Source: Pyxidicoccus trucidator
GTDB lineage: Bacteria; Myxococcota; Myxococcia; Myxococcales; Myxococcaceae
DNA length: 64,000 nucleotides
Assembly (NCBI RefSeq): GCF_010894435.1
Contig: NZ_JAAIXZ010000002.1
Coordinates: 186,001 to 250,000 of the forward strand
Direction: 5' to 3'
A program made the translations under genes and the position numbers. The notes under the pieces were generated by a model, which was not told the origin of the DNA, made no database searches, and saw nothing but the letters and a program-made list of their open reading frames with translations. This document shows, piece by piece, positions 1-64,000 of the stretch; the first letter of the stretch is position 1; each line of letters starts with the position of its first letter.

Positions 1-213
1 CAGCAGGCGCGGGTCGTCCATGTACCGCGCGCCGGCGAGCTGCCGCTCCCGCGTGAGGCCGAGGGAGAGCTGCCGGACGCCCGCGCCCACCTCCTTCACC
101 TCCTGGGGGGTGAGGCGTGTCTCGGGCCCGTCGCCCTTGCCGCGCGAGGCTCGCCACACGGCGATGAGCCTCGGCATCCACCGCTCCAGGTCCTTGCTGT
201 ACGCGTTGCTCAT
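1..213 (-). CDS. N-terminal part of a probable SAM-dependent methyltransferase-like protein (runs off the window)
   Basis: Seventy-one codons read leftward from an ATG at 213 and continue past base 1, so only the N-terminus is present. The protein starts MSNAYSKDLERWMPRLIAVW and contains a basic linker and the stretch LTRERQLAGARYMDDPRLL. That last stretch resembles the region just before the methyltransferase fold in some myxobacterial class I methyltransferases (possibly Rsm22-like), but no SAM-binding motif is inside the window. The function is therefore a guess from similarity I remember, not something visible. It is divergent from the ABC genes and shares with them the 214-336 intergenic region, which holds a duplicated hairpin. 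Confidence 0.6.
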   Translation of the reverse strand, partial: MSNAYSKDLERWMPRLIAVWRASRGKGDGPETRLTPQEVKEVGAGVRQLSLGLTRERQLAGARYMDDPRLL

Positions 214-216
214 CCG

Positions 217-328
217 GCCAAACCTTCGACTGTGGGGCCGCCTCCCGGGGGCGGCCACGTCAACCCGTTGTCATCCCGCCAAGGCTTCGACTGCGAGGTC
301 GCCACCCGGGAGCGACCGCGTTAAACCC
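217..328 (+). repeat. Two tandem copies of a 61-bp-period hairpin element in the ABC operon leader
   Basis: Copy 1 (217-266) and copy 2 (278-328) are offset by 61 bp. Both start with GCCAA, two variable bases, then CTTCGACTG, and both end near CG(T)TAA(A)CCC. Between these lies an inverted repeat: GGCCGCC/GGCGGCC with a 7-nt loop (236-256) in copy 1 and GGTCGC/GCGACC with a 9-nt loop (297-317) in copy 2. Both loops contain CCCGGG. The stems differ in sequence but still pair, so structure rather than sequence seems to be kept. Copy 2 ends 8 bases before the ATG at 337. It may be a leader RNA structure, a protein-binding repeat or a terminator duplicated between divergent genes. Confidence 0.65.
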
Positions 329-336
329 TGGCCTAC

Positions 337-753
337 ATGATTTCCGTCCGCGGCCTGCGCAAGCACTACAAAGTCCACAAGCGCCCGCCGGGCCTGAAGG
401 CGGCCCTTCGCTCGCTCGTCCACCGGACCTACACCACTGCGAAGGCCGTGGACGGTATTTCGTTCGACATCCGTCCCGGCGAGCGCGTGGGCTTCCTGGG
501 CCCCAACGGCGCCGGGAAGACGACGACGCTCAAGGGCCGGGTGGTGACGCACGAGGCGGGCACCGCGGTGCTCCAGGTGCCGCAGGAGGCCGTGAATGCC
601 ACCATCTCCCGCGCGCTGGCGGGGCTGCCGGTGACGGACCTCACGGTGGAGAACGCGCCGCTGGAGGAGGTCATGAGCGAGCTGTTCGCGGAGAACAAGG
701 CGCGCCGGGTGGCGGCCGCCGGGGCCACCGCGGGAGCGCCGGTGCCGGCATGA
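337..753 (+). pseudogene. ABC-2 exporter ATP-binding protein with an internal in-frame deletion
   Basis: The first ~66 residues are a normal NatA/CcmA-like ABC start: [15 protein letters not shown], then a Walker A motif [10 protein letters not shown] at about residues 55-64. The reading frame then jumps directly (around base 533) to a C-terminal tail ending in [14 protein letters not shown], which in full-length relatives follows the nucleotide-binding domain. The Q-loop, LSGGQ-type signature, Walker B and H-loop are all absent. The product is 138 aa where the family has about 310-340, so roughly 180-200 residues are missing without a frameshift. It cannot hydrolyse ATP. The stop overlaps the next ATG (ATGA), so translational coupling to the permease is kept. 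It could be a real deletion or an assembly artefact. Confidence 0.8.
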
Positions 754-1553
754 GCCTGCGCACCACGCTGCGTGCCATGCCCACGCTGCTGCGGGTGGGC
801 TTCGCCGAGGCGGTGGCCTACCGCGCGGAGATGCTCATCTGGGTGCTGTCCACGACCATGCCGCTGGTCAACATGGTGCTCTGGATGGCGGTGGCGCGCA
901 CCGCGCCGGTGGGCCGCTTCGGGCAGGCGGACTTCGTGGGCTACTTCCTGGCCACCTTCGCGGTGCGCCAGCTCACCAGCTCCTGGGCCGCGTGGCTCAT
1001 CAACTGGGAGGTGCGGCAGGGGACGCTGGCCATGCGCCTGTTGCGTCCCATCTCCCCGCTGTGGGCGTACGCGGCGGAGAATGTCGCCGGCTTCCCCATG
1101 CGCCTGCTGGTGGCCGTGCCGGTGATGGTGCTCAGCGTGGTGCTGGTGGGAAGCAGTGCGGTGCCGCGGCACGCGTGGCAGTGGGGGTTCTTCGTGCTGG
1201 CGGTGCTGGGCGGGTGGGCCATCTCCTTCCTGGCCAACGTCACCATCGGCGCGCTGAGCTTCTTCCTGGGCAGCAGCCAGAAGGTGATGGAGGTGTGGAT
1301 GGTCCTCTTCTTCGTCTGCTCCGGCTACATGTACCCGGTGGAGCTGCTGCCGGCGGGCCTGCGCACCCTCATCGACTGGCTGCCGTTCCGCTACCAGATT
1401 GGCTTCCCGGTGGAGCTGATGACGGGCGCGCACGACTGGCGCGAGGCGCTGGCGCTCCTGGGCGCGCAGTGGACCTGGGTGGCGCTGCTGGGCGTGTTGA
1501 CTGTCTTCGTGTGGAAGCAGGGCGTGAAGCGCTTCGCGGCGTTTGGAGGGTAG
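750..1553 (+). CDS. ABC-2 type transporter permease
   Basis: A 267-aa hydrophobic protein with about six membrane segments, arranged like the ABC-2 permeases (ABC2_membrane_6/DUF990-like) that pair with NatA-type ATPases. The start ATG at 750 overlaps the stop of the damaged ATPase gene, so the two were made together. Landmarks are a conserved amphipathic N-terminus with R-A-E-M, a central [18 protein letters not shown] loop, and the C-terminal [20 protein letters not shown] segment. Length and ends look intact. Related exporters usually have a second permease directly downstream, but here a short hairpin-containing gap and a Kelch gene follow. With its ATPase gutted, this permease is probably orphaned unless another ATPase serves it. 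Confidence 0.85.
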
Positions 1554-1603
1554 GGGGCTGGGTGGGCTCCGTCTCCCGGTGAACGCTTGCCTGCCCTCTG
1601 AGG

Positions 1604-1644
1604 CCGGGTTTTCCCGGACCCAGTCGGGGACAAGTGTCCACTGG
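1604..1644 (+). terminator. Two adjacent hairpins between the ABC operon and the Kelch gene
   Basis: CCGGG/CCCGG with a TTTT loop (1604-1617) lies about 50 bp after the permease stop and may end its transcript. Next to it, CCAGT...ACTGG flanks an inner GGACA/TGTCC stem with a 2-nt loop (1620-1644). The second structure lies about 100 bp before the Kelch start and could belong to that gene's leader. There is no U-tract after either. Confidence 0.4.
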
Positions 1645-1748
1645 CGACCTGTGGAATGGCCTCAAGTACGCTGTATGCGGTAAAGGCCGCCAGGCGTGGA
1701 CCCCCGTCCGCGTACTACCCCCCCAAGTCGCAAGAGGACTCCCTCCCC

Positions 1749-3941
1749 ATGAATGGACCTGTTGGGTTCGGCCGGTTGGCCGCGCTCGTGTTGACGCTCG
1801 CCGTAGCGGGCTGTTCACACGAGGATTTTGCAGAGGCGCTGCATGAGGCGGCGTCTCCCTCGCGCCTGGAAGAAGGCTCTGTCCCCGCCTGGTCGGCGAC
1901 CGCCAGCATGTCCACGCAGCGGGTGGACCACACCGCCACGCTGCTGCCCTCGGGCGCGGTGCTGGTGGCCGGCGGGCAGTCCGCCACCGCGGAGATGTAT
2001 GACGTGAAGCTGGCCCGCTGGTCTTCCGCAGGCACCCTGGTGTCCGTGCGGCGCCGGCACACCGCGACGCTGCTGCCCTCCGGAAAGGTGCTCGTCGTGG
2101 GCGGTGACTCCGCCGCCGCCGCCACCGGCACCGCGGAGCTGTATGACCCGGCCACGGGCCTCTGGACGGCCACGGGCAGCCTGGACACCCTGCGCTCCGG
2201 CCACACCGCGACGCTGCTGTCCTCCGGGAAGGTGCTGGTGGTGGGCGGCGACAACAACGCGGGCGGCGGGCTGGCGAGCGCGAGGCTCTATGACCCGGCC
2301 ACGGGCACGTGGGCGGTGACGGGCAGCCTCTCCGGGGCTCGCGTCGGGCATGTCGCCACGACGCTGCCATCCGGCCAGGTGCTGGTGACGGGCGGGCGCA
2401 GGGGCCCGAGCAGCAGCACCTTCCTCCGGAGCGCCGAGCTGTATGACCCGGCCACGGGCACGTGGACCGCCACCGGCTCCATGCGCGGTGTGCGCTCCGG
2501 CCACTCCGCCACGCTGCTGCTGTCCGGCAACGTGCTGGTGGCGGGCGGGATGATTGACGACTTCACCGCCACGCGGGGCTCCGAGCTGTATGACCCGGCC
2601 ACGGGCCTCTGGACGGACACCACCGGCCCGCTGCTCTCCGAGCGCGGGGGGCACACCGCCACGCTGCTGCACTCGGGCGAGGTGCTCGTCACCGGCGGCA
2701 CGGATGGCGGGGACCCCTATCTCCAGAGCACCACGTTGTATGACCCGACCAGCGGCCGGTGGTTCAGCACGTACTCCATGGCGACGAGCCGGCTGGGCCA
2801 CACCGCCACGCTGCTGAACACGGGCCACGTGTTCGTCGCGGGAGGCCGCCCGGATGGCGGGCCGGGCTCCGCCACCGCGGAGCGCTATTCGCCTCCGTCG
2901 CCTCCGTGGCTCCTCACGGGCTCCATGGCGGCGGCCCGCTACCACCACTCGGCCACGGTGCTGGACTCCGGCACGGTGCTGGTGGCGGGAGGCACGGCCA
3001 CCGGCGGCAGCGCGCTGATGGGGGCCGAGCGCTACGACGAGCACACGAAGACCTGGGTGGCGGCGGGCACGCTCAACACCGCGCGCTTCCTGCACAGCGC
3101 CACGAAGCTGCCCTCCGGAAAGGTGCTGGTGGCGGGAGGGCAGGGGAGCTCGTCGGCCTTCCTGTCCTCCGCCGAGCTGTACGACGCGGCCACCCACGTC
3201 TGGACGCCCACGGGCGCGCTGACCTCGCCGCGCTCGCGGCACACCGCGACGCTGCTGCCCACGGGGCAGGTGCTGGTGACGGGGGGCCGCTCGGGCTCCA
3301 CCTTCAGCACCATTCTTGCCACCGCCGAGCTGTATGACCCGGCCACCGCCACCTGGCGCTCCGCGCCGTCCATGAGCCGGCGGCGGCTCAGCCACACCGC
3401 GACGCTGCTGCAGTCCGGCAGGGTGCTGGTGGTCGGTGGCACCTCTCCGGACGGGGATGCCGCCACCGCGGAGGTGTATGACCCGACCACCGGGGTCTGG
3501 ACTTCCACCGGCTCGCTCGCGGCCACCCGCTACGGGCACGCGGCGGTGGCGCTGCGCAACGGCAAGGTGCTGGTGGTGGGCGGCTGGGGCGCGCAAGGCG
3601 CCGTGGCCACCGCGGAGCTGTATGACCCGAACACCGGCCTGTGGACCGCGGTGGCCTCCATGTCCACCCCGCGCTACGGCCCCCTGGCCTCGCTGCTGGA
3701 GCCCTCCGGCCGCGTGCTGGTGCTGGGCGGCGACGGCGGAGGCACTGTCGGCCTGCTGGACACCTCGGAGGTGTATGACCCGATTACCGGCCTGTGGGCC
3801 CCCTCGGGCTCGCTGTCCACGCCCGTGACGAGCGCCGGCGTGGCGAAGCTGCTGTCCGCGTCCGGACAGGTGCTCATCTGCGGCGGCATGGGGACCAGCG
3901 GCGCCCTGGCCTCCACGGAGCTGTACACCCCGGCCCTCTGA
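1749..3941 (+). CDS. Kelch-repeat lipoprotein (14 repeats)
   Basis: I chose the ATG at 1749 over one at 1656 because it starts a lipoprotein signal peptide: MNGPVGFGRLAALVLTLAVA, then AGC, giving a lipobox ending at the cysteine. The mature 700-residue part is made of 14 Kelch units, each with the pattern R..HTATLLPSGKVLV.GG and, in most, AELYDPATG.W. Fourteen is two seven-bladed beta-propellers or one large ring; the last unit ends ASTELYTPAL. The protein is probably anchored to a membrane or exported, and such propellers usually bind carbohydrate or protein partners. The DNA of the repeats is unusually uniform (for example GAGCTGTATGACCCGGCCAC recurs), suggesting duplication or gene conversion. 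No catalytic motif is visible. Confidence 0.88.
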   Translation: MNGPVGFGRLAALVLTLAVAGCSHEDFAEALHEAASPSRLEEGSVPAWSATASMSTQRVDHTATLLPSGAVLVAGGQSATAEMYDVKLARWSSAGTLVSVRRRHTATLLPSGKVLVVGGDSAAAATGTAELYDPATGLWTATGSLDTLRSGHTATLLSSGKVLVVGGDNNAGGGLASARLYDPATGTWAVTGSLSGARVGHVATTLPSGQVLVTGGRRGPSSSTFLRSAELYDPATGTWTATGSMRGVRSGHSATLLLSGNVLVAGGMIDDFTATRGSELYDPATGLWTDTTGPLLSERGGHTATLLHSGEVLVTGGTDGGDPYLQSTTLYDPTSGRWFSTYSMATSRLGHTATLLNTGHVFVAGGRPDGGPGSATAERYSPPSPPWLLTGSMAAARYHHSATVLDSGTVLVAGGTATGGSALMGAERYDEHTKTWVAAGTLNTARFLHSATKLPSGKVLVAGGQGSSSAFLSSAELYDAATHVWTPTGALTSPRSRHTATLLPTGQVLVTGGRSGSTFSTILATAELYDPATATWRSAPSMSRRRLSHTATLLQSGRVLVVGGTSPDGDAATAEVYDPTTGVWTSTGSLAATRYGHAAVALRNGKVLVVGGWGAQGAVATAELYDPNTGLWTAVASMSTPRYGPLASLLEPSGRVLVLGGDGGGTVGLLDTSEVYDPITGLWAPSGSLSTPVTSAGVAKLLSASGQVLICGGMGTSGALASTELYTPAL

Positions 3942-4048
3942 GCGCCGGGGCTCCGCCTCAAGTCCTTTGTATTGGGGCGGACGGCTCACACTGGGGGTGA
4001 GAAGCGACCCGTTGACTCAAATGTCAACCGTGCAAGGCTTTGCCCGCT

Positions 4049-4068
4049 CTCCCAGGTAGTCCTGGGAG
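4049..4068 (+). promoter_or_regulatory. Perfect 8-bp hairpin in the lipase leader
   Basis: CTCCCAGG and CCTGGGAG pair around a TAGT loop, 44 bases before the lipase ATG at 4112. It is followed by GGGCG rather than a T-run, so it could be a leader structure or a terminator for the Kelch gene. Confidence 0.4.
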
Positions 4069-4111
4069 GGGCGTGTGCCTTTCCCCCCAAAGAAGAATGA
4101 AGGAGCCGGTG

Positions 4112-5224
4112 ATGAAGAGGCTTCAGGCAGTCCTCGTGACAGTGGTGTGCGCGGGAGTGCTCGGGCTTGCGCCCGAGGCCCGTGCGGGCGCTGCGAAGAC
4201 GACGTACCCGGTGGTGTTCGCGCATGGCATGGGCGGGTTCGACGACCTGCTCGGCTACGACTACTGGGGTAACGACTTCGGCATGTTCGTGGGGGACGCG
4301 TGTGACGCGTTCCTCGAGACGGACTGCAACGAGGACATCGACGCGGGGCAGAAGTCCTTCGTGGCCCAGGTGGCGCCGTTCCAGTCCTCGGAAGTACGGG
4401 GGCTGGACCTGGCGAACGACATCGAGGGCTTCATGGCGAGCTCCGGCGCGTCGAAGGTGAACCTCATCGGTCACTCGCAGGGTGGCATCGACGCGCGCAA
4501 GGCGGCGCGGGTGCTGCGCGAGCGGCGCGGTGTCACGACGGTGGCGGTGCTGGTGAGCGTGTCCTCGCCGCACCGGGGCTCTCCGGTGGCGAAGTACATC
4601 CTGGACCTGAAGCCGGGCGTCAGCAGTGTCGTCGCCGCGCTGGCGGAGTACTACGGCGACGTCGTGTACCGGGCGGGCAATGACGCGTTCGCGGGCGCCA
4701 AGCAGCTCGTCTACAACGACTACTCGGCCACGGACGGCGTCACCACGGGCATGAAGGCGTTCAACGACAAGTACCCGGTGAGCACCAGCTACGCGGGCCG
4801 CTACGTGTCGCTCATCACCGCGCAGAACGGGGCAAATGTGAACCCGGCGCTGTACCTGCTGTCCGAGTTCTTCTTCGACATCGACGGGGACGGGTACTGC
4901 GCCAACGACGGCGACAACGACGGCGCGGGCGGCTGCGGCGACGGCGTCCGCAACGAGGCGGACGACGACGGCCTCGTGGGCATCAACTCGCAGCAGATGG
5001 GCTACCGGCTGCGCTACTCCGAGTCGGCGCTCGGCTTCGACTCGGTGGCGAATGACGCCATCGCGCAGGTGACGAACCTCAACGCGCCGACCAGCGCGCA
5101 GATGACGTCCACCTCCAGCGTCATCTCCCAGGACCACCTGGACGTGGTGGGCGTGGGTCCGGACACCTTCGACGAGCCCGAGTTCTACGCCGCCATCTTC
5201 CAGTACATCGCGACGTACGACTGA
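4112..5224 (+). CDS. Secreted triacylglycerol lipase / alpha-beta hydrolase
   Basis: The ATG at 4112 is preferred because AAGGAG (4100-4105) lies 6 bases upstream and because it begins a Sec signal peptide, MKRLQAVLVTVVCAGVLGLA, cleaved near APEARA. The 370-aa protein has the oxyanion-side motif FAHGMGG at ~36-42 and the nucleophile elbow GHSQGG with Ser at ~122, as in Pseudomonas/Burkholderia-type (family I) lipases. The catalytic His is probably in SQDHLDVVG near the C-terminus. A stretch DIDGDGYCANDGDNDGAG could bind calcium. It should hydrolyse ester bonds of lipids outside the cytoplasm, fitting a predatory or scavenging lifestyle. It stands alone and ends at a strong hairpin (5240-5260). 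Confidence 0.88.
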   Translation: MKRLQAVLVTVVCAGVLGLAPEARAGAAKTTYPVVFAHGMGGFDDLLGYDYWGNDFGMFVGDACDAFLETDCNEDIDAGQKSFVAQVAPFQSSEVRGLDLANDIEGFMASSGASKVNLIGHSQGGIDARKAARVLRERRGVTTVAVLVSVSSPHRGSPVAKYILDLKPGVSSVVAALAEYYGDVVYRAGNDAFAGAKQLVYNDYSATDGVTTGMKAFNDKYPVSTSYAGRYVSLITAQNGANVNPALYLLSEFFFDIDGDGYCANDGDNDGAGGCGDGVRNEADDDGLVGINSQQMGYRLRYSESALGFDSVANDAIAQVTNLNAPTSAQMTSTSSVISQDHLDVVGVGPDTFDEPEFYAAIFQYIATYD

Positions 5225-5239
5225 GCCGTGACACCCGCG

Positions 5240-5260
5240 GGGCCCGGCGTGTCCGGGCCC
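5240..5260. terminator. Bidirectional hairpin between convergent genes
   Basis: GGGCCCGG and CCGGGCCC form a perfect 8-bp stem with a CGTGT loop. It lies 15 bp after the lipase stop and 12 bp from the stop of the leftward gene at 5273. No U-tract is present. Confidence 0.6.
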
Positions 5261-5272
5261 TGCTTCCTGGCT

Positions 5273-6175
5273 TCACGCGCCGGGTTGAGGCACCTCGGCC
5301 TCCTCGGACTCCACGCCGTAGAACGCGAGGCACTCCACCTCGCGCCCGCGCACCACGCGCTTGCCGTCGAGCGGGCCTCCGTGCGCGGTGACGACGGTGC
5401 ACTGGCCCTCCTCCTCGTCCTTGTCGAAGTAGAGGACCACCCAGTCCTTCGTGGTGCCCTGCTGGTGTGCCAGCGCCGTGTTCGAGAACAGGGCCCGGAT
5501 GTTCCACCCCTCCACCTTGCGGCGCAGCACCGGCAGCCACGCCTCGCCCGAGGGGTTGAAGCGGCGCGGTGCAATCGTCCGCAGCGCTCCCTCCGCCGAG
5601 CGTCGGCGGTACTCCTCGTCCACCTGGAGCAGCAGCCCCAATTCCGGCTGCGCGCCCCGTGCCGGTGTCGCATGCAGGCGCGCCGCCCTCCGCCGGCTCT
5701 GCCCCAGCCGCGTCTCCAGCAGCTCGCGCACCTGCTGTCCGCGCCGGGGCCCGAAGCCCTCCACCTTCTCCAGCCTCCCGTCGTGCGCCGCCTGCTCCAG
5801 CTCCTCCAGCGTCTGCACCCCGAGCTCCTCATGGATGCGCCGCGCCAGCTCCGGACCGATGCCCGGCACGCTGGCGAGGAGCCGCTCGGGTGTGGCCTCG
5901 GACTCCAGCCGATCGAGCATGCCGAGCTGCCCCGTCCGCACGAACTCCGCCACCGCCGCCGCGATGCTCCTGCCCACTCCCGGCAGCTTTCGCAGCCCCG
6001 CCTCACCCTCCGAGGCGAGCACCTCCGCCACCGCCGTCGGCCACGTCGCGATGGAGGTCGCGGCCTTCCGGTAGGCATTCACCCGGAACGGCATGGAGTC
6101 CTGCTCTTCCAGCAGGTCCGCCACACGCTCCAGCATGTCGGCGACGTCGATGTTGTCCTTCCATTTCGTGCCCAT
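5273..6175 (-). CDS. PolX-like helix-hairpin-helix DNA-binding protein lacking a polymerase domain
   Basis: The start at 6175 (MGTKWKDNIDVADML) has GAGG 8 bases upstream. Residues 1-~170 resemble the N-terminal 8-kDa and fingers part of family X DNA polymerases: an N-terminal helical bundle with FRVNAYRKAA, then HhH motifs LRKLPGVGRSIAAAV, LASVPGIGPELARRI and VEGFGPRRGQQV. The palm with its catalytic aspartates is absent. Instead there is a ~120-residue C-terminal region (GALRTIAPRRFNPSGEAWLP ... VVLYFDKDEEEGQCTVVT) that I do not assign to a known fold. The protein is 300 aa, about half a bacterial PolX. It probably binds gapped or branched DNA; a catalytic role cannot be claimed. Confidence 0.8.
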   Translation of the reverse strand: MGTKWKDNIDVADMLERVADLLEEQDSMPFRVNAYRKAATSIATWPTAVAEVLASEGEAGLRKLPGVGRSIAAAVAEFVRTGQLGMLDRLESEATPERLLASVPGIGPELARRIHEELGVQTLEELEQAAHDGRLEKVEGFGPRRGQQVRELLETRLGQSRRRAARLHATPARGAQPELGLLLQVDEEYRRRSAEGALRTIAPRRFNPSGEAWLPVLRRKVEGWNIRALFSNTALAHQQGTTKDWVVLYFDKDEEEGQCTVVTAHGGPLDGKRVVRGREVECLAFYGVESEEAEVPQPGA

Positions 6176-6489
6176 GACTACCTCGAAGGTGGGTGGCCCG
6201 GAGACCGACGTCCACCCCCGGCCCCTCCCACGCCTGTCCTGGCAGGCAGGCGGGCCTCGCGGCGCCAACCTGCCTGCGCGGGAGTCCTTACCGCCGGGGC
6301 GTGCTCCACCGCCTGGCGTCGGCTGCCTGGCTGGGGAGCGCTGGCGGGAGAGGCGGCTCCCACCCGGGGCCCTGGGAGCCCCGCCGCTCGGAGGAGAAGG
6401 CCCGTTCCGCCGCATGGGGTCCGGCCTGACCGCCCGGCGCTCGTTGCGGGCTGCAAGGAAAGACCGCGCGTGATAGTTGGCCTCGGGTC

Positions 6490-8118
6490 ATGACGAACGA
6501 GCTCGACAGGGAGGTCGCCCGGCGGCGCACCTTCGCGATCATCTCCCACCCCGACGCGGGAAAGACCACGCTCACGGAGAAGCTGCTGCTCTACGGCGGC
6601 GCCATCCACCTGGCCGGCAGCGTCAAGGCCAAGCGCGCGCGGCGGCACGCCACCAGCGACTGGATGGAGCTGGAGAAAGAGCGCGGAATCTCCGTGACGT
6701 CGTCCGTGCTCCAGTTCGTCTACCGCGACCACGCGGTGAACCTGCTGGACACCCCGGGCCACCAGGACTTCTCCGAGGACACCTACCGCACGCTGGCGGC
6801 GGCCGACTCGGCGGTGATGCTCATCGACGCCGCGAAGGGCGTCGAGCCCCAGACGAAGAAGCTCTTCAAGGTCTGCCGCCTGCGCGGCATCCCCATCTTC
6901 ACCTTCGTCAACAAGCTGGACCGGTACGGCCGCGAGCCGCTGGACCTCATGGACGAGCTGGAGCAGGTGCTCGGCATCCGCTCCTACCCGATGAACTGGC
7001 CCATCGGCATGGGGCCGGACTTCCGCGGCGTCTATGACCGGAAGGCCCGCGTCGTCCACCTCTTCTCCGCCGAGGGCTCCCACGGCGAGTCCGAGGTGGC
7101 CGAGCGCTCGGTGTCCATCGACTCGGACGAAATCAAGAGCGTCCTCTCCGAGTCCGAGCTGGAGAAGCTCCACGGCGACATCGAGCTGCTGGACATCGGC
7201 GGTGACGAGTTCACCCGCGAGAAGCACGACTCGGGGCAGCTGTCGCCGATGTTCTTCGGCAGCGCGATGACGAACTTCGGCGTGCGCCCCTTCCTGGACG
7301 AGTTCCTGGACCTGGCGCCCGCGCCCACCCCTCGCCCCACGAAGACGGGCCCGCGCGACCCGACGAACCCGAAGTTCGCGGGCTTCGTCTTCAAGATTCA
7401 GGCGAACATGGACCCGGCGCACCGAGACCGCATCGCCTTCATGCGCGTGGTGAGCGGGCGCTACACGAAGGGCATGAGCGCCTACCACTCGCGCCTGGGC
7501 AAGGAAGTGCGCCTGGCCAAGCCGAGCCAGTTCATGGCCGCCGAGCGCACGGCGATTGAAGACGCGTGGCCCGGAGACGTCATCGGCCTGTTCGACCCGG
7601 GGCAGTACCGCATCGGCGACACGCTGGCCGAGGGCAGCACCGACGTGGAGTTCGAGGGCGTGCCGCGCTTCAGCCCCGAGTTCTTCGCCGTGGTGCGCTC
7701 GAAGGACCCGCTCCGCCGCAAGCAGATGGAGAAGGGCCTGGAGCAGCTCTCCGAGGAGGGCACGGTGCAGATCTTCCAGCAGCTGCAGATGGGCATGAAG
7801 GACCCCATCGTCGGCGTGGTGGGCGCCCTCCAGTTCGAGGTGCTGCAGTACCGGCTGGAGCACGAGTACGGGGCGAAGATTGCCCTGGACCGGCTGCCCT
7901 TCAGCCACGCGCGCTGGGTGGTGGGCCCCAACTTCGACCCCAAGTCGTTCGACTGGGAGGGCAACCGCCAGACGGTGCAGGACCGCGACGGGCTGCCGCT
8001 GGTGCTCTTCCGCGACGACTGGGCGCTCCAGCACGCCGAGGACAAGCACCCGGAGCTGAAGTTCGTCTCCGAGGCGCCCATGCTCCGCAAGGTGGCCGAG
8101 GCGGCCACCGGCTCCTAG
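6490..8118 (+). CDS. prfC: Peptide chain release factor 3 (RF3)
   Basis: A 542-aa translational GTPase of the usual RF3 length. The G1 motif is SHPDAGKTT (19-27), the switch I/RGIS element reads KERGISVTSSVLQF, G3 is DTPGHQDF and G4 is NKLDR. The EF-G-like domain II and the RF3-type C-terminal domain follow through LEQLSEEGTVQIFQ and GALQFEVLQYRLEHEYG. RF3 drives release of class I release factors from the ribosome after termination and contributes to post-peptidyl-transfer quality control. The ATG at 6490 has only a weak upstream purine run. It is a stand-alone gene ending at a very stable hairpin shared with the convergent gene. Confidence 0.96.
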   Translation: MTNELDREVARRRTFAIISHPDAGKTTLTEKLLLYGGAIHLAGSVKAKRARRHATSDWMELEKERGISVTSSVLQFVYRDHAVNLLDTPGHQDFSEDTYRTLAAADSAVMLIDAAKGVEPQTKKLFKVCRLRGIPIFTFVNKLDRYGREPLDLMDELEQVLGIRSYPMNWPIGMGPDFRGVYDRKARVVHLFSAEGSHGESEVAERSVSIDSDEIKSVLSESELEKLHGDIELLDIGGDEFTREKHDSGQLSPMFFGSAMTNFGVRPFLDEFLDLAPAPTPRPTKTGPRDPTNPKFAGFVFKIQANMDPAHRDRIAFMRVVSGRYTKGMSAYHSRLGKEVRLAKPSQFMAAERTAIEDAWPGDVIGLFDPGQYRIGDTLAEGSTDVEFEGVPRFSPEFFAVVRSKDPLRRKQMEKGLEQLSEEGTVQIFQQLQMGMKDPIVGVVGALQFEVLQYRLEHEYGAKIALDRLPFSHARWVVGPNFDPKSFDWEGNRQTVQDRDGLPLVLFRDDWALQHAEDKHPELKFVSEAPMLRKVAEAATGS

Positions 8119-8156
8119 CCACCCGCGCGGTGGCGCCTACTTGTACGGCGCCACCG
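8118..8156. terminator. Overlapping alternative hairpins between prfC and the convergent gene
   Basis: GCCACC/GGTGGC with a 5-nt loop (8118-8134) overlaps a longer perfect 10-bp stem CGGTGGCGCC/GGCGCCACCG with a 9-nt loop (8128-8156). The two cannot form together. The longer stem contains the stop codon of the leftward gene in its loop and stem edge (8137-8139). This probably terminates transcription from both sides. Confidence 0.65.
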
Positions 8157-8679
8157 TGCCGCCGCGGAACGCGGAGTCGCGCAGCACCAGGCCTTCCTTG
8201 TAGAGGCGCGCGGCCTTGGGGCCGACGAGGAAGCCCTTGGGGTCGCCCTTGCGGTAGGTCTTCTTCACGAACTCCTCAATCTCCAGGAACAGGCGCCGGA
8301 ACTGGTCCGGAGCCGCGTTCTTGCGGCCCGTCTGCGCGGTGATGTCCAGCTCCGCCCAGAACTGGCCGCTGAGCAGCTCCCCCTCCTCGTTGGGGCGCGA
8401 GCGCTCCATGAAGATGACGGGCGAGCGCACCTCGTCGATGCGCCAGTACCCCTTGTCGGGCCCCCGCTTCACCTTGTCGACGATGGCGGGCCCCAGCTCC
8501 GAGGCCACCATGTACAGGTCCTCGGGCGGGATTCTGGGGAGGTTCTCCATGCTCGCGCGGAAGGTCTTCCAGTCCTCGGGGACGCGCCGCGGGTAGACCT
8601 CCAGCGTGAAGCGCTCCAGGAAGCGGAAGAAGGCGACTTCGTCGTCGGGGGACATGAAGAACTGAAGGACGTTGGCCAT
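8137..8679 (-). CDS. Conserved hypothetical protein, 180 aa
   Basis: The start ATG at 8679 has GAGG about 8 bases upstream. The product is soluble, without a signal peptide or membrane segment, starting MANVLQFFMSPDDEVAFFRF. It has a charged, mostly alpha/beta composition and a central segment LLSGQFWAELDITAQTGRKN. I do not recognise the family and will not assign a function. It is divergent from the M32 carboxypeptidase gene (71 bp apart) and convergent with prfC, with no operon partner. The shape, a small acidic-aromatic single-domain protein, is compatible with immunity-like or adaptor roles, but this is only a description. Confidence 0.75.
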   Translation of the reverse strand: MANVLQFFMSPDDEVAFFRFLERFTLEVYPRRVPEDWKTFRASMENLPRIPPEDLYMVASELGPAIVDKVKRGPDKGYWRIDEVRSPVIFMERSRPNEEGELLSGQFWAELDITAQTGRKNAAPDQFRRLFLEIEEFVKKTYRKGDPKGFLVGPKAARLYKEGLVLRDSAFRGGTVAPYK

Positions 8680-8750
8680 CGCGCAGCCCTCATACCCCTG
8701 AGTACGTCTCCCGCGAAAGTCCGCCGCGAAGCGCGGTTAGAATCTCCGGC

Positions 8751-10241
8751 ATGGAAACCTGGCTGCTCTCCCGAATGCAGGAGCTTCGCGACCTCCAAGG
8801 CCTCGTCGGCCTGGCCACCTGGGACCAGGAGACGTACCTGCCCGCCAAGGCGGCCCCCGCGCGTGCCCATCAGCTGTCCACCCTCCAGGGGCTGTACCAC
8901 GAGCGCCTGGTGGACCCCCGGCTGGGCGAGGCCCTGGCGAAGGCCTCCTCCCAGGACCTCTCCGAGGATGCGCGCGCCATGGTGCGCGTGCTCACCCGGG
9001 AGCGGGAGCGCGAGGTGCGCGTGCCCTCCGCCCTGGTGAAGGCCCTGGCGGAGGCGCAGAGCCGCGCCCTCCACGCCTGGCGGGAGGCGCGCAAGGAGAA
9101 GAGCTTCGCCGTCTTCCAGCCCGCGCTGGGGCGCCTCTTGCAGCTGCGCCGCGAGCAGGCGGACGCCTACGGCCATGGCGGTGAGCGCTATGACGCGCTG
9201 CTGGAGGGCCATGAGCCCGGCATGCGCGTGGAGCGGCTCACCCCCGTGCTGGCCGCGCTGCGCGAGCAGCTCATCCCCATGGCGGGCAGGCTCGCCGCCG
9301 CGCGCCGCTCGGTGCCCCGCCTCTTCGACGGGCGCCGGTACGACAAGGACGCGCAGTGGGCCTTCACGCTGCGGCTGCTCAAGGACATCGGCTTCGACCT
9401 GGAGGCGGGCCGGCAGGACGTCAGCATCCACCCCTTCACCGGAGGCACGCACCCGCAGGACGTGCGCCTCACCACGCACCTGGACGAGTCCAGCCCGCTG
9501 CCCGCCATCTTCAGCACCATCCACGAGGCGGGCCACGGCCTGTACGAGCAGGGCTTCTCGCCCGAGCACTACCGCACCCCGCTGGCCGCCGCGCCCTCCA
9601 TGGGCCTGCACGAGTCCCAGTCCCGGCTCTGGGAGAACATCGTCGGCCGGAGCCGGCCCTTCTGGGAGCACTACTTCCCCGCGCTGCGCGCCGCCTTCCC
9701 GGACGCCCTGTCCGGCGTGGACGTGGACGGCTTCCACGCGGCCGTCAACGAGGTGAGTCCCTCGCTCATCCGGATTGAGTCGGACGAGGTGACGTACAAC
9801 CTGCACATCGCCCTGCGCTACGAGCTGGAGCTGCTGCTGGTGCGCGACGAGCTGCCGCTGGCGGAGCTGCCCGCCGCGTGGAATGCGCGCATGGAGAAGT
9901 ACCTGGGAATCACTCCGCCCGACGACACGCGCGGGGTGCTCCAGGACATCCACTGGGCCTGGGGCGAGCTGGGCTACTTCCCCACGTACTCGCTGGGCAA
10001 CCTCTACGCGGCGTCCCTCTACCGCGCGGCGGAGCGGGCGATTCCGGACCTCACGGGCCACCTGCGCCGGGGCGAGCTGCTGCCCCTGCGGGACTGGCTG
10101 CGCGCCAACGTCCACACCCAGGGCTTCCGCCTTCCCGCCGAGGAGCTGGTGCGCGGGGTGACGGGTCGGGGCCTCACCGACACGGACTTCCTGGCCTACC
10201 TGCGGGAGAAGTACGGCGCGCTCTACGGCATCTCCCTCTGA
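8751..10241 (+). CDS. M32 family metallocarboxypeptidase (carboxypeptidase Taq)
   Basis: A 496-aa protein, the normal M32 length. The zinc motif HEAGH is at residues 258-262 (context [15 protein letters not shown]), followed by the family signature [10 protein letters not shown] at ~287-296, which supplies the third zinc ligand region. Other family blocks are [11 protein letters not shown] near the N-terminus and [17 protein letters not shown] and [10 protein letters not shown] in the C-terminal half. M32 enzymes are cytoplasmic and remove C-terminal amino acids from peptides with broad specificity. There is no signal peptide. The next gene converges 7 bp downstream. Confidence 0.95.
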
Positions 10242-10248
10242 GCAAGTG

Positions 10249-10605
10249 TCAGTGGGCGAACAGCAGGGGCCGGCACGCGCGGGCCAGCTGCAGCGCATCG
10301 CGCGCGAGCGCGTACGAGTCCGGGTCCTCCGCGTCCAGCCACGCGGTACGGGCCACGCGGTTGCCCAGCTCGAAGCACAGGCTGGTGGTACGGCGGCCCA
10401 GCCGGCTCTCCTTCTGCAACGCGCGCACGTTCAGCTCGCACAGCTCCGCACACTGCCGCAGCAGGCGGACCATCTCCCCGCTCACCGGCTGTCCACGAGC
10501 CACCATTCGCGCCATGCCCTCTTCACAGGACGCCTGGCACTGGAGGCTCGCGGCGATGCATCGGGCCACATCCGCGCGTGCACCGTCCACTCTGGCTCCC
10601 AGCAT
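10249..10605 (-). CDS. Small Cys-containing helical protein (DUF326-like?)
   Basis: The start at 10605 is well supported: GGAGGT (10613-10618) lies 7 bases upstream, whereas a longer open frame to 10752 overlaps the opposite-strand remnant. The 118-aa product is mostly helical, with cysteines spaced along helices (CIAASLQCQASC, QCAELC, SLCFEL, LARACR). This recalls DUF326/Csp four-helix bundles that bind copper or iron through inward-facing Cys, but it has fewer Cys than those. No signal peptide is visible. Possible roles are metal storage or ligand sensing; I am not sure of the family. It is convergent with the carboxypeptidase and divergent from the O-methyltransferase remnant. Confidence 0.7.
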   Translation of the reverse strand: MLGARVDGARADVARCIAASLQCQASCEEGMARMVARGQPVSGEMVRLLRQCAELCELNVRALQKESRLGRRTTSLCFELGNRVARTAWLDAEDPDSYALARDALQLARACRPLLFAH

Positions 10606-10698
10606 TGCGCGCACCTCCGAGGGCGACAAAGTTATGCACGCTGCGTCCCGCGGCAACCCGAAGTGGGGGGCCCGGAGGTACGTGTTAAGCGGTGGGCC

Positions 10699-10830
10699 AT
10701 GGCACAGCTCACCCTCGTACCATCGGAGGTCGAGGAGTACGCGCAGGCGCACACCACGGCACCCGCGCCGCTCTTCGAGGAGCTCAAGGACCTCACCTAC
10801 GCGCAGATGTCCTCACCCGGCATGCACTGA
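10699..10830 (+). pseudogene. N-terminal remnant of an O-methyltransferase gene
   Basis: The 43 codons encode MAQLTLVPSEVEEYAQAHTT ... FEELKDLTYAQMSSPGMH and then stop at 10828-10830. This is the characteristic start of class I, CCoAOMT-like SAM-dependent O-methyltransferases, in which the 'SSPGM' segment is followed by a helix and the SAM-binding VLEIGTFTGYS block. Here the sequence breaks off right after SSPGM. The opposite-strand M1 aminopeptidase gene ends two bases later, so the rest of the gene was probably deleted when these two ends were joined. A short peptide might still be made, but it cannot bind SAM. Confidence 0.7.
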
Positions 10831-10831
10831 G

Positions 10832-13564
10832 TCAGTAGCCGCCGAGGAAGCGCTCCAGCCCGGGGCGCAGTGCCTCGCGCTGGGCGATGCACAGGTCCAC
10901 GCGCTCCAGGGACTGCGCGAGGGCGCGCGCTCCACCGTCGATTCGCAGGGCATGCGGGCCGAGGAAGTCGGCCACCTGCTGGCGCTGCCCGGCGTCGCAG
11001 AAGTAGCCGCCGGTGGCCAGCAGCCACGCGGCGCTGTCGCGCGGCAGCCGCTGGAGCATCGACTCGAAGTGCTCGCGCAGGAAGGCGAAGGCCCCCGCGC
11101 GGGTGGGCGGCTCGGCGAGCTGCCCGAAGAGGATGGGCAGCGCCTCGCGGGCGTCCACCTCCGGGGCCAGCAGCAGGTCCAGGCTGGCGCGCGAAAGGGC
11201 CGGGTCCTTGAAGGTGCCCAGCGCGTTGAAGAGGAGGTCGCGCTCGCGGCCACTCGGTGTGGTGCGCAGGGCCTCGCGCAGGCGCTGGTGCAGGGCGGCG
11301 TCACCACTGGCAGCGGCGGTGCCGAGCACTGCGTAGGCCGCGTCCTGCGACAGCACGCTCCGGTCCTCCAGCCAGCGCAGGGTGAGGCGGCGGGCCTCGG
11401 CGCGCAGGGCGGGGTCCTCGCCCACGTTGGCCACCATCCACACCAGCAGCGGGCGCAGCATGCGCTCGTCCTCGCTCTCTCCCGGGCGCTGCTCGAAGCC
11501 CAGCCGGCGCGCCAGCGGACCGAAGAGGCCGCGCACGAAGCGCGCGCGGTGCGGCAGGTGTGAGGTGGGGACGAACTCGTCCCGCACGCCGCCCACCACG
11601 GCCACCGCGCCCTCGACCAGGTCCGGGTCCTCCGGGCGCAGCAGTCGGGTGGTCAGCGTGAGCGCCTGGGCCACGTTCAGGTCGCCGCTGGACACCAGGG
11701 CTCGCGCGTCGTCCATCAGCACGCGGCGCTCGGGGACGGTGAGCCCCCGGCCGCCCCCGCGCGCCAGGCGCTCCAGGCCGTCTCCGAGGAGCAGCGCGTG
11801 GTAGTAGCCGCGCCCGTCCGCGTTGGGGTGGACCGCGTCCGGACAGCCCTTCGCCCCGTCCAGCACCAGCGTGCCCGTGGGCTCGGTGAGCACCGTGCAG
11901 GCGCGCCCCTCCGTGCCGCCCGCGACGTAGCGCACACAGAGGGGGACGTGCCACGGCCGCTTCGAGTGCGCCCCGCCGGGAGAGCCCAGCGGCAGGTAGC
12001 GCCGCTGCTCCAGCGCGAGCCGGGGCGGACCGTCCTTCGGGCACGTCAGCGCCATGGACACGAGCGGCACGCCAGGCTGGTCCAGGAACGTGGAGAAGGC
12101 GGGCCCCACGTCCCGGTCCACGGTGGCGGAGAGGGCCTGGAAGAAGTCCGCCGTGGTGGCGGTGCCGCGCGCGTGCGTCCTCAGGTAGCGCTGCACGCCC
12201 AACTGGAAGGCGTCCGGCCCCACCCACGACTCGAACATGGCCAGCACCGCGGCGCCCTTGCCGTAGGTGATGCCGTCGAAGGCGCCGTGGATGTCGCCCG
12301 TGGATTGGATGGGCTGGCGGATGCTGCGCGCGCTGACGAGCTGGTCCTCCTCCATGGCGTGGCCGCGTGCCTCCACGCGGCGCACGTCCCAGCGCCACCC
12401 GGGCTGCCACTGCGTCACCACCTTGATGGCGAGCCAGTCCGCGAAGGACTCGTTGAGCCACAGGTCATCCCACCACGCCATGGTGACGAGGTTGCCGAAC
12501 CACTGGTGCGCCAGCTCGTGCGCCTGCGTCTCCGCGAAGTAGCGCTGGCGCCACACGGAGTCCCCCTCCACCGGTCCCAGCATGCCCTGCGTGCCGAAGG
12601 TGATGAGGCCCGGGTGTTCCATGGCACCGCCCTGCACGCCGGGCAGGGCCACCACGTCCAGCTTGGCGAAGGGGTAGGGCGTGCCGAACCACGCCTCCAG
12701 CCGCTCCAGCAGCGGCGGGGTGATGCGCGCGGCCCAGGCGGCCTCGGCGCCGCGGCCGTGGGGCACCAGCATGCGCACCGGCACGGCGTTCCTGCCCGCG
12801 GTGCCCGCGTCCACCACCTCGAAGGGGCCCACCGCGAAGGCCACGAGGTACGAGGGCAGCGGCGGCGTGGGCTGGAAGCGCACCGTCTTCCAGCCGTCCG
12901 CGCCGCGCTCCTCCGCCTGCACGGGCGAGTTGGAGAAGGCGCCGTCCTCCGCGCGCACGCGCAGGGTGAGCTGCCAGGGAAGCTTGTAGGAGGGCTCGTC
13001 GAAGCAGGGGAAGGCGCGCCGCGCATACAGCGCCTCGAACTGCGTCATCGCGTACCAGCGCCCGTCCTCCTGCTCGCGGAAGATGCCGGAGTCCTCCTGC
13101 GCCAGCGCGCGGCCGGTGTACTCCACGTGCAGCGTGGCGGTGCCGGGGCCCACCGGCTCCTCGGGGATGAAGGCGAGGACGGCGCCCATGGGAAGCGCGG
13201 CCACCGGCACGCGCCGGCCATTCACGACGAGGGTGGCGGACTCGACGGACAGCTCCTCGCCGTGGAGCCACAGCTCCGGCGTCGACTCCGACAACGAGAG
13301 CTCCAGGTCCGCCGTGCCGCGGAACCCCTGCTTCCGGGGGTCCAGCTCCAGCGTCACCGCCTGCCGCGTGGGCCGCACGCGCCCGTCCAGCCTCAGGCCC
13401 GGCGGCACGAGGACGCGAGGCCCGTCGTCGGAGGGCGCTGCCTCCCGAGTCAGGGGCGCTGTCGAGGCCCTTGCCGGAGGCGGCTCCCGCCGGGTGCCCA
13501 GGCAGCCCACGAGGGTGAGCGCCAGCAGGGGCCCCATGGCCGCGCCGAGGTGTCCAAGCCGCAT
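10832..13564 (-). CDS. M1 family zinc aminopeptidase, lipoprotein
   Basis: Start 13564 gives MRLGHLGAAMGPLLALTLVG followed by Cys, a lipoprotein signal peptide with GGAG-type SD upstream; longer starts add unrelated residues. The 910-aa product has the M1 exopeptidase motif GGAMEH at ~312-317 (GAMEN variant) and the zinc site HELAHQWFGN (His ~349 and 353) with Glu at ~372 in NESFADW, i.e. HExxH-x18-E. The N-terminal beta-sandwich and C-terminal helical repeat domain have the usual size. It should trim N-terminal residues from peptides at the cell surface or periplasm. It ends 2 bp from a methyltransferase remnant. Confidence 0.93.
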   Translation of the reverse strand: MRLGHLGAAMGPLLALTLVGCLGTRREPPPARASTAPLTREAAPSDDGPRVLVPPGLRLDGRVRPTRQAVTLELDPRKQGFRGTADLELSLSESTPELWLHGEELSVESATLVVNGRRVPVAALPMGAVLAFIPEEPVGPGTATLHVEYTGRALAQEDSGIFREQEDGRWYAMTQFEALYARRAFPCFDEPSYKLPWQLTLRVRAEDGAFSNSPVQAEERGADGWKTVRFQPTPPLPSYLVAFAVGPFEVVDAGTAGRNAVPVRMLVPHGRGAEAAWAARITPPLLERLEAWFGTPYPFAKLDVVALPGVQGGAMEHPGLITFGTQGMLGPVEGDSVWRQRYFAETQAHELAHQWFGNLVTMAWWDDLWLNESFADWLAIKVVTQWQPGWRWDVRRVEARGHAMEEDQLVSARSIRQPIQSTGDIHGAFDGITYGKGAAVLAMFESWVGPDAFQLGVQRYLRTHARGTATTADFFQALSATVDRDVGPAFSTFLDQPGVPLVSMALTCPKDGPPRLALEQRRYLPLGSPGGAHSKRPWHVPLCVRYVAGGTEGRACTVLTEPTGTLVLDGAKGCPDAVHPNADGRGYYHALLLGDGLERLARGGGRGLTVPERRVLMDDARALVSSGDLNVAQALTLTTRLLRPEDPDLVEGAVAVVGGVRDEFVPTSHLPHRARFVRGLFGPLARRLGFEQRPGESEDERMLRPLLVWMVANVGEDPALRAEARRLTLRWLEDRSVLSQDAAYAVLGTAAASGDAALHQRLREALRTTPSGRERDLLFNALGTFKDPALSRASLDLLLAPEVDAREALPILFGQLAEPPTRAGAFAFLREHFESMLQRLPRDSAAWLLATGGYFCDAGQRQQVADFLGPHALRIDGGARALAQSLERVDLCIAQREALRPGLERFLGGY

Positions 13565-13691
13565 CGGGAAGGTCTCCGCGCGCGGGACACAGGATGGCCC
13601 ACGCATCCGCGCATTCCACCACCCGCGTCGGCGCGGGGATAGCGCTCCACGCGGGTGTCACCCATGACGCGGGAGGGCAAGGCCTCCCACG

Positions 13692-13716
13692 CCCACCGCG
13701 AGCACCGTGCGGTGGG
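13692..13716 (-). terminator. Hairpin downstream of the RNase D gene
   Basis: CCCACCGC and GCGGTGGG form a perfect 8-bp stem with a 9-nt loop, 16 bp past the stop of the leftward gene ending at 13732. Confidence 0.55.
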
Positions 13717-13731
13717 GTGGCACTCCCGGTG

Positions 13732-14901
13732 TCAGCCGTTGACCACGGGGAACTGGGCGAGCAGCTCGAGGAGCGCCGTCCCGTAGAGCTGGAGCCGCTT
13801 CTCGCCGAAGTAGGGCACCTGGGCCAGCTCCTCCAGGCTCTTCGGGGGCTGGCCGGCCACCATGTCCAGGATGGGGTTGGGCAGCACCACGCTGGGTGTC
13901 ACCTTGCGCTCGGTGGCCTTCTCCACGCGGAACTGCTTGAGGGCGTCCTCGCGCTTGCGGCGGTTCGAGTCCCGGGGGCCCTTGGCCTCGCGCTCCGGCT
14001 CCAGCTCGCCCTTGCGTCCCTTCTCCACCAGCTCGCGCACCACCGCGAGCACGTCGTCACCGTGCGTCCGGACGAAGGAGCCGCGCACGCCGGCGGCGCG
14101 CGCCAGCTCGCGGGGGTTGGCGGGCAGCTTCACGGCGATGTCGGCCAGCGCCATGTTGGAGAGCATCCGCCCCATGGGGACGTTCTCCTTCTCCGCCCAC
14201 TCCAGCCGCTTGCGGTGCAGCGCGTGGGCAATGGCGTTGGCCAGCGTCACCTGCGCGGGGGACAGCCCGGCGCGCGGCAGCTTGGGCTTGTAGTCCGTGC
14301 CCACGTCGGGGCGCGCCACGGCCTCGTCGCACAGGCGCACGCAGTCCAGCAGCACCTCCTCCAGGATGCCGGCCTCGCGGCACGCCTCGCGGACGTTGCG
14401 GCCCAGCTCGCAGAGGTAGCGCACGTCGTTGGCGATGTACTCGCGCATGGCGGGCGGCAGCGGGCGGATGGAGAAGTCGGACTGCTGGTGCTCCTTCGGC
14501 AGCTCCACGCCCAGCCGCTCGCGGGCCACGTCCGCGAGCCCCACCTTGGGCCAGCCCAGCAGGGTGGCCGCCCGGTGGGTATCGAAGAGGCCCTGCACCC
14601 GCACGCCCACTTCGGCGAGGAACTGCAGGTCGCCCTGCGCGGCGTGGAAGAACTTGGTACGTGCCGGGTCGGCCATCAGCGGGGCGAGCAGGCGGGCCTC
14701 CACCCCGGGCTGGAGGGTGTCGAAGAGGAAGACTTCATCGTCGGTGCCCAGCTGGAGGAAGCACAGGCGGGCACGGAAGGCGTGCATGGAGTCCGCCTCC
14801 AGGTCCACGGCCAGCTCGCGCACCTCCTCCAGCCTGCGGGTGGCGCTCTGCGCCCCTGCGGCATCCACCACGTCCACGGCACCCTGCGGGTAGGTCGGCA
14901 T
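13732..14901 (-). CDS. rnd: Ribonuclease D
   Basis: A 389-aa 3'-5' exoribonuclease of the DEDDy group. The first catalytic block is ELAVDLEADSMHAF, the second is HAAQGDLQFL, and the third is REYIANDVRYL with the tyrosine of DEDDy. The DTHRAATLLGWPKVGL and RPLPPAMREYI segments are typical of RNase D. The C-terminal third carries HRDC-like helical segments (RKRLEWAEKENVPMGRML; KSLEELAQVPYFGEKRLQLY). RNase D trims 3' ends of tRNA precursors and other stable RNAs in the cytoplasm. It is divergent, by 65 bp, from the tRNA-thiolation gene ttcA, so both neighbours act on tRNA. Confidence 0.93.
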   Translation of the reverse strand: MPTYPQGAVDVVDAAGAQSATRRLEEVRELAVDLEADSMHAFRARLCFLQLGTDDEVFLFDTLQPGVEARLLAPLMADPARTKFFHAAQGDLQFLAEVGVRVQGLFDTHRAATLLGWPKVGLADVARERLGVELPKEHQQSDFSIRPLPPAMREYIANDVRYLCELGRNVREACREAGILEEVLLDCVRLCDEAVARPDVGTDYKPKLPRAGLSPAQVTLANAIAHALHRKRLEWAEKENVPMGRMLSNMALADIAVKLPANPRELARAAGVRGSFVRTHGDDVLAVVRELVEKGRKGELEPEREAKGPRDSNRRKREDALKQFRVEKATERKVTPSVVLPNPILDMVAGQPPKSLEELAQVPYFGEKRLQLYGTALLELLAQFPVVNG

Positions 14902-14966
14902 CGGGCTGGGCAGGCTAGCGGACCGGGGCTTCCCTTTGAGGTGTTTTTTCCCGGGCCGCCGCTAGG

Positions 14967-15821
14967 ATGGCCACGCCGATGAACGACGTCCAGCGCCTGG
15001 AGAAGAGTCTGCTTGGCCACATGGGCCGGGCTATCGCGGACCACCGCCTCATCGAGGCGGGGGACCGCATCATGGTGGGCGTGTCGGGAGGCAAGGACTC
15101 CTACACGATGCTCCATCTGCTGCGGGAGCTGCAGCGGCGGGCGCCCGTGAAGTTCGAGCTGCTGGCAGTGAACCTGGACCAGGGCCACCCCGGCTTCCCC
15201 GCCGACAAGCTGGAGTCATACTTCCAGCGCGAGGGCTACGCCTACAAGATGCTGAAGGAGGACACCTACACCATCGTCCTGGAGAAGACGCCTCCCGGGA
15301 AGACGCAGTGTTCGGTGTGCTCGCGGATGCGCCGCGGCATCCTCTATACGGCGGCGGTGGAGCTGGGCTGCACGAAGATTGCCCTGGGGCACCACCGGGA
15401 CGACCTCATCCACACGCTGCTGCTGAACCTCTTCTTCGCCGGCTCCATCAAGGCGATGCCCCCGTTGCTTCGCAGCGACGACGGGCGCAACGTGGTCATC
15501 CGCCCGCTGTGCTACGCGCCGGAGAAGGACATCGCGAAGTTCGCGGAGATGATGCAGTTCCCCATCATCCCCTGTGATTTGTGCGGCACGCAGGAGAACC
15601 TCCAGCGCAAGCGCATGCAGCGGCTGGTGGAGGAGCTGGGCAAGGAGATTCCGAACGTCCGTCAGAGCGTGCTCAACGCGATGATGAACGTGCGGCCGTC
15701 ACACCTGCTGGACAAGACGCTCAACCCCGACCCGCTGAACGCGGGGGAGGCCGGGGCACCGACGACGGACTCGAACGACACTCAAGGGAGCGCCAGCCCA
15801 TGGCTCGAGAGCAGGCAGTAA
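14967..15821 (+). CDS. ttcA: tRNA 2-thiocytidine(32) biosynthesis protein TtcA
   Basis: A 284-aa PP-loop ATPase. The PP-loop SGGKDS is at residues 40-45, the conserved CSVC pair at ~115 and 118, and the third iron-sulfur ligand in [17 protein letters not shown] at ~203, matching the TtcA [4Fe-4S] site. [16 protein letters not shown] is also typical. The enzyme adenylates and thiolates C32 in the anticodon loop of certain tRNAs. Two start ATGs are possible (14967 or 14979); neither has a strong SD. It is the first gene of a three-gene operon: the next gene starts 22 bp before its stop. Confidence 0.93.
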
Positions 15822-16624
15822 CAGCGCGCAAGGAGCGCAACGGCGCACTGGTGGAGGCGATGCTGCTGGCCGCGATGGCCGACGGCCGCGTCTCGCAGCG
15901 GGAGATGCAGACGCTGCTCAGCCGCGTGCTGGAGCGGCCGGAATTCGAGGGCACGAAGCCCGAAGAGCTGAACGCCCTGGTGGAGACCAGCGCGGAGCGG
16001 CTGTCCGAGGCGAAGGACCTGGAGGAGGTGCTGGCCTCGCTGCGGCGCCGGCTGCCGGACCACAAGAACCGGATGCTGGCCTTCGGGCTGGCGGCGGCGG
16101 TGGCGCTGGCGGACCAGCGCGCCACGCGCAACGAATTGGGCCTGCTGAAGACGTTCCAGGCCGCGCTGGGCATCTCCGAGGACGAGGTGGCTCAAATCAT
16201 CGACGTCATCGAGAACGGCGGCAGCCTGGCGGAGGCGCTGGGCGAGCCCCTGGAGCGCCTGTTCGCGGAGGTCATGGTGCTGGTGAGCGCCGCGGACGGG
16301 AAGCTGAAGGAGGCCGAGGCGCGGGCGCTGGTGGAGAGCTTCGCGGCGGACCCCCTCTTCGAGAACGTCAGCCCGGAGCGCGCGCAGAACTTCGTCAGCG
16401 AGGCGGTGGTCGCCCTGGCCGCGGAGGGGCTGCCCCAGCGGCTCCAGGTGCTGGCGCACGGGCTCAACACCCACGCCCAGCGGGTGAAGGCCTACCGGCT
16501 GGCGACGAAGATTGCCCACGCGGGCGGCGAGCCGAGCCTGGCGGAGCAGCGCATCCTGGACATGCTCCAGGCCACTTTCGGTCTGGCTGACGACGAAGTG
16601 GCGCGACTGGGCAGGGAGGGGTAG
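15800..16624 (+). CDS. TerB-like (tellurite-resistance-type) helical protein
   Basis: I chose ATG 15800 because GGGAG lies about 9 bases upstream and because upstream codons are the shifted C-terminus of ttcA; the overlap is 22 bp. The 274-aa product has two related helical halves. Each starts with a TerB-like segment ([40 protein letters not shown]) that carries an acidic 'ADG' turn, as in TerB metal-binding bundles. The second half ends [20 protein letters not shown], again TerB-like. No signal peptide or membrane segment. The molecular role of such proteins is unclear; sensing at membranes or metal binding has been suggested for the family. It is followed after 12 bp by a PhnD-like gene. 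Confidence 0.8.
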
Positions 16625-16636
16625 TTAGGGGGCTGA

Positions 16637-17461
16637 ATGACCCTGCAAGTCCCCTCCGGGCCCCGACACTCGTTCCGCTTCGGTCTTCCTCCCTCGCTGG
16701 GGAACGAGACGGCGCGAGAGCGCGCGGAGCGGCTCGCGGCGTTCCTCCAGCGGGCCCTGGGCAAGCTGGTGGAGGTGAACGTCGCGCCCAGCTACGAGAC
16801 GCTCGCCAAGGACTTGCTGTCCGGGCGGGCGGACGCTGCCTGGGCGCCGCCCTTCGTCTGCGCGCGGATGGAGGCGATGGGCGTGCGGGTGGTGGTGCGC
16901 GGGGTGCGCCGGGGCATGTCCTCGTACCGCTCCGCGCTGGTGTGCCGGGCGGGGGCGGGGCTGAACCTGGAGCGGCTGAAGGGCACCACGGCGTCGTGGG
17001 TCGACCGGGACTCGGTGGCGGGGTACCTGCTGCCGACCGCGTACCTCAAGGCGCAGGGGCTGGAGCCGACGCGGGCCTTCTTCGCGCAGCACTTCACGGG
17101 CTCGTACCGGGGCGCGCTGGAGGCGGTGCTGGACGGCAAGGCGGACGTGACGAGCGTCTTCTGCCCGCCGGCCTCCACGGGGCTGACGTTCGCCACGGGT
17201 GTGGAGGACGTGCTGGGCGCCGGAGCCGGGCGCCGGTTCGAGCTGATTGCCTACACGGACGAGGCGCCCAATGACGGGGTGCCCGTGGCCATGGGGCTGC
17301 CGCCGGAGCTGGTGAGCACGCTGGAGTCCTCGCTGCTGGCGCTCCAGTCGTCGCCGGAGGGCTTGTCGCTGCTGAAGGACATCTTCAACGCGGACCGCTT
17401 CGAGCCCGCGCCGCGCATGGGCTACCGGGCGCTGTACCGCGTGGCGCTGGCGAGTCTGTAG
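16637..17461 (+). CDS. PhnD/phosphonate-type solute-binding fold protein without signal peptide
   Basis: A 274-aa protein with the PhnD/ThiY-like periplasmic-binding fold: FGLPPSLGNETARERAERL, the lobe-defining SYETLAKDLLSGRADAAWAP, and VVRGVRRGMSSYRSALVCRA. The C-terminal part has SSPEGLSLLKDIFNADRFEP, typical of phosphate/phosphonate-binding relatives. AGGGGG sits 4 bases before ATG 16637. There is no Sec or lipoprotein signal, and no permease or ATPase gene nearby, so it does not look like a transporter component. It may be a cytoplasmic ligand-binding or sensory protein acting with the TerB-like gene upstream. Confidence 0.82.
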   Translation: MTLQVPSGPRHSFRFGLPPSLGNETARERAERLAAFLQRALGKLVEVNVAPSYETLAKDLLSGRADAAWAPPFVCARMEAMGVRVVVRGVRRGMSSYRSALVCRAGAGLNLERLKGTTASWVDRDSVAGYLLPTAYLKAQGLEPTRAFFAQHFTGSYRGALEAVLDGKADVTSVFCPPASTGLTFATGVEDVLGAGAGRRFELIAYTDEAPNDGVPVAMGLPPELVSTLESSLLALQSSPEGLSLLKDIFNADRFEPAPRMGYRALYRVALASL

Positions 17462-17595
17462 CCGTCGATTTCACGGGTTCGTGTCCGACGTCCGAGCCGC
17501 CGCCAGGGAGCAGCGGAGCGGCGTTGGACTCATGCGCCGCTCCGCCATGTACTGGGAAGGATGACCTCACGGCCGAAGGTCACCCGTGTGCCATG

Positions 17596-17632
17596 ACCAG
17601 GACTGCACCCAGCCGCTCGTGCTGGTCCTGGT
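17596..17632. terminator. Hairpin between two convergent genes
   Basis: ACCAGGA and TCCTGGT form the outer stem, with an inner CAGC/GCTG stem. It lies between the PhnD-like gene (ends 17461) and the RCC1/MopE gene (ends 17642). Confidence 0.45.
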
Positions 17633-17641
17633 GCCTGTCAC

Positions 17642-20194
17642 TCACCCGCAGTCGTAGATGGTGCCGTTGCAGTTGCTGTCCACAGCGTCCCAGCAATACT
17701 CAAGGGCTCCCGGATAGGTGGTCGCGTTGGCATCGTTGCAATCCGTGCCATTGCTCACATAGCCAGAGGGTGCTGACGAGCAGGCCTGTTTCGGTGCGCT
17801 CGCCTTGCCGAAGCGGTCTCCGTCCGCGTCCCGGAAGTAGGTCGTCGTCACGCCCTCATCTTCACGGCCATCACAGTCGTTGTCGACGCCGTCGCATACC
17901 TCCTTGGCCCCGGGTTTGATGGTCGACTTCGAGTCATTGCAGTCCCTGGAGTTCGACACGTACCCGGACGGCTGCGAGCACGCCAGGGTCTTCACGTTCG
18001 GGTTGCCGTAGGCATCCTTATCCGCATCCCGGTACCACGTCGGCTGCACGCCTTCGTCCACCTGACCGTTGCAGTTGTTGTCCAGGGCGTCACATACCTC
18101 CCCGGCCCACGGATGGCTGATGGCGCTTGCGTCATTGCAGTCGACAGCGTTGGACACGTACCCGCCCGGCTGCGAGCAAGCCAGGATCTTCACGCTCGGG
18201 TTGCCGTAGCCATCCCTATCCCCATCCCAGTACCACGTCGGCTGCACGTTTTCGTCCACCTGGCCATTGCAGTTGTTATCCACTCCGTCGCACGCCTCCG
18301 CGGCACCGGGCCTGGTGCTCGCGTTCGCGTCGTTGCAATCCAGTGCGTTCGCGACGTAACCGGCGGGCTGCAGGCAGTTCTGCGTCGTGGTGCTCGCGCT
18401 GCCGTAGCCGTCACCGTCCGCATCGCGATACCACGTCTTTGTGGCCAGACCGTCATCCACCGAGCCATTGCAGTCGTTGTCCTTCGCGTCGCATACCTCG
18501 CTCGAGGCAGCCGTCTGCTGTACGCAGTGGAGGGTGCCAGTCGTGCAGTAGGTCACTCCGCTGGCGCACACGCCCTGCAATCCAGTCGAGCAGGACTTCG
18601 AGCCACCCGGGTTGCCTTCATCCGCTTCCCCATCACAGTCATTGTCGAGCCCATCACACTGCTCGTTCGAGGGCTGCACGTTCTGCACACAGACCACTGT
18701 GCCATCGGTACATGCAGTGGTCCCGGCGGCGCAGACGCCCAGATTCGTCGTCGGGCAGGCCAGGTTGCTCCCCGGATTGCCGTCGTCCACGACCGTGTCG
18801 CAGTTGTCGTCCACGCCGTTGCACGCCTCCGCCGCCCCAGGGTGCGTGGCCGACGTGAAGTCGTCACAGTCGATCTCTTCCACGAAGCCTGGGGAGGGCG
18901 TACACGCCTGCTCGTTGGCGAACTCATCGCCAAATCCGTCACCATCGCCATCGAAGTAGAACGTATTGGTGAGCTGGCTCTGCGTCGGGACCGTCGCGGG
19001 GACCTCGGACATGGAGCCATTTCCGAGCCGTCCCTGACCGTTGCTGCCCCATGCCCATACCGGGCACCCCGGGCGCACGGCCAGTGCATGCTGCGCGCCG
19101 GCCGAGATCGCCTTCGCGTCTCCCAGTTCTGTCACGTCCACGGACCCGGGACTGTTCGTCGTGGTGCCGTTGCCGATCTGCCCGAAGTTGTTCTGGCCCC
19201 AGGCCTTCACGAAGCCGTTCCCCATGATGACCAGAGAGAAGTAGTGGCCAGCGACGATGGAAGTACCGGCGAACACGCCTCCCACCGGAGTGGGAGCCAG
19301 GACGGGCGTGGTGGTGCTGCTGCCGGTGCCAACCTGCCCGAAGTTGTTCTGGCCCCAGGCCCAGACGTTTCCAAACTGCGTATCGATGACCAGTGAGTGA
19401 CCGGCGCCCGCTGCGATGGCCTTGGCACCCGGTAGCCCCGCGACCTTGACGGGGACCAGCACCGAGGTGCTGGCAGCGCCTGTGCCCACCTGGCCGGAGG
19501 TGTTCTGTCCCCATGCCCACACGTTGCCGTCAACATCCAGTGCCAGCGCGTGGTTCACTCCACCGGCGATGGCCTGAATGGGCGGAAGCCCTGTCACCTG
19601 CACGGGGGTCGCCACCGTGAGGCTGATGGCACCGGTGCCCACCTGGCCAGAGGTGTTCTGCCCCCAGGCCCACACCTTGCCGTCCGCATCCAGCGCCAGC
19701 GAGTAGCTTCCACCAGCCGCGATGCGCTGGATGAGGGGGAGTCCCGCCACCTTCGTGGGAGTCAGCACCGTGCCGCCAACGCTACCGAGCCCCACCTGGC
19801 CGGAGGCGTTCTGACCCCATGCCCAGACCTGGCCGGTGAGGTCCAGCGCGAGCGAGTGGCTGATACCGGCCGCGAGGGCCTTCACTCCAGGGAGCCCCGG
19901 GACCCGCGCGGGGCTGGCCGTGGACTGGGTGCTTGCCGTCCCGAGCTGGCCAGACAGGTTGTTGCCCCAAGCCCAGACCTCCCCACTCTTGCGCAGGGCC
20001 AGGGAGTGATAGGCCCCCGCCGCCACGGTCTCCGGCACTTGCACCGAGGCGAGCGCCTGCTTCGCCGGGGTCTTCATGTCCGGAGGGTTGTCTGCTTCCA
20101 GGGTCGGCGAACCGCAGCCCGCTGCAATCATGGCCAGGGTCGTCGCGAATCTGGTCAGGCGGGAAAGCGCTTCCTTCGTGTACTGCATCTTCAA
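17642..20194 (-). CDS. Lipoprotein with an RCC1 propeller and MopE-type calcium-binding repeats
   Basis: The TTG at 20194 is spaced 8 bases from AGGAG; an in-frame ATG at 20188 is the alternative. The N-terminus has a lipoprotein signal ending AMIAAGC (Cys ~27). Residues ~55-390 contain seven RCC1 repeats of the form AG..HSLALD..G.VWAWGQN, enough for one seven-bladed propeller. The C-terminal half has repeated MopE-like 'putative metal-binding' units, alternating YRDADGDGYGNP, DCNDANA..PGA and CDGVDNNCNGQVDE, rich in Asp and Cys. These probably bind calcium and are stabilised by disulfides, so the protein should be outside the cytoplasm. Likely a surface adhesion or scaffold protein. Confidence 0.87.
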   Translation of the reverse strand: MKMQYTKEALSRLTRFATTLAMIAAGCGSPTLEADNPPDMKTPAKQALASVQVPETVAAGAYHSLALRKSGEVWAWGNNLSGQLGTASTQSTASPARVPGLPGVKALAAGISHSLALDLTGQVWAWGQNASGQVGLGSVGGTVLTPTKVAGLPLIQRIAAGGSYSLALDADGKVWAWGQNTSGQVGTGAISLTVATPVQVTGLPPIQAIAGGVNHALALDVDGNVWAWGQNTSGQVGTGAASTSVLVPVKVAGLPGAKAIAAGAGHSLVIDTQFGNVWAWGQNNFGQVGTGSSTTTPVLAPTPVGGVFAGTSIVAGHYFSLVIMGNGFVKAWGQNNFGQIGNGTTTNSPGSVDVTELGDAKAISAGAQHALAVRPGCPVWAWGSNGQGRLGNGSMSEVPATVPTQSQLTNTFYFDGDGDGFGDEFANEQACTPSPGFVEEIDCDDFTSATHPGAAEACNGVDDNCDTVVDDGNPGSNLACPTTNLGVCAAGTTACTDGTVVCVQNVQPSNEQCDGLDNDCDGEADEGNPGGSKSCSTGLQGVCASGVTYCTTGTLHCVQQTAASSEVCDAKDNDCNGSVDDGLATKTWYRDADGDGYGSASTTTQNCLQPAGYVANALDCNDANASTRPGAAEACDGVDNNCNGQVDENVQPTWYWDGDRDGYGNPSVKILACSQPGGYVSNAVDCNDASAISHPWAGEVCDALDNNCNGQVDEGVQPTWYRDADKDAYGNPNVKTLACSQPSGYVSNSRDCNDSKSTIKPGAKEVCDGVDNDCDGREDEGVTTTYFRDADGDRFGKASAPKQACSSAPSGYVSNGTDCNDANATTYPGALEYCWDAVDSNCNGTIYDCG

Positions 20195-20697
20195 GTCGTC
20201 TGCTCCTGAGTGCCACTCATGGCTTTCCCTCCCGGCGCATGAGTGGCTGGGTGGACCTGTCCCGCTAGCTCAACCGGCCGGACGTCATGCCTGCCTGCAC
20301 ATGGCGACTGTCGGTACTCCACTTCGAGCGGGCTCGTGACAAGTGATTGGGAGGCGCAGGGAATGAAAGCCCAGGTTTATTGCAAACTCAAATTGGCTGC
20401 CTGAGCACGCCTGCTTCGACCGGATGAGTATTCAATTGAGCGAATGGCAGACGTCATGCTCGGCGGACAGGTGAAGGCGGGCACCTATGTCTGGTTGATG
20501 ATGGGATACATGCGGTGAGAGCCTTCCCAGGCCACCGATGTAGCGAGGGCATGAAATGCGGTTCACATCGGCCGCGGAGTATCGGTAGCCATGAAGCGCC
20601 TTGGACAGCGCGCCGAGGGCATGGTGGAGCTGCTTGTCCCTGCCCACCACTCCCTGGGGCTTGTCGTGTCGGGAGCCACGAGGTTGACTGCCCGAGC
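20195..20697. other. 503-bp gap without a recognised gene; lower-G+C stretch
   Basis: The gap separates two divergent lipoprotein genes. The part around 20341-20450 is more AT-rich than the surroundings (for example TTTATTGCAAACTCAAATTG) and probably carries promoters. Short open frames here (for instance one starting at 20591) have no SD, no recognisable domain and run out of phase into the next gene. A tRNA-like GCTAGCTCAACCGG near 20264 does not fold as a tRNA. Confidence 0.6.
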
Positions 20698-21162
20698 ATG
20701 CGCCTCTTCGTCCGTTGCCTGCCCCTCGCGGGTGTCATCCTCCTCGCCAGCTGCGGTGGCCTCCGCCAGGGACTCGCGGAGGAGGGGTTTCTGCAGCAGC
20801 AACTGTATGACTACTCGTACGACGTTCCCCTGGACTCCCTCTGGACGGAGGCGAAGGCGGTGACAGGGGCCCTCGGAGGCGAGGAGGGGACGGAGGGCGG
20901 TGTGCGTACCTTCTCCGTCTCCGCCCGGATGGGTGATGCCCATGAACCGGGGTCCTCCGGGCTCCACATGCGGGGTTGGGAGGTGGAGGGCCGCGGTTAC
21001 CTGCACATCTTCCGCGTGCGGTACGGAGACCCGGCTCCCCATCCCGCCGACCTTTCGGCGCGAGCGGTGGACCTGGAGATGAAGCTGCTAGAGCGGTTCC
21101 ACCCCGAGGACGCGCGGAAGTTCCAGGAGGGAGCGCACCGGGCCGGGCAACGCGCCCGGTAG
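20698..21162 (+). CDS. Small lipoprotein of unknown function
   Basis: Start ATG 20698 gives MRLFVRCLPLAGVILLASC, a short lipoprotein signal with lipobox LASC. The mature part is ~136 residues with YDYSYDVPLDSLWTEAKAVT, a pattern like small outer-membrane-targeted myxobacterial lipoproteins (perhaps a BamC- or DUF3576-like fold, unproven), then a conserved-looking HIFRVRYGDP strand. SD is weak (AGG about 13 bases upstream). I do not recognise the family. It ends in a stem (21143-21159) that overlaps the last codons, and the next gene is convergent 10 bp later. Confidence 0.72.
   Translation: MRLFVRCLPLAGVILLASCGGLRQGLAEEGFLQQQLYDYSYDVPLDSLWTEAKAVTGALGGEEGTEGGVRTFSVSARMGDAHEPGSSGLHMRGWEVEGRGYLHIFRVRYGDPAPHPADLSARAVDLEMKLLERFHPEDARKFQEGAHRAGQRAR
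21143..21159. terminator. Hairpin at the end of the small lipoprotein gene
   Basis: CCGGGC and GCCCGG pair around a 5-nt loop inside the last codons of the rightward gene and just before the convergent gene's end at 21173. Confidence 0.45.
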
Positions 21163-21172
21163 CTCTGCCCGC

Positions 21173-22435
21173 TCAGTCCAACTGCACGACGACCACCGCG
21201 GGCCTGCCGGGGGCGATGTCCACCTCGCGCACCTGTTCCCGCGCTCCCGCACGGATTCGCACCGCCTGCCGACCCTTGGGTAGCGACAGCCGCGCCACCT
21301 GGAACTCGGCCGGGAGGCTGAGCCAGCCCTGCTCCATGCGGTTGTTCACCTCACCCACCCGGCGGATGACGAGCGCCGCGCCCACCGGAGGAATCAGCAG
21401 GTAGCTCACCAACGTGCCCAGGTTCACCGCGACGGACGGGGCCCGCTCGGTGTCGGCGAGCGCTCCCAGCGCGCCACGGCGGAGCAGCAGGTTCTCCAGC
21501 GAGGTGACGGTCTCCGCCACCTGTTCCTGTCCGGCCACCGCGACACGGGCCTTCGCATGCGACCAGCTCCGCGCGCAGACGGACCAGACCTGGGTGCCGC
21601 CCCGAGTCAGCACACAGCGCTCGGGGATGCGGCCGGCTTCCACGAAGACCACCAGCTCTCCCTCGTCCTGCGTGGCGGGCGCCAACGGCCCGGCGTGGAG
21701 CCGCTCCAACTCGGGCAGCTCTGGACGCTCCAGTCGCCGCGCCTCGGCCACGAGCTTCGGCAGCAGGTGCGTCAGGTGAGAGGGCGCTCCCGGTGGCGCC
21801 AGGCGGGTGACGCGCCAGGCCTCCAGGTAGTCGATGAACGCCGAGGCCTCATTCCCCGCCAGCTCATGCGCCAGCGCGCTCACGTAAAGCCCGAACGCGA
21901 GCCGCTCCAGGTACGCGCGGAAGTCCTCGTCGAACGGCACCAGCGCGAGGTTCCGCTCCAGCTCCGTCCGGTGCTGCGCCTCCAGGTGCTGCCGCAGGTG
22001 CAGTGCGTCCGTGAGCCGCGCCTCCACCGCAGCTTCCTCCGGTCGGCCCAGCTGAAGGAAGTTGAGCGCGTTCAGCGTGTGCAGCGCCTGGCGCTCCAGC
22101 GTCCCCATCCGCCAGGGCGCGCTCCCGAAGAGCTCCTGGGACAGCCGCACCGTCTCGCGCTCGTCCGCCAGCGCCGCCGCTTCGCGCAGGGCCCGGCTGC
22201 TCTGCTCCCACTCTCCGGCCCGGTGCAGCAGCGCGCCCTGGTCCGCCACCACCAGCAGCCTGTCCAGGGACTCGCGACCGGCCTCGGCGTCCAGCTCCCG
22301 CAGCGCCTCCGGGTATTGCTCCGCCTCGGCGAGCGCTCGCACCCGGGCGGTATGCCGCACGTAACTCGGTGTGCAGGCGCCCAGGGCCAACACGAGCAGG
22401 AGTCCGACACAGCGGATGGAGCGGGGAGCGGCCAT
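21173..22435 (-). CDS. Lipoprotein with TPR-like N-terminus (COG3014-like)
   Basis: Start 22435 gives MAAPRSIRCVGLLLVLALG followed by AC, a lipoprotein signal; AGGAG is 4 bases upstream. The 420-aa product begins with helical TPR-like repeats (EAEQYPEALRELDAEAGRES; RAGEWEQSSRALREAAALAD) and continues with ALAHELAGNEASAFIDYLEA. Later it has the strand-rich segment GELVVFVEAGRIPERC and a YLLIPPVGAALVIRR hydrophobic stretch. This order resembles COG3014-type proteins, which have a TPR part and a conserved C-terminal beta domain, but the match is from memory. Role unknown; probably assembles or senses something at the inner face of the outer membrane. Confidence 0.75.
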   Translation of the reverse strand: MAAPRSIRCVGLLLVLALGACTPSYVRHTARVRALAEAEQYPEALRELDAEAGRESLDRLLVVADQGALLHRAGEWEQSSRALREAAALADERETVRLSQELFGSAPWRMGTLERQALHTLNALNFLQLGRPEEAAVEARLTDALHLRQHLEAQHRTELERNLALVPFDEDFRAYLERLAFGLYVSALAHELAGNEASAFIDYLEAWRVTRLAPPGAPSHLTHLLPKLVAEARRLERPELPELERLHAGPLAPATQDEGELVVFVEAGRIPERCVLTRGGTQVWSVCARSWSHAKARVAVAGQEQVAETVTSLENLLLRRGALGALADTERAPSVAVNLGTLVSYLLIPPVGAALVIRRVGEVNNRMEQGWLSLPAEFQVARLSLPKGRQAVRIRAGAREQVREVDIAPGRPAVVVVQLD

Positions 22436-22559
22436 GGCGCTCCTCATGCTACTTCGAGGCTCCGGAGCCGGTGTCGCGAGTGCCCGCTGCCTGTCAGCCG
22501 CACCGCGCCTGACGCATTTCTCCAATGCAGACCTCGGATGACCTCGGCAGGATGCGCGC

Positions 22560-22922
22560 ATGACCGAGCTCAAGAGCTACGAAGGCGGCTGTCACTGCGG
22601 GAAGGTTCGCTACTCCGTGAAGCTGGACCTCACCCAGCCCATGCTGTCGTGTAACTGCTCCATCTGCCAGAAGTCGGGGACCCTCCTGGGGTTCGTACCC
22701 GTGGACCAGTTCGCCCTGAAGTCCGGCGAGGAGAGCCTCACCGACTACCAGTTCAACAAGAAGGTCATCCACCACCTGTTCTGCTCCACGTGTGGCGTGC
22801 GCTCGTTCGGTCGCGGCACGGGGCCTGACGGCAAGGAGATGCGCGCCATCAACGTGCGCTGCCTGGACAACGTCGATCTGGAGCAGCTGAACGTGATGAA
22901 GTACAACGGTCGGGCCAGCTAG
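22560..22922 (+). CDS. GFA/CENP-V family zinc protein
   Basis: A 120-aa protein of the glutathione-dependent formaldehyde-activating (GFA) fold. The zinc ligands are visible: CHC at residues 11-13, CNCSIC at 31-36, and CSTC at 75-78. The region RAINVRCLDNVDLEQLNVM is typical of the C-terminus. The family was named for S-hydroxymethylglutathione formation, but most members have no proven activity. It is divergent from the lipoprotein gene and convergent, by 4 bp, with the kinase gene. AGGA about 8 bases before the ATG acts as SD. Confidence 0.92.
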   Translation: MTELKSYEGGCHCGKVRYSVKLDLTQPMLSCNCSICQKSGTLLGFVPVDQFALKSGEESLTDYQFNKKVIHHLFCSTCGVRSFGRGTGPDGKEMRAINVRCLDNVDLEQLNVMKYNGRAS

Positions 22923-22926
22923 CGCG

Positions 22927-24438
22927 CTACCGCTCGCCCTCGCCGTGGCCACCACCCCGGGGGGGCACGCGACGGGGCGGGGGAGCATCCTCCGCCGCCG
23001 CTGTCCGGGCGGGCTTTGCCGGCGCGGGCCTTGCCGCGGGTGCCGCCGCGGGCGCCTTGCTCGCACCCGCGGCCTTGGCGTGCGAGGCCGGCACCGGCGA
23101 CGCGGATGCAGGGGAACCGCCCCCTGCGCTCCGGCCCTGCGAGGCCGGTGCGGGCGCCGCCGAGGCGGAGGAACCACTGCCTGGGCCTCGTCCCTGCGAG
23201 GCCGGCACGGGCGAAGCCGACGCGGTCCTGGAGGGCACCGGTGACGCCGACGCGGAGGAGACAGTCCGCCCCTGCGCGGAAGGCACCGGTGACGCCGACG
23301 CGGAGGAAACACTCCGGCCCTGCGCGGAAGGTACGGGAGACGCCGACGCGGAGGAGCTGCCACCCTTCACCGGCGACGCCGAGGGCGTCGAGCCGCCACC
23401 CGGCCGCGCCGGCTTCGGCTCGGCAGCGGGCGCACTGGCCGCCAGCCGCGCCGCGAGCTTCGGGTCGTAGTGGATGACGGTGGGCTCGGCGGCGAAGCGC
23501 TCCTCCTCCAGCTCCTCCGAGTACATGCCCTGCATGAACGCGGCGAGGTGCGCGGGAGTGGCGTGCAGCTTCTGCTGCATGAGGAACTCCTCCAGCGCGA
23601 GCTGCAGCTCACCCGCCGTGGAGAAGCGCTCCTCGCGCTTGCGCGCCAGCGCCTTGAGCACAATCGCGTCCAGCGCCTTCGGGACGTCCGGCACCACCTC
23701 GGACGGCGGGACAATCTTCGCCCCCACCACCGCCTTGAGCGTGGCGAACTCCGAGTCCCGCTTGAACAGGCGCGTCAGCGTCAGCAATTCGTAGAACACC
23801 GTCCCCAGGCCGAACACGTCCGAGCGGTGGTCCAACGGCTCGCCCCGCGCCTGCTCCGGGGACATGTACGCGTGCTTGCCCTTGATGGTGCCCACCATCG
23901 TCTGGGACACCTTCCCGGACGCCTTGGCCACCCCGAAGTCGATGATCTTGACGCCGCCGTTGAAGCCCACCAGCACGTTCTGCGGCGACACGTCCCGGTG
24001 GATCAGCGCCAGCTTCCGCCCGGACGGGCTGCGCGCGTTGTGCGCCCCGTCCAGCCCGGCGGCCGCGTCCGCGATGATGCGGCACTTCAGCCCCAGGGGG
24101 ATGACCACCTTGCGCGCATGGGCCCGCTGACCCAGGGGGCCCACCGCCTCGCCGTGCACGTACTCCATGGCGATGAAGTACTGCCCGTCCACGTCTCCCA
24201 AATCGTAGATCTGCGCGATGTTGGGGTGGTTGAGGTGCGCGGCGATGCGCCCCTCGTCGAGGAACATCTGGATGAACTCGTCGTCCTCGGACAGGTGGGG
24301 CAGGAGCCGCTTGAGCACCAGCAACTTCTGGAAGCCCACCGGGCCCTTCTGCCGGGCGAGATAGACGGCGCCCATGCCGCCGACAGCGATTTTCCGGAGC
24401 AGCTCGTAGCGGCCGAAGGTTTCCACGACGGCCGCCAC
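22927..24438 (-). CDS. Hanks-type serine/threonine protein kinase, soluble, with a repeat-rich tail
   Basis: Starts at a GTG. The kinase domain spans about residues 8-285: Gly loop KIAVGGMGAVYLA (17-29), Lys 43 in LVLKRLLP, catalytic loop HRDVSPQN (147-154) and DFG (167-169), then the APE-equivalent MSPEQ. The HRDVSPQN form is common among myxobacterial kinases and includes the catalytic Asp. It should be active. There is no transmembrane segment. From ~330 on the protein is a low-complexity Ala/Ser/Pro tail with 16-residue units SSASASPVPSAQGR, encoded by 48-bp DNA repeats, ending in basic/Gly residues. The tail could be a flexible or phosphorylated linker. Confidence 0.93.
   Translation of the reverse strand: MAAVVETFGRYELLRKIAVGGMGAVYLARQKGPVGFQKLLVLKRLLPHLSEDDEFIQMFLDEGRIAAHLNHPNIAQIYDLGDVDGQYFIAMEYVHGEAVGPLGQRAHARKVVIPLGLKCRIIADAAAGLDGAHNARSPSGRKLALIHRDVSPQNVLVGFNGGVKIIDFGVAKASGKVSQTMVGTIKGKHAYMSPEQARGEPLDHRSDVFGLGTVFYELLTLTRLFKRDSEFATLKAVVGAKIVPPSEVVPDVPKALDAIVLKALARKREERFSTAGELQLALEEFLMQQKLHATPAHLAAFMQGMYSEELEEERFAAEPTVIHYDPKLAARLAASAPAAEPKPARPGGGSTPSASPVKGGSSSASASPVPSAQGRSVSSASASPVPSAQGRTVSSASASPVPSRTASASPVPASQGRGPGSGSSASAAPAPASQGRSAGGGSPASASPVPASHAKAAGASKAPAAAPAARPAPAKPARTAAAEDAPPPRRVPPRGGGHGEGER
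23243..23356 (-). repeat. 48-bp tandem repeat within the kinase tail
   Basis: The block GACGCCGACGCGGAGGA recurs at 23243, 23291 and 23339, exactly 48 bp apart, with near-identical sequence between. It encodes the 16-residue unit containing SASASPVPSAQGR. The period is a multiple of three, so copy-number changes keep the frame. Confidence 0.8.
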
Positions 24439-24531
24439 GATAGCCGCGCCGGGCCCGGGGGAGGAAGCCCGCGGCGCGTCATTTCCCGGAACGCGCGGAC
24501 TCCCCTGTCAACCCCCCGAGCCCGTCAATCC

Positions 24532-27500
24532 TCATGGGGTGGACGGCGGGGCCCGGCACACGCTGCGGTAGCGGACCTCCACGGCCTGTCCCGGGGTGGG
24601 CACCGCGCCCGTGTTGAAGATGACGGCGTTGCGGTCCTCGTCATAGGTCCACTGGGTGGCGGGCAGGACCTGGCCCTGGACCCGCACCGTCATCTCCGCC
24701 GTGCCGGTGGGGTCCGCGGTGAGCGGGAAGTCCGCCTGCAGGGCCCCGGCGCGCTGGATGACCGAGTCCAGCAGTGGGCGGTAGTCCGAGCGGCAGATGG
24801 AGTCCACCTGCCCGCCCGTGCCGCGCGCCACGCTGACGAAGCGGTCCGCCTCGTTGCCGGCGGTGGAGCAGCTGTTGTCCGAGGGCACCAGCGCGTAGAG
24901 CTGGCTGCGGTGGGACATGCCCGTGCCCTTCAGCGTCTGGAGGAACTGGATGTAGCTGTCCGGGCTGAAGCCGGAGTTGTCGTCCTCGTCCGCCAGCACC
25001 ACCACCGCCATGCGGGCCGCCGCGCGGGTGAAGCCCGCGTTGCCGTCGTTCGTCTGCGCGGTGCGCGGGTCGTCCGTCTGCTCGGACAGCGGGGCGGACA
25101 GCGCCGCGCGCATCGTCTCCAGGCCCTGCACCAGGTTGTGGCACAGCCCCACGTCCAGGTTCTCCTGGATGTCGAGGGCCGCGTTGGGGCTGTTGCCGGA
25201 CACCACGCGCGGGTTGCCGCCATTCACCGGGAAGAGGCGACCGGCCTCACCGCCGTTGGCCCCGCCGCCGCACTGCGGGCCCCGAGCCACCAGGCCCGTG
25301 CTGGTGACGCCCACGCGCACGTCCACGCCCGCCTGCTTCGCCGTCTGGAGCCAGCCCGGAATCGCCGCCTTCAGGCGGCTCTGGTACTGCGCCATGGTGG
25401 TGGTGTTGGAGATGACGAAGAGCACGTCCAGCTGGCTGTCGGTGCCCTGCGTGTAGCGGTCCACCTGGATGCCCTCGTGGTTCGTCTCCGCAATCAGCGG
25501 GACGAGGAAGGGGTCCGCCTCCGTGTCGGTGCGCAGGTACAGCGGGCTGAAGTGCTGGCCGTGCACGTTGCGGGCGTAGCCCACCTCCAGCTCGAAGCCC
25601 TCGCCCGGCCCCAGCTCGCGCGGCGCATTCATGGGCGTCAGCAGGCTGAACTGGCGGCTGGTGCCGTTGCCAATCTCCGCGCCGGACACGGTAATCGGCT
25701 CGCTGCACCGGTTGGCCACGTACGTCTTGCGGGGCGCCGCGGCACAGTCATAGCGGATGGGGCCGAAGTCCACGTAGGCCGGCGTGGCCACCAGGCAGCT
25801 CGCCCGCGACACGCCCCTCAGGGGCAGCGTCACCGTGGGGTAGGCCGGGTTGTTGACCGTCATCTTCAGCTCGCCCGTGAAGGTGCCCTCGGCCGGAGGC
25901 CGGAAGGCCACCATGGCGCTGAAGGCCGTGTCGTAGACCACGACGCCGCCGGTGAGCCGGCCGCCCGGCATGAAGAAGGCGCCGCCCCCGTCATTGGAGA
26001 TGTGGATGTCCTTCACCGCGCACTCCGCGCGGCCCGGGTTGCGGAAGTAGAAGCCCAGCACCGCGCCGCGGCCGGGCACCACGTTGCCGAAGTCCATGGC
26101 CGGCTGCGGGAGCAGCTCGTACACGCACGGGCCGCTCGCGCGCGCCCGGCCGGTGAGGACAATCGCTCGCTCCGGGTTGAACATGTCGTCCGAGCGGACG
26201 TAGAGCGTGGCCTGCCAGACGCCCTCTGCCTTGGGCTCGAAGTAGACCTTCAGCTCCAGCGCGTCGTTGCCGGGAGAAATCGTCAGGGCGGCCGAGTCCA
26301 GCGTGGGCCAGGTGCCGCCAGTCCACGCGTAGCGCTGGGTGCCGCGCGTGGGCACGTCCACGCTGAACTGGGCGCTGGCGCCGTCGGAGCGCACGCCCGT
26401 GAAGCGCAGGTCGCCGTTGCTGCCCGCGTTGGTGATGCGGATGACCTTCTCCACCTTGCCGCCCACCGGCAGCTCGCCGAAGTCCAGCGACACCGGCGTC
26501 ACCGCCAGCGTGGGCCGGCCGCCGCGCGCGTCCAGAATCACCTGCGACTGCCGCTCCTTGTCGGACGCGTAGTGCACGGTGAGGTCGCCCACGTTGGGGC
26601 CGGAGAAGCGGGCGGCGAACTCCATCTTCACCTCTACCGTCTCGCCCGGCTGCACCGTGGAGCCCTCCGGCTTGGACAGCGGCTGGAAGGCGCGGTCGCT
26701 GGTGGCGAGCTTGGAGATGGTGACGGGGCGCCAGGTGATGTTGCGGGCGCGGGTGAAGGACTCGGTGCGCTCGTGCACCGGAATCTGGTCGAACGGCACC
26801 GGCGCCGGGTCGAACGCGAAGGCGTTGGCCACCGAGTTGCCCTTCAGGTCCACCACGGAGGGCGTGCAGTCCTCGCACGAGCGGACCTCGAGGCGCGCGC
26901 CCATGGCGCCCAGGGCGCGGGGCAGGTACCGGGTGCTCACCTTCTGCGAGGCGAAGGGCGGAATGGTGATGGTGTCCGGAGTGAAGGGGTCCGGACTGTC
27001 ACCCTGCACCACCAGCGTCAGCGGCAGGTCCACCGGGTTGGTGACGGTGACCTCCAGCGTGCGCTCGCTCTCCACCTCCAGCGTCTCGTAGTCCAGCAGC
27101 GGAGGGAACACGCTGATGGGCGTGGGCGTGCCCAGGCCCATGACGCGCACCTGCGACTGCGCGCCCTGGTTGGCGTCCGTCGCCACCTGCACCGTCTCCT
27201 CGGCGACCCCCTCCTTTAGAGGGTGGAAGCGCACGTGCACCAGGTGCGACTCGCCCGGCAGCACCCTTCCGTCACCCTCCCCGAGCTCCACCTCATAGGA
27301 GGGGTGCCCGACGAGGCCCAGCGCGTCGAGCGCGAAGAAGGGCACATAGCCAACGTTCCGGATGCGTACCTGCTTCTCCCGCCACTCGCCCACCGGCACC
27401 TCGCCGAAGTCGAGCACGTCCACGTCCAACACCGCCGTTGCCTGCACCGCGCGGGTCTCATTCCCCTCGTGGCAGGCCACCCCGGTGGTGGTGAGAAACG

Positions 27501-27537
27501 CCAGCGCGAGCAAACGCCCCCTCAGCCCCATCCTCAT
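24532..27537 (-). CDS. Large lipoprotein with ASH-type Ig repeats and a degenerate VWA-like domain
   Basis: Start 27537 has GGGGAG 6 bases upstream and encodes MRMGLRGRLLALAFLTTTGV then AC, a lipoprotein signal. The 1001-aa protein has several 'choice-of-anchor D'/ASH (ASPM-SPD2-Hydin) repeats with the phrase LDFGEVPVG..., for example at the N-terminus (DVLDFGEVPVGEWREKQVRI) and midway (VSLDFGELPVGGKVEKVIRI). The last third (from SQLDVLFVISNTTTM) has the outline of a von Willebrand A domain, but the MIDAS reads ISNTT instead of DxSxS, so metal-dependent adhesion is doubtful. It is probably a surface scaffold. ASH-repeat lipoproteins are common in myxobacteria. Confidence 0.87.
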   Translation of the reverse strand: MRMGLRGRLLALAFLTTTGVACHEGNETRAVQATAVLDVDVLDFGEVPVGEWREKQVRIRNVGYVPFFALDALGLVGHPSYEVELGEGDGRVLPGESHLVHVRFHPLKEGVAEETVQVATDANQGAQSQVRVMGLGTPTPISVFPPLLDYETLEVESERTLEVTVTNPVDLPLTLVVQGDSPDPFTPDTITIPPFASQKVSTRYLPRALGAMGARLEVRSCEDCTPSVVDLKGNSVANAFAFDPAPVPFDQIPVHERTESFTRARNITWRPVTISKLATSDRAFQPLSKPEGSTVQPGETVEVKMEFAARFSGPNVGDLTVHYASDKERQSQVILDARGGRPTLAVTPVSLDFGELPVGGKVEKVIRITNAGSNGDLRFTGVRSDGASAQFSVDVPTRGTQRYAWTGGTWPTLDSAALTISPGNDALELKVYFEPKAEGVWQATLYVRSDDMFNPERAIVLTGRARASGPCVYELLPQPAMDFGNVVPGRGAVLGFYFRNPGRAECAVKDIHISNDGGGAFFMPGGRLTGGVVVYDTAFSAMVAFRPPAEGTFTGELKMTVNNPAYPTVTLPLRGVSRASCLVATPAYVDFGPIRYDCAAAPRKTYVANRCSEPITVSGAEIGNGTSRQFSLLTPMNAPRELGPGEGFELEVGYARNVHGQHFSPLYLRTDTEADPFLVPLIAETNHEGIQVDRYTQGTDSQLDVLFVISNTTTMAQYQSRLKAAIPGWLQTAKQAGVDVRVGVTSTGLVARGPQCGGGANGGEAGRLFPVNGGNPRVVSGNSPNAALDIQENLDVGLCHNLVQGLETMRAALSAPLSEQTDDPRTAQTNDGNAGFTRAAARMAVVVLADEDDNSGFSPDSYIQFLQTLKGTGMSHRSQLYALVPSDNSCSTAGNEADRFVSVARGTGGQVDSICRSDYRPLLDSVIQRAGALQADFPLTADPTGTAEMTVRVQGQVLPATQWTYDEDRNAVIFNTGAVPTPGQAVEVRYRSVCRAPPSTP

Positions 27538-27681
27538 CTTCCGCTCCCCACCCTTCTCCCCACGCCCGACCCAGCCCGCTGATCCACCGCGCCCCTCCCT
27601 AATCAATTCGCGTACCAACGCGCGGACGTGGGGAGGCCCAAGTGAAATCAGCAGGTTGTGGGAGGCAGGTCTCCGGAGGGT

Positions 27682-27703
27682 GGCAAGAAGGAACTCTCTT
27701 GCC
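27682..27703 (-). terminator. Hairpin between the hydrolase and the ASH lipoprotein genes
   Basis: GGCAAGA and TCTTGCC form a 7-bp stem with an 8-nt loop, 42 bp past the hydrolase stop. The surrounding 27538-27744 gap also contains AT-richer sequence around 27596-27612 that may be the promoter of the downstream leftward lipoprotein gene. Confidence 0.45.
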
Positions 27704-27744
27704 CTGGAGGGTGAAAGAGTTTTCCCGACCTTTTTGGAGGGAGT

Positions 27745-28605
27745 TCAGGGTCCGCGGACGAAGTCGATCACCGCGCGGGCCACGGCTTCGGGCTGCTCCA
27801 TGTGGACGTGGTGTCCCCCGGAAAGCATGAGCGGCGGGCCGGCGAGCGTGGGCAGCGCGTCCAGGCGGCGGCGCAGCAGGGCCTCGTCCGGCGCCAGGCC
27901 CTCGGTGGCGCGCAGCAGCCGCACGGGGCAGGTGACGCCGCCTTGCAGGGCCAGCCACTGCGCCTCGTCATAGGACTGGCCGAAGCGGCGGCGGTGGCGT
28001 GGGTCGAAGGTGAAGGCCACGCCTCCCTCGAAGGGCTCGGTGCCGTGGCGGGCCAGGTGGAGCGCGGCGGACTCGGGCAGGGAGGGATTGTTCTCCCGCA
28101 GACGCGCGGCGGCGGCCTCCACGCTGGGGTAGGGCTTGCGATTCGGCGGACGGTGCGAGTCGTCCAGGAAGCCGCGCAGCCGGTCCAACGCCGCGGCGGG
28201 CGCTCCGGCGGTGGGGCCCAGGCTCTCGATGAGGAAGGCGCTCTTGACGTGTGCGGGGCGCGCGGCGGCGTAGGCCAGCGAGACGATGCCGCCCAGCGAG
28301 TGTCCGACGAGGTGCACCGCGTCCAGCCCCAGGCCGGCGCGCACGGCCTCCACGTCCAGCACGTAGTCGCTGAAGTGGTAGGTGCCTCCGCCGCCCACGT
28401 GGCCGCTGTGGCCCATGCCCCGGAAGTCCATCAGCACCAGGCGCCAGTCGTCCGGCAGGTGCGCGGTGAGGGCGTCGAAGCTGTGGGAGTGGTCCAGCCA
28501 GCCGTGGAGGAACAGGACGGCCGGCGCGCCCGACGCATGTCGCTGGCGCACGCGCAGGGGCAGGCCCTGGGCGTCGAGGGTGAGGGATTCAAAGGATGCG
28601 GGCAC
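27745..28605 (-). CDS. Alpha/beta-fold hydrolase
   Basis: A 286-aa single-domain hydrolase. LFLHGWLDHSHSFDAL gives the oxyanion region (HGW), LVLMDFRGMGHSG the typical strand-loop, and VGHSLGG the nucleophile elbow with Ser ~102. The C-terminal GGHHVHMEQPEAVA contains the catalytic His; the acid is likely in the ATEGLAPDE segment. Such proteins hydrolyse esters, epoxides or C-C bonds; the substrate cannot be read from sequence. No signal peptide, so cytoplasmic. It stands alone, ending at a hairpin 42 bp downstream. Confidence 0.9.
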   Translation of the reverse strand: MPASFESLTLDAQGLPLRVRQRHASGAPAVLFLHGWLDHSHSFDALTAHLPDDWRLVLMDFRGMGHSGHVGGGGTYHFSDYVLDVEAVRAGLGLDAVHLVGHSLGGIVSLAYAAARPAHVKSAFLIESLGPTAGAPAAALDRLRGFLDDSHRPPNRKPYPSVEAAAARLRENNPSLPESAALHLARHGTEPFEGGVAFTFDPRHRRRFGQSYDEAQWLALQGGVTCPVRLLRATEGLAPDEALLRRRLDALPTLAGPPLMLSGGHHVHMEQPEAVARAVIDFVRGP

Positions 28606-28694
28606 GGGAGCCTCCTACCCCGTGCCTTATCCGTTACGGGCCCGCGAGAGAACCTCCACCGGCAGGCGTGGCCGGTGGAGACGAGGCGGGGTCT

Positions 28695-28874
28695 TCAGCG
28701 AGACTCGGCGGGCGCGCGTGGCGGTGCACCCGTGTCCGGCCTGGCGAGCACCATCGCGAGCTGCCGCGCCTGGCTCTCCGTCGCGCAGCGGTACTCCTGC
28801 AGCTTCCCGTTGTCCTTCTCGATACGGAGAACCCAGACATCGTTCTCCTGCGTCACCGTGGGCTTTTGAGACAT
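28695..28874 (-). CDS. Small hypothetical protein, 59 aa
   Basis: MSQKPTVTQENDVWVLRIEK opens this short protein; GGAGG lies 9 bases upstream of the ATG at 28874, which supports the start over a longer frame to 29033. The middle WVLRIEKDNGKLQEYRC looks like a beta-hairpin followed by a helix ESQARQLAMVLA, a compact fold like a small regulatory or DUF-type domain. The tail is Pro/Ala-rich. No function recognised. Upstream (28985-29015) two GACAAAATT direct repeats 22 bp apart could be an operator. Confidence 0.6.
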   Translation of the reverse strand: MSQKPTVTQENDVWVLRIEKDNGKLQEYRCATESQARQLAMVLARPDTGAPPRAPAESR

Positions 28875-28984
28875 TTGGCGGTTCCTCCCCACCCGAGGGA
28901 GAAAGCATGTTCCGTGCCGGACAATGCTTTTTCGCCATGTGCCCGGAATTCCAGGACAGCACCCCAACTCCAGACGGGTGGGGT

Positions 28985-29015
28985 GACAAAATTTGTGCAG
29001 CCTTGCGACAAAATT
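28985..29015. promoter_or_regulatory. Pair of GACAAAATT direct repeats, 22 bp apart
   Basis: GACAAAATT occurs at 28985-28993 and 29007-29015, so the copies are about two helical turns apart and in the same orientation, in an AT-rich island of a GC-rich genome. They lie about 110 bp upstream of the small leftward gene starting at 28874. A regulator binding site is plausible but unproven. Confidence 0.4.
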
Positions 29016-29055
29016 GGCACGCGGGGCTCGCACTCCTTGCGTAGTACCCCAGGGA

Positions 29056-29071
29056 GGGTCTGAGTAGACCC
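29056..29071 (-). terminator. Hairpin after the helicase gene
   Basis: GGGTCT and AGACCC form a perfect 6-bp stem with a 4-nt loop, 18 bp beyond the stop of the leftward gene ending at 29089. Confidence 0.45.
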
Positions 29072-29088
29072 TTATCGGGGACGCCTTT

Positions 29089-31008
29089 TCACTCCTCCAT
29101 CGCGTCGGGCCACTCCCAGGCGGAGCGGTAGTCCCCGGTGGCCTGGGTGCCCTCGATGAAGCGCGCGTAGAAGGGGTGGCCGCTCAAGGTGGCGGAGTCG
29201 CCCACCACGAAGAGGTGGCGTCGGGCGCGGGTGAGGGCCACGTTCATGCGGCGCAGGTCGGTGAGGAAGCCGAGCTGCCCCTCGCCGTTGGAGCGGGTGA
29301 GGGAGACGAGGATGGCGTCCTTCTCCCGGCCCTGGAAGGCGTCCACGGTGTCCACCTCCACGTCGGGGTGGAGCGCCTCCACGCGCTCGCGGAGCCGGTG
29401 GGCCTGGGCGCTGTAGGGCGTAATCACAGCCAGCTCTCGTGGTGACAGGCCCAGGGCGAGCAGGGCCTTCACGCGGGCGACGATGAGGCCGGCCTCGCCG
29501 TCGTTGAAGAGGCTGCGGGTGGTGGGCTCCACCTCCTCGTCGAAGCCCTTGCCGGCGGTGTCGAGGTAGAGGACGGGCGGGGCATCCACCTCGGCGGCCG
29601 GGGTGAGGACGTCCGCCAGCGTGCGGTCCGCCACGGAGGGGTGGGCGCGCAATTCGCCCGCGTACATCTCGCGCGAGGGGAAGTCCATGATGCGCGCGTT
29701 CATCCGGTACTGCTCGCGCAGCATGCGCTTGACGCCCTCGCCATGGTCCTTGAGCAGGCGCTCGAAGAGGCTCACCCCGAGGCCGGCCTTCGCGGCCTCC
29801 TGCGAGAGGACGGTGGGGGGAAGCTGCTGCGGGTCTCCCGCGAGGATGACCTTCGGCGCGCGCAGGAAGCCGAGCAGGGCGAGCGGCTCGGTGGCCTGGG
29901 TGGCTTCGTCCAGCAGGGCCAGGTCGAACTCCTCGTTGGCGAGCACGCTGGAGCCCAGGCTGGCGAGCGTGACGCAGACGACGTCGGCGCGGGCCAGCAC
30001 GGCGCGCACGGCCTTCTTCTCCAGGGCGCGGGCCTCGTCCAGCATGCCCTTGGCCTCGGAGGAGGAGGCGCGGGCGTTGGCGAAGCGCTCGCGGCTGCGC
30101 CCCTGCGTGCGCTGGCGGCGCGCGTAGCCGAGCAGGGAGTAGGCCTCCTCGAAGAGGTCTCTCGAGACGACGCGGTCCGGGTGGTCCTCGACGACGATGT
30201 CCAGCGTGTGCTCCTGGAGGCGCGCGGCGACGCGGGCGGGGTGGCCCACGCGGATGGCGCGCAGGCCCTTCTCCAGGCAGAGGTCCAGCAGGTGGTCCAC
30301 GGCGGCGTTGCTGGCGGCGGTGCACAGCAGGCGCTGTCCGCTCGCGACGGCCTGGGCGGCCACTTCGGCGAGCACGGTGGACTTGCCGGTGCCCGGCGGG
30401 CCGTGGACGAGGAAGAAGTCCTCGGCGGCCAGCGCGCGGGCGGTGGCGTCCTGCTGCTCGGGGTTGAGGGGGCGGGTGGGCTCGAACTCGCGGGGCTTGT
30501 CGAAGCGCGGGGGCTCGTTGCCCAGCACCACCTCGCGCTTGCGGCGCTCGACGCCCTTGTCCATCGCCTTGATGCGCTGGAGGCCGGCGCGGAGCCTGTC
30601 GTAGGTGACGTCGTTGGGGACGACGTCCAGGCGCAGGAGTCCCTCATGGACGTAGGGCGGGGGCGAGCGGTCGAACGCGAGCTGGATGCGGGTGGAGGTG
30701 GCGCGGGAGATGAGGGCGCGGGCGGGCTCCTTCACCTCGGAGCGGCGGGGGAGGACGGCGACGAGGTCCCCGTTGTGCAGGCGCGTGGGCAGGGGCCGGC
30801 GGTCGGCGCGGGCCAGGGTGAGCAGGAAGCGGCCCCCGAGGCCCACCTCCTCCTCGATGGACTCGAGGTCCAGGACGGAGAGGCCATGCTCCTCGCGCTC
30901 CTGCAGCGAGAGGCTCTCGGCGAGGGCGGCCAGGCGGGCTTTCTCGGCCTCGCGCTCCCGGGCGAGGAGCGAGCCGAGCTGGTCGAAGAAGGAGACGTCA
31001 CGGGCCAT
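29089..31008 (-). CDS. SF1B helicase, IGHMBP2/SMUBP-2/Upf1-like
   Basis: The start at 31008 (MARDVSFFDQLGSLL) is preferred over an upstream in-frame codon that adds Arg-rich, unrelated residues. Helicase motifs in order: Walker A GPPGTGKST, motif II DEATQATEP, motif III GDPQQLPPTV, motif IV LREQYRMNARIMDFPS, motif V VDTVDAFQGREKD and motif VI LTRARRHLFVVGD. The N-terminal ~180 residues carry a beta-barrel-like accessory region typical of Upf1-like enzymes. The 639-aa protein should unwind DNA or RNA 5' to 3'. Its cellular job in bacteria is unknown. There is no obvious operon partner. Confidence 0.93.
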   Translation of the reverse strand: MARDVSFFDQLGSLLAREREAEKARLAALAESLSLQEREEHGLSVLDLESIEEEVGLGGRFLLTLARADRRPLPTRLHNGDLVAVLPRRSEVKEPARALISRATSTRIQLAFDRSPPPYVHEGLLRLDVVPNDVTYDRLRAGLQRIKAMDKGVERRKREVVLGNEPPRFDKPREFEPTRPLNPEQQDATARALAAEDFFLVHGPPGTGKSTVLAEVAAQAVASGQRLLCTAASNAAVDHLLDLCLEKGLRAIRVGHPARVAARLQEHTLDIVVEDHPDRVVSRDLFEEAYSLLGYARRQRTQGRSRERFANARASSSEAKGMLDEARALEKKAVRAVLARADVVCVTLASLGSSVLANEEFDLALLDEATQATEPLALLGFLRAPKVILAGDPQQLPPTVLSQEAAKAGLGVSLFERLLKDHGEGVKRMLREQYRMNARIMDFPSREMYAGELRAHPSVADRTLADVLTPAAEVDAPPVLYLDTAGKGFDEEVEPTTRSLFNDGEAGLIVARVKALLALGLSPRELAVITPYSAQAHRLRERVEALHPDVEVDTVDAFQGREKDAILVSLTRSNGEGQLGFLTDLRRMNVALTRARRHLFVVGDSATLSGHPFYARFIEGTQATGDYRSAWEWPDAMEE

Positions 31009-31110
31009 GGGCACGTCATGCCACCGGGGCCGGAAGACGGCCAGCGTCTCCCGCGCGCCGTGTCGCCGAGCGTGCGGCGGAGCGTCCCGAAGGCCCCTGC
31101 GCATGGCCGC

Positions 31111-31137
31111 GCCGGTGCTCCCAGGAGGAGCACCGGC
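31111..31137 (-). terminator. 11-bp-stem hairpin downstream of the subtilase gene
   Basis: GCCGGTGCTCC and GGAGCACCGGC form a perfect 11-bp stem with a 5-nt loop, 24 bp from the stop of the leftward protease gene at 31161. It lacks a U-tract. Confidence 0.6.
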
Positions 31138-31160
31138 CCGTGCCGTATACGGCTCGACGG

Positions 31161-33485
31161 TTAGAGGAACCTACCGCCGCTCACCACCAGGCCGTAGTCG
31201 GCGTCGATGGCGGGCGTCTCCAGGCGCGCGTCCTGGACGAGCTCATCGGCGAGCACCTCCACCTTCCACGTGCCGGCCGCCGGGTTCGCGAGGAAGACGT
31301 TCTCCACCGTGTCCAGCTTGTTGGAGACGCCACCCGACGTGGACGTGTTGCCCGCCGTCAGGCCGTTGTTGCCCCAGTAGATGACGCCCGTGGGCGACGT
31401 CACGCGCAGCGACAAGTCATTGATGCGCGCGCGGGCCGCGCCCACCGTGCCGGCGGGGTCGTTGTAGACCATGGTGACGTTCAGCTCCGTCTGCCCGGTG
31501 GCCACGCTGACGTTGTAGAGCTTCTTCGCCAGCGGGAGGAGGACGTCCGTCTCGTCGACGATGCTCGTCACCGCGGCGCGGTCATAGAGGCGCTTCACGT
31601 CCGCCGTGCCCCAGCCCTGCTTGTTGCGGTCCAGGTCGCCGTTGGCGCCGCCTGCCGGCCAGTTGTAGCGGTACGCCATGTTGATCATCAGCGCCTTCGC
31701 CGTGGCCATCTGCGGGCGGCTGGTGAAGACGTCCGCCTTGCCGCCGAAGCCGGTCCACACGCCGTTGTGCCACATCTGGAACAGCAGCCCGAAGTGGCCC
31801 GCCGTCTGGGGCGTGGCCGCGCTGGTGCCGCTGAAGTTGTAGTACGACGTGTTGCTCGTGTTGTTCGCCGAGCGGACCGCGTCATAGAAGTACGCGAGGT
31901 CCGGCTTGATGCGGCCGTCCGCCGCCGGGCCGATGCTGGCGCCGCCGCCCCACTTGTCATCCGTGCGGCTGGTGTTGTCGTAGTGGTACAGCCCGCCCAC
32001 GGAGACGATGTTCTTCGCCCACGCCTGCGGGCGCGAGTTCCGGGTGCCGTTGTTGCTCTGCGACTGCGTGCTGAGGATGGGGTGCTTCAGCAGGTAGTCG
32101 TCCACCTCGGCGGAGATGGTGGTGTACGTGGTGCCCAGCGTGCTGCCCACGCTCGACGTCTGGAACACGGCGCGGTAGGGGCCGGCCGGGTCGATGAGCT
32201 CCTTGTTGATGTCGTAGCGGGACTTGGTGCCGCCGAACTGCGTGGACTGGCTGTAGAGGAAGAAGATGCCCTGCCCGGAGGGCAGCAGGCCCCTTGCATT
32301 GGCGTCCACGCCCCGTGCGAAGTTGATGCTGTAGCACGAGGTGCCGTGGGCGCTGCCCGCGCTGGACGTGCTGTGGATGATGGGCGCGTTGGCCCACTCC
32401 TGGTGCGTGGTGCGCAGCTCGGTGTCGAAGATTTCGCCGCGCACGCCCTGGCCCGTCCAGCCGCGCAGCGTCTCGAGCGCGGCGGCGCCGCCGACGGCGC
32501 GCACGTTGTTCATGTCCACCTCGCCGGGGCCACCCCAGCGGTCGACGAACTGCACCGCGTTGGAGCGCACCAGCCGCTCCAACTGGGGCTGGGTGAGCGT
32601 GGCCTCCACGCGCCAGCCACCCGGCTCCACCAGGTCCACCGTGCCGCCCAGCTTGCGCACCAACTCTGCCACCTCGCCCTGCCGCGCGGCTCCGTGCTCG
32701 CCGACCATGATGGAGTAGCGCTGCGGCACCAGGCGCGCGGTGCGGCCCAGCATCGCCTCACGCAGCGGCGCCTCCACGCGATACTCCGGGTGGTAGGGGC
32801 CTACCCAGCGCACGTAGGGCAGCTCCGCCACGCGCTTCTGGACGCTCGGGTCCATCTCCACCAGGAACGCGTGGTCCGACAGGAAGCGCAGCACCTTGCC
32901 GCCAGCGGCCTCGATGGCCGAGCGGAACTCCGGCAGCGGCGTCCCCTGGAACTGCACCAGCTGCAGCGTGTTGTCCGGGTCCGCGGAGAGCAGGCCCGTC
33001 ACCAGCGGCCTGGCGCCACGGACGGGGTCGAACTGGGACTGCTCCAGGCGGATGACGTAGCTGGTGGCCTGCACGCGGCCCAGCAGCTCCGCGCCGCCCC
33101 GGCTGTAGGCGAAGAAGTCCTGGCGCACGCCGTCCGCGCCCTCCTCCTCCCACGTGTGGAGCTGCACCGCCGTGTCGGGCACGTCGAGCGTGCGCAGCGC
33201 ACGCACGGCCGCGTCCGTGCGGTGGAACACGAGCCCGGCCCCGGTGGCCAGCGCGAAGCGGCCTCCGCGCTCTCCCTCGAAGCCCGGGATGAGACGGGCC
33301 TTCGCCGCCTCGTCACCCTCGACGAGGCGGGCCGGCGCGAGCGCCGCCGGAGCGCGCGTCACGCCCGGACGCGCATCCGGTTGCTGCGCCGCGAGCACCG
33401 GCAGCGGGACGACCAGGCCCCAGCCCAGGGCCAGGACGGAGAGCGGGCGCCAGCGGTCTGCATACGACGAGAAGGGAAGTTTCAT
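31161..33485 (-). CDS. Secreted S8 (subtilisin-like) serine protease
   Basis: MKLPFSSYADRWRPLSVLALG and a hydrophobic run to VLAAQQ form a Sec signal peptide. A ~220-residue region before the catalytic domain resembles a long propeptide/inhibitor-type segment (FLSDHAFLVEMDPSVQKRV; PYVRWVGPYHPEYRVE). The subtilase triad is recognisable: Asp in GEIFDTELRTTHQ, His in SAHGTSCYS, Ser in FSGTSAATPQTAGH. Between Asp and His the spacing is short, as in some myxobacterial S8 enzymes. The C-terminal ~120 residues form a beta-sandwich (ELNVTMVYNDPAGTVG; GTWKVEVLADELV), like a P-domain. It probably helps degrade prey protein. Confidence 0.92.
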   Translation of the reverse strand: MKLPFSSYADRWRPLSVLALGWGLVVPLPVLAAQQPDARPGVTRAPAALAPARLVEGDEAAKARLIPGFEGERGGRFALATGAGLVFHRTDAAVRALRTLDVPDTAVQLHTWEEEGADGVRQDFFAYSRGGAELLGRVQATSYVIRLEQSQFDPVRGARPLVTGLLSADPDNTLQLVQFQGTPLPEFRSAIEAAGGKVLRFLSDHAFLVEMDPSVQKRVAELPYVRWVGPYHPEYRVEAPLREAMLGRTARLVPQRYSIMVGEHGAARQGEVAELVRKLGGTVDLVEPGGWRVEATLTQPQLERLVRSNAVQFVDRWGGPGEVDMNNVRAVGGAAALETLRGWTGQGVRGEIFDTELRTTHQEWANAPIIHSTSSAGSAHGTSCYSINFARGVDANARGLLPSGQGIFFLYSQSTQFGGTKSRYDINKELIDPAGPYRAVFQTSSVGSTLGTTYTTISAEVDDYLLKHPILSTQSQSNNGTRNSRPQAWAKNIVSVGGLYHYDNTSRTDDKWGGGASIGPAADGRIKPDLAYFYDAVRSANNTSNTSYYNFSGTSAATPQTAGHFGLLFQMWHNGVWTGFGGKADVFTSRPQMATAKALMINMAYRYNWPAGGANGDLDRNKQGWGTADVKRLYDRAAVTSIVDETDVLLPLAKKLYNVSVATGQTELNVTMVYNDPAGTVGAARARINDLSLRVTSPTGVIYWGNNGLTAGNTSTSGGVSNKLDTVENVFLANPAAGTWKVEVLADELVQDARLETPAIDADYGLVVSGGRFL

Positions 33486-33792
33486 CTCGGTATCTCCTGT
33501 GCAGCAGGCGGGTTCACGACAGCTCTACAAACAAGGAAAACGAGATGAACTTGATAAACCAGCTAGTCGCGGAGAGTCAATTCGCCTGGGACGTAGGGTG
33601 TGGCCCCGCGCGGCGAGACTGTCGTCGAGTGGCCTTCGCCGTTTCGGGGAGGTGACGCGCCAGGTTGCCCGCCTCCTCTTCGTGGCGTCTGGAGTCCGGG
33701 GCCCACGCCCAGGTGACATCCTCCATGGCCGGTGTCACTGAAGGGGAGTGCGTCAGACGCCGGAACGGCCTGGCGTCCGGAGAAGCTCCGCC
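33486..33792. other. 307-bp divergent intergenic region
   Basis: It separates the subtilase (leftward) from the P-loop kinase (rightward). The segment next to the subtilase is AT-richer (around 33524-33565) and likely holds its promoter. Near the kinase start, GACGCC and GGCGTC (33759-33780) can pair around a ~10-nt loop. No gene or recognisable motif is seen otherwise. Confidence 0.5.
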
Positions 33793-34266
33793 ATGGAACT
33801 GGTCCTGTTCATCGGCCTGCAGGGCTCCGGGAAGAGCAGCTTCTATCGGCTGCGCTTCGCGGAGACGCACGCGCTGGTGAGCAAGGACCTGTGGCCCCAC
33901 GCGCGCCGGAAGGACGTGCGCCAGCGGCGGTACATCTCCGAGGCGCTCGCTGCGGGACGCTCGGTGGTGGTGGACAACACCAACCCGTCGCCCGAGGTGC
34001 GCGCACCGCTCGTCGCCCTGGGCCACGAGCACGGCGCGCGTGTCGTCGGCTTCTACTTCGCGTCGGACCTGAAGCAGTGCCTGGAGCGCAACGCTCAGCG
34101 GCAGGGGCGGGCCCGGGTTCCGGAGGTGGCGCTGTTCGCCACCGTGAAGCAGCTCCGGCGGCCGGGTCGCGCCGAGGGCTTCGATTCGCTGTACCACGTG
34201 ACGTTGAACGCGGAAGGCGGCTTCCGCGTCGAGGAATGGAAGGAGGAGTCCGATGGAACCGGATGA
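33793..34266 (+). CDS. P-loop kinase, polynucleotide-kinase-like
   Basis: Start 33793 is preferred (GGAG 10 bases upstream); an upstream in-frame ATG adds poorly structured residues. The 157-aa protein opens directly with a P-loop: MELVLFIGLQGSGKSSFYRL, Walker A GLQGSGKSS at ~8-16, then DLWPHARRK (lid/substrate loop) and VVVDNTNPS at ~58-66, the Asp-containing motif of T4 Pnkp-like 5' kinases. The late RRPGRAEGFDSLYHV fits the C-terminal specificity region of the same group. It likely phosphorylates a nucleic acid 5' end. Its stop lies inside the next gene: the Thg1-like start at 34253 overlaps it by 14 bp. Confidence 0.85.
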   Translation: MELVLFIGLQGSGKSSFYRLRFAETHALVSKDLWPHARRKDVRQRRYISEALAAGRSVVVDNTNPSPEVRAPLVALGHEHGARVVGFYFASDLKQCLERNAQRQGRARVPEVALFATVKQLRRPGRAEGFDSLYHVTLNAEGGFRVEEWKEESDGTG

Positions 34267-35023
34267 GCTGGCCACCCGCATGAGACAGGGTGAGGTGTTC
34301 CACGGCTTGCGCCTGCTGCCGGGGGCGTGGACGGTGCTGCGCGTGGACGGCCGGGGCTTCTCGCGCTTCACCGAGGCGCGCTTCGAGAAGCCCTTCGACC
34401 CCGCCTTCCACCAGCTCATGGTGCGCACCGCCAGCGCGCTGCTGGAGGACCTCCAGGGCGTGTACGCGTACACGCAGAGCGACGAAATCTCCGTCCTCTT
34501 CCGGCCGGACTGGTCGCTGTTCGACCGCTCCATGGAGAAGGTGGTGTCCCTGGCCGCGGGCCTCGCGAGCGCCACCTTCACGCACGCGGCGGGCGTGCCG
34601 GCCACGTTCGACGGCCGGGCGTGGCTGGGCACCAACGAGCGCGCGGTGCTGGACTACTTCCAGTGGCGCCAGTCGGACGGCAGCCGGTGCGCACTGCATG
34701 GCTGGTGCTATTGGACGCTGCGCAAGGAGGGCCGGAGCGCCTCTCAGGCCACGCGCGAGCTGGACGGCCGCAACGTGGGCTTCAAGAACGAGCTGCTCTT
34801 CCAGCGCGGCGTCAACTTCAACGAGGTGCCGCTCTGGCAGCGCCGGGGCTCCGCCATCTTCTGGGAGCACTACCAGAAGGAGGGCGTGGACCCGCGCAAC
34901 GGCCAGCGCACCCAGGCCTCGCGTCGGCGGCTCAAGGTGGACTCGGAGCTTCCGATGAAGGAGGCGTACGAGGACTTCCTGCGCGGCGTGCTCGCCACGT
35001 CCGAGCCGCCGCCCGCGGCGTAG
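34253..35023 (+). CDS. tRNA-His guanylyltransferase-like protein (Thg1-like 3'-5' polymerase)
   Basis: A 256-aa bacterial Thg1-like protein. The palm catalytic block is RVDGRGFSRFTEARFEKPFD with a metal Asp at ~32, and the second metal site is TQSDEISVLF at ~75-83. Blocks FDGRAWLGTNERAVLDYFQW and RDGR-like ELDGRNVGFKNELLFQRGVN follow in the expected order. Members add nucleotides in the 3'-to-5' direction; bacterial ones are known to repair truncated 5' ends of tRNA using the opposite strand as template. Its coupling to an end-healing kinase strongly suggests RNA repair. Ends at a GC-rich inverted repeat (35029-35044). Confidence 0.92.
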   Translation: MEPDELATRMRQGEVFHGLRLLPGAWTVLRVDGRGFSRFTEARFEKPFDPAFHQLMVRTASALLEDLQGVYAYTQSDEISVLFRPDWSLFDRSMEKVVSLAAGLASATFTHAAGVPATFDGRAWLGTNERAVLDYFQWRQSDGSRCALHGWCYWTLRKEGRSASQATRELDGRNVGFKNELLFQRGVNFNEVPLWQRRGSAIFWEHYQKEGVDPRNGQRTQASRRRLKVDSELPMKEAYEDFLRGVLATSEPPPAA

Positions 35024-35028
35024 TGGGC

Positions 35029-35044
35029 GCCGGCCTCAGCCGGC
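35029..35044. terminator. GCCGGC inverted repeat between convergent genes
   Basis: GCCGGC occurs twice around a CTCA loop just after the Thg1-like stop (35023) and across the stop of the leftward gene (35036). A second CCGGCC/GGCCGG pair follows. Probable bidirectional terminator. Confidence 0.45.
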
Positions 35045-35920
35045 CGTGTCAACCCGGCCGGCCAGCGTCAGCACCTTCCACAGCCGGGGCTTGTCGTACT
35101 GGGGAGGAATCATCCCCAGCGGCCAGCCCTCGGCGGTGACTTCCGCGTACTGGTAGCTGCGCCCGCCGTGCCGCAGGCGGGTGCCGGTGCCTCCCGGGAG
35201 CCCCACGCCCACCGCCGCGTGCGCCAGCGGGTCCGAGTAGAGCAGCACCGCGTCGATGCCTGCCTGCCGCAGCAGCATCACCGCCAGCACCGCCTTGGAG
35301 TCGCAGTCGCCGCGGTCCTGCGCGGGCACCAGCGCCGGGGGGATGATGCCGAAGGGCGCGTCCCGGGGCAGCTCGTAGCGGATGCGCTGCACGAAGCCGA
35401 CGATGAGCTGCGCGGCCTGCGAGGCGTCCAGCCCGCGCTCGCGGATGGACGCGACGAAGCGCTCCCCCAGCTCGTGGACGGGCTCCGCGTTGGTGCGCAT
35501 CAGCTCCTCGTAGATACAGCGCATGTCCGCCGTGCACCCGGCCGGCGCGTTGTAGGTGAAGCGCTCGTTGCCCAGCGAGCGGTAGCGCAGCCGCCGGCCG
35601 AAGGCGGTGTGCTCCTCCTCCAGCTCCTCGGTCAGCTCCGCGCCCAGCCCATAGGAGATGTAGTGCTGCGGGGGGCTGAGGCCCTCCGCCTTCCACTCAT
35701 AGTTGCGCGCGCCCTGCGGCGACGTGCCGGGCGGGAGCAGCACGGCGCCCATGTCCACGATTCGCACGCTGCTCGGGAAGCCCGGCAGCGGCGCGCTCAC
35801 GTCCAGCTCCGCCAGCCGCCCCACCATGCCCAGCCCGCAGCAGCAGAAGCAGCTCGCGACGCCGATGCCCACGAGCAGCAGCTTGAAGAGCGTCTTCCAG
35901 GGACTGGAGCCGGAGGCCAT
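35036..35920 (-). CDS. Membrane-anchored transglutaminase-like protein
   Basis: Start 35920 has GGAGG spaced 8 bases and is better than the GTG at 35938. The N-terminus MASGSSPWKTLFKLLLVGIG followed by VASCFCCCGL is a membrane anchor, perhaps lipidated at one of the Cys. The C-terminal half has the transglutaminase-like core: FVQRIRYELPRDAPFG, the Cys in DRGDCDSKAVLAVMLLR and a His in DPLAHAAVGVG; the acid may be in the following strand YAEVTA. Such bacterial transglutaminase-like proteins often act as proteases or peptide ligases. It overlaps the DUF350 gene's end, with two more genes in the same operon. Confidence 0.8.
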   Translation of the reverse strand: MASGSSPWKTLFKLLLVGIGVASCFCCCGLGMVGRLAELDVSAPLPGFPSSVRIVDMGAVLLPPGTSPQGARNYEWKAEGLSPPQHYISYGLGAELTEELEEEHTAFGRRLRYRSLGNERFTYNAPAGCTADMRCIYEELMRTNAEPVHELGERFVASIRERGLDASQAAQLIVGFVQRIRYELPRDAPFGIIPPALVPAQDRGDCDSKAVLAVMLLRQAGIDAVLLYSDPLAHAAVGVGLPGGTGTRLRHGGRSYQYAEVTAEGWPLGMIPPQYDKPRLWKVLTLAGRVDTAG

Positions 35921-35939
35921 GGGCGCGCCCTCCGTCACG

Positions 35940-36482
35940 TCACGCGGGCTCCCGCAGTATCCCCTCGGGAAGCTGCGGGAAGGGGATGAGGCCGTTGAGC
36001 GCCGCCTGGAGCCCCGGCGCCGTCAGCAGCGCGAGCACCAGGAGGATTGCGGAGAGGATGAGCGCCGCGGCGAGGTTGCCCTTGCGCACCTCGGCCAGCT
36101 CGTCGATGCCGGGCGTCATGCGGTCGAACAGCAGGACGCCGAGCGCCAGCACCGCCACGCCCACTCCCAGCGACAGCCCCACGTGCAGCACCGCGACGGC
36201 GAGCAGCTTGCCCACCATCAGCGGCTGGAAGGGCGGGGTGCGCACGGTGAGGTCCACCGCGTCCGACGTGGCCTGCACCGCGTGCTGCACCAGCAGCCCG
36301 AGCGCCAGGAGGCTGGCGGCATGGACGATGCCCGCCGCCGTGTTGCCCTGGCGCAGCTCCTCCACCGGGTTGGTGCCCAGGATGCGGCTGAGGCCGCGCA
36401 GCCCCAGCCAGATTCCGAGCGCGGCGACGAGGCCGCCGAACAGCACCTTCATGAGGCCGACGAGGAGGAGGACGAGGTCCAT
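35940..36482 (-). CDS. DUF350 membrane protein
   Basis: A 180-aa, four- to six-helix membrane protein with two copies of the DUF350 pattern: LVGLMKVLFGGLVAALGIWL ... RQGNTAAGIVHAASLLALG and ALGVLLFDRMTPG ... RKGNLAAALILSAILLV. The repeated 'GN-AA-I' helix is the family hallmark. Function unknown; DUF350 proteins often sit in conserved membrane gene clusters and are predicted to act with partner domains. The gene is directly followed (1-20 bp) by the transglutaminase-like gene, and a CAP-domain lipoprotein gene lies 20 bp upstream, so the three form one operon. Confidence 0.85.
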   Translation of the reverse strand: MDLVLLLVGLMKVLFGGLVAALGIWLGLRGLSRILGTNPVEELRQGNTAAGIVHAASLLALGLLVQHAVQATSDAVDLTVRTPPFQPLMVGKLLAVAVLHVGLSLGVGVAVLALGVLLFDRMTPGIDELAEVRKGNLAAALILSAILLVLALLTAPGLQAALNGLIPFPQLPEGILREPA

Positions 36483-36502
36483 GACCGCGTCCTCTATATC
36501 TC

Positions 36503-37108
36503 TCAGGGCCTGCCGAAGTCCTGCGTCCAGTAGTGCTTGTAGGTGCTGCCAGGTGCGTTGAAGTAGCCGACGCCGAGGTGGACCAGGACGGGGTTCATGA
36601 TGTTGTTGCAGTGTCCGGTGCTGGCCATCCACCCGTTCACCACGGCGGCGGCGGTGGAGTACCCGGCGGCGACGTTCTCCGCGGCGTTGCGGTACGTGTA
36701 GCCAGCCGACGTCATCCGCTGCCACGGCGTGGTGCCGTCCGAGCCGGTGTGGCTCATGAAGTTGTTCGTCCCCATGTCGCGCGAGTGCTTGCGCGCAGCG
36801 CAGCGCAGCCGCGTGTCGAGCGTGAGCGCGGGCGCCGCCGGCTTCGCCACGCCGCCACAGGTGGCTCCCGCGGCCCGGCGCTGGTTGACCAGCGTGAGCA
36901 CCTGGGCCTCCAGGTTGGCCCAGGCCGGGGTCCACGTCGCCACGTCGTCGCAGTACGCGAAGGCGGAGACCGCGTTGGACGCCTCGGACGTCTCGACGGC
37001 GGGGACGAGGGCGCCCTCGCCCGTCTCGGTGACGGGAGCCTCCGGGCCTCCACAGCCGGCGAGGACGGCGGCACCAAGGAGGAACAGCGGAAGGGAGCGG
37101 GAGACCAT
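36503..37108 (-). CDS. CAP/SCP-domain lipoprotein
   Basis: Start 37108 has AAGGA 6 bases upstream and encodes MVSRSLPLFLLGAAVLAGC, a lipoprotein signal. The mature ~180 residues carry a CAP (SCP/PR-1) domain: LEAQVLTLVNQRRAAG, KHSRDMGTNNFMSHTGSDGT, GYTYRNAAENVAAGY and STGHCNNIMNP..VHLGVGY. The conserved His and Glu of the CAP cavity (SHTG; AAEN) and the second His (TGHCNN) are present. Bacterial CAP proteins are secreted; roles include peptidase-like or lipid-binding activity. It starts the CAP-DUF350-transglutaminase operon. Confidence 0.9.
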   Translation of the reverse strand: MVSRSLPLFLLGAAVLAGCGGPEAPVTETGEGALVPAVETSEASNAVSAFAYCDDVATWTPAWANLEAQVLTLVNQRRAAGATCGGVAKPAAPALTLDTRLRCAARKHSRDMGTNNFMSHTGSDGTTPWQRMTSAGYTYRNAAENVAAGYSTAAAVVNGWMASTGHCNNIMNPVLVHLGVGYFNAPGSTYKHYWTQDFGRP

Positions 37109-37243
37109 GTCGGTTCCTTTCGTCAGGGGTGGACCCGGCCGCCTCGGGGAGCCGGCCGGGAGCACATCCTGCCCGCTCGCCCCGGGGTGTCCAGGGAGAG
37201 CCTGCCTGGGGCCCGGCCGCCCGGGCGGTTCCGTCAGCCCATC

Positions 37244-39469
37244 CTATTGCAGCAGCAATTCAATAGCCTTGAGCAGCTCCGGGTCCCTGCCCGTGGCGAT
37301 GTCCTCCGCCGTGGGCGCCGCCTCCACATCCGGGACGATGCCCACGCCGTGGAAGGTGGAGCCGTCCGGATGGAGGACCTCCATGCCGGTGAACAGGAAC
37401 TGGATGAAGCCGGGAAGGAGCAGGGTGGTGATGTTTCCGTTGGTGCCAGCGCTGCGCTGGCCCACCACGCGGACCCGCTTCGTGGCGACCAGCATGATGG
37501 CGAAGTTCTCCGCCGCCGACACCGAGTGAGGCCCCACCAACAGGACGATGGGGCCGGTGAAGGCCGACGCCGTCACGGGCTCGAAGTTGAGGTTCTCGTC
37601 CTCGGTGCTCCGCTGGTCCGGGCCCGTCCACCGCGTGTAGCGGAAGAGGGGAGAGACGAACGGCTGCTGGATGAGGTGCGCGGCGACGAGGTAGTGGTTG
37701 ATGCCGCCAGGGTAGCCGCGCATGTCCACCACCAGGCCCCGGGCCTTCGTGGCCTCCGTCATGCTCTGGCGGAAGTCCTCCATGCGGTCGAGCACCGCGG
37801 TGTCCAGGTTGAGGTAGTAGAGGGACGGCGCCCCCAGGTCGTCGAGCCACCCCGCCGGGCGCTCCGGGCCCAGGGAGCCGAGCCCTGTCAGCGAACTGGA
37901 GGGCTGGGGCTGCACCTCCACCGTGCGCTCGCTGCCATCCAGCGCCCGGAGCCCGAGCGCGAGCGGACCGGTCATCTCGCGCAGCCGCCGCGTGGCCAGG
38001 TCGAAGCGGTAGCCCGGGGTGGCGGCGGAGGTGCGGGCCAGCTCCTCGGCATACCAGTCGGCCGCGGAACGGGGGCCGATGCGCACGAGGGTGTCGCCCG
38101 GTCGCATCCCCGGCTCCATTGAGCGGCGGACCACCGCCTCACCCTGGACCTCCGTGAAGAGCGCGGGGAGGTAGCCGATGGTGGGCGGGTTCGCTGCGAA
38201 GACGAAGTTGTGCCCGTCCTGGAGGACTGCGCCGAAGCGCCGCATGTGCTGGATGAGGCGCTCCCGGCTCACGGGCGCTGCGTCCACGGCGGCGAGAGTC
38301 TCCTCCAACCTCGCGTCGATGCCGTCGCCAACGACGGGGAAGTACGGGAAGAACCGCCGCATGGCGCCGTGGGCGATGACGAGGCTCGCGCGGGCGATGC
38401 CGGGCGACTCTCCCACCGTGGGACGGGACTCCTCCTGGGGCCTCCGCCGCTCCATCTTCGCGCGGGCGGCGGGCACGCTCCGGTCCAGCGAGGTCGGCGC
38501 TCCCAGCGTCGGAAGCTCGCGCAGGCTGTCGGCCAGCGCCCCTTGCAGCGCCCGGTCCGCGGGCAGCAGGTCCGGGAGTGGGCCTGCGGAGTCCTCGAGC
38601 TGCAAGACGCGGATGGCGAGCCCCCTCGCGCCGATGGGCACCCAGCGGGACTCCGCCACCGCGGTGGCCACGGGCTCGCCGAACAGCCAGGCGCGACCCG
38701 CCGCGCGCAGGTCCACCGCGAAGCGCGCCGCCGCCGGTGCCAGGGTGGGGCTGGTCAGCAGCGCGACGGGCAGCTCCGCCGCTCCCGACGCCGTGTACGG
38801 CGGGGAGGACTGGCTCGTGGTGGTGTTCGAATAGGCGCTCTCCTCGCGGACCTCGTCCATCAGCCCCTTGTGGACGCGGACGCGGTAGTTCACCCGCGCC
38901 ACGGCCCCGGTGCTCGCGGCGGAGATGGCACGCCCCAGGGCCTCCTCCAGCCCGGGGGCGGCGGGAAGCACTCTCAGGTCGATGGCCACGGCCCGGGCGC
39001 CCGCCGGCAGTGTCACGTCACCGGTGCCCGGGTGGATGACGGCGATGCCGCCCAGGTCTTCCACGCTCACGGCGGGCAGCGGCGCCTCGGCCACGGTTTC
39101 CAGCGCGCACACGCTTTCGAGGGCCTCCGCATAGACGCGCGCCGCGGCATCCCAGTCCACGGTCGGCCCTTCCAGCGCGCGGACCAGGGCGGCATCCAGC
39201 GCCACGTAGTGGCTGCCCGGGCTGAAGAAGCGCACCAGGGCGTGGGCCGAGGACATCGCCAGCGCGCCGGGCGCGGTGCCTGGAGGGCCGGCCGCCACGT
39301 ACGGGCACCAGTCGATGGCCTGCGGCGCGGGGACTTCGACGGGCGGAGGTCCGGGGGGCTTCTCGTCCGAGCAGGCCGTCTGGAGGATGCAGGCCGCCAG
39401 CAGCAGCCAACTCAGGGTGGGAGCGCGCCGGCCCCTCCCGTGGAAGCGCGTCTGTGGATTCGGGCTCAT
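37244..39469 (-). CDS. S41 family peptidase (C-terminal processing protease-like), lipoprotein
   Basis: The N-terminus MSPNPQTRFHGRGRRAPTLS then LLLAACILQTAC gives a lipoprotein signal, cleaved before Cys. The 741-aa protein has a C-terminal S41/tail-specific protease domain: PFVSPLFRYTRWTGPDQRS, then GPIVLLVGPHSVSAAENFAI with Ser of HSVSAAE as nucleophile, and RVRVVGQRSAGTNGNITT with the following Lys/Arg region. A PDZ-like stretch (MRPGDTLVRIGPRSAADWYA) precedes it. The N-terminal 300 residues are unassigned. Likely an outer-compartment protease that trims proteins. Confidence 0.85.
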   Translation of the reverse strand: MSPNPQTRFHGRGRRAPTLSWLLLAACILQTACSDEKPPGPPPVEVPAPQAIDWCPYVAAGPPGTAPGALAMSSAHALVRFFSPGSHYVALDAALVRALEGPTVDWDAAARVYAEALESVCALETVAEAPLPAVSVEDLGGIAVIHPGTGDVTLPAGARAVAIDLRVLPAAPGLEEALGRAISAASTGAVARVNYRVRVHKGLMDEVREESAYSNTTTSQSSPPYTASGAAELPVALLTSPTLAPAAARFAVDLRAAGRAWLFGEPVATAVAESRWVPIGARGLAIRVLQLEDSAGPLPDLLPADRALQGALADSLRELPTLGAPTSLDRSVPAARAKMERRRPQEESRPTVGESPGIARASLVIAHGAMRRFFPYFPVVGDGIDARLEETLAAVDAAPVSRERLIQHMRRFGAVLQDGHNFVFAANPPTIGYLPALFTEVQGEAVVRRSMEPGMRPGDTLVRIGPRSAADWYAEELARTSAATPGYRFDLATRRLREMTGPLALGLRALDGSERTVEVQPQPSSSLTGLGSLGPERPAGWLDDLGAPSLYYLNLDTAVLDRMEDFRQSMTEATKARGLVVDMRGYPGGINHYLVAAHLIQQPFVSPLFRYTRWTGPDQRSTEDENLNFEPVTASAFTGPIVLLVGPHSVSAAENFAIMLVATKRVRVVGQRSAGTNGNITTLLLPGFIQFLFTGMEVLHPDGSTFHGVGIVPDVEAAPTAEDIATGRDPELLKAIELLLQ

Positions 39470-39624
39470 GACCAGTGAACGCTCCTGGGCGCCCGGTGTC
39501 TCACGAGGTCCGTGGCTGCGTGAGCGCTTCTGGCCCGGGCGCGCGTGGACGCGAACGTCCGGGGCGCCAGCGTATATCGGGGAGGAGAGTCCGACTCGCT
39601 GGCACCCCGGTGTTCGCGGGCCCG

Positions 39625-40014
39625 TTACTCCGGTGGGCCGCGCCTCGGGGGCGGGGCGTGCTTCATGCGCTCGTATTCCTCATCGGTGAAGACCCGGCTC
39701 CGGGTGAGGAAGCGCACGCCCAGTGGGGCTTCGAGGCTGAAGCCCGCGCCCCGCCCTGGCACCACGTCCAGGGTGAGGTGGGTGTGCTGCCAGTACTCGA
39801 ACTGAGCGCCGCCGATGTAGACGGGACAGCCCTCCACCTCGCCCAGGAAGACGTCTCGCTGGCCGACGCGGAACTCGCGCAGCGGGTAGCACATGGGGGC
39901 GCTGCCGTCGCAGCAGCCGCCCGACTGGTGGAACATCAGCGGCCCGTGCGCGTCGCGCAGCTGGCGGATGACGGCGGCGGCCTCGGGCGTCACCTCCACG
40001 CGTGCCACCGTCAT
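39625..40014 (-). CDS. DUF779 protein, partner of acetaldehyde dehydrogenase
   Basis: A 129-aa protein starting [19 protein letters not shown], its ATG overlapping the aldehyde dehydrogenase stop by 1 bp (ATGA). HQSGGCCDGSAPMCYPLREF and GGAQFEYWQHTHLTLDVVPG are the DUF779 hallmark, with a Cys cluster that could hold a metal or redox site. DUF779 genes are almost always next to aldehyde dehydrogenases of this type. The exact role is unknown. The pair is probably co-transcribed from the sigma-54-type promoter upstream of the dehydrogenase. Confidence 0.9.
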   Translation of the reverse strand: MTVARVEVTPEAAAVIRQLRDAHGPLMFHQSGGCCDGSAPMCYPLREFRVGQRDVFLGEVEGCPVYIGGAQFEYWQHTHLTLDVVPGRGAGFSLEAPLGVRFLTRSRVFTDEEYERMKHAPPPRRGPPE

Positions 40015-41534
40015 CAGAAGAAGCCCAGGGCCTTGGGGCTGTAGCTCACCAGCAGGTTCTTGGTCTGCTGGTAGTGGTCCAGCATCTTGCGGTGGTTCTC
40101 CCGGCCGATGCCGGACTGCTTGTAGCCGCCGAACGCCGCGTGCGCCGGGTAGAGGTGGTAGCAGTTGGTCCACACGCGCCCCGCCTCGATGGTGCGGCCG
40201 GCGCGGTAGGCGGTGTTGATGTCGCGCGTCCACACGCCAGCGCCCAGGCCGTAGAGGGTGTCGTTGGCGATGCGCATGGCGTCGTCGAAGTCCTTGAACG
40301 TCGTGACGGCCACCACGGGCCCGAAGATCTCCTCCTGGAAGACGCGCATCCGGTTGGTGCCCTGGAACACGGTGGGCGCCACGTAGTAGCCGTCCTTCAG
40401 GTCGCCGGGCAGGTGCACGCGCTCGCCACCCATGAGGACCTTGGCGCCCTCCTTCTTGCCGATGTCGATGTAGCCGAGAATCTTCTCCAGTTGGTCGTTC
40501 GACGCCTGGGCGCCCAGCGTGGTCGTCGGGTCCAGCGGGTTGCCCGGCTTCACCTTCTTGACGCGCTCGAGGGCGCGCTCGATGAACTGGCCGTAGATGC
40601 GCTCACCCACCAGGGCGCGCGAGGGGCAGGTGCACACCTCGCCCTGGTTGAGGGCGAACATGGCGAAGCCCTCCATGGCCTTGTCCAGGAAGTCGTCGTC
40701 CTGGGCCATCACGTCATCGAAGAAGATGTTCGGGCTCTTGCCGCCCAGCTCCAGCGTCACCGGGATGAGGTTCTCACTGGCGTACTGGAGGATGAGGCGG
40801 CCGGTGGTCGTCTCGCCGGTGAAGGCCACCTTGGCCACGCGGTTGCTGCTGGCCAGGGGCTTGCCGGCCTCGACACCGAAGCCGTTGACGACGTTGAGCA
40901 CGCCGTCCGGGAGGAGGTCCTGGATGAGCTCGGTGACGAGCAGGATGCCGACGGGCGTCTGCTCCGCGGGCTTGAGCACCACGCAGTTGCCCGCGGCGAG
41001 CGCCGGGGCGAGCTTCCACGCCGCCATCAGGATGGGGAAGTTCCAGGGGATGATCTGCGCCACGACGCCGAGCGGCTCGTGGAAGTGGTAGGCGACGGTG
41101 TCCGCGTCCAGCTCGCCCGCCGAGCCCTCCTGCGCGCGGATGCAGCCGGCGAAGTAGCGGAAGTGGTCGATGGCGAGCGGCAGGTCGGCGGCGAGCGTCT
41201 CGCGTACAGGCTTGCCGTTGTCCCAGCTCTCGGCGACGGCGAGCATCTCCAGGTTCTGCTCGAGCCGGTCGGCAATCTTGTTGAGGATGTTGGCGCGGGT
41301 GGTGACCGAGGTCTTCCCCCAGGCCACGCGCGCGGCGTGGGCGGCATCCAACGCCTTGTCGATGTCCTCGGAGGTGGAGCGCGGCACCTCACAGAAGGGC
41401 TGGCCCGTCACGGGGCTGATGTTCTGGAAGTATTGCCCGCGCACGGGCTCGACCCAGCGACCGCCGATGAAGTTCTGATAGCGGGACTTGAACTTCACCT
41501 TCGAGCCGGGCTGATTGGGGGCGGCGTAGACCAT
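40014..41534 (-). CDS. NAD-dependent aldehyde dehydrogenase (acetaldehyde/AldB-ExaC type)
   Basis: A 506-aa aldehyde dehydrogenase. AAGGAG is 7 bases before ATG 41534. Landmarks: [30 protein letters not shown], the NAD-site [11 protein letters not shown], the conserved Glu in [12 protein letters not shown], and the catalytic Cys in [14 protein letters not shown]. The C-terminal block [17 protein letters not shown] is typical of AldB/ExaC-like enzymes that oxidise acetaldehyde or other small aldehydes to acids. It is followed by DUF779 and preceded by an enhancer-binding regulator with a -24/-12 promoter, so expression is likely induced by alcohol, aldehyde or acetoin breakdown. Confidence 0.95.
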
Positions 41535-41579
41535 GGCGCTCTCCTTCAAGGGCTGCGGGTTGGGACGCGGCTGTCCCAG

Positions 41580-41596
41580 AGCAGCGCGCATGCCAG
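41580..41596 (-). promoter_or_regulatory. Sigma-54 (-24/-12) promoter of the aldehyde dehydrogenase gene
   Basis: Reading leftward, CTGGCATG-CGCG-CTGCT has the -24 GG and -12 GC dinucleotides exactly 10 nt apart, close to the YTGGCACG-N4-TTGCW consensus. It lies about 46 bp upstream of the start codon at 41534. It fits the neighbouring enhancer-binding protein. Confidence 0.65.
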
Positions 41597-41637
41597 CGTC
41601 CTTTCCGCCGACGTCGCGGCGCGTCGTGTCCCGCTCT

Positions 41638-41687
41638 GCGACACTGTCGCGGACAGGAGGTGGCGCGGGACGCAACACCTGCGTTGC
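41638..41687 (-). promoter_or_regulatory. Two inverted repeats, candidate activator (UAS) sites
   Basis: GCGACACTGTCGC (41638-41650) is a 6-1-6 perfect palindrome. GCAAC-N6-GTTGC (41672-41687) is a second inverted repeat. Both lie about 50-90 bp upstream of the -24 element, where an AcoR-type enhancer-binding protein would bind. Confidence 0.5.
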
Positions 41688-41751
41688 AAGCGACGGGACA
41701 GGCGTGCGACACGACGCGGCGCGGCGGCGCGGATAGCGCCTGGCGGGCTCC

Positions 41752-43791
41752 TCAGGAGCGGGGCGGCAGCGAGAGCCCGAAGCGCTCCACCATCCGATAA
41801 AGCGTGCTGCGGGCGATACCCAGACGTCGCGCGGCCTGCGCCACGTTGCCGCCACTGCGCGCGAGCGCTTCCTGGATGGCGTGTGCCTCCAGCTCCCTCA
41901 GCGCGCGCGGAGCCTCTTCCTCTGCAGGCGGTGCCGGCCGGGACGTGGGCTCGGCCGGTCGCGACGTGGGCATTGCCCCGGACAAGGTGGGTATCGGGCC
42001 GCTTCCCAACTCGGGAGGCAGCGCGTCCACGTCCAGCACCGAGGCCCCGGCGGCCCGCACCAGCGCCAGCCGCAGCGCCGTCTTCAGCTCGCGCACGTTG
42101 CCGGGCCAGGGGTGGGCAGCGAGGCGGGTGAGCGCGGCGGGTGACAGGGTGGGGGGCGCCTGGCCCGAGGACTCCGCCAGCCCCGTGAGCAGCGCCTGGG
42201 CCAGCTCGACGAGGTCCGAGCGCTCCCGCAGCGGCGGAAGCCGCAGCATGGCGCCCTGGAGCCGGTAATAGAGGTCGGAGCGGAACGTGCCCGCGCGCAC
42301 GGCGGCCTCGAGGTCCCGACAGGTGGCTCCGATGAGGCGGAAGCGCGAGTTGCGCACCCGCGACTCGCCCACCCGCGAGTAGTTCCCGTCTTCCAGTACG
42401 CGGAGCAGCAGCACCTGGAGCGCCGGGGGCATCTCGGCGAGCTCGTCGAGGAAGAGGGTGCCCCCGTCCGCCGCCGCGAGCTTGCCGTCCGCGCCACCCG
42501 AGCGCGCGCCGGTGAAGGCGCCCGGAGCGTGCCCGAACAGCTCGCTCTCCAGCAGCGAGGGCGAGAGCGCCCCGCAGTTGACGGCCACGAAGGGACCGGA
42601 GGCCACGGCGCTCGCGGAGTGCAGGGCCCGCGCGAGCAACTCCTTCCCCGTGCCCGTCTCCGACAGCAGGAGCACGGGGAGCGCCGTGGGTGCGAAGCGC
42701 GCCGCCTCCCGGAGCGTGGCGCACAGGTGCGGGTCGCTGCCCTTGAGCGCGGCCCAGGGCCCACTCCCCGGCGAGGTCGTCCGCGGCACGTCCGCGGGAC
42801 GCGCGCGCGACACGAGCGGCTCCAGCCTCACCAGCACCGCGAGCGTCGCGCCACCACCGCTCACACCCACCGCCTCCGCATGGACGCGCCAGGACGTGCC
42901 ACTCTCCGAGAGCTGCACGGCGAGCGCCTCTCCGCGCAGCGCCGCCGCCTTCAAGTCCTGCCACGACAACCCGAGCACGTCCGCCGTCCAGCGGCCCGGC
43001 CCCGTGGCGGCCTCTTCGCCCAGCAGTGCGCGCGCCGCGCCGTTGGCATGGCGCACGCGGCCCGGTGGCTCGACGATGAGGACGGGGCCGTCCTCACGCG
43101 CCAGCCGGGCCTCCAGCCCGCCACGGGCCGCTGCCGCCACGCGCGCCCAGGCCACCTCGCGCAGTCGGGCCTCGGCGGCGTAGGCCATGCTCGCCACGGC
43201 CACCAGCACGAGCGGGTCCGCCGCGCCGGCGGGTCCCGTGACGTCCAGGACGCACACCAGCTCACCGAAAGGGTCGTGCACCGGAGCCGCGTAGCAGACG
43301 AGGCCATGGTGGCGCTGCGCGTAGTGCGCCGGGCCCACCACGGCCACCGCCGAGGACTCCGCGAGCGCGGTGCCGATGGCGTTGGTGCCCCGCGAGGCCT
43401 CGTCCCAGCAGGCGCCTTCGATGAGGCGGACCTCGTCCGCGTGGTCCGTGAAGTCGCCGCCCGAGGTGCGGGTGGCGAGGATGACGCCATCCCGGTCCGC
43501 GAGCAGCGCCACGCGTCCCGAGGGCAGGGGCGCCGCGGCGAGCACCTCCATGATGCTCCCGAGCTCGTGCCACACCGGCTCCAGCCGCGAGCGCCGCTCG
43601 GCGAGGGCCAGGTGCCCGACACTGGGCCCCTCGTGTGGCATGCCCGTGCTCGGCGCCCCGAGCGTGCGGGAGCGCTGCCAGCGCGTCAGGATGGGGTGCA
43701 GCTCCGGATGGAGCGCGACCTCCCTGTCGAGCGCGCCGACGAGGAACTGCTCCCAGAGGAGCGGTGAGGCGCTGAGGGTGAGCGTACCCAC
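41752..43791 (-). CDS. Sigma-54-dependent Fis-family regulator, AcoR-like
   Basis: A 679-aa enhancer-binding protein. The N-terminal ~200 residues contain a GAF-like sensor ([40 protein letters not shown]), followed by a PAS-like segment ([20 protein letters not shown]). The AAA+ domain has Walker A SETGTGKE and the sigma-54-contacting GAFTGA loop in [13 protein letters not shown], then Walker [13 protein letters not shown]. The C-terminal Fis-type helix-turn-helix is [20 protein letters not shown]. It is encoded upstream of the aldehyde dehydrogenase in the same orientation, with a matching promoter and inverted repeats in between. It probably senses acetoin, an alcohol or an aldehyde. Confidence 0.93.
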
Positions 43792-44006
43792 GAGGTTCCA
43801 TTATGCCGCCGGGTTCCGCGCTCCCGGCAACCCGGGACCCCGAGATTCCCGCGCATTTGACTGACGCATTGCGCCGTCGGGCCACCGGCGTAGAGTCGCC
43901 GAATGCGTGACGACCCCTCCCTGCTCACCCGGTGGGGCCACCGGCTCGATGGGCCTGGGAATGGAACGCGTCTCTGCCAGGGGCGGAGCGGGGAGGAGTG
44001 GGTGGC

Positions 44007-44819
44007 GTGAGGCAAGGGTGGATGCGGCCCCGCTGGGGCATGACGTTGTTCGCCGTCGGCGGGTTCTTCCTCATCAACGAAATCACCCGGCGGCTGCCGC
44101 TGTGGCGCTCCCTGTCGGGCCCGTGGCGGACCGTGGCGTGGCAGGTCGCGCAGGTGGTGCTCTGTGTCGTCGCGGTGGCCCTCGTGCACCGGCTGCGTCC
44201 CGGCGCCGCCTTCCGCGAGGTCGGCCTCGGGCGCTCCCCGCTCCGGGCTGCTGGCTTCTCACTCGTCGCCACCCTGCCCATGCTCGTCACCTATGCGCGG
44301 GCGGCGGGCTTCACACCCACGAAGCTCGACTGGGGGTTCGCCATCATGGTGGCGATGATGGCGCCCCTCGCCGAGGAGGTGCTCTTTCGCGGCTTCCTCT
44401 TCGGCCAGCTGCGGCGGCGCGCGCGCTGGTCGTTCTGGGGCGCGGCCCTGGTGGGGCTGGTGCCCTTCGCGCTCGGTCACCTCTACCAGGCAGGCCATGA
44501 CCTGTGGGGCGTCGTGGGCGTGCTGGCCATCACCGGGGCAGGGCACCTCTTCTTCGCCTGGCTGCTGGAGCGCTGGGGTGACCTGTGGGTGCCCATCGGA
44601 ATGCACGCGCTGATGAACCTGTGGTGGCACCTGTTCGCGGTGGACTCCACCGCGCTGGGCGGGCTCCAGGCCAACCTCGCGCGGTTTCTCACCGTGGGCC
44701 TCGCCATCGGCCTCACGCTGAGGCTTCGCCGGGGCCAGCCCACCTGGGCGCAAACGGAACACGGCCCGGTCGTGGACGCGCAAGGCCCGAGTGCGCTACG
44801 GGACAGCCGCACGCCGTGA
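44007..44819 (+). CDS. CPBP family intramembrane metalloprotease
   Basis: The GTG start at 44007 has GAGGAG 8 bases upstream; it gives a 270-aa product. It has about seven membrane helices. The CPBP (Abi/type II CAAX) motifs are present: EE in APLAEEVLFRGFLFGQLRR, the HLYQ-type His in ALGHLYQAGHDLW and the last His in IGMHALMNLWWH. Members cut membrane peptides or prenylated proteins; bacterial ones include bacteriocin self-protection and regulatory proteases. It is divergent from the AcoR-like regulator and is followed by an MFS gene in the same orientation 39 bp later. Confidence 0.9.
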   Translation: MRQGWMRPRWGMTLFAVGGFFLINEITRRLPLWRSLSGPWRTVAWQVAQVVLCVVAVALVHRLRPGAAFREVGLGRSPLRAAGFSLVATLPMLVTYARAAGFTPTKLDWGFAIMVAMMAPLAEEVLFRGFLFGQLRRRARWSFWGAALVGLVPFALGHLYQAGHDLWGVVGVLAITGAGHLFFAWLLERWGDLWVPIGMHALMNLWWHLFAVDSTALGGLQANLARFLTVGLAIGLTLRLRRGQPTWAQTEHGPVVDAQGPSALRDSRTP

Positions 44820-44858
44820 CAGTCCGGACTGGACGCGCGTGAAGCCGAGGAGACGCGC

Positions 44859-46148
44859 ATGCCGGTCCAGGCAGCCGAAGACGGAGCCGGGCCAGTCCGC
44901 ATGAGCGCCTTGCGGCTCTTGCGGCACAACACGGCGTTCCGCTCCCTGTGGGCCGCGCGGGTCATCTCCTTCACGGGGGACTCGCTCAGCCTCGTCGCGC
45001 TGATGCTCCATGTCGCTGGCTCCACGGGGCAGGCGCTGGCGGTGTCGTTGCTGTTGCTGGTGGGCGACTTCGCTCCCGCGTTGCTCGGCCCCATCACCGG
45101 GGCCATCAGCGACAGGTTCGACCTCAAGCGGGTGATGGTCCTCTGCGAGCTCGTGCAGGGCGCGCTCCTGCTCCTCATCGCGCTGACCCTGCCGCCCCTG
45201 CCGGTATTGCTGGCCCTGGTGGGCGCGCGGGCGGTCGCCGGACAGGTGTTCCAGCCCGCCTCCCGCACGGCGGTGCCGGCGCTGGTGCGGGGGCAGGACC
45301 TGGAGACCGCGAACTCCACCCTGGGCTTCGGTACCAATGCAGCGGAGGCGCTCGGCCCGCTGCTGGCCGCGGCGCTGTTCCCCTTCGTGGGCATTCGTGG
45401 CGTGCTCCTCATCGACGCCGCGTCGTTCCTCGTCTCCGCCGTGCTGCTGGCCTTCGTGCCGAAGCTGCCACCGGTGGCCACGGAAGAGGGGGGCGTGCCC
45501 GTCTCCCTCCTCCAGCAGGCGAGGCTGGGGCTGGGCTACATCGTGTCGGCTCCCGCCGTGCGAGTCATCGCGCTGGGCTTCTGCGCTGTCGTCGCGTTCA
45601 ACGGCGTGGATGACGTGGCGCTGATGGTGCTGGCGAAGGAGACCTTCCGCGCGGGCGACTCGGCGGTGGGGCTCCTGCTGGGGGCCGTCGGAGTCGGGCT
45701 GGTCTGCGGCTATGGGCTGCTGGCCCGCTATGGCGTGCGCGCGTCGATGCCGGTGCTGCTGGTGCTGGGGTTCGCCGTCAGCAGCGTGGGAAATCTGCTC
45801 ACCGGGCTGGCATGGGCCGTCTCCGCGGCGCTCGCGATGCAGACCGTGCGAGGGCTCGGCATCGCGGCGATGGACGTGGCCACGAACACGCTGCTCCAGC
45901 GGGTCGTCCCGCCGGGGATGCTCGGCCGCGTTTTCGGCAATCTCTACGGTGCCATTGGCGTGGCGGCGGCGCTGTCCTACGTGGGGGGAGGCCTGTTGCT
46001 GGATGCCACCTCGGCGCCGATGACGCTGCTGGTCGCCGGAGCCGGGGGCACGTTGGCCACGCTGGGAGTGGCACTGACGCTGCCGGGGGCGCTGCGGAAG
46101 AGCCTCGCTGCGCGAGACGCTCCGCGGTCCGACAGCGCTTCGACGTAG
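44859..46148 (+). CDS. MFS transporter (EntS-like exporter family)
   Basis: A 429-aa protein with 12 predicted membrane helices. The first loop motif is GAISDRFDLKRVMVLCELVQ, matching the G-x3-D-R-x-G/F-R signature, and the segment NTAFRSLWAARVISFTGDSL is typical of the MFS_3/enterobactin-exporter group. FQPASRTAVPALVRGQDLET is another family block. It probably exports a small molecule or drug using the proton gradient; the substrate is unknown. It follows the CPBP gene by 39 bp and converges with the SnoaL-like gene 20 bp later. Confidence 0.9.
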   Translation: MPVQAAEDGAGPVRMSALRLLRHNTAFRSLWAARVISFTGDSLSLVALMLHVAGSTGQALAVSLLLLVGDFAPALLGPITGAISDRFDLKRVMVLCELVQGALLLLIALTLPPLPVLLALVGARAVAGQVFQPASRTAVPALVRGQDLETANSTLGFGTNAAEALGPLLAAALFPFVGIRGVLLIDAASFLVSAVLLAFVPKLPPVATEEGGVPVSLLQQARLGLGYIVSAPAVRVIALGFCAVVAFNGVDDVALMVLAKETFRAGDSAVGLLLGAVGVGLVCGYGLLARYGVRASMPVLLVLGFAVSSVGNLLTGLAWAVSAALAMQTVRGLGIAAMDVATNTLLQRVVPPGMLGRVFGNLYGAIGVAAALSYVGGGLLLDATSAPMTLLVAGAGGTLATLGVALTLPGALRKSLAARDAPRSDSAST

Positions 46149-46168
46149 GTGTCCGGGGCGCGCTCGGC

Positions 46169-46663
46169 TCAGACGATGCGCTTCCCCTTGACGAAGTCGA
46201 GGCCCAGCGGGTTGCCACGGAAGTGGATGGGGTCCAGCATCACCTTGCGGATTCGCCAGCCCTCGGCCGTCTTCTCCAGGTCGTGCGTGTAGCGGATGAC
46301 GATGGTCCACTCCTGCTGGGTGCCCCCCGCCATGAAGAAGTGGGCGACATCCGCGTAGGCCATCACCTGGGCCTCGGTGCCATTCTTGAAGTGGGTCCTC
46401 ACGGTGTTGGCCGTGGCGTGCTGGACCCGCGTGAAGGCAGAGAGGGCGTTGCCGCCCAGCTTGCCCATCTCCTCCCGCGCAATGGTGATGGGCTCGCCCT
46501 CGAAGAGCCGGCTGTAGTCCGCGGTGACCTGCGGCGTGAAGACATTCACCCAGCGGCTCCAGTCTCCCGTGTCCTTGCCGAAGTCGATGGCCTGCCCGTA
46601 CTCGGCCACCAGCTCCTGGATGGCAATCCAATCCAGCGTGTACTGGAGATCCTGTGTCTTCAT
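46169..46663 (-). CDS. SnoaL-like/NTF2-fold protein
   Basis: Start 46663 has GGAGGT spaced 8 bases. The 164-aa protein begins MKTQDLQYTLDWIAIQELVA and has the NTF2-like layout: helix EYGQAIDFGKDTGDWSRWVN, then VFTPQVTADYS, and a long beta-sheet with HFKNGTEAQVMAYADVAHFF and WTIVIRYTHDLEKTAEGWRI. This matches SnoaL_4-type proteins, which include dehydratases, cyclases and hydroxylases of aromatic or polyketide compounds. No catalytic residue can be fixed. It is upstream of PAP2 in the same orientation but 48 bp away, so it may be the first gene of that operon. Confidence 0.85.
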   Translation of the reverse strand: MKTQDLQYTLDWIAIQELVAEYGQAIDFGKDTGDWSRWVNVFTPQVTADYSRLFEGEPITIAREEMGKLGGNALSAFTRVQHATANTVRTHFKNGTEAQVMAYADVAHFFMAGGTQQEWTIVIRYTHDLEKTAEGWRIRKVMLDPIHFRGNPLGLDFVKGKRIV

Positions 46664-46711
46664 TTCGGTGCACCTCCGCGAGGAGCCCGCAGCTTCCAAC
46701 GAAAGGACTCT

Positions 46712-47608
46712 CTACGAAAGAGAAGGTGGCTGCGCTCCGGCCGCGTGGGGTGGCGAAGCCCGCCACGCGCTCCGGCGCGCCTGGAGGCGTGGGTACACGG
46801 CGCGGAAGACGGCGAACCACAGCGCGCCCGCGACGAGGTCGACGGCGTAGTGGTACCGCAGCACCAGCGTGGACAGCACGATGGCCACGGCGACAGGCAG
46901 CAGCACCTTGAAGCGCCGGGGATGTTCGAGCCGGTCATGCTCCAGCAGCACGAGGGTGATGTACGTGTGCAGGCTGGGGAAGATGTCGTAGGCCGACGAG
47001 CCACCCGCTACGACGGCCGCATTCAGTCCGGTGAGCCACCCACCTTCGATGGGCACGGTGAAGAGCGCGGGGAAGGCCACCGCGGGTCCGAGCCCGGGCA
47101 GGAGGTAGTAGCCGGCGATGCCCGGCACATACGCGGAGAACACCTGGGTGAAGAAGCGCTCCGCCCGCGCGCGAGGGCCGAGGACGGCCCACGCCATCGC
47201 CAGGTGCAGGTACGCGTGGAACGCGAGGTAGCTCGCGCTGAAGACGTCGTTCACCCACGGCGTGCTCCACCGCTGGAGCCAGGCTGAAGGCGTGACGCCG
47301 AACACGAACACGTCGGCCGCCAACAGCCACCCGTCGCGCGCTGGCAGCCCGAGCGCGGGAATCGTGTGCTTCACCGACGCGTAGAAGAAGAAGGTCACGG
47401 CATAGGCGAGCAGCAGCCGCACGCGGAACGCATGCGCGAAGCTCTCTCCACGCGCGAGCAATGCCACGCCGACCACGAACAGGACCGTCGCGCCGAGCGC
47501 CTGCGACGTGATGGGAGCACCGGCGCCCGCGACAAGCAGGAGCGCCACGGAGAGTGCCGCGCCGAAGGAGGCCAGCAGCACCTCGTGCAGGTACAGCCGC
47601 TCAGGCAT
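46712..47608 (-). CDS. PAP2 superfamily membrane phosphatase (AUR1-like)
   Basis: A 298-aa multi-span membrane protein. The PAP2 core is present: PSLHTYITLVLLE (motif 2 with His) and RYHYAVDLVAGALWF (motif 3 with His and Asp). The first PAP2 motif is less clear, as in the AUR1/inositol-phosphoceramide-synthase-like branch. These enzymes act on lipid phosphates, producing diacylglycerol or exchanging head groups. The downstream end overlaps no gene, but the upstream desaturase gene overlaps its start by 8 bp (47601-47608), so the two are translationally coupled. This makes a lipid-synthesis role likely. Confidence 0.88.
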   Translation of the reverse strand: MPERLYLHEVLLASFGAALSVALLLVAGAGAPITSQALGATVLFVVGVALLARGESFAHAFRVRLLLAYAVTFFFYASVKHTIPALGLPARDGWLLAADVFVFGVTPSAWLQRWSTPWVNDVFSASYLAFHAYLHLAMAWAVLGPRARAERFFTQVFSAYVPGIAGYYLLPGLGPAVAFPALFTVPIEGGWLTGLNAAVVAGGSSAYDIFPSLHTYITLVLLEHDRLEHPRRFKVLLPVAVAIVLSTLVLRYHYAVDLVAGALWFAVFRAVYPRLQARRSAWRASPPHAAGAQPPSLS

Positions 47609-48530
47609 CCGGGGTGGCGGACCTCGCCGTGCGCTGAAGCGAGCCGGAGACGACGCCGCGCACGAACGAGAAGTAGGACGGGATGAAGGGGGCGCCCTGG
47701 GCGATGAGCTCGGCGCGCAGGGTGCGGTGCAGCTCGGGCAGGTTGTACCAGGGCACGCGCGGGTAGAGGTGGTGCTCCAGGTGGTAGTTCTCGTTGCACA
47801 TGAAGAAGCGCGTCACCGGGTTGGACAGGATGGTGCGCGAGCCCCGGACGGGGTGGTTGCTCTCCGGGAGGAACGTGTGCTGGCTCATCCCCCGGATGTT
47901 CACGAGCGTGTTGATGACGAGCATGGGAATCACCCACGCGTGGACCAGCACCGCCCCGGGGACGAAGACCACCGCGAGCGCGGCGCCCACCGCGAGCAGG
48001 GCCACTTCCAGCTCGATCCACCGCCGCTCGGACGACGTCCCATGCCGCCAGCCGAGGATGGGAATCATGGTGATGTACGCGGGGTAGCCGAGCAGCAGCC
48101 GCCCCACATGCATCAGCATCTCCAGCCAGCGGCGCCCGGTGTAGTTGCCGTAGTGGTCCGGGTCCTTCCCGCCGCCCAGGTCGACGTGGTGCCGCAGGTG
48201 GAGCACCTTGTAGGCCGCGAAGTTCTGGAGCACGGGCAGCGCGCACGCGATGCCCCCGAGCCGGTTGAGCCACCGCCGGCGCGAGAGGCTCCCGTGCACG
48301 GCCTCGTGGGTGAACAGGCTGATGCCGTGCAGCGCCGCCGCGGCGATGAGGTACAGCCCAGCGCGCGCGAGCCACACGGAGAGCGAGCTGTCCGCCGCCA
48401 GCCTGACTGACAGCGCGGCCGCGACTCCGTAGAGCGCGACGAACAGGAAGAGCCGGGGAACGTGCCGGGCGTCGACCTGCTCCAGCGTGCGCAACCGGGC
48501 GGGGGTGAGGGATTCTGTCGCAAGCGGCAT
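47601..48530 (-). CDS. Membrane fatty acid desaturase
   Basis: Start 48530 (MPLATESLTPARLRTLEQVD) gives 309 aa. Three histidine boxes are present in the right order: HEAVHGS, HLRHH and, after three helices, NYHLEHH, the signature of di-iron membrane desaturases/hydroxylases. The last box context, FFMCNENYHLEHHLYPRVPW, is family-typical. It acts on acyl chains of lipids or acyl carrier/CoA esters. Its 3' end overlaps the PAP2 gene by 8 bp. It is divergent by 71 bp from the DUF3419 gene, so the two sides of the locus may share a control region. Confidence 0.92.
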   Translation of the reverse strand: MPLATESLTPARLRTLEQVDARHVPRLFLFVALYGVAAALSVRLAADSSLSVWLARAGLYLIAAAALHGISLFTHEAVHGSLSRRRWLNRLGGIACALPVLQNFAAYKVLHLRHHVDLGGGKDPDHYGNYTGRRWLEMLMHVGRLLLGYPAYITMIPILGWRHGTSSERRWIELEVALLAVGAALAVVFVPGAVLVHAWVIPMLVINTLVNIRGMSQHTFLPESNHPVRGSRTILSNPVTRFFMCNENYHLEHHLYPRVPWYNLPELHRTLRAELIAQGAPFIPSYFSFVRGVVSGSLQRTARSATPDA

Positions 48531-48601
48531 GGCTGTTCGGATAGAGGGACCATGCCATACCGTCGGCGCTTCCGTCGACGCCACCGCCGCCCCGCCTGCC
48601 C

Positions 48602-49576
48602 GTGACCTCAACGCCGTACCGACTGAAGTTCGCTGTCGTTCGTGAAGACCCGGAGCTGGAGCTGGCGCTTGTCGCACGCACGAAGGCCCGGGCCGTCCTC
48701 ACGGTGGCTTCCGGCGGGTGCACCCTCCTCACGCTCGCGCGGCGTCACCCCGAGCTGGAGCTGGTCGGCTTCGACTTCAACCCGCGCCAGCTCGCTCACG
48801 TGCGGGAGAAGGCCGGTGGCCTCGGCGCTGTGCCCTTGGCCCGGTTCAACGTCGGAGACGCGGACCCCACGGGCCTGAACCAGCGCGGCGAGTTCGAGGG
48901 ACTCTTCCGCACGCTCCGCCACTTCCTCGAGGAGTTCGTCGCCCCGGCACGGGAGCTGGCCACGTTCTTCGAGCCATCCACACCCGACACGGAGCGGAGC
49001 ACGCTGCGCGCCCGCTGGTTCGCCTCGCCATACTGGCCGGTGGCGTTCGAGCTGGCCCTCGCGTCCCCATTCCTTCACGCCATGTTCGGTCCGGCGGCGA
49101 CGCAGCACGCGGCGCCCGGCTCGTACCCCGGCTACTTCCAGGCCGTGTTCGAGCGGGGACTCCAGCGGGCGGACGCGCCGCGCAATCCGTTCCTCCAGCA
49201 CGTGCTGCTCGGCGCGTACCGTCCCGAGGACGCGCCGGAGTACCTGCGCGCTCAGCAGCCCGTGGTGCTCACGCTGGTGGAAGGCTCGCTGCCCGATGTC
49301 CCTGGGCTGGGGCGCTTCGACGTCGTCTCGCTCTCCAATATCTTCGACTGGTCGGACGACTCGCTCGTGGCGAGCTGGGTCGCGCTGCTCTCCCGCGAGG
49401 CCCGGCCGGGCTGCGCGGTGCTGCTCCGGCAGCTCAACAATCAGCGCAACCTCCGGCGCTTCTTCGAGCCGGCCTTCGAGTTCGACGACGCGCTGGGGGC
49501 GGAGCTGCTGGCGAAGGACCGCAGCCTCTTCTACGAGCGCATCGAGGTCGGCTTCCGGCGGGCTGCGCGCACATGA
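48602..49576 (+). CDS. DUF3419/BtaA-like aminocarboxypropyl transferase
   Basis: Starts at GTG 48602 in a 71-bp divergent gap. The 324-aa protein has a SAM-binding fold of the BtaA type: VLTVASGGCTLLTLA with glycine-rich motif I at ~34-46 and the acidic DFNPRQLAHV at ~58-67, where many SAM enzymes have an acidic residue after a beta strand. DVVSLSNIFDWSDD is a motif IV-like region. BtaA transfers the 3-amino-3-carboxypropyl group of SAM to diacylglycerol, the first step of betaine-lipid synthesis. The second enzyme of that pathway (BtaB methyltransferase) is not seen here; a GNAT acyltransferase gene follows, overlapping by 4 bp. Confidence 0.85.
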   Translation: MTSTPYRLKFAVVREDPELELALVARTKARAVLTVASGGCTLLTLARRHPELELVGFDFNPRQLAHVREKAGGLGAVPLARFNVGDADPTGLNQRGEFEGLFRTLRHFLEEFVAPARELATFFEPSTPDTERSTLRARWFASPYWPVAFELALASPFLHAMFGPAATQHAAPGSYPGYFQAVFERGLQRADAPRNPFLQHVLLGAYRPEDAPEYLRAQQPVVLTLVEGSLPDVPGLGRFDVVSLSNIFDWSDDSLVASWVALLSREARPGCAVLLRQLNNQRNLRRFFEPAFEFDDALGAELLAKDRSLFYERIEVGFRRAART

Positions 49577-50493
49577 GCGGCGTGCGGTACGTGGTTCTCC
49601 GTCCCGACACGCTCGGGCCCTATGTCGAGCGGCTCCGGCGGCTGGAGCAGGGCATCCTCTATCCGCTCGCGGATGGGGCCGACCACTTCTTCATCGACCA
49701 CGGGCCGGAGTACCACCCGTTCTTCTCGTCCATGGGGGACGCGTACTTCCTGCTCGCCCTGCGCGGTGACGAGCTGCTGGGCTCGGTGACCGGGGTGGCC
49801 CGTCAGGTCTTCCACGGCACGCGCTCGCTGGACGCGCTCTACATCTGCGACCTCAAGGTGGCGCAGGCCGCACGCGGCACGGGGCTCTCGCGGAGGCTCA
49901 TCTTCCAGGGGCTCACACACCTGTTCCGCATCCCCGAGCTGCGCCGTACCCGGTTCCTGTATGGCGCCGCCATGCGAGGGGCACGGGGAGACGTGATGCG
50001 CACTGCGCGGGGGTGGAATCCACTGCGGCTGGGCAGGCCGGCGAGTCGGCTTGCGCTCTACTTCGTGCCTCCCTCGAAGCTCGCGGAGCTGGACCCGCGA
50101 GGTGGGCCCGAGCGTCCCCTCGGCGATGGGCTTCGCCTGGGACCCGCCCCCGGGCGAAGGCTCCAAGGTTCGGGCTGGTGCACCACGGCGGGGAGCAAGG
50201 ACCTGCAGCGGCTCTCGACGCGAAGTGCCTGGCCGCTCGTCCACCTGGCGGCGTCCCCCGAGGCCTGGCCGCACGGCTGGGCGGCGTACCTTCGCGCATG
50301 TGGCGCGGAGCTGGCGGAGCGGAGCGGGGACGCGCTGGCCTGCTTCAGCATCGACGAGCGGCTGGAGGACCATGTCGGCTGGCTGCGGGGCGCGGGCGTG
50401 GCCCCCGACTCGGTGTGTACCGTCTATTCTCTCGACCTCACCTTCCCGGTAGAAGCGCCAGCATGGGTGCACCTTCCCTCGTCCGAAATCTGA
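49573..50493 (+). CDS. GNAT-fold acyltransferase
   Basis: The ATG at 49573 overlaps the DUF3419 stop (ATGA), indicating coupling. The 306-aa protein contains the GNAT motif A region at ~90-110: ALYICDLKVAQAARGTGLSR, with the R-G-x-G-L pattern that binds CoA pyrophosphate. It is much longer than a simple GNAT; the C-terminal ~130 residues (from RPLGDGLRLGPAPGRRLQGS) look like a second alpha/beta lobe of unknown origin. It likely acylates an amine. In this context the amine could belong to the product of the DUF3419 enzyme. The end overlaps the next gene by 31 bp. Confidence 0.8.
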   Translation: MSGVRYVVLRPDTLGPYVERLRRLEQGILYPLADGADHFFIDHGPEYHPFFSSMGDAYFLLALRGDELLGSVTGVARQVFHGTRSLDALYICDLKVAQAARGTGLSRRLIFQGLTHLFRIPELRRTRFLYGAAMRGARGDVMRTARGWNPLRLGRPASRLALYFVPPSKLAELDPRGGPERPLGDGLRLGPAPGRRLQGSGWCTTAGSKDLQRLSTRSAWPLVHLAASPEAWPHGWAAYLRACGAELAERSGDALACFSIDERLEDHVGWLRGAGVAPDSVCTVYSLDLTFPVEAPAWVHLPSSEI

Positions 50494-51167
50494 AGCTGCG
50501 CCGCTACATCGCCGGGCTCAAGGCGGAGTGGAATGCGCTGGATATGCCCTACCTGCGTTCGCTGAGGGACGGCTCGTTCGAGCGCGAGGACTTCCTCGAG
50601 ACCCAGGTCCACTTCTTCGCCGCGGTGGCGCACTTCTCGCGGCCGATGGCCATCCTCGCCAGCCGCCTGCCCCGGCCCGACCAGCGCCTGCCGCTGGTGG
50701 AGAACATGTTCGACGAGCACGGGCGGGGGAATCTGGGCCACGGCCATGAGCGCACCTTCCTGGTGCTCCTCGAACGGCTCGGCGTGGTGGTGGGCCGGGC
50801 CAGTCGCACACCCTGGCCGGAGGTGCGCGCCTTCAACGCCGCGCTGACGGGCCTTGCCGCGTTCGACACGCCGCTCACGGGGCTCGCGGTGTTCGGCATC
50901 ATCGAGGACCTGTTCAGCGGCATCTCGCTGGAGCTGGGACGCGGCATCGTCGCTCGCGGTTGGCTGGAGGCCGAGGAGGTGACGCACTACCCCACGCACG
51001 CCACGCTCGACGAGGAGCACGCGGAAGGCTTCTACCGCCAGCTCGACGGGCCGTATGGAGAGGACCCTCGCACCGAGGAGGAAATCGAGCAGGGCCTCGT
51101 CCTGGGAGGACACCTCTTCCTGCGTCTCTACGAAGACCTCTACCGCGCGCGTGGGCGCCGCGACTGA
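50463..51167 (+). CDS. Haem-oxygenase-like diiron protein
   Basis: A 234-aa all-helical protein starting [20 protein letters not shown], its start 31 bp inside the previous gene. The pattern fits the haem-oxygenase-like diiron oxidase (HDO) group: candidate metal ligands Glu in [15 protein letters not shown] (~46), the [20 protein letters not shown] region (~80-99), Glu ~148 in [11 protein letters not shown] and H179-x3-D183-x2-H186 in [14 protein letters not shown]. These are positions where known HDO enzymes coordinate two irons. Known members cleave C-C bonds, oxidise amines or desaturate fatty acids. It is the last gene of a three-gene overlap cluster, so it likely modifies the same lipid. 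Confidence 0.82.
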
Positions 51168-51174
51168 CGCCGCC

Positions 51175-51801
51175 ATGGACGAGAAGCGCTACCCCATTCC
51201 GGCGGGGCTCCACCGGGTGGAGCAGGACATCCAGCGGAGCCGCTTCATCACCACGGCCGCCCACGCGCCCACGGTGGAGGAGGCGAAGGCCTTCATCGCC
51301 CGCATCCGCGAGGAGTTCCCGGACGCGAACCACAACTGCTGGGCCTACGTCGTGGGCCCGCCCGGCTCGACGGCCCAGGTGGGCATGAGCGACGACGGTG
51401 AGCCTCACGGCACTGCGGGCCGGCCAATGCTCACCGCGTTGCTGCACGGCGGGGTGGGGGACGTCGCCGTGGTCGTCACCCGCTACTTCGGAGGGACGCT
51501 GCTCGGGAAGGGCGGGCTGGTGCGGGCCTACACCGCCTCCGTCCAGCAGGCGCTGGAGGACCTGCCCACCACCGAGCGTGTGCGCAAGGTCCGACTCGCC
51601 GTCGAGCTGGAGTACGCGAGCATCGACGGTGTGCGCCGGCTGCTGCCCGAGTACGAGGTCCAGGTGGTGTCCGAGGAGTACGCCGCCACGGTGGGCTACC
51701 GCTTCGAGCTCCCCGTCACGCGGGTGGACGCGTTCCGGACCGCGCTGACCGACCTGACCCTGGGACAGGTGCTCATCGAGGTGGTGGAGCCCGAAGGTTG
51801 A
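51175..51801 (+). CDS. yigZ: YigZ/IMPACT family protein
   Basis: ATG 51175 lies 7 bp after the previous stop. The 208-aa protein has the UPF0029/IMPACT N-terminal core: [29 protein letters not shown] and the Gly-rich [20 protein letters not shown], followed by [20 protein letters not shown]. The C-terminal EF-G-like domain includes [16 protein letters not shown]. Function unclear; bacterial YigZ proteins are suggested to act in translation-related or nucleotide metabolism. The short gap to the preceding gene does not necessarily mean it belongs to the lipid locus, because it also lies close to rarA (33 bp). Confidence 0.93.
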
Positions 51802-51834
51802 CCGTGGGGCCCGCAGGGGAGAGCCTCCGGACCG

Positions 51835-53169
51835 ATGAGCGCAGGCCCCGACCTCTTCTCCGCTTCCGTCGATGTGAACCGCTTCGCGCCGCTGGCGGAG
51901 CGGATGCGCCCGCGCACGCCTGACGAGTTCATCGGGCAGACCCACCTGCTCGGACCCGGTGCGCCGCTGCGGCAGCTCATGGAGCGGAAGGCGATTGTGT
52001 CGTCCCTGTTCTGGGGGCCACCGGGCGTGGGCAAGACGACGCTCGCGCGCATGCTGGCGTCGAGCGTGGACGCGGAGTTCGTCATCCTCTCCGCCGTCTC
52101 TGACGGCATCCCCCGCATCCGCGAGGTGGTGGCGGAGGCCGAGCGTCAGCGCAACCAGTACTCGCGGCGGACCGTCCTCTTCGTCGACGAAATCCACCGC
52201 TGGGCGAAGAACGTGCAGGAGCAGGCGCTGCCCCACGTGGAGAGCGGGCTGCTCGTCCTGCTGGGGGCCACGACGGAGAACGTGAGCTTCGAGGTGCGCC
52301 CCGCGCTCATCAGCCGGTGCCGCGTCTTCCAGCTCAAGGAGCTCACCCTGGCGGACATCCAGGGCGCGCTCACCCGCGCGCTCGCGGACGGGAAGAAGGG
52401 GCTCGGGGCCCGCAAGCTGACGGTGGGAGAGGACGCGCTGACCCTGCTGGCGAAGGGGGGCGCGGGGGATGTCCGCAAGGCGCTGGGCGCGCTGGAGCTG
52501 GCGGCCAGCCTCACCGCCGATGGCGCGGAAGTCACGCTGGAGACGGCGCGCGAGGCGGTGGGCACCAGCCTGTCCCGCCATGACAAGGACGGGGACGAGC
52601 ACTTCGACCTGCTGAGCGCGCTCCAGAAGTCGTGTCGCGGGTCCAACGCACAGGGCGCCATCTTCTGGGCGGCGAAGCTGCTCCAGACGGGCGATGTCGT
52701 GTCGCTGTGGCGCCGCCTCAAGGTGATTGCCGTGGAGGACGTGGGCCTGGCGATGCCCGAGGCCATCACCATCGTCCGGGCCTGCGAGGAGAGCTTCCAC
52801 TCCATCGGGATGCCGGAGGGGCGACTCTTCGTCGCGCACGCGGTTGTCACGCTGGCCACGGCGAAGAAGAGCAACCGCGCCTACCAGGCGATGAATGCGG
52901 CGATGGAGGCGCTGGAGCAGAACCCCAACGCCGCGCCTCCGCTCCACCTCCGCAACGCGCCCACGGAGCTGATGAAGGAGCTGGGCCACGGGAAGGGCTA
53001 CCAGCCTCCGTGGAACTTCAAGGACCACTACGCGCCGGGGCAGACGTACCTGCCCGCGCCGCTGGAGCGCTCCGTCTTCTACCGCCCGAGCAAGGAAGGC
53101 TACGAGGCGGAGGTCCACGAGCGCATGACGCAGTGGTGGCGCGAGGACAAGGCGGCGAAGGACGAGTAG
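51835..53169 (+). CDS. rarA: Replication-associated recombination protein A (RarA/MgsA)
   Basis: A 444-aa AAA+ ATPase. Opening LAERMRPRTPDEFIGQTHLL is typical of clamp-loader relatives. Walker A is GPPGVGKTTLA (61-71), Walker B DEIHRW (118-123, usual form DEIHRF), sensor GATTENVSFEV, and the Arg finger is in LISRCRVF. The C-terminal tetramerisation domain (DIHLKVIAVEDVG-like LKVIAVEDVGLAMPEAITIV) and KGYQPPWNFKDHY are RarA-specific. It helps maintain stalled replication forks. Convergent with the lycopene-cyclase-domain gene 14 bp downstream. Confidence 0.96.
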   Translation: MSAGPDLFSASVDVNRFAPLAERMRPRTPDEFIGQTHLLGPGAPLRQLMERKAIVSSLFWGPPGVGKTTLARMLASSVDAEFVILSAVSDGIPRIREVVAEAERQRNQYSRRTVLFVDEIHRWAKNVQEQALPHVESGLLVLLGATTENVSFEVRPALISRCRVFQLKELTLADIQGALTRALADGKKGLGARKLTVGEDALTLLAKGGAGDVRKALGALELAASLTADGAEVTLETAREAVGTSLSRHDKDGDEHFDLLSALQKSCRGSNAQGAIFWAAKLLQTGDVVSLWRRLKVIAVEDVGLAMPEAITIVRACEESFHSIGMPEGRLFVAHAVVTLATAKKSNRAYQAMNAAMEALEQNPNAAPPLHLRNAPTELMKELGHGKGYQPPWNFKDHYAPGQTYLPAPLERSVFYRPSKEGYEAEVHERMTQWWREDKAAKDE

Positions 53170-53183
53170 GCGGAGCGTCGGCG

Positions 53184-53879
53184 CTACGTGGTCCTGGTTT
53201 GCGAGGGGACGAAGCGCCAGCCGAAGGCCCACGCCGGGACGACCGTGGCACCGAAGCCCGCGCCCAGCCCGTACAGCACCTCGTCGAGCGGGACACCCAG
53301 GAGCCGGCCCGGCAGCAGCAGGCTGGGCTTCCAGGTGCGCTCGAAGACACCGGGCACGAGCGCCGCGAAGACGAGGCACAGCCCCAGGTAGATGGCGGCC
53401 GACACCAGCGCTCCGAGCAGGCCCGGCACCCCCAGGTCCCGGCGCGTCAGCAGCAGGGCCGTGGAGATGGACACCATGGTGGCTACCGCGGCGTAGAGGA
53501 TGGACACGCCCGCCACGAGGAGCACCCCTGTCACTGACAAGGCCAGCGCGAAGGCCCCCACGGCCCGCCGCCACGGCTTCGTGGACGCACCGTGAGGCGC
53601 CAGCGTGCGGCGGAACGCGACGGCGTAGGCCGTGGAGGAGAAGGCGCCCAGGCCCGCGACGAACAGCACGTCCTCGATGCCAAAGCCGATGCGGTCCGCC
53701 AGCCCGAACAGGAAGCGGGGCGTCCAGTACTCCGGATAGAAGAGCCTCTCCGTCGCGGCGAAGGGCAGGGACACGCCCACGGTCTGCTTCATCAGCGGGC
53801 GCAGGTCCGGGCGTAGGAACCAGAAGCAGCTCCCCGGCACCAGGAACAGCACCGACAGGACGAGGAACTCGTAGGGCAC
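53184..53879 (-). CDS. Lycopene cyclase domain membrane protein
   Basis: A 231-aa protein with six to seven predicted membrane helices, starting MPYEFLVLSVLFLVPGSCFW. Two acidic loops resemble the cyclase motif of the CrtYc/CrtYd family: FGIEDVLFVAG in the first half and VPLDEVLYGLGAGFG in the second. The whole looks like a fused two-domain (CrtYcd-type) protein. Known enzymes with this fold cyclise the psi ends of lycopene or, in C50 pathways, modify elongated carotenoids. It follows a UbiA-type gene by 7 bp. Substrate cannot be named with certainty. Confidence 0.82.
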   Translation of the reverse strand: MPYEFLVLSVLFLVPGSCFWFLRPDLRPLMKQTVGVSLPFAATERLFYPEYWTPRFLFGLADRIGFGIEDVLFVAGLGAFSSTAYAVAFRRTLAPHGASTKPWRRAVGAFALALSVTGVLLVAGVSILYAAVATMVSISTALLLTRRDLGVPGLLGALVSAAIYLGLCLVFAALVPGVFERTWKPSLLLPGRLLGVPLDEVLYGLGAGFGATVVPAWAFGWRFVPSQTRTT

Positions 53880-53886
53880 GGTGGCC

Positions 53887-54783
53887 TCAGCGGAACGCCA
53901 GTCCGACGAGTGGGAGGGACACCATGGCCACGGTGGCGGTGATGGCGGCAGCCACGCGGACCACCATGCGCCGCGAGCCGGGCGGCGCGGGCCGTGTCAG
54001 CACCACGCCCAGGGCCGCCAGCGCGGGCAGCAACAGCCACGGGTCCACGCGCAGGCCCACCGCCTCCAGTCCGAGCGGGGCCATCGCCAGCGTGAGCGCA
54101 TTCAGCGCCACGATGCACCACGCGGCGCGCTCACCGCCCACCCGCGCGGGGAGCGTGAGCTTCCGGCTCTCACGGTCGGACGGCTCGTCGGGCAGCGCGG
54201 TGGCGATGGCGCAGGCCAGGTGCGTCGGCAGCAGGCACGCGATGAGCCACCACGGGAAGCGGCCGAGGTCTCCTCCCTGCGCCAGATAGCCGTAGAGCGG
54301 GAGGATGCCGCTCACGCCCACCATCTGCAGGAACTCACCGCCGCCCCGGTAGGACAGCCGCAGCGGCGGATAGCTGTAGGCCCACAGCAGCGCGAGCGCT
54401 CCCATCGCCAGAGGCACGAGCAGTGGCACTCCCCGCGTCACCGCGAGCCCCGTGGACACCGCCAGCAGTCCTCCGGCGCAGACGAGGGCGGCGGTGCCAA
54501 TCGCTCGGGGCGAGAGCCGCCCTTCCACCAGCACGCGAGAGCCGCCGGAGAACAGGGTGGCCGTCTGGTTGCGGCGGTCCGTCTCCTGGTCCGCCCAGTC
54601 GTTGGCGTAGACGATGAAGAGCTGGTCGAGCAGCCCGAAGAGCTGGACGCAGAGCAGCGTCCCCAGGTCCAGCGGGCGCCCCATCAACCGGCTCGCGACG
54701 AACTGTCCGAGTAGCAGCGGGAGCGCGATGTAGGACTGCGAGGGCAGCCGCGAGGCCTGGAGCCAGGCCCTGAGGGCCGTCAT
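53887..54783 (-). CDS. UbiA family prenyltransferase 1
   Basis: A 298-aa protein with eight to nine predicted helices. The two Asp-rich motifs are NDWADQETDR (61-70; NDxxDxxxD) and DEPSDRESRK (199-208; DxxxD), the ion-diphosphate binding sites of UbiA/MenA-type enzymes. The MenA-like segment PPLRLSYRGGGEFLQMVG is also present. It should transfer a prenyl group to an acceptor in the membrane. Its ATG overlaps the stop of the unknown protein upstream (ATGA) and its end is 7 bp from the lycopene cyclase gene, so all four genes form one operon. Whether it makes menaquinone or elongates a carotenoid is unknown. Confidence 0.9.
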   Translation of the reverse strand: MTALRAWLQASRLPSQSYIALPLLLGQFVASRLMGRPLDLGTLLCVQLFGLLDQLFIVYANDWADQETDRRNQTATLFSGGSRVLVEGRLSPRAIGTAALVCAGGLLAVSTGLAVTRGVPLLVPLAMGALALLWAYSYPPLRLSYRGGGEFLQMVGVSGILPLYGYLAQGGDLGRFPWWLIACLLPTHLACAIATALPDEPSDRESRKLTLPARVGGERAAWCIVALNALTLAMAPLGLEAVGLRVDPWLLLPALAALGVVLTRPAPPGSRRMVVRVAAAITATVAMVSLPLVGLAFR

Positions 54784-55505
54784 GTCGGGCTCCCGCGTGA
54801 CAGCCCCAGCCGACGCGCGGCCTCCGTGCGCAGGTCGGCGAAGGGCCGGTCCCACCGGGGTTCTCCGTCCTGGCGCCACGCCTTCACCGGGATGAGGTCC
54901 TCCCGGGCAAGTGCCTCGTGGAGTCGCGCTTCCTCGTCGGGCTCCCGTGAGAAGCCGAAGGGATTGCGGAACTCCGTGCCCCGCAGCCGCGAGTACTTCT
55001 CATCGTTGCTGGCGACGAGGGCGAGCAGCTCCCCCCGACGGCCTTCGAGGTATTCGAGGAAGGACGCATCGAAGGGGCGAATGGTGGCGCGTTGGGCGGG
55101 CTCGCGCGTCACCCAGCGGGCCCAGTCGTAGCCGAAGAGGAAGTCATGCGCGTAGCGGAAGCGCAGCGTGGAGCGGGCGCCGAAGCCGTGGCACAGCCGC
55201 ACCACCCGGTGCGTGAAGGCCTCCATGTCGGTGGGCTCCCCGGCATCCCACAGGCAGCGGGCCGGGTACTCCAGGTCCCAGAAGATGTTCTCCGGGAAGT
55301 CCGCCGCGAGCGCCTCGACGATGTCGCAGAGGCCTTCCGTGAAGGCCCGCAGCCGTGCCTCGTCACCCTGACCTTCCGTCACCCGCTCGGCCAGCTCGCG
55401 AGGCGTGGGCGCGCGAGCCCGGTCCGGCGCGAGCGAGGCCCGGGCACCGAGCAGCGGCTCCAGTCGCTCCAGCCGGGCGACCAGCTCGTTCTCGAGCCGC
55501 CTCAT
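54780..55505 (-). CDS. Unknown protein, 241 aa, between two prenyltransferase genes
   Basis: MRRLENELVARLERLEPLLG starts this soluble protein; the start overlaps the stop of the second UbiA gene and its stop overlaps the start of the first. It is Trp/Phe-rich with AADFPENIFWDLEYPARCLW and LRFRYAHDFLFGYDWARWVT, patterns I do not recognise. No signal peptide, no membrane segment, no metal motif that stands out. Its position as the middle gene of a four-gene coupled operon makes a role in the same pathway likely, perhaps as a chaperone or carrier for a hydrophobic intermediate. Confidence 0.7.
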   Translation of the reverse strand: MRRLENELVARLERLEPLLGARASLAPDRARAPTPRELAERVTEGQGDEARLRAFTEGLCDIVEALAADFPENIFWDLEYPARCLWDAGEPTDMEAFTHRVVRLCHGFGARSTLRFRYAHDFLFGYDWARWVTREPAQRATIRPFDASFLEYLEGRRGELLALVASNDEKYSRLRGTEFRNPFGFSREPDEEARLHEALAREDLIPVKAWRQDGEPRWDRPFADLRTEAARRLGLSRGSPT

Positions 55506-56461
55506 GCCGACGCTCCGAGCGGGCCCAGGCCGCCGAGCAGGAGCAGGCCGCACAGGGCGAGCGTCCCCCACCAGATGGCCCGGTGCAGCTCCAGCTTGTA
55601 TGCGGACTGCGCGCCAAAGGCATTCGTCACCGCGCCCGGGCTGCGCTTCCAGGCACGGGCGGCGAAGCACAGCACCACCGCGGCAGCGGGGACGACGGTG
55701 ACGAAGCGCGGTGCCTCGCGAGCCATCCAGGGCGCCGCGAGCCAGAGGAGCGCGCCCAGCACCAGCAGGGCCTCCGCGCCCCGACGCGCCGCCGCGTTGC
55801 CCCGGAGCGAAGCCCAGGTGCGCTTGCCTCCGGCGCGGTCGCTCTCCTCGTCGGACAGGCCGCTGGCCAGGGCGCTCGACAGAGACATCGCGAGCAGCCC
55901 CGGCCACAGCGCCACGAGCCCGGCGGGAGCCCACTGCCCGCACTGCGCATAGGCATGGAGCGCGGGGAGCACACCTCCGACGCCCACCATCTCCAGCAGC
56001 TCGCCGCCGCCCCGGTAGTTGAGGCGCAGCGGCGGCAGCGTGTAGGCGATGAAGACGAACAGGGCCAGCGCGGCGAGGGGCAGCAGCAACGGCCGTTCCA
56101 GCGCGGGGCCCGCCACGGCGGCCACCAGCAGCGCCACGACTCCGGCGCCAAGTCCGGCGGCGAGCAGGGCGCCCGCGGGGAGGATGCCGTCCGGAATCGT
56201 CTTGGGCGAGCCGGCCTGGGGGAACATGCGGCGCTTGAGCGTGTCCACCGGGCGGTCGCCCCAGTCATTGAGCAGGACGATGAAGGCGACGTCCGCCAGC
56301 ATCCACAGCACGCCGAAGGTGAGCGCTCCCACGGAGATGCCACCCGCGTGGGCGGCACCTACGGCCTGCCCGAGGAGTGCGGGGACGAACACTTTCGGCC
56401 AGCTCGCGGGCTTGAGGGCGTACCACCACCGCTCACCTGGGCCCATTGACTCGACGCGCAT
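55502..56461 (-). CDS. UbiA family prenyltransferase 2
   Basis: Start 56461 has GGGGAG about 8 bases upstream. The 319-aa protein has about nine helices. The first motif is NDWGDRPVD (65-73) and the second is DEESDRAGGKR (204-214); the MenA-like PPLRLNYRGGGELLEMVG lies between. It is related to the first UbiA protein but clearly distinct, so the operon has two different prenyl-transfer enzymes rather than a recent duplicate. It is the first gene of the operon; upstream, 50 bp away, a glycosyltransferase gene ends in the same orientation. Confidence 0.9.
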   Translation of the reverse strand: MRVESMGPGERWWYALKPASWPKVFVPALLGQAVGAAHAGGISVGALTFGVLWMLADVAFIVLLNDWGDRPVDTLKRRMFPQAGSPKTIPDGILPAGALLAAGLGAGVVALLVAAVAGPALERPLLLPLAALALFVFIAYTLPPLRLNYRGGGELLEMVGVGGVLPALHAYAQCGQWAPAGLVALWPGLLAMSLSSALASGLSDEESDRAGGKRTWASLRGNAAARRGAEALLVLGALLWLAAPWMAREAPRFVTVVPAAAVVLCFAARAWKRSPGAVTNAFGAQSAYKLELHRAIWWGTLALCGLLLLGGLGPLGASA

Positions 56462-56511
56462 GTGTCCGCTCTCTCCCCGACGTCGAAGGTTCTGCCTCCT
56501 GAGGGGCAGCG

Positions 56512-57906
56512 TCAATGCTTCAGGCCCCACAACCGCCACACCCAGAACCGATGCAGCGGGCGCCCCTGGTAGCCGCTGACCAGCTCCACCGCGTCGCTCA
56601 TGGCGGTGAAGCGGTCCGTCAGCTCGTCGGGCGGTCCCGGGCCTCCCTCCTCCATCACCCACAGCACCTCCTGCCCGGGCGTGAGCGCGGGCGGCGGCCA
56701 CAGGTCGTACTGGCTGAACCTCGCCGGCGGGCCCGTGTGCGTGACGGCGCCCGCGTAGTAGGCCACCTGCGAGGCGAGCTGGTAGTCGGGCGCGTAGATG
56801 GCGGCCACGTTGCGTGCTTCCAGGCCGGGGAACAGTCGCTCAGGCGTGGCCAGCTCGCGCAGCACGCTCCAGCCATGCGTGCGCCAGAGCACCGTGTCGC
56901 GCTGCTCGACGCGCAGCACCGGGAAGAACACATGCGAGCCCACCGCCAGCACCACCGCCAGTCCCGAGACCGCGACGGCCCGCTGCCACACCGGGCGCAT
57001 GCCGGCCACGCCCACGCACGCGGCCACGTAGGCCGCCGCCGGCCAGTTGGCCTCGCCCGGCGTGCGCGCCGCCGCGTAACCGAAGAAGAGCAGCGGCACC
57101 GCCGCCGCCATGCGCAGCAGGAACTGCTCGCGGGGCCCTCGCACCGCGTACACCAGGGCGACGGGGAACAGCACCGGCCCGCCGAGCGCGAGCTGCCCCG
57201 CGAGGTACTGGCCGAAGCTGGCCCAGCCGCCGCGCCCGCCGAAGCCGTGGCGGAGCTGGAAGAGGAAGCCCACCCACTCGTGCCGTGCGTTCCACAGCAC
57301 CACCGGGACGAAGCACAGCAGGGCCAGCGCTCCGGTGAGCCAGGCCCCCCAGGGCAGCCTCCGCGCCCGCGCCGCCGTAGCGAGGAAGACCAGCCCCAGC
57401 AGCACCGCCGGATACTTCGACAGCAGCGCCAGCCCGCAGGCCAGCCCCGCCCAGACCCAGCGCTCGCGCCACAGCGCCCACAGCGCCAGCGTCCAGAAGA
57501 GCAGCAGCGGCGAGTCGGGCGTGGCCCACACCCCGGCCACCACGCCGGCCGGCACCACGCTCCACAGCGCCGCCGCGCGCCAGGCCACCTCGCGGTTGCC
57601 ATACACGTCGCGCGCCAGGCCCCACACCGCGGCCACCGTGCCCGCGCCACACAGCAGGGCCGTGCCCCGAAGGCCCAGCGCGGCGATGAGCCACGCCACC
57701 ATGGGGGGATGGTCGTAGTAGCCCCACGCGAGGTGCCGGGCCCATTGCCAGTAGTACGCCGTGTCGAAGTAGACGTCCGTGCCCAGGGACAGGGCGAGCC
57801 TGGCCACCATCGCCACGCCAAGCAGGGCGAGGCATGCCTTCATGCCAGGGCCAGCAGCGAGGGAGGGCGCAGGGGAGGGGGACGGCGTGCTCACGCCTTT
57901 GGACAA
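56512..57906 (-). CDS. ArnT/PMT-type GT39 glycosyltransferase
   Basis: A 464-aa multi-span protein (PMT_2 fold). The catalytic loop is FDTAYYWQWARHLAWGYYDH, with the acidic residue and aromatic-rich pattern of undecaprenyl-phosphate sugar transferases. After ~10 helices, the C-terminal half ends in a soluble domain (YDLWPPPALTPGQEVLWVME). These enzymes transfer sugar from a polyprenyl-phosphate donor to lipids or proteins at the outer face of the membrane. The start is uncertain: it begins at TTG 57906 with no SD, while GTG and ATG 57843 alternatives exist. It lies just upstream of the UbiA operon, in the same orientation. Confidence 0.88.
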   Translation of the reverse strand: MSKGVSTPSPSPAPSLAAGPGMKACLALLGVAMVARLALSLGTDVYFDTAYYWQWARHLAWGYYDHPPMVAWLIAALGLRGTALLCGAGTVAAVWGLARDVYGNREVAWRAAALWSVVPAGVVAGVWATPDSPLLLFWTLALWALWRERWVWAGLACGLALLSKYPAVLLGLVFLATAARARRLPWGAWLTGALALLCFVPVVLWNARHEWVGFLFQLRHGFGGRGGWASFGQYLAGQLALGGPVLFPVALVYAVRGPREQFLLRMAAAVPLLFFGYAAARTPGEANWPAAAYVAACVGVAGMRPVWQRAVAVSGLAVVLAVGSHVFFPVLRVEQRDTVLWRTHGWSVLRELATPERLFPGLEARNVAAIYAPDYQLASQVAYYAGAVTHTGPPARFSQYDLWPPPALTPGQEVLWVMEEGGPGPPDELTDRFTAMSDAVELVSGYQGRPLHRFWVWRLWGLKH

Positions 57907-58011
57907 AGCGCACCGGGCGCCCGTTGGCCAGCGGAGTGTTACGTCCTTTGAGCTTGCTCGCCCTCCGAGTGCCTCCTATCTCCGAGGGAGGCCCCCTTCC
58001 CCGGAGTTTCC

Positions 58012-60105
58012 ATGGCCGCCCACCCTCCGCCTTCCGGCCCCACCAACCGCCTGGGCCAGGAGCCCTCGCCGTACCTGCGGCAGCACGCCCACAACCCCGT
58101 GGACTGGTTCCCCTGGGGCGAGGAGGCGCTCGCGCGGGCGAAGGCCGAGGGCAAGCCCATCCTGCTGTCGGTGGGCTACTCCGCGTGTCACTGGTGTCAC
58201 GTCATGGCGCACGAGTCGTTCGAGTCGCCCGAGACGGCCCGGCTGATGAACGACGGGTTCATCAACATCAAGGTGGACCGCGAGGAGCGCCCGGACCTGG
58301 ACCAGCTCTACCAGGGCGTGGTGCAGCTCATGGGGCAGGGTGGAGGCTGGCCGCTCACGGTGTTCCTCACGCCGGACCTGAAGCCCTTCTATGGAGGCAC
58401 CTACTTCCCGCCGGAGGACAGGTACGGACGGCCCGGCTTCCCCCGGCTGCTGGCCTCGCTGCACGACGCGTGGGTGAACAAGCAGTCGGAGGTCCAGCAC
58501 CAGTCCAGGCTCTTCGAGGAAGGCCTGGGCGAGCTGGCCGCATACGGCCTGGATGCCGCGCCCGGAGCCCTGTCCGCCGAGGACGTGGTGGCCCTGGGCC
58601 GGGGCATGGCGCAGCAGGTGGACCCGGTGCACGGTGGCTTCGGCGGCGCGCCCAAGTTCCCCAACCCGATGAACCTCTCGCTGATGCTGCGCGCGTGGCG
58701 TCGCGGCGGCGGGGCGCCCTTGAAGGACGGGGTGTTCCGCACGCTGGAGCGCATGGCGCTGGGCGGTATCTACGACCAGCTCGGCGGAGGCTTCCACCGG
58801 TACTCCGTGGATGAGCGGTGGTTGGTGCCGCACTTCGAGAAGATGCTCTACGACAACGCGCAGCTCCTGCACCTGTACGCGGAGGCGCAGCAGGTGGAGC
58901 CCCGGCCGCTGTGGCGCAAGGTGGTGGAAGAGACGGTGGAGTACGTCCGGCGCGAGATGACCGACGCGGGCGGCGCCTTCTACGCGGCACAGGACGCGGA
59001 CAGCGAGGGCGAGGAGGGGAAGTTCTTCGTCTGGCGCCCCGAGGAAATCCAGGCGGCGCTTCCCCCGGCGCGCGCGGAGCTGGTGCTGCGTCACTTCCGC
59101 GTCACGCCGCCCGGCAACTTCGAGCACGGCACGACGGTGCTGGAGGTGGCGGTGCCGGCGGCGGAGCTGGCGCGCGAGCGCGGGCTTCCGGTGGAGGAGG
59201 TGGCGCGGGAGCTGGCCGCCGCCCGGCAGGCCCTCTTCACGGTGCGCGAGCAGCGGGTGAAGCCGGGGCGGGACGACAAGCTCCTCTCGGGGTGGAACGG
59301 GCTGATGATTCGAGGGCTGGCGCTCGCCGCGCGCGTCTTCGAGCGTCCGGAGTGGGCGAGGCAGGCGGCCGCCGCGGCGGACTTCGTGCTCGGGAGGATG
59401 TGGGACGGGGCGCGGCTGGCGCGCTCGTACCAGGAGGGGCAGGCGCGCATCGACGGCTTCCTGGAGGACTATGGGAATCTGGCCTCGGGGCTGACGGCGC
59501 TCTACCAGGCCACCTTCGAGGTGAAATACCTGGAGGCGGCGGAGGCCCTGGCCCGGCGCGCGGTGGAGCTGTTCTGGGACGCGGAGAAGGCGGCGTATCT
59601 CACCGCGCCTCGGGGGCAGAAGGACCTGGTGGTGGCGACGTATGGCCTCTTCGACAACGCCTTCCCCTCGGGCGCCTCCACGCTGACGGAGGCCCAGGTG
59701 GAGCTGGCTGCTCTCACCGGAGAGAAGCGACACCTGGAGCTGCCGGAGAAGTACGTGGGGCGGATGCGCGAGGGGCTGGTGAAGAACGCCATGGGCTACG
59801 GCTACCTGGGGCTCGCGGCGGACTCATTGCTGGACGGTGCGGCCGGCGTCACCTTCTCCGGCACGCGTGAGGCGGTGGCGCCGCTGCTGGCCGCCGCGAA
59901 CCGCGTGTACTCGCCCACCTTCGCCTTTGGTTGGAGGGAGCCGGGGACAGCGGTGCCGCCGCTGCTGAAGGAAGTCTTCGAGGGCCGCGAGCCGGTGGGT
60001 GGCAGGGCCGCGGCTTACCTGTGCCGCGGCTTCGTCTGCGAGCGGCCCCTCACCGACGCGGAGGCCCTGGCCCGGCGGTTGGTGGCGGCGCCGGGCGGAG
60101 CTTGA
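58012..60105 (+). CDS. YyaL/DUF255 thioredoxin-fold plus (alpha/alpha)6-barrel protein
   Basis: A 697-aa protein of the DUF255/SSP411 family. The N-terminal thioredoxin-like domain starts [20 protein letters not shown] and carries the [15 protein letters not shown] motif (CxxC variant CHWC). [20 protein letters not shown] and [12 protein letters not shown] are family hallmarks. The rest is a helical barrel resembling N-acylglucosamine 2-epimerase/glycosidase folds ([20 protein letters not shown]). Function unknown in bacteria; the fold suggests sugar or thiol chemistry. No signal peptide. Convergent with the deacetylase gene 16 bp later. Confidence 0.93.
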
Positions 60106-60121
60106 GTACGGGGCCACGCGC

Positions 60122-61444
60122 TCAAGGTGAGACGGAGGCCTCGGCTTCCGCCTCCTCGGTGCGCCGGTAGTCCTCTCGGAGCATGGTCGGCGCGTCGACG
60201 TCGGTGAGCATGAACTCGTCCACGGTGAGGGTGCCCACCCGGTCCAGCGCCATGCCCAGGCTGAGCCGGCGGGCCGCGCTGGGGGCTCCGGGCGTCGTCC
60301 ACTCGGCCCGGGTGTAGCTGCTGGCGGCCGGCAGCAGGGGGCCCTGGGTCCAGTAGTCCCAGACGCCCGCGCTGTCGCGGTAGTACGCCTTGAACCGCAC
60401 CTGCGTGGTGGACTTGTACCAGGCGGAGATGCGGTAGCGGTGGCCGGTGGTCGCCGCGGGGGAGCACGTGCCGCTGTCCTGCAGGCTGATGAGCTTGCGG
60501 TCGCCGCTGGAGTAGCTGGTGATGCGCACCTGCTGCGCCCAGCTCCCGTTGTGGGCGTCCGAGGTCCGCGTCCACGTGAAGGTGTTGGTGCCGAAGCCGC
60601 CGCGCTGCCAGCAGTCCGGTGTCCCGTCGCCGTTGCTGTCCGTCTCCAGCGATGGGTTCTGGAAGAGCTGCGACGGGGCCACGACCGGCGGCCAGCTGAC
60701 GGGAGGCTTCAGCGTTCCTCCGATGACCGTGTCCATCAGGGCGACGGTGGTGCCTCGGGAGACGCGGGGGGCCAGCCAGTCCAGGAACGCGGTGAGGTTG
60801 GCCGGGGAGATGGAGTACTGCTGGGGCGGGTCGCACGGGGCGCAGATGTGGTGGAACACGATGGGCACCCATCCTCCGCTGGAGTTCTCCGCGTTGAGCA
60901 CCCAGGCCTTGAGGGTGTCGAGCGTGGTGGTGTTCTGCACGGAGCCGTGGGTGCGAATCGCGTAGGCGTCCGCGGGAGGCACGGGCTCGCCATACGGGTT
61001 GCTGCTGCTGCCACCAGGCGAGCGCAGGCCGCCGCTCTCCCGGGCCGAGTTGTAGTTGCAGTCGATGACGACCTGCCGCGTGAAGGAGTCCTTGTCGCCA
61101 AACGGGTAGGCGAAGGACGTCACCCGGAAGCCGGCGTTGAGCAGGGCCACCCGGTCATTGCAGATCTCCTTCCGCTGGTCGTCCGCGGAGAGCGTGGTGA
61201 GGCGCGGGTGGGTCAGCGTGTGGCCGCCAATCTCATGCCCGGCGTCCCGGAGGGCGCGCACCTGGTCGAGCGTGAGGCGGCCGGACATGCCCAGCCTGGC
61301 GCTGTTGATGAAGAAGGTGCCGCGCATGCCTCGTGCTTCGAGCATGGACGCGGCCTGGAGTTGACTGGAAAGACAGTCATCGAAGTTCAGCGAGACGATG
61401 ACCTGGCCTGGCGCGAGCGCCTTGCCGAGAGTTGTGGTTCCCAT
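60122..61444 (-). CDS. Polysaccharide deacetylase (NodB) with a carbohydrate-binding-like C-terminus
   Basis: ATG 61444 has GAGGGGGG upstream and gives 440 aa; it starts MGTTTLGKALAPGQVIVSLN and shows no signal peptide. A longer frame to 61630 has no convincing leader either. The NodB domain contains SLNFDDCLSSQLQ, IGGHTLTHPRLTTLSADDQR (His pair) and SFAYPFGDKDSFTR, which match the metal and catalytic blocks. The C-terminal ~170 residues (LFQNPSLETDSNGDGTPDCW; GHRYRISAWYKSTTQVRFKA) look like a beta-sandwich CBM. It would deacetylate a polysaccharide. Whether it is exported is uncertain. Confidence 0.87.
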   Translation of the reverse strand: MGTTTLGKALAPGQVIVSLNFDDCLSSQLQAASMLEARGMRGTFFINSARLGMSGRLTLDQVRALRDAGHEIGGHTLTHPRLTTLSADDQRKEICNDRVALLNAGFRVTSFAYPFGDKDSFTRQVVIDCNYNSARESGGLRSPGGSSSNPYGEPVPPADAYAIRTHGSVQNTTTLDTLKAWVLNAENSSGGWVPIVFHHICAPCDPPQQYSISPANLTAFLDWLAPRVSRGTTVALMDTVIGGTLKPPVSWPPVVAPSQLFQNPSLETDSNGDGTPDCWQRGGFGTNTFTWTRTSDAHNGSWAQQVRITSYSSGDRKLISLQDSGTCSPAATTGHRYRISAWYKSTTQVRFKAYYRDSAGVWDYWTQGPLLPAASSYTRAEWTTPGAPSAARRLSLGMALDRVGTLTVDEFMLTDVDAPTMLREDYRRTEEAEAEASVSP

Positions 61445-61630
61445 GGTGCCCCCCTCTGGATGGCGGATGTCACGACAGCCCACCGCGCCGGAGGCACGGG
61501 CCACCCGCGCGGGGGCCACAGGACAAAGCTGGGCACGAGGGGGGCCCGTGACGGGGAGGAGGCAGAGCGGGGCAGGCCCCCACGCCAGAAGGGCCGCGCA
61601 CCCTGCGCGGCAGGAAGGGCGCAAACGCAC

Positions 61631-61668
61631 GCGGGGCGCGGAAGGCCCGTTCAGGCCCCGCGCCCCGC
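61631..61668 (-). terminator. Long hairpin after the lipoprotein gene
   Basis: GCGGGGCGCGG and CCGCGCCCCGC form an 11-bp stem around an inner GGCC/GGCC stem, 27 bp from the stop of the leftward gene at 61696. The remaining 61445-61695 gap has no gene. Confidence 0.6.
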
Positions 61669-61695
61669 GGTGTCACTCACGTGGAGGGGTGAGGA

Positions 61696-62949
61696 CTAGA
61701 ACAGCCGGATGGTGTCTTCCTGGCCACCCGCGCGCACGTTGCGCAGCGGCTGGGCGTTGCCGTACACGTTGGCCTCGGTGCAGGCCCCCAGCGCGCCGAT
61801 GTAGCGCGCCTGGATGGTGTCCGCCGCGCCGCGCGGGCGCACGATGATGCCGCTGAAGCTCACCAGCGTGTTGCGGTCATCGGCGTCGAACGGCGTCTCC
61901 GGCTGCTTGAAGCCCACCGTCAGCGTCAGGCCGTCCGCGGACACCTCGGCGGTGGCCGTCTCGGAGGCGTTGTTGTTCGCCTGGTTCGGCACGAAGCGGC
62001 CCATGTTGCCGTCGGCGTCACGGTCCGCGGTGAGCAGCGTGGCCACCTGGCAGTCCGCCGTCCCCGGCGCGAGCTCCACCGGCCGGTTGAAGGTGACCAC
62101 CAGCTTGCCGTCACGCCCCAGCAGCGCGTCCGGGTCGTCCACGTTGGAGAACACGGCGTAGAAGTTCTGGTCCGTCGTGCCAGGGCTGGTGACGGACATG
62201 GCCTGCTCCGACTGGCTCATGCCCGCGACGATGTCCGACTGGCCCGACAGCACGCGGCCGTCGACCGCGCCGTTGAGCACCGCCTCGCAGTGGTACGAGG
62301 CGCCGTTGACGAGCTGCGCGCCCGGGATGACCGCGACGCCGTTGGCGTCCGTGGTCGCGCTCACCGTGGTGCTGCCCGTGGCCTCCGGCGGCAGGAAGTT
62401 GCCCGCCGTCTGCAGCGCGTTGCCCTGCTCCAGCCGGTACTGGCAGTTCACCTTCACGTCCGGCACCGCGCGGCCGTTCAGGTTCACCAGGAAGCGGTAG
62501 TCCACCGCGAAGCCCGTGGGGAACACGCGGAGGTTGACCACCTCCTGCGCGCTCTCCTGCTCGATTTCCTCGTGCCAGGTCTGCATGGTGTACCGGCCCA
62601 TGAACCGCTCGTAGCCCGGCGTCTGCACGAAGATGGGGAACTCCTCACCCAGGGGAATTCCTTCAATCTGGTAGCAACCGTCCGCCTCGATGCTGTTCTC
62701 CTGCGACAGGTCGCCCTCGCCACAGGGCTTCGCCCGGCGGAACTCGCCCTGGATGACGGCGTACACCTGGGACTTCGACTCGTCGTCGTCGTCGATGTTG
62801 TTCTTGGCGTCGTCGGCCTTGAAGAAGTTCAGGCGCTGGCCGCTCTGGCCGTCCACCACGAACCCGACAATGCGACCCTCACCGCTGTTGCTGCATCCCG
62901 TGATTGCCGCGAGCGAAAGCACCGCGAACGCCGTCTTCAGCTTCTGCAT
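61696..62949 (-). CDS. Lipoprotein of unknown function with beta-sandwich repeats
   Basis: Start 62949 encodes MQKLKTAFAVLSLAAITGC, a lipoprotein signal with lipobox ITGC; a GGGG-rich SD precedes it. The 417-aa protein has two carboxypeptidase-regulatory-like (Ig-type) beta segments (EGRIVGFVVDGQSGQRLNFF; VDYRFLVNLNGRAVPDVKVN). The acidic NNIDDDDESKSQ run near the N-terminus may bind calcium. No catalytic motif. It is likely a surface or periplasmic structural lipoprotein. The gene ends at a strong hairpin. Confidence 0.75.
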   Translation of the reverse strand: MQKLKTAFAVLSLAAITGCSNSGEGRIVGFVVDGQSGQRLNFFKADDAKNNIDDDDESKSQVYAVIQGEFRRAKPCGEGDLSQENSIEADGCYQIEGIPLGEEFPIFVQTPGYERFMGRYTMQTWHEEIEQESAQEVVNLRVFPTGFAVDYRFLVNLNGRAVPDVKVNCQYRLEQGNALQTAGNFLPPEATGSTTVSATTDANGVAVIPGAQLVNGASYHCEAVLNGAVDGRVLSGQSDIVAGMSQSEQAMSVTSPGTTDQNFYAVFSNVDDPDALLGRDGKLVVTFNRPVELAPGTADCQVATLLTADRDADGNMGRFVPNQANNNASETATAEVSADGLTLTVGFKQPETPFDADDRNTLVSFSGIIVRPRGAADTIQARYIGALGACTEANVYGNAQPLRNVRAGGQEDTIRLF

Positions 62950-63088
62950 GGATTTGACCCCCCTCAGGTTGGTTGAGGCGGGCCGCTGAATAGTCGAAGT
63001 CGCGGTGGCTGAACAGTGGGCTGTCGGACGGGGCGCGAGCACCCCAGGGCCGTTGCCACCCACCAAGGCGCTCAGCGCGTGCCGGCGC

Positions 63089-64000
63089 TCACTTCACGTC
63101 CGTCACCTTCAGGGTGCCGATGAGGGGGGTGATTTCCGCGTTCCCCTCCTCGCCGAAGGCGAAGTGCGTGGCGTCCGCCACCGGCTGGTTGAAGGTGGGG
63201 TCCAGCTGGGTCCACTCGCCCACGAAGGCCTCCACCCACTCGTGCCAGTAGAGGGCGGGCACTCCGTCCTGGTTCACCATGTAGATGACGCCGTCCACGC
63301 GCCGCGCGGGAATGCCCGCCGCGCGCAGCAGCGCCACCGACAGCAGCGAGTGCTCCGTGCAGTCCCCGCGCCGCTGGCTCAGCACGTCCGTGGCCCGGTC
63401 CGCGCTGGCGCCGTAGTCCTTCTCCAGATTCGTGGCCACCCAGGTGTTCACCTTCTGCGCCGCGACGTAGGCGTCCTTCTCTTCACCGACAATCTTCTTC
63501 GCCAGCTCGCGGATGGCCGGGGCATCGCTCTCCACGATGAGGGTGGCCTTGAGGTTCTCCCCCCCGTCCGGGTCCGCCAGCGGCCGGGGCTTGCGGGCCT
63601 TCTGCGCGGGCGCCGCCGCTGACAGCGTCACCTCCACCCGCCCGTCGGGGAGCGGCTTGTACTTCTGCCGGTACGTCTCCTCGCGGAACTTCTCCGGCAG
63701 CCCCTGCACCACCAGGGTGACGCTGCCGGGCACCGCGCGCGCGGACTCGGGCAGCGGCCTGGGAAGCACCACGCGGGTGAGGCCGAAGACCTCCACCAGG
63801 TCCAGCCGCTTCGCGACGGCCTCCGTCTCCTTGCGCGCCTGCATCGTCTGGCCGAACTCCACCAGCACCATCTCCCCGCGCCCGGTGACGTAGGACGTCA
63901 CCGGCACCTTCTCCTTCTCCGACAGCGTGCTCGCCCGGCTCAGCTTCACCTTCACCCCGTTCAGCACCCGCTGCTCCGAGGGCTCCAGGGTGGTGGCCAT
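63089..64000 (-). CDS. Transglutaminase-like superfamily protein, 5' end outside the window
   Basis: About 303 codons read leftward from base 64000; the ATG exactly at the edge may be internal, because related proteins are longer at the N-terminus. The transglutaminase-like core is clear: the Cys in RRGDCTEHSLLSVALLRAAG, the His in ALYWHEWVEAFVG and the Asp in WTQLDPTFNQP, forming the Cys-His-Asp triad. The upstream part (TLVVQGLPEKFREETYRQKY) is probably an adaptor domain. Such proteins act as proteases or peptide-modifying enzymes, usually outside the cytoplasm, but no signal can be seen because the start is missing. Confidence 0.85.
   Translation of the reverse strand: MATTLEPSEQRVLNGVKVKLSRASTLSEKEKVPVTSYVTGRGEMVLVEFGQTMQARKETEAVAKRLDLVEVFGLTRVVLPRPLPESARAVPGSVTLVVQGLPEKFREETYRQKYKPLPDGRVEVTLSAAAPAQKARKPRPLADPDGGENLKATLIVESDAPAIRELAKKIVGEEKDAYVAAQKVNTWVATNLEKDYGASADRATDVLSQRRGDCTEHSLLSVALLRAAGIPARRVDGVIYMVNQDGVPALYWHEWVEAFVGEWTQLDPTFNQPVADATHFAFGEEGNAEITPLIGTLKVTDVK

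Follow-up and report, generated by a model that had tools for sequence, protein, structure and literature searches.

A conserved cassette of a BtaA-related DUF3419 protein, a predicted N-myristoyltransferase-like GNAT and a heme-oxygenase-like dimetal oxidase in Pyxidicoccus trucidator and distant bacteria

Within a stretch of 64,000 nucleotides from Pyxidicoccus trucidator (the window; contig NZ_JAAIXZ010000002.1, positions 186,001 to 250,000 of the forward strand), we have identified a conserved three-gene cassette encoding a DUF3419 protein that is a remote homologue of BtaA, a GNAT protein with a predicted N-myristoyltransferase (NMT)-like fold and a heme-oxygenase-like dimetal oxidase (HDO). 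We propose, with a probability of about one half, that the three enzymes would combine aminocarboxypropyl transfer, N-acylation and diiron oxidation to produce a fatty-acylated amphiphile. No report of this cassette was found in a search of the open-licence part of PubMed Central.

In the window, the cassette is part of a unit of five genes, with a desaturase-PAP2 pair facing DUF3419, GNAT and HDO. The latter three are located on the forward strand at positions 48602-49576, 49573-50493 and 50463-51167, whereas the genes of a membrane fatty-acid desaturase/hydroxylase superfamily protein (47601-48530, with a likely ATG start at 48530) and of a PAP2_3 superfamily membrane protein (46712-47608) are found on the reverse strand. 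These positions, as well as the overlaps of 4, 31 and 8 bp, agree exactly with those of the original prediction, which had also noted an adjoining SnoaL-like gene (SnoaL_4, 46169-46663, reverse strand), for which ATG at 46663 is a likelier start than TTG at 46699. All five genes of the unit are present in each of 30 loci from Myxococcus/Pyxidicoccus and two nearby genera (27 from the genus of the window, its own locus included, and three from the two related genera). With starts assigned to the start codon closest to the aligned start, the stop-start overlap of DUF3419 and GNAT (49573-49576, forward strand) measures 4 bp and the overlap between desaturase and PAP2 8 bp in all 30 loci, while GNAT and HDO overlap by 31 bp (50463-50493, forward strand) in 27 and are separated by a 3-bp gap in the remaining three. 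The start codon of HDO is placed within the codons for the conserved C-terminus of GNAT. Given this conservation, the overlaps are not a product of chance. The SnoaL gene was rejected as a member of the unit, since two sets of wide loci from these genera, which share genomes, contain it in only 1 of 11 and 2 of 12 cases.

The three-gene core is distributed more widely than had initially been supposed. Among 40 genomes of the window's order that contain DUF3419, 36 also carry GNAT, and a scan of genome contigs, which detects only loci with two peptide patterns, found DUF3419 adjoining all 26 relatives of GNAT and HDO adjoining 25 of them, with HDO of the 26th genome residing on a different contig; the order-level, wide-locus and contig-scan sets overlap in genomes. 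Since the order-level listings include only some of the genomes lacking a match, these figures do not imply that the block is present throughout the genus. Outside this order, DUF3419, GNAT and HDO occur together in all three gammaproteobacterial cases found by HDO in 369 genomes and on a plasmid of Mycobacterium riyadhense, where the core is followed by the gene of an MmpL exporter. Plasmid searches with HDO, DUF3419 and GNAT extended the distribution by one further phylum only. The occurrence of the core in gammaproteobacteria and on the Mycobacterium plasmid, and its two gene orders, indicate that the linkage is not merely inherited, and the proposal that the genes form one functional unit has thus gained support from both close and distant bacteria. 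Single components were also encountered: in genome G138 (86% complete), the DUF3419 protein groups with the cassette clade and neither GNAT nor HDO was found, genome G563 contains a lone GNAT, and two Streptomyces plasmids examined carry a solitary HDO gene. The flanks of the cassette vary among Myxococcus species, and the operon context does therefore not reveal a substrate. Likewise, no shared fourth gene was found among the compared neighbours of distant cassettes. At locus L075, the neighbours include an FAD amine-oxidase-type gene (PF01593, confirmed by Pfam), SnoaL_2 and a DoxX-like gene below cut-off, and at L067 a CarF-like lipid desaturase; the genes in the upstream position of L067 and L070 appear alike as judged by eye.

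The first component of the core belongs to the family of BtaA, the SAM:diacylglycerol 3-amino-3-carboxypropyltransferase of betaine-lipid synthesis. The DUF3419 protein passes the curated cut-off of PF11899 (76.5 vs 28.2 bits) and its match to BtaA extends across the entire protein (hhalign probability 98.7, E 2.8e-16), which upholds its initial description as BtaA-like. The motifs EDP, SGGC, D.N, DW, R and DRS..Y are common to both proteins, but the protein of the window has no counterpart to the N-terminal ~50 residues of BtaA, aligns poorly in the middle third and obtains a much lower PF11899 score than the 327-395 bits of 22 BtaA proteins. In a phylogenetic tree, BtaA proteins with BtaB neighbours form one group (support 100/99) whereas the window protein, which has no BtaB beside it, is located outside on a long branch in a separate clade; in the same tree, a long-branch warning applies to L079 and L120. 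A model of the protein generated with AF2 (pLDDT 92.8) predicts a class I SAM-binding fold. We found no sequence match to solved structures and no Foldseek match of the model at E 0.001 or better, while VIA returned generic class I methyltransferases with roughly 145-170 of 324 residues aligned. We regard the protein as a proposed SAM-dependent 3-amino-3-carboxypropyl transferase. Its use of diacylglycerol as acceptor, as originally suggested, is unproven because of its position outside the BtaA clade and the poorly aligning middle part.

Membership in the BtaA family could also reflect ordinary betaine-lipid synthesis if the genome encoded BtaB at another locus, a scenario to which we assign very little weight. 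In 22 of 23 Pseudomonadota loci, DUF3419 is adjoined by BtaB, and these neighbours of true BtaA proteins score 280-375 bits with a BtaB profile that was built from 8 of the 22 loci. In the genome of P. trucidator, the same profile retrieved partial matches to generic methyltransferases, the best of which reached 46 bits and spanned 81 of 236 positions, and no BtaB ortholog was found, as had been proposed from the window. Conversely, neither GNAT nor HDO was detected within the 1.5-kb flanks of the 23 Pseudomonadota loci, and the gene set described here is conserved without an accompanying BtaB. Together with the low PF11899 score, these results argue against a conventional betaine-lipid pathway.

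The second component, GNAT, is predicted to be a tandem-GNAT protein (AF2 model, pLDDT 87.9), and the best 50 Foldseek and best 50 VIA matches listed for its model are all eukaryotic NMTs. The model aligns with HsNMT1 over 257 residues (Z 17.6, rmsd 3.6), and the last NMT among the matches listed still has a Z of 16.9, so that any other family would have to score lower; matches within 1 Z are to be considered tied, and other tandem GNATs could be located just under Z 16.9. In this superposition, the last residue of the model (306) reaches residue 496 of the HsNMT1 chain. The C-terminal end of the protein, [ST][SNA][ED]I followed by the stop, is found in 30 of 30 members checked at identities down to 25%. 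In NMT, the C-terminal carboxylate acts as catalytic base, as described in PMC7048800. At the level of sequence, no link to NMT was found: 24 GNAT members gave no match to the NMT models PF01233 and PF02799 at E 5, and neither model matched in the genome, although for PF02799 the control genomes were also silent, which renders the genome-level null for that model uninformative when taken alone. The likeness to NMT thus rests on the predicted structure and the C-terminal end, and a shared fold does not by itself prove long-chain acyl transfer. Nevertheless, the match of the predicted fold to N-myristoyltransferases makes the initially suggested N-acylating activity likelier, and we propose that GNAT is a long-chain acyl-CoA N-acyltransferase that would employ its C-terminal carboxylate in catalysis. 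Since NMTs acylate the N-termini of proteins, the predicted fold would also suit a protein or peptide N-acyltransferase, with the cassette modifying a ribosomal peptide or the N-terminal end of a protein. We deem this highly improbable, as no conserved precursor or target gene was found among the called neighbours and DUF3419 and HDO would be left unused. The acceptor of GNAT is, unlike that of NMT, probably not a protein.

The third component, HDO, passes the cut-off of PF14518 (Haem_oxygenas_2; 62.8 vs 28.9 bits). By alignment, we assigned a 3-His/3-carboxylate set of candidate ligands, of which E85, H95, E148, H179 and D183 are found in 22 of 22 proteins and H186 in 21, the last His being replaced by Asn in L073. 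Profile searches matched CADD (CT610, E 4.6e-11), HrmI (1.3e-8) and BesC (2.5e-7), and no NCBIfam equivalog matched the HDO of the window. Five designed pentatricopeptide chains retrieved in the profile search were dismissed as artefacts, as no stretch passed alone. PMC13108848 describes the closest solved relatives as working on amino acids, and DtpC is another HDO protein that, in the available part of PMC13232832, does not share the context of this subfamily.

The proximity of HDO to CADD-type enzymes, HrmI and BesC is also compatible with a small diffusible product. HrmI and SznF N-oxygenate amines, and aminocarboxypropyl transfer is known from metallophore biosynthesis by CntL. HDO might thus N-oxygenate an amine, GNAT acylate the hydroxylamine or amine and DUF3419 add an aminocarboxypropyl arm to give a metal chelator or signal that would be exported where MmpL is present, as suggested by its location next to the cassette in Mycobacterium. 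The Foldseek list of DUF3419 includes CntL (7c9m) at rank 10; with an E of 9.8e-3, this match is too weak to count. Against a chelator speaks that the scanned part of the neighbours contained neither a TonB receptor nor any other gene for metal uptake, while the membrane proteins that accompany the core in Myxococcus, desaturase and PAP2, suggest a lipid and the NMT-like fold a long acyl chain. We consider a diffusible product to be unlikely.

The two genes on the opposite strand are a lineage-specific addition. The desaturase (PF00487 FA_desaturase, 170 bits) contains the histidine boxes HE..H and H..HH in 12 of 12 aligned homologues, and the PAP2 protein (PF14378, 52 bits) carries a PSLH motif in 12 of 12 and an invariant LRYHYA.D stretch. 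PSLH is a feature of transferase-type PAP2_3 proteins, so that a phosphatase activity providing diacylglycerol does not have to be assumed. In the more distant loci, neither gene was found to accompany the core. The core chemistry can therefore not require them, and the assignment of PAP2 as source of diacylglycerol is unproven. These features bear on the literal form of the original prediction, a special case of our main reading, where DUF3419 would generate diacylglyceryl-homoserine, GNAT would acylate its amine, and PAP2 and desaturase would supply and trim diacylglycerol for a triacylated homoserine membrane lipid. Such a lipid would be consistent with the homology of DUF3419 to BtaA over its whole length, the lack of a BtaB ortholog, the NMT-like acyltransferase and the constant presence of desaturase and PAP2 in the 30 loci of three genera. 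It is at odds with the shorter DUF3419 protein on its long branch outside the BtaA clade, with the PSLH form of PAP2 and with cores that occur without the two partners, and it leaves no clear task for HDO. We thus view this specific product as doubtful, if slightly better placed than a diffusible one.

In the broader reading that we prefer, DUF3419 would transfer the 3-amino-3-carboxypropyl group of SAM onto an acceptor that is probably a lipid or another hydrophobic alcohol. A long-chain acyl-CoA would then serve the NMT-like tandem GNAT as donor for acylation of the alpha-amine thus introduced, the enzyme's C-terminal carboxylate acting as general base. HDO, with a diiron or Mn/Fe site, would employ O2 to oxidize either the acyl chain or the portion derived from the amino acid, and acylation and oxidation could conceivably take place in either order. 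In Myxococcus and close relatives, the desaturase and the PAP2_3 protein may finish or feed a membrane product, whereas MmpL would export the product encoded on the Mycobacterium plasmid. A further-reaching version, which we put forward tentatively, holds that an acyltransferase with NMT architecture and C-terminal-carboxylate catalysis cooperates with a BtaA-derived transferase and a diiron oxygenase in a new class of oxidized N-acyl aminocarboxypropyl amphiphiles, that the cassette has been transferred horizontally among Myxococcota, Gammaproteobacteria and Mycobacterium, and that such bacterial acyltransferases and eukaryotic NMT may have a common ancestor. If correct, the cassette would define a conserved three-gene pathway to a new metabolite that is testable in the laboratory strain M. 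xanthus DK1622, assign a second task to the BtaA family and a pathway context to a subfamily of HDO proteins, and provide a bacterial counterpart of NMT-type catalysis by a tandem GNAT and its C-terminal carboxylate, with bearing on the origin of eukaryotic NMT.

Among known systems, the homospermidine lipids of M. xanthus resemble the proposed product as unusual amino-containing lipids from a genus that also harbors the cassette. In the accessible part of PMC9548883, they are proposed to originate from arginine via putrescine; their hsl genes form a separate cluster, and DUF3419 does not appear in that text. OlsB, GluB and GlsB, the N-acyltransferases of ornithine, glutamine and glycine aminolipids, similarly link a fatty acyl chain to the amine of an amino acid, as GNAT would do, but share PF13444 (PMC11631085), which is absent from the nine families matched by any of 24 GNATs. 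GNAT resembles NMT in its predicted tandem-GNAT organization and in an invariant C-terminus that the model puts where NMT has its catalytic carboxylate, while it is bacterial, shorter and only 10% identical. Finally, HDO shares PF14518 and the candidate 3-His/3-carboxylate set with CADD, HrmI and BesC, but constitutes a subfamily of its own that is tied to DUF3419 and GNAT.

Gene calling and Pfam searches recovered the six genes and three overlaps of the original prediction exactly, with SnoaL_4 (46169-46663), PAP2_3 (46712-47608) and FA_desaturase (47601-48530) on the reverse strand, and DUF3419 (48602-49576), GNAT (PF00583, 49573-50493) and Haem_oxygenas_2 (PF14518, 50463-51167), a heme-oxygenase-like dimetal oxidase (HDO), on the forward strand. 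The 12.67 Mb genome of the myxobacterial host contains a single DUF3419 locus. In a comparison set of 30 loci, 27 from the window's genus (its own locus counted) and three from two related genera, the desaturase, PAP2, DUF3419, GNAT and HDO genes are each present in all 30, as are the 4-bp DUF3419-GNAT and the 8-bp desaturase-PAP2 overlaps, while GNAT and HDO overlap by 31 bp in 27 loci and are separated by 3 bp in three. The genes flanking these five vary from species to species, and the SnoaL_4 gene next to PAP2, originally listed with the locus, was found in only one of 11 wide loci in one set from these genera and two of 12 in a second, overlapping set; the unit therefore consists of five genes. 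SnoaL_4 is restricted to some Pyxidicoccus-like relatives, as a neighbour and not a member. A complete five-gene block (68-80% identity) also occurs under the title 'Comamonas sp. KCTC 72670', and this entry is probably a mislabelled Myxococcus. Elsewhere in the window, two reverse-strand UbiA prenyltransferase genes (53887-54783 and 55502-56539) enclose and overlap a gene of 241 codons without Pfam match (54780-55505), and with an adjoining ORF of 443 residues this region (53887-57843) has the appearance of a small prenyl-lipid operon in its own right.

Beyond the genus, a search of 84,980 species genomes with the GNAT alignment as query identified 26 loci, in all of which DUF3419 adjoins GNAT. 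HDO also lies beside GNAT in 25, and the genome of the exception (L074) encodes its HDO on another contig. One of the 26 belongs to the gammaproteobacterium Hahella ganghwensis, where DUF3419 is interrupted by a contig end. Neither desaturase nor PAP2 was found beside the core in the 14 more distant loci (L065-L078), one of which (L077) shows a weak desaturase-like match about 5 kb away. In a draw of 369 gammaproteobacterial genomes, the Hahella HDO matched three, Hahella counted, and in each HDO adjoins DUF3419 and GNAT, with the order DUF3419-HDO-GNAT in two. A Mycobacterium riyadhense plasmid displays the order DUF3419-HDO-GNAT-MmpL, and its DUF3419, HDO and GNAT match the window proteins with pairwise E-values of 5e-16, 2e-46 and 9e-11. 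The presence of the cluster in three phyla and two gene orders argues for clustering under selection.

Within the host's order, DUF3419 is found in 40 of 145 genomes, 36 of which also encode GNAT; in the other four (G088, G135, G136 and G138) HDO was sought and is equally absent. In G135 the contig stops 10 bases past the DUF3419 gene, and the DUF3419 of G138 (L051) clusters with the cassette clade despite its missing partners. A genome from outside the order (G538) harbours the complete core. Seven plasmid records contain this type of HDO; the three inspected are the Mycobacterium cassette and two Streptomyces plasmids (L080, L081) where HDO, 60% identical to its mycobacterial counterpart, follows an EF-hand gene without DUF3419 or GNAT. 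Other contexts include a protein of 243-253 residues without Pfam match, hydrophobic by eye, in two gammaproteobacteria (L118:8903-9634 and L119:4910-5671, 65% identity), with the cassette directly downstream or divergent. Among uncultured Myxococcales, one record (L075:6354-11126) has a gene of the FAD amine-oxidase type that overlaps the DUF3419 start, with SnoaL_2 and DoxX-like genes between GNAT and HDO, and in another (L067:10741-11493) a CarF-like lipid desaturase follows the cassette.

An AlphaFold2 model of GNAT based on 24 sequences (pLDDT 87.9, pTM 0.87, weak loop at 142-150) retrieved N-myristoyltransferases (NMTs) as all of the best 50 matches listed in Foldseek (E-values 2.5e-10 to 7.4e-9) and in VIA (Z 17.6-16.9, about 10% identity, 253-266 aligned residues in the first 49 and 255 in the 50th), although other families may rank just below. 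A sequence-level match to NMTs was not found. In the alignment to human NMT1, the last residue of the model (306) extends as far as chain residue 496. As described in passages of PMC7048800, the C-terminal carboxylate of Gln496 is the catalytic base of NMT, and upon removal of two C-terminal residues Glu244 takes over with unchanged kcat, the base thus being replaceable. The motif [ST][SNA][ED]I directly precedes the stop in 30 of 30 GNATs from Myxococcota, Gammaproteobacteria and Mycobacterium, whose identity falls as low as 25%; an invariant extreme C-terminus despite such divergence is predicted by an NMT-like mechanism. PF13444, named in part of PMC11631085 as the domain of aminolipid N-acyltransferases, is absent from the GNATs tested. 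In prediction, GNAT resembles NMT in its mode of working, which does not imply NMT identity. A lone NMT-like GNAT ending in TNEV resides beside a hybrid histidine kinase in genome G563 (L117:6397-7212), where DUF3419 was not found adjoining and HDO not found in the genome.

In HDO, the candidate ligands E85, H95, E148, H179 and D183 are conserved in 22 of 22 aligned proteins and H186 in 21, with Asn in L073. Its closest solved relatives are CADD-type 4-aminobenzoate synthases, HrmI and BesC. A 2026 review (PMC13108848) counts about a dozen validated HDOs, acting mostly on fatty or amino acids by N-oxygenation, C-C cleavage, desaturation or rearrangement.

We assign a probability of about 0.5 to the most likely general scheme, in which DUF3419 would perform aminocarboxypropyl transfer, GNAT N-acylation and HDO a diiron oxidation, the product being membrane-bound in Myxococcus and exported in Mycobacterium. 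What we observed are the genes, their conservation, homologies and motifs; the reactions are all inferred. All 12 desaturases compared retain intact histidine boxes, and PAP2 contains PSLH in 12 of 12, an invariant LRYHYA.D and HY.VD in nine of 12. Since PSLH is a feature of transferase-type PAP2_3 proteins such as AUR1, PAP2 need not be a source of diacylglycerol. The originally proposed acylated homoserine lipid built on diacylglycerol, a special case of the general scheme that we weighed separately, appears unlikely.

In open-licence PubMed Central, we found no report of the cassette, of a tie between this HDO subfamily and DUF3419 or of a bacterial NMT-like acyltransferase in such a cassette, each protein of which is a member of a known superfamily. 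For comparison with BtaA, an even draw of 299 Pseudomonadota contained PF11899 in 23 genomes. In 22 of these loci a BtaB-type methyltransferase adjoins (280-375 bits, with a profile built from eight of the same 22), the 23rd being a 39-bit fragment match, and neither GNAT nor HDO was found within flanks of about 1.5 kb in any of the 23. Consistent with the predicted lack of BtaB, a profile search of the whole host genome gave eight partial matches, the best of which (46 bits) covers 81 of 236 positions. In the phylogenetic tree, which carries a long-branch warning for L079 and L120, ten BtaA proteins form one branch (100/99), with 19 cassette proteins and L051 on the opposite side. A further context of DUF3419 is seen on a plasmid of Streptomyces sp. 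Caat 7-52 (L082:5482-7172), where a 'BtaA family' gene is bordered by DoxX-like and DUF2071 genes and a methyltransferase is encoded downstream. By clade and partner tests, the window DUF3419 is a relative of BtaA and not BtaA, with aminocarboxypropyl transfer, judged by homology, as its likely activity. It scores 76.5 bits against PF11899 compared to 327-395 bits in the 22 BtaA loci. Profile comparison reveals homology across 290 columns (probability 98.7, E 2.8e-16, 22% identity), and both proteins share the motifs EDP, SGGC, D.N, DW, R and DRS..Y.
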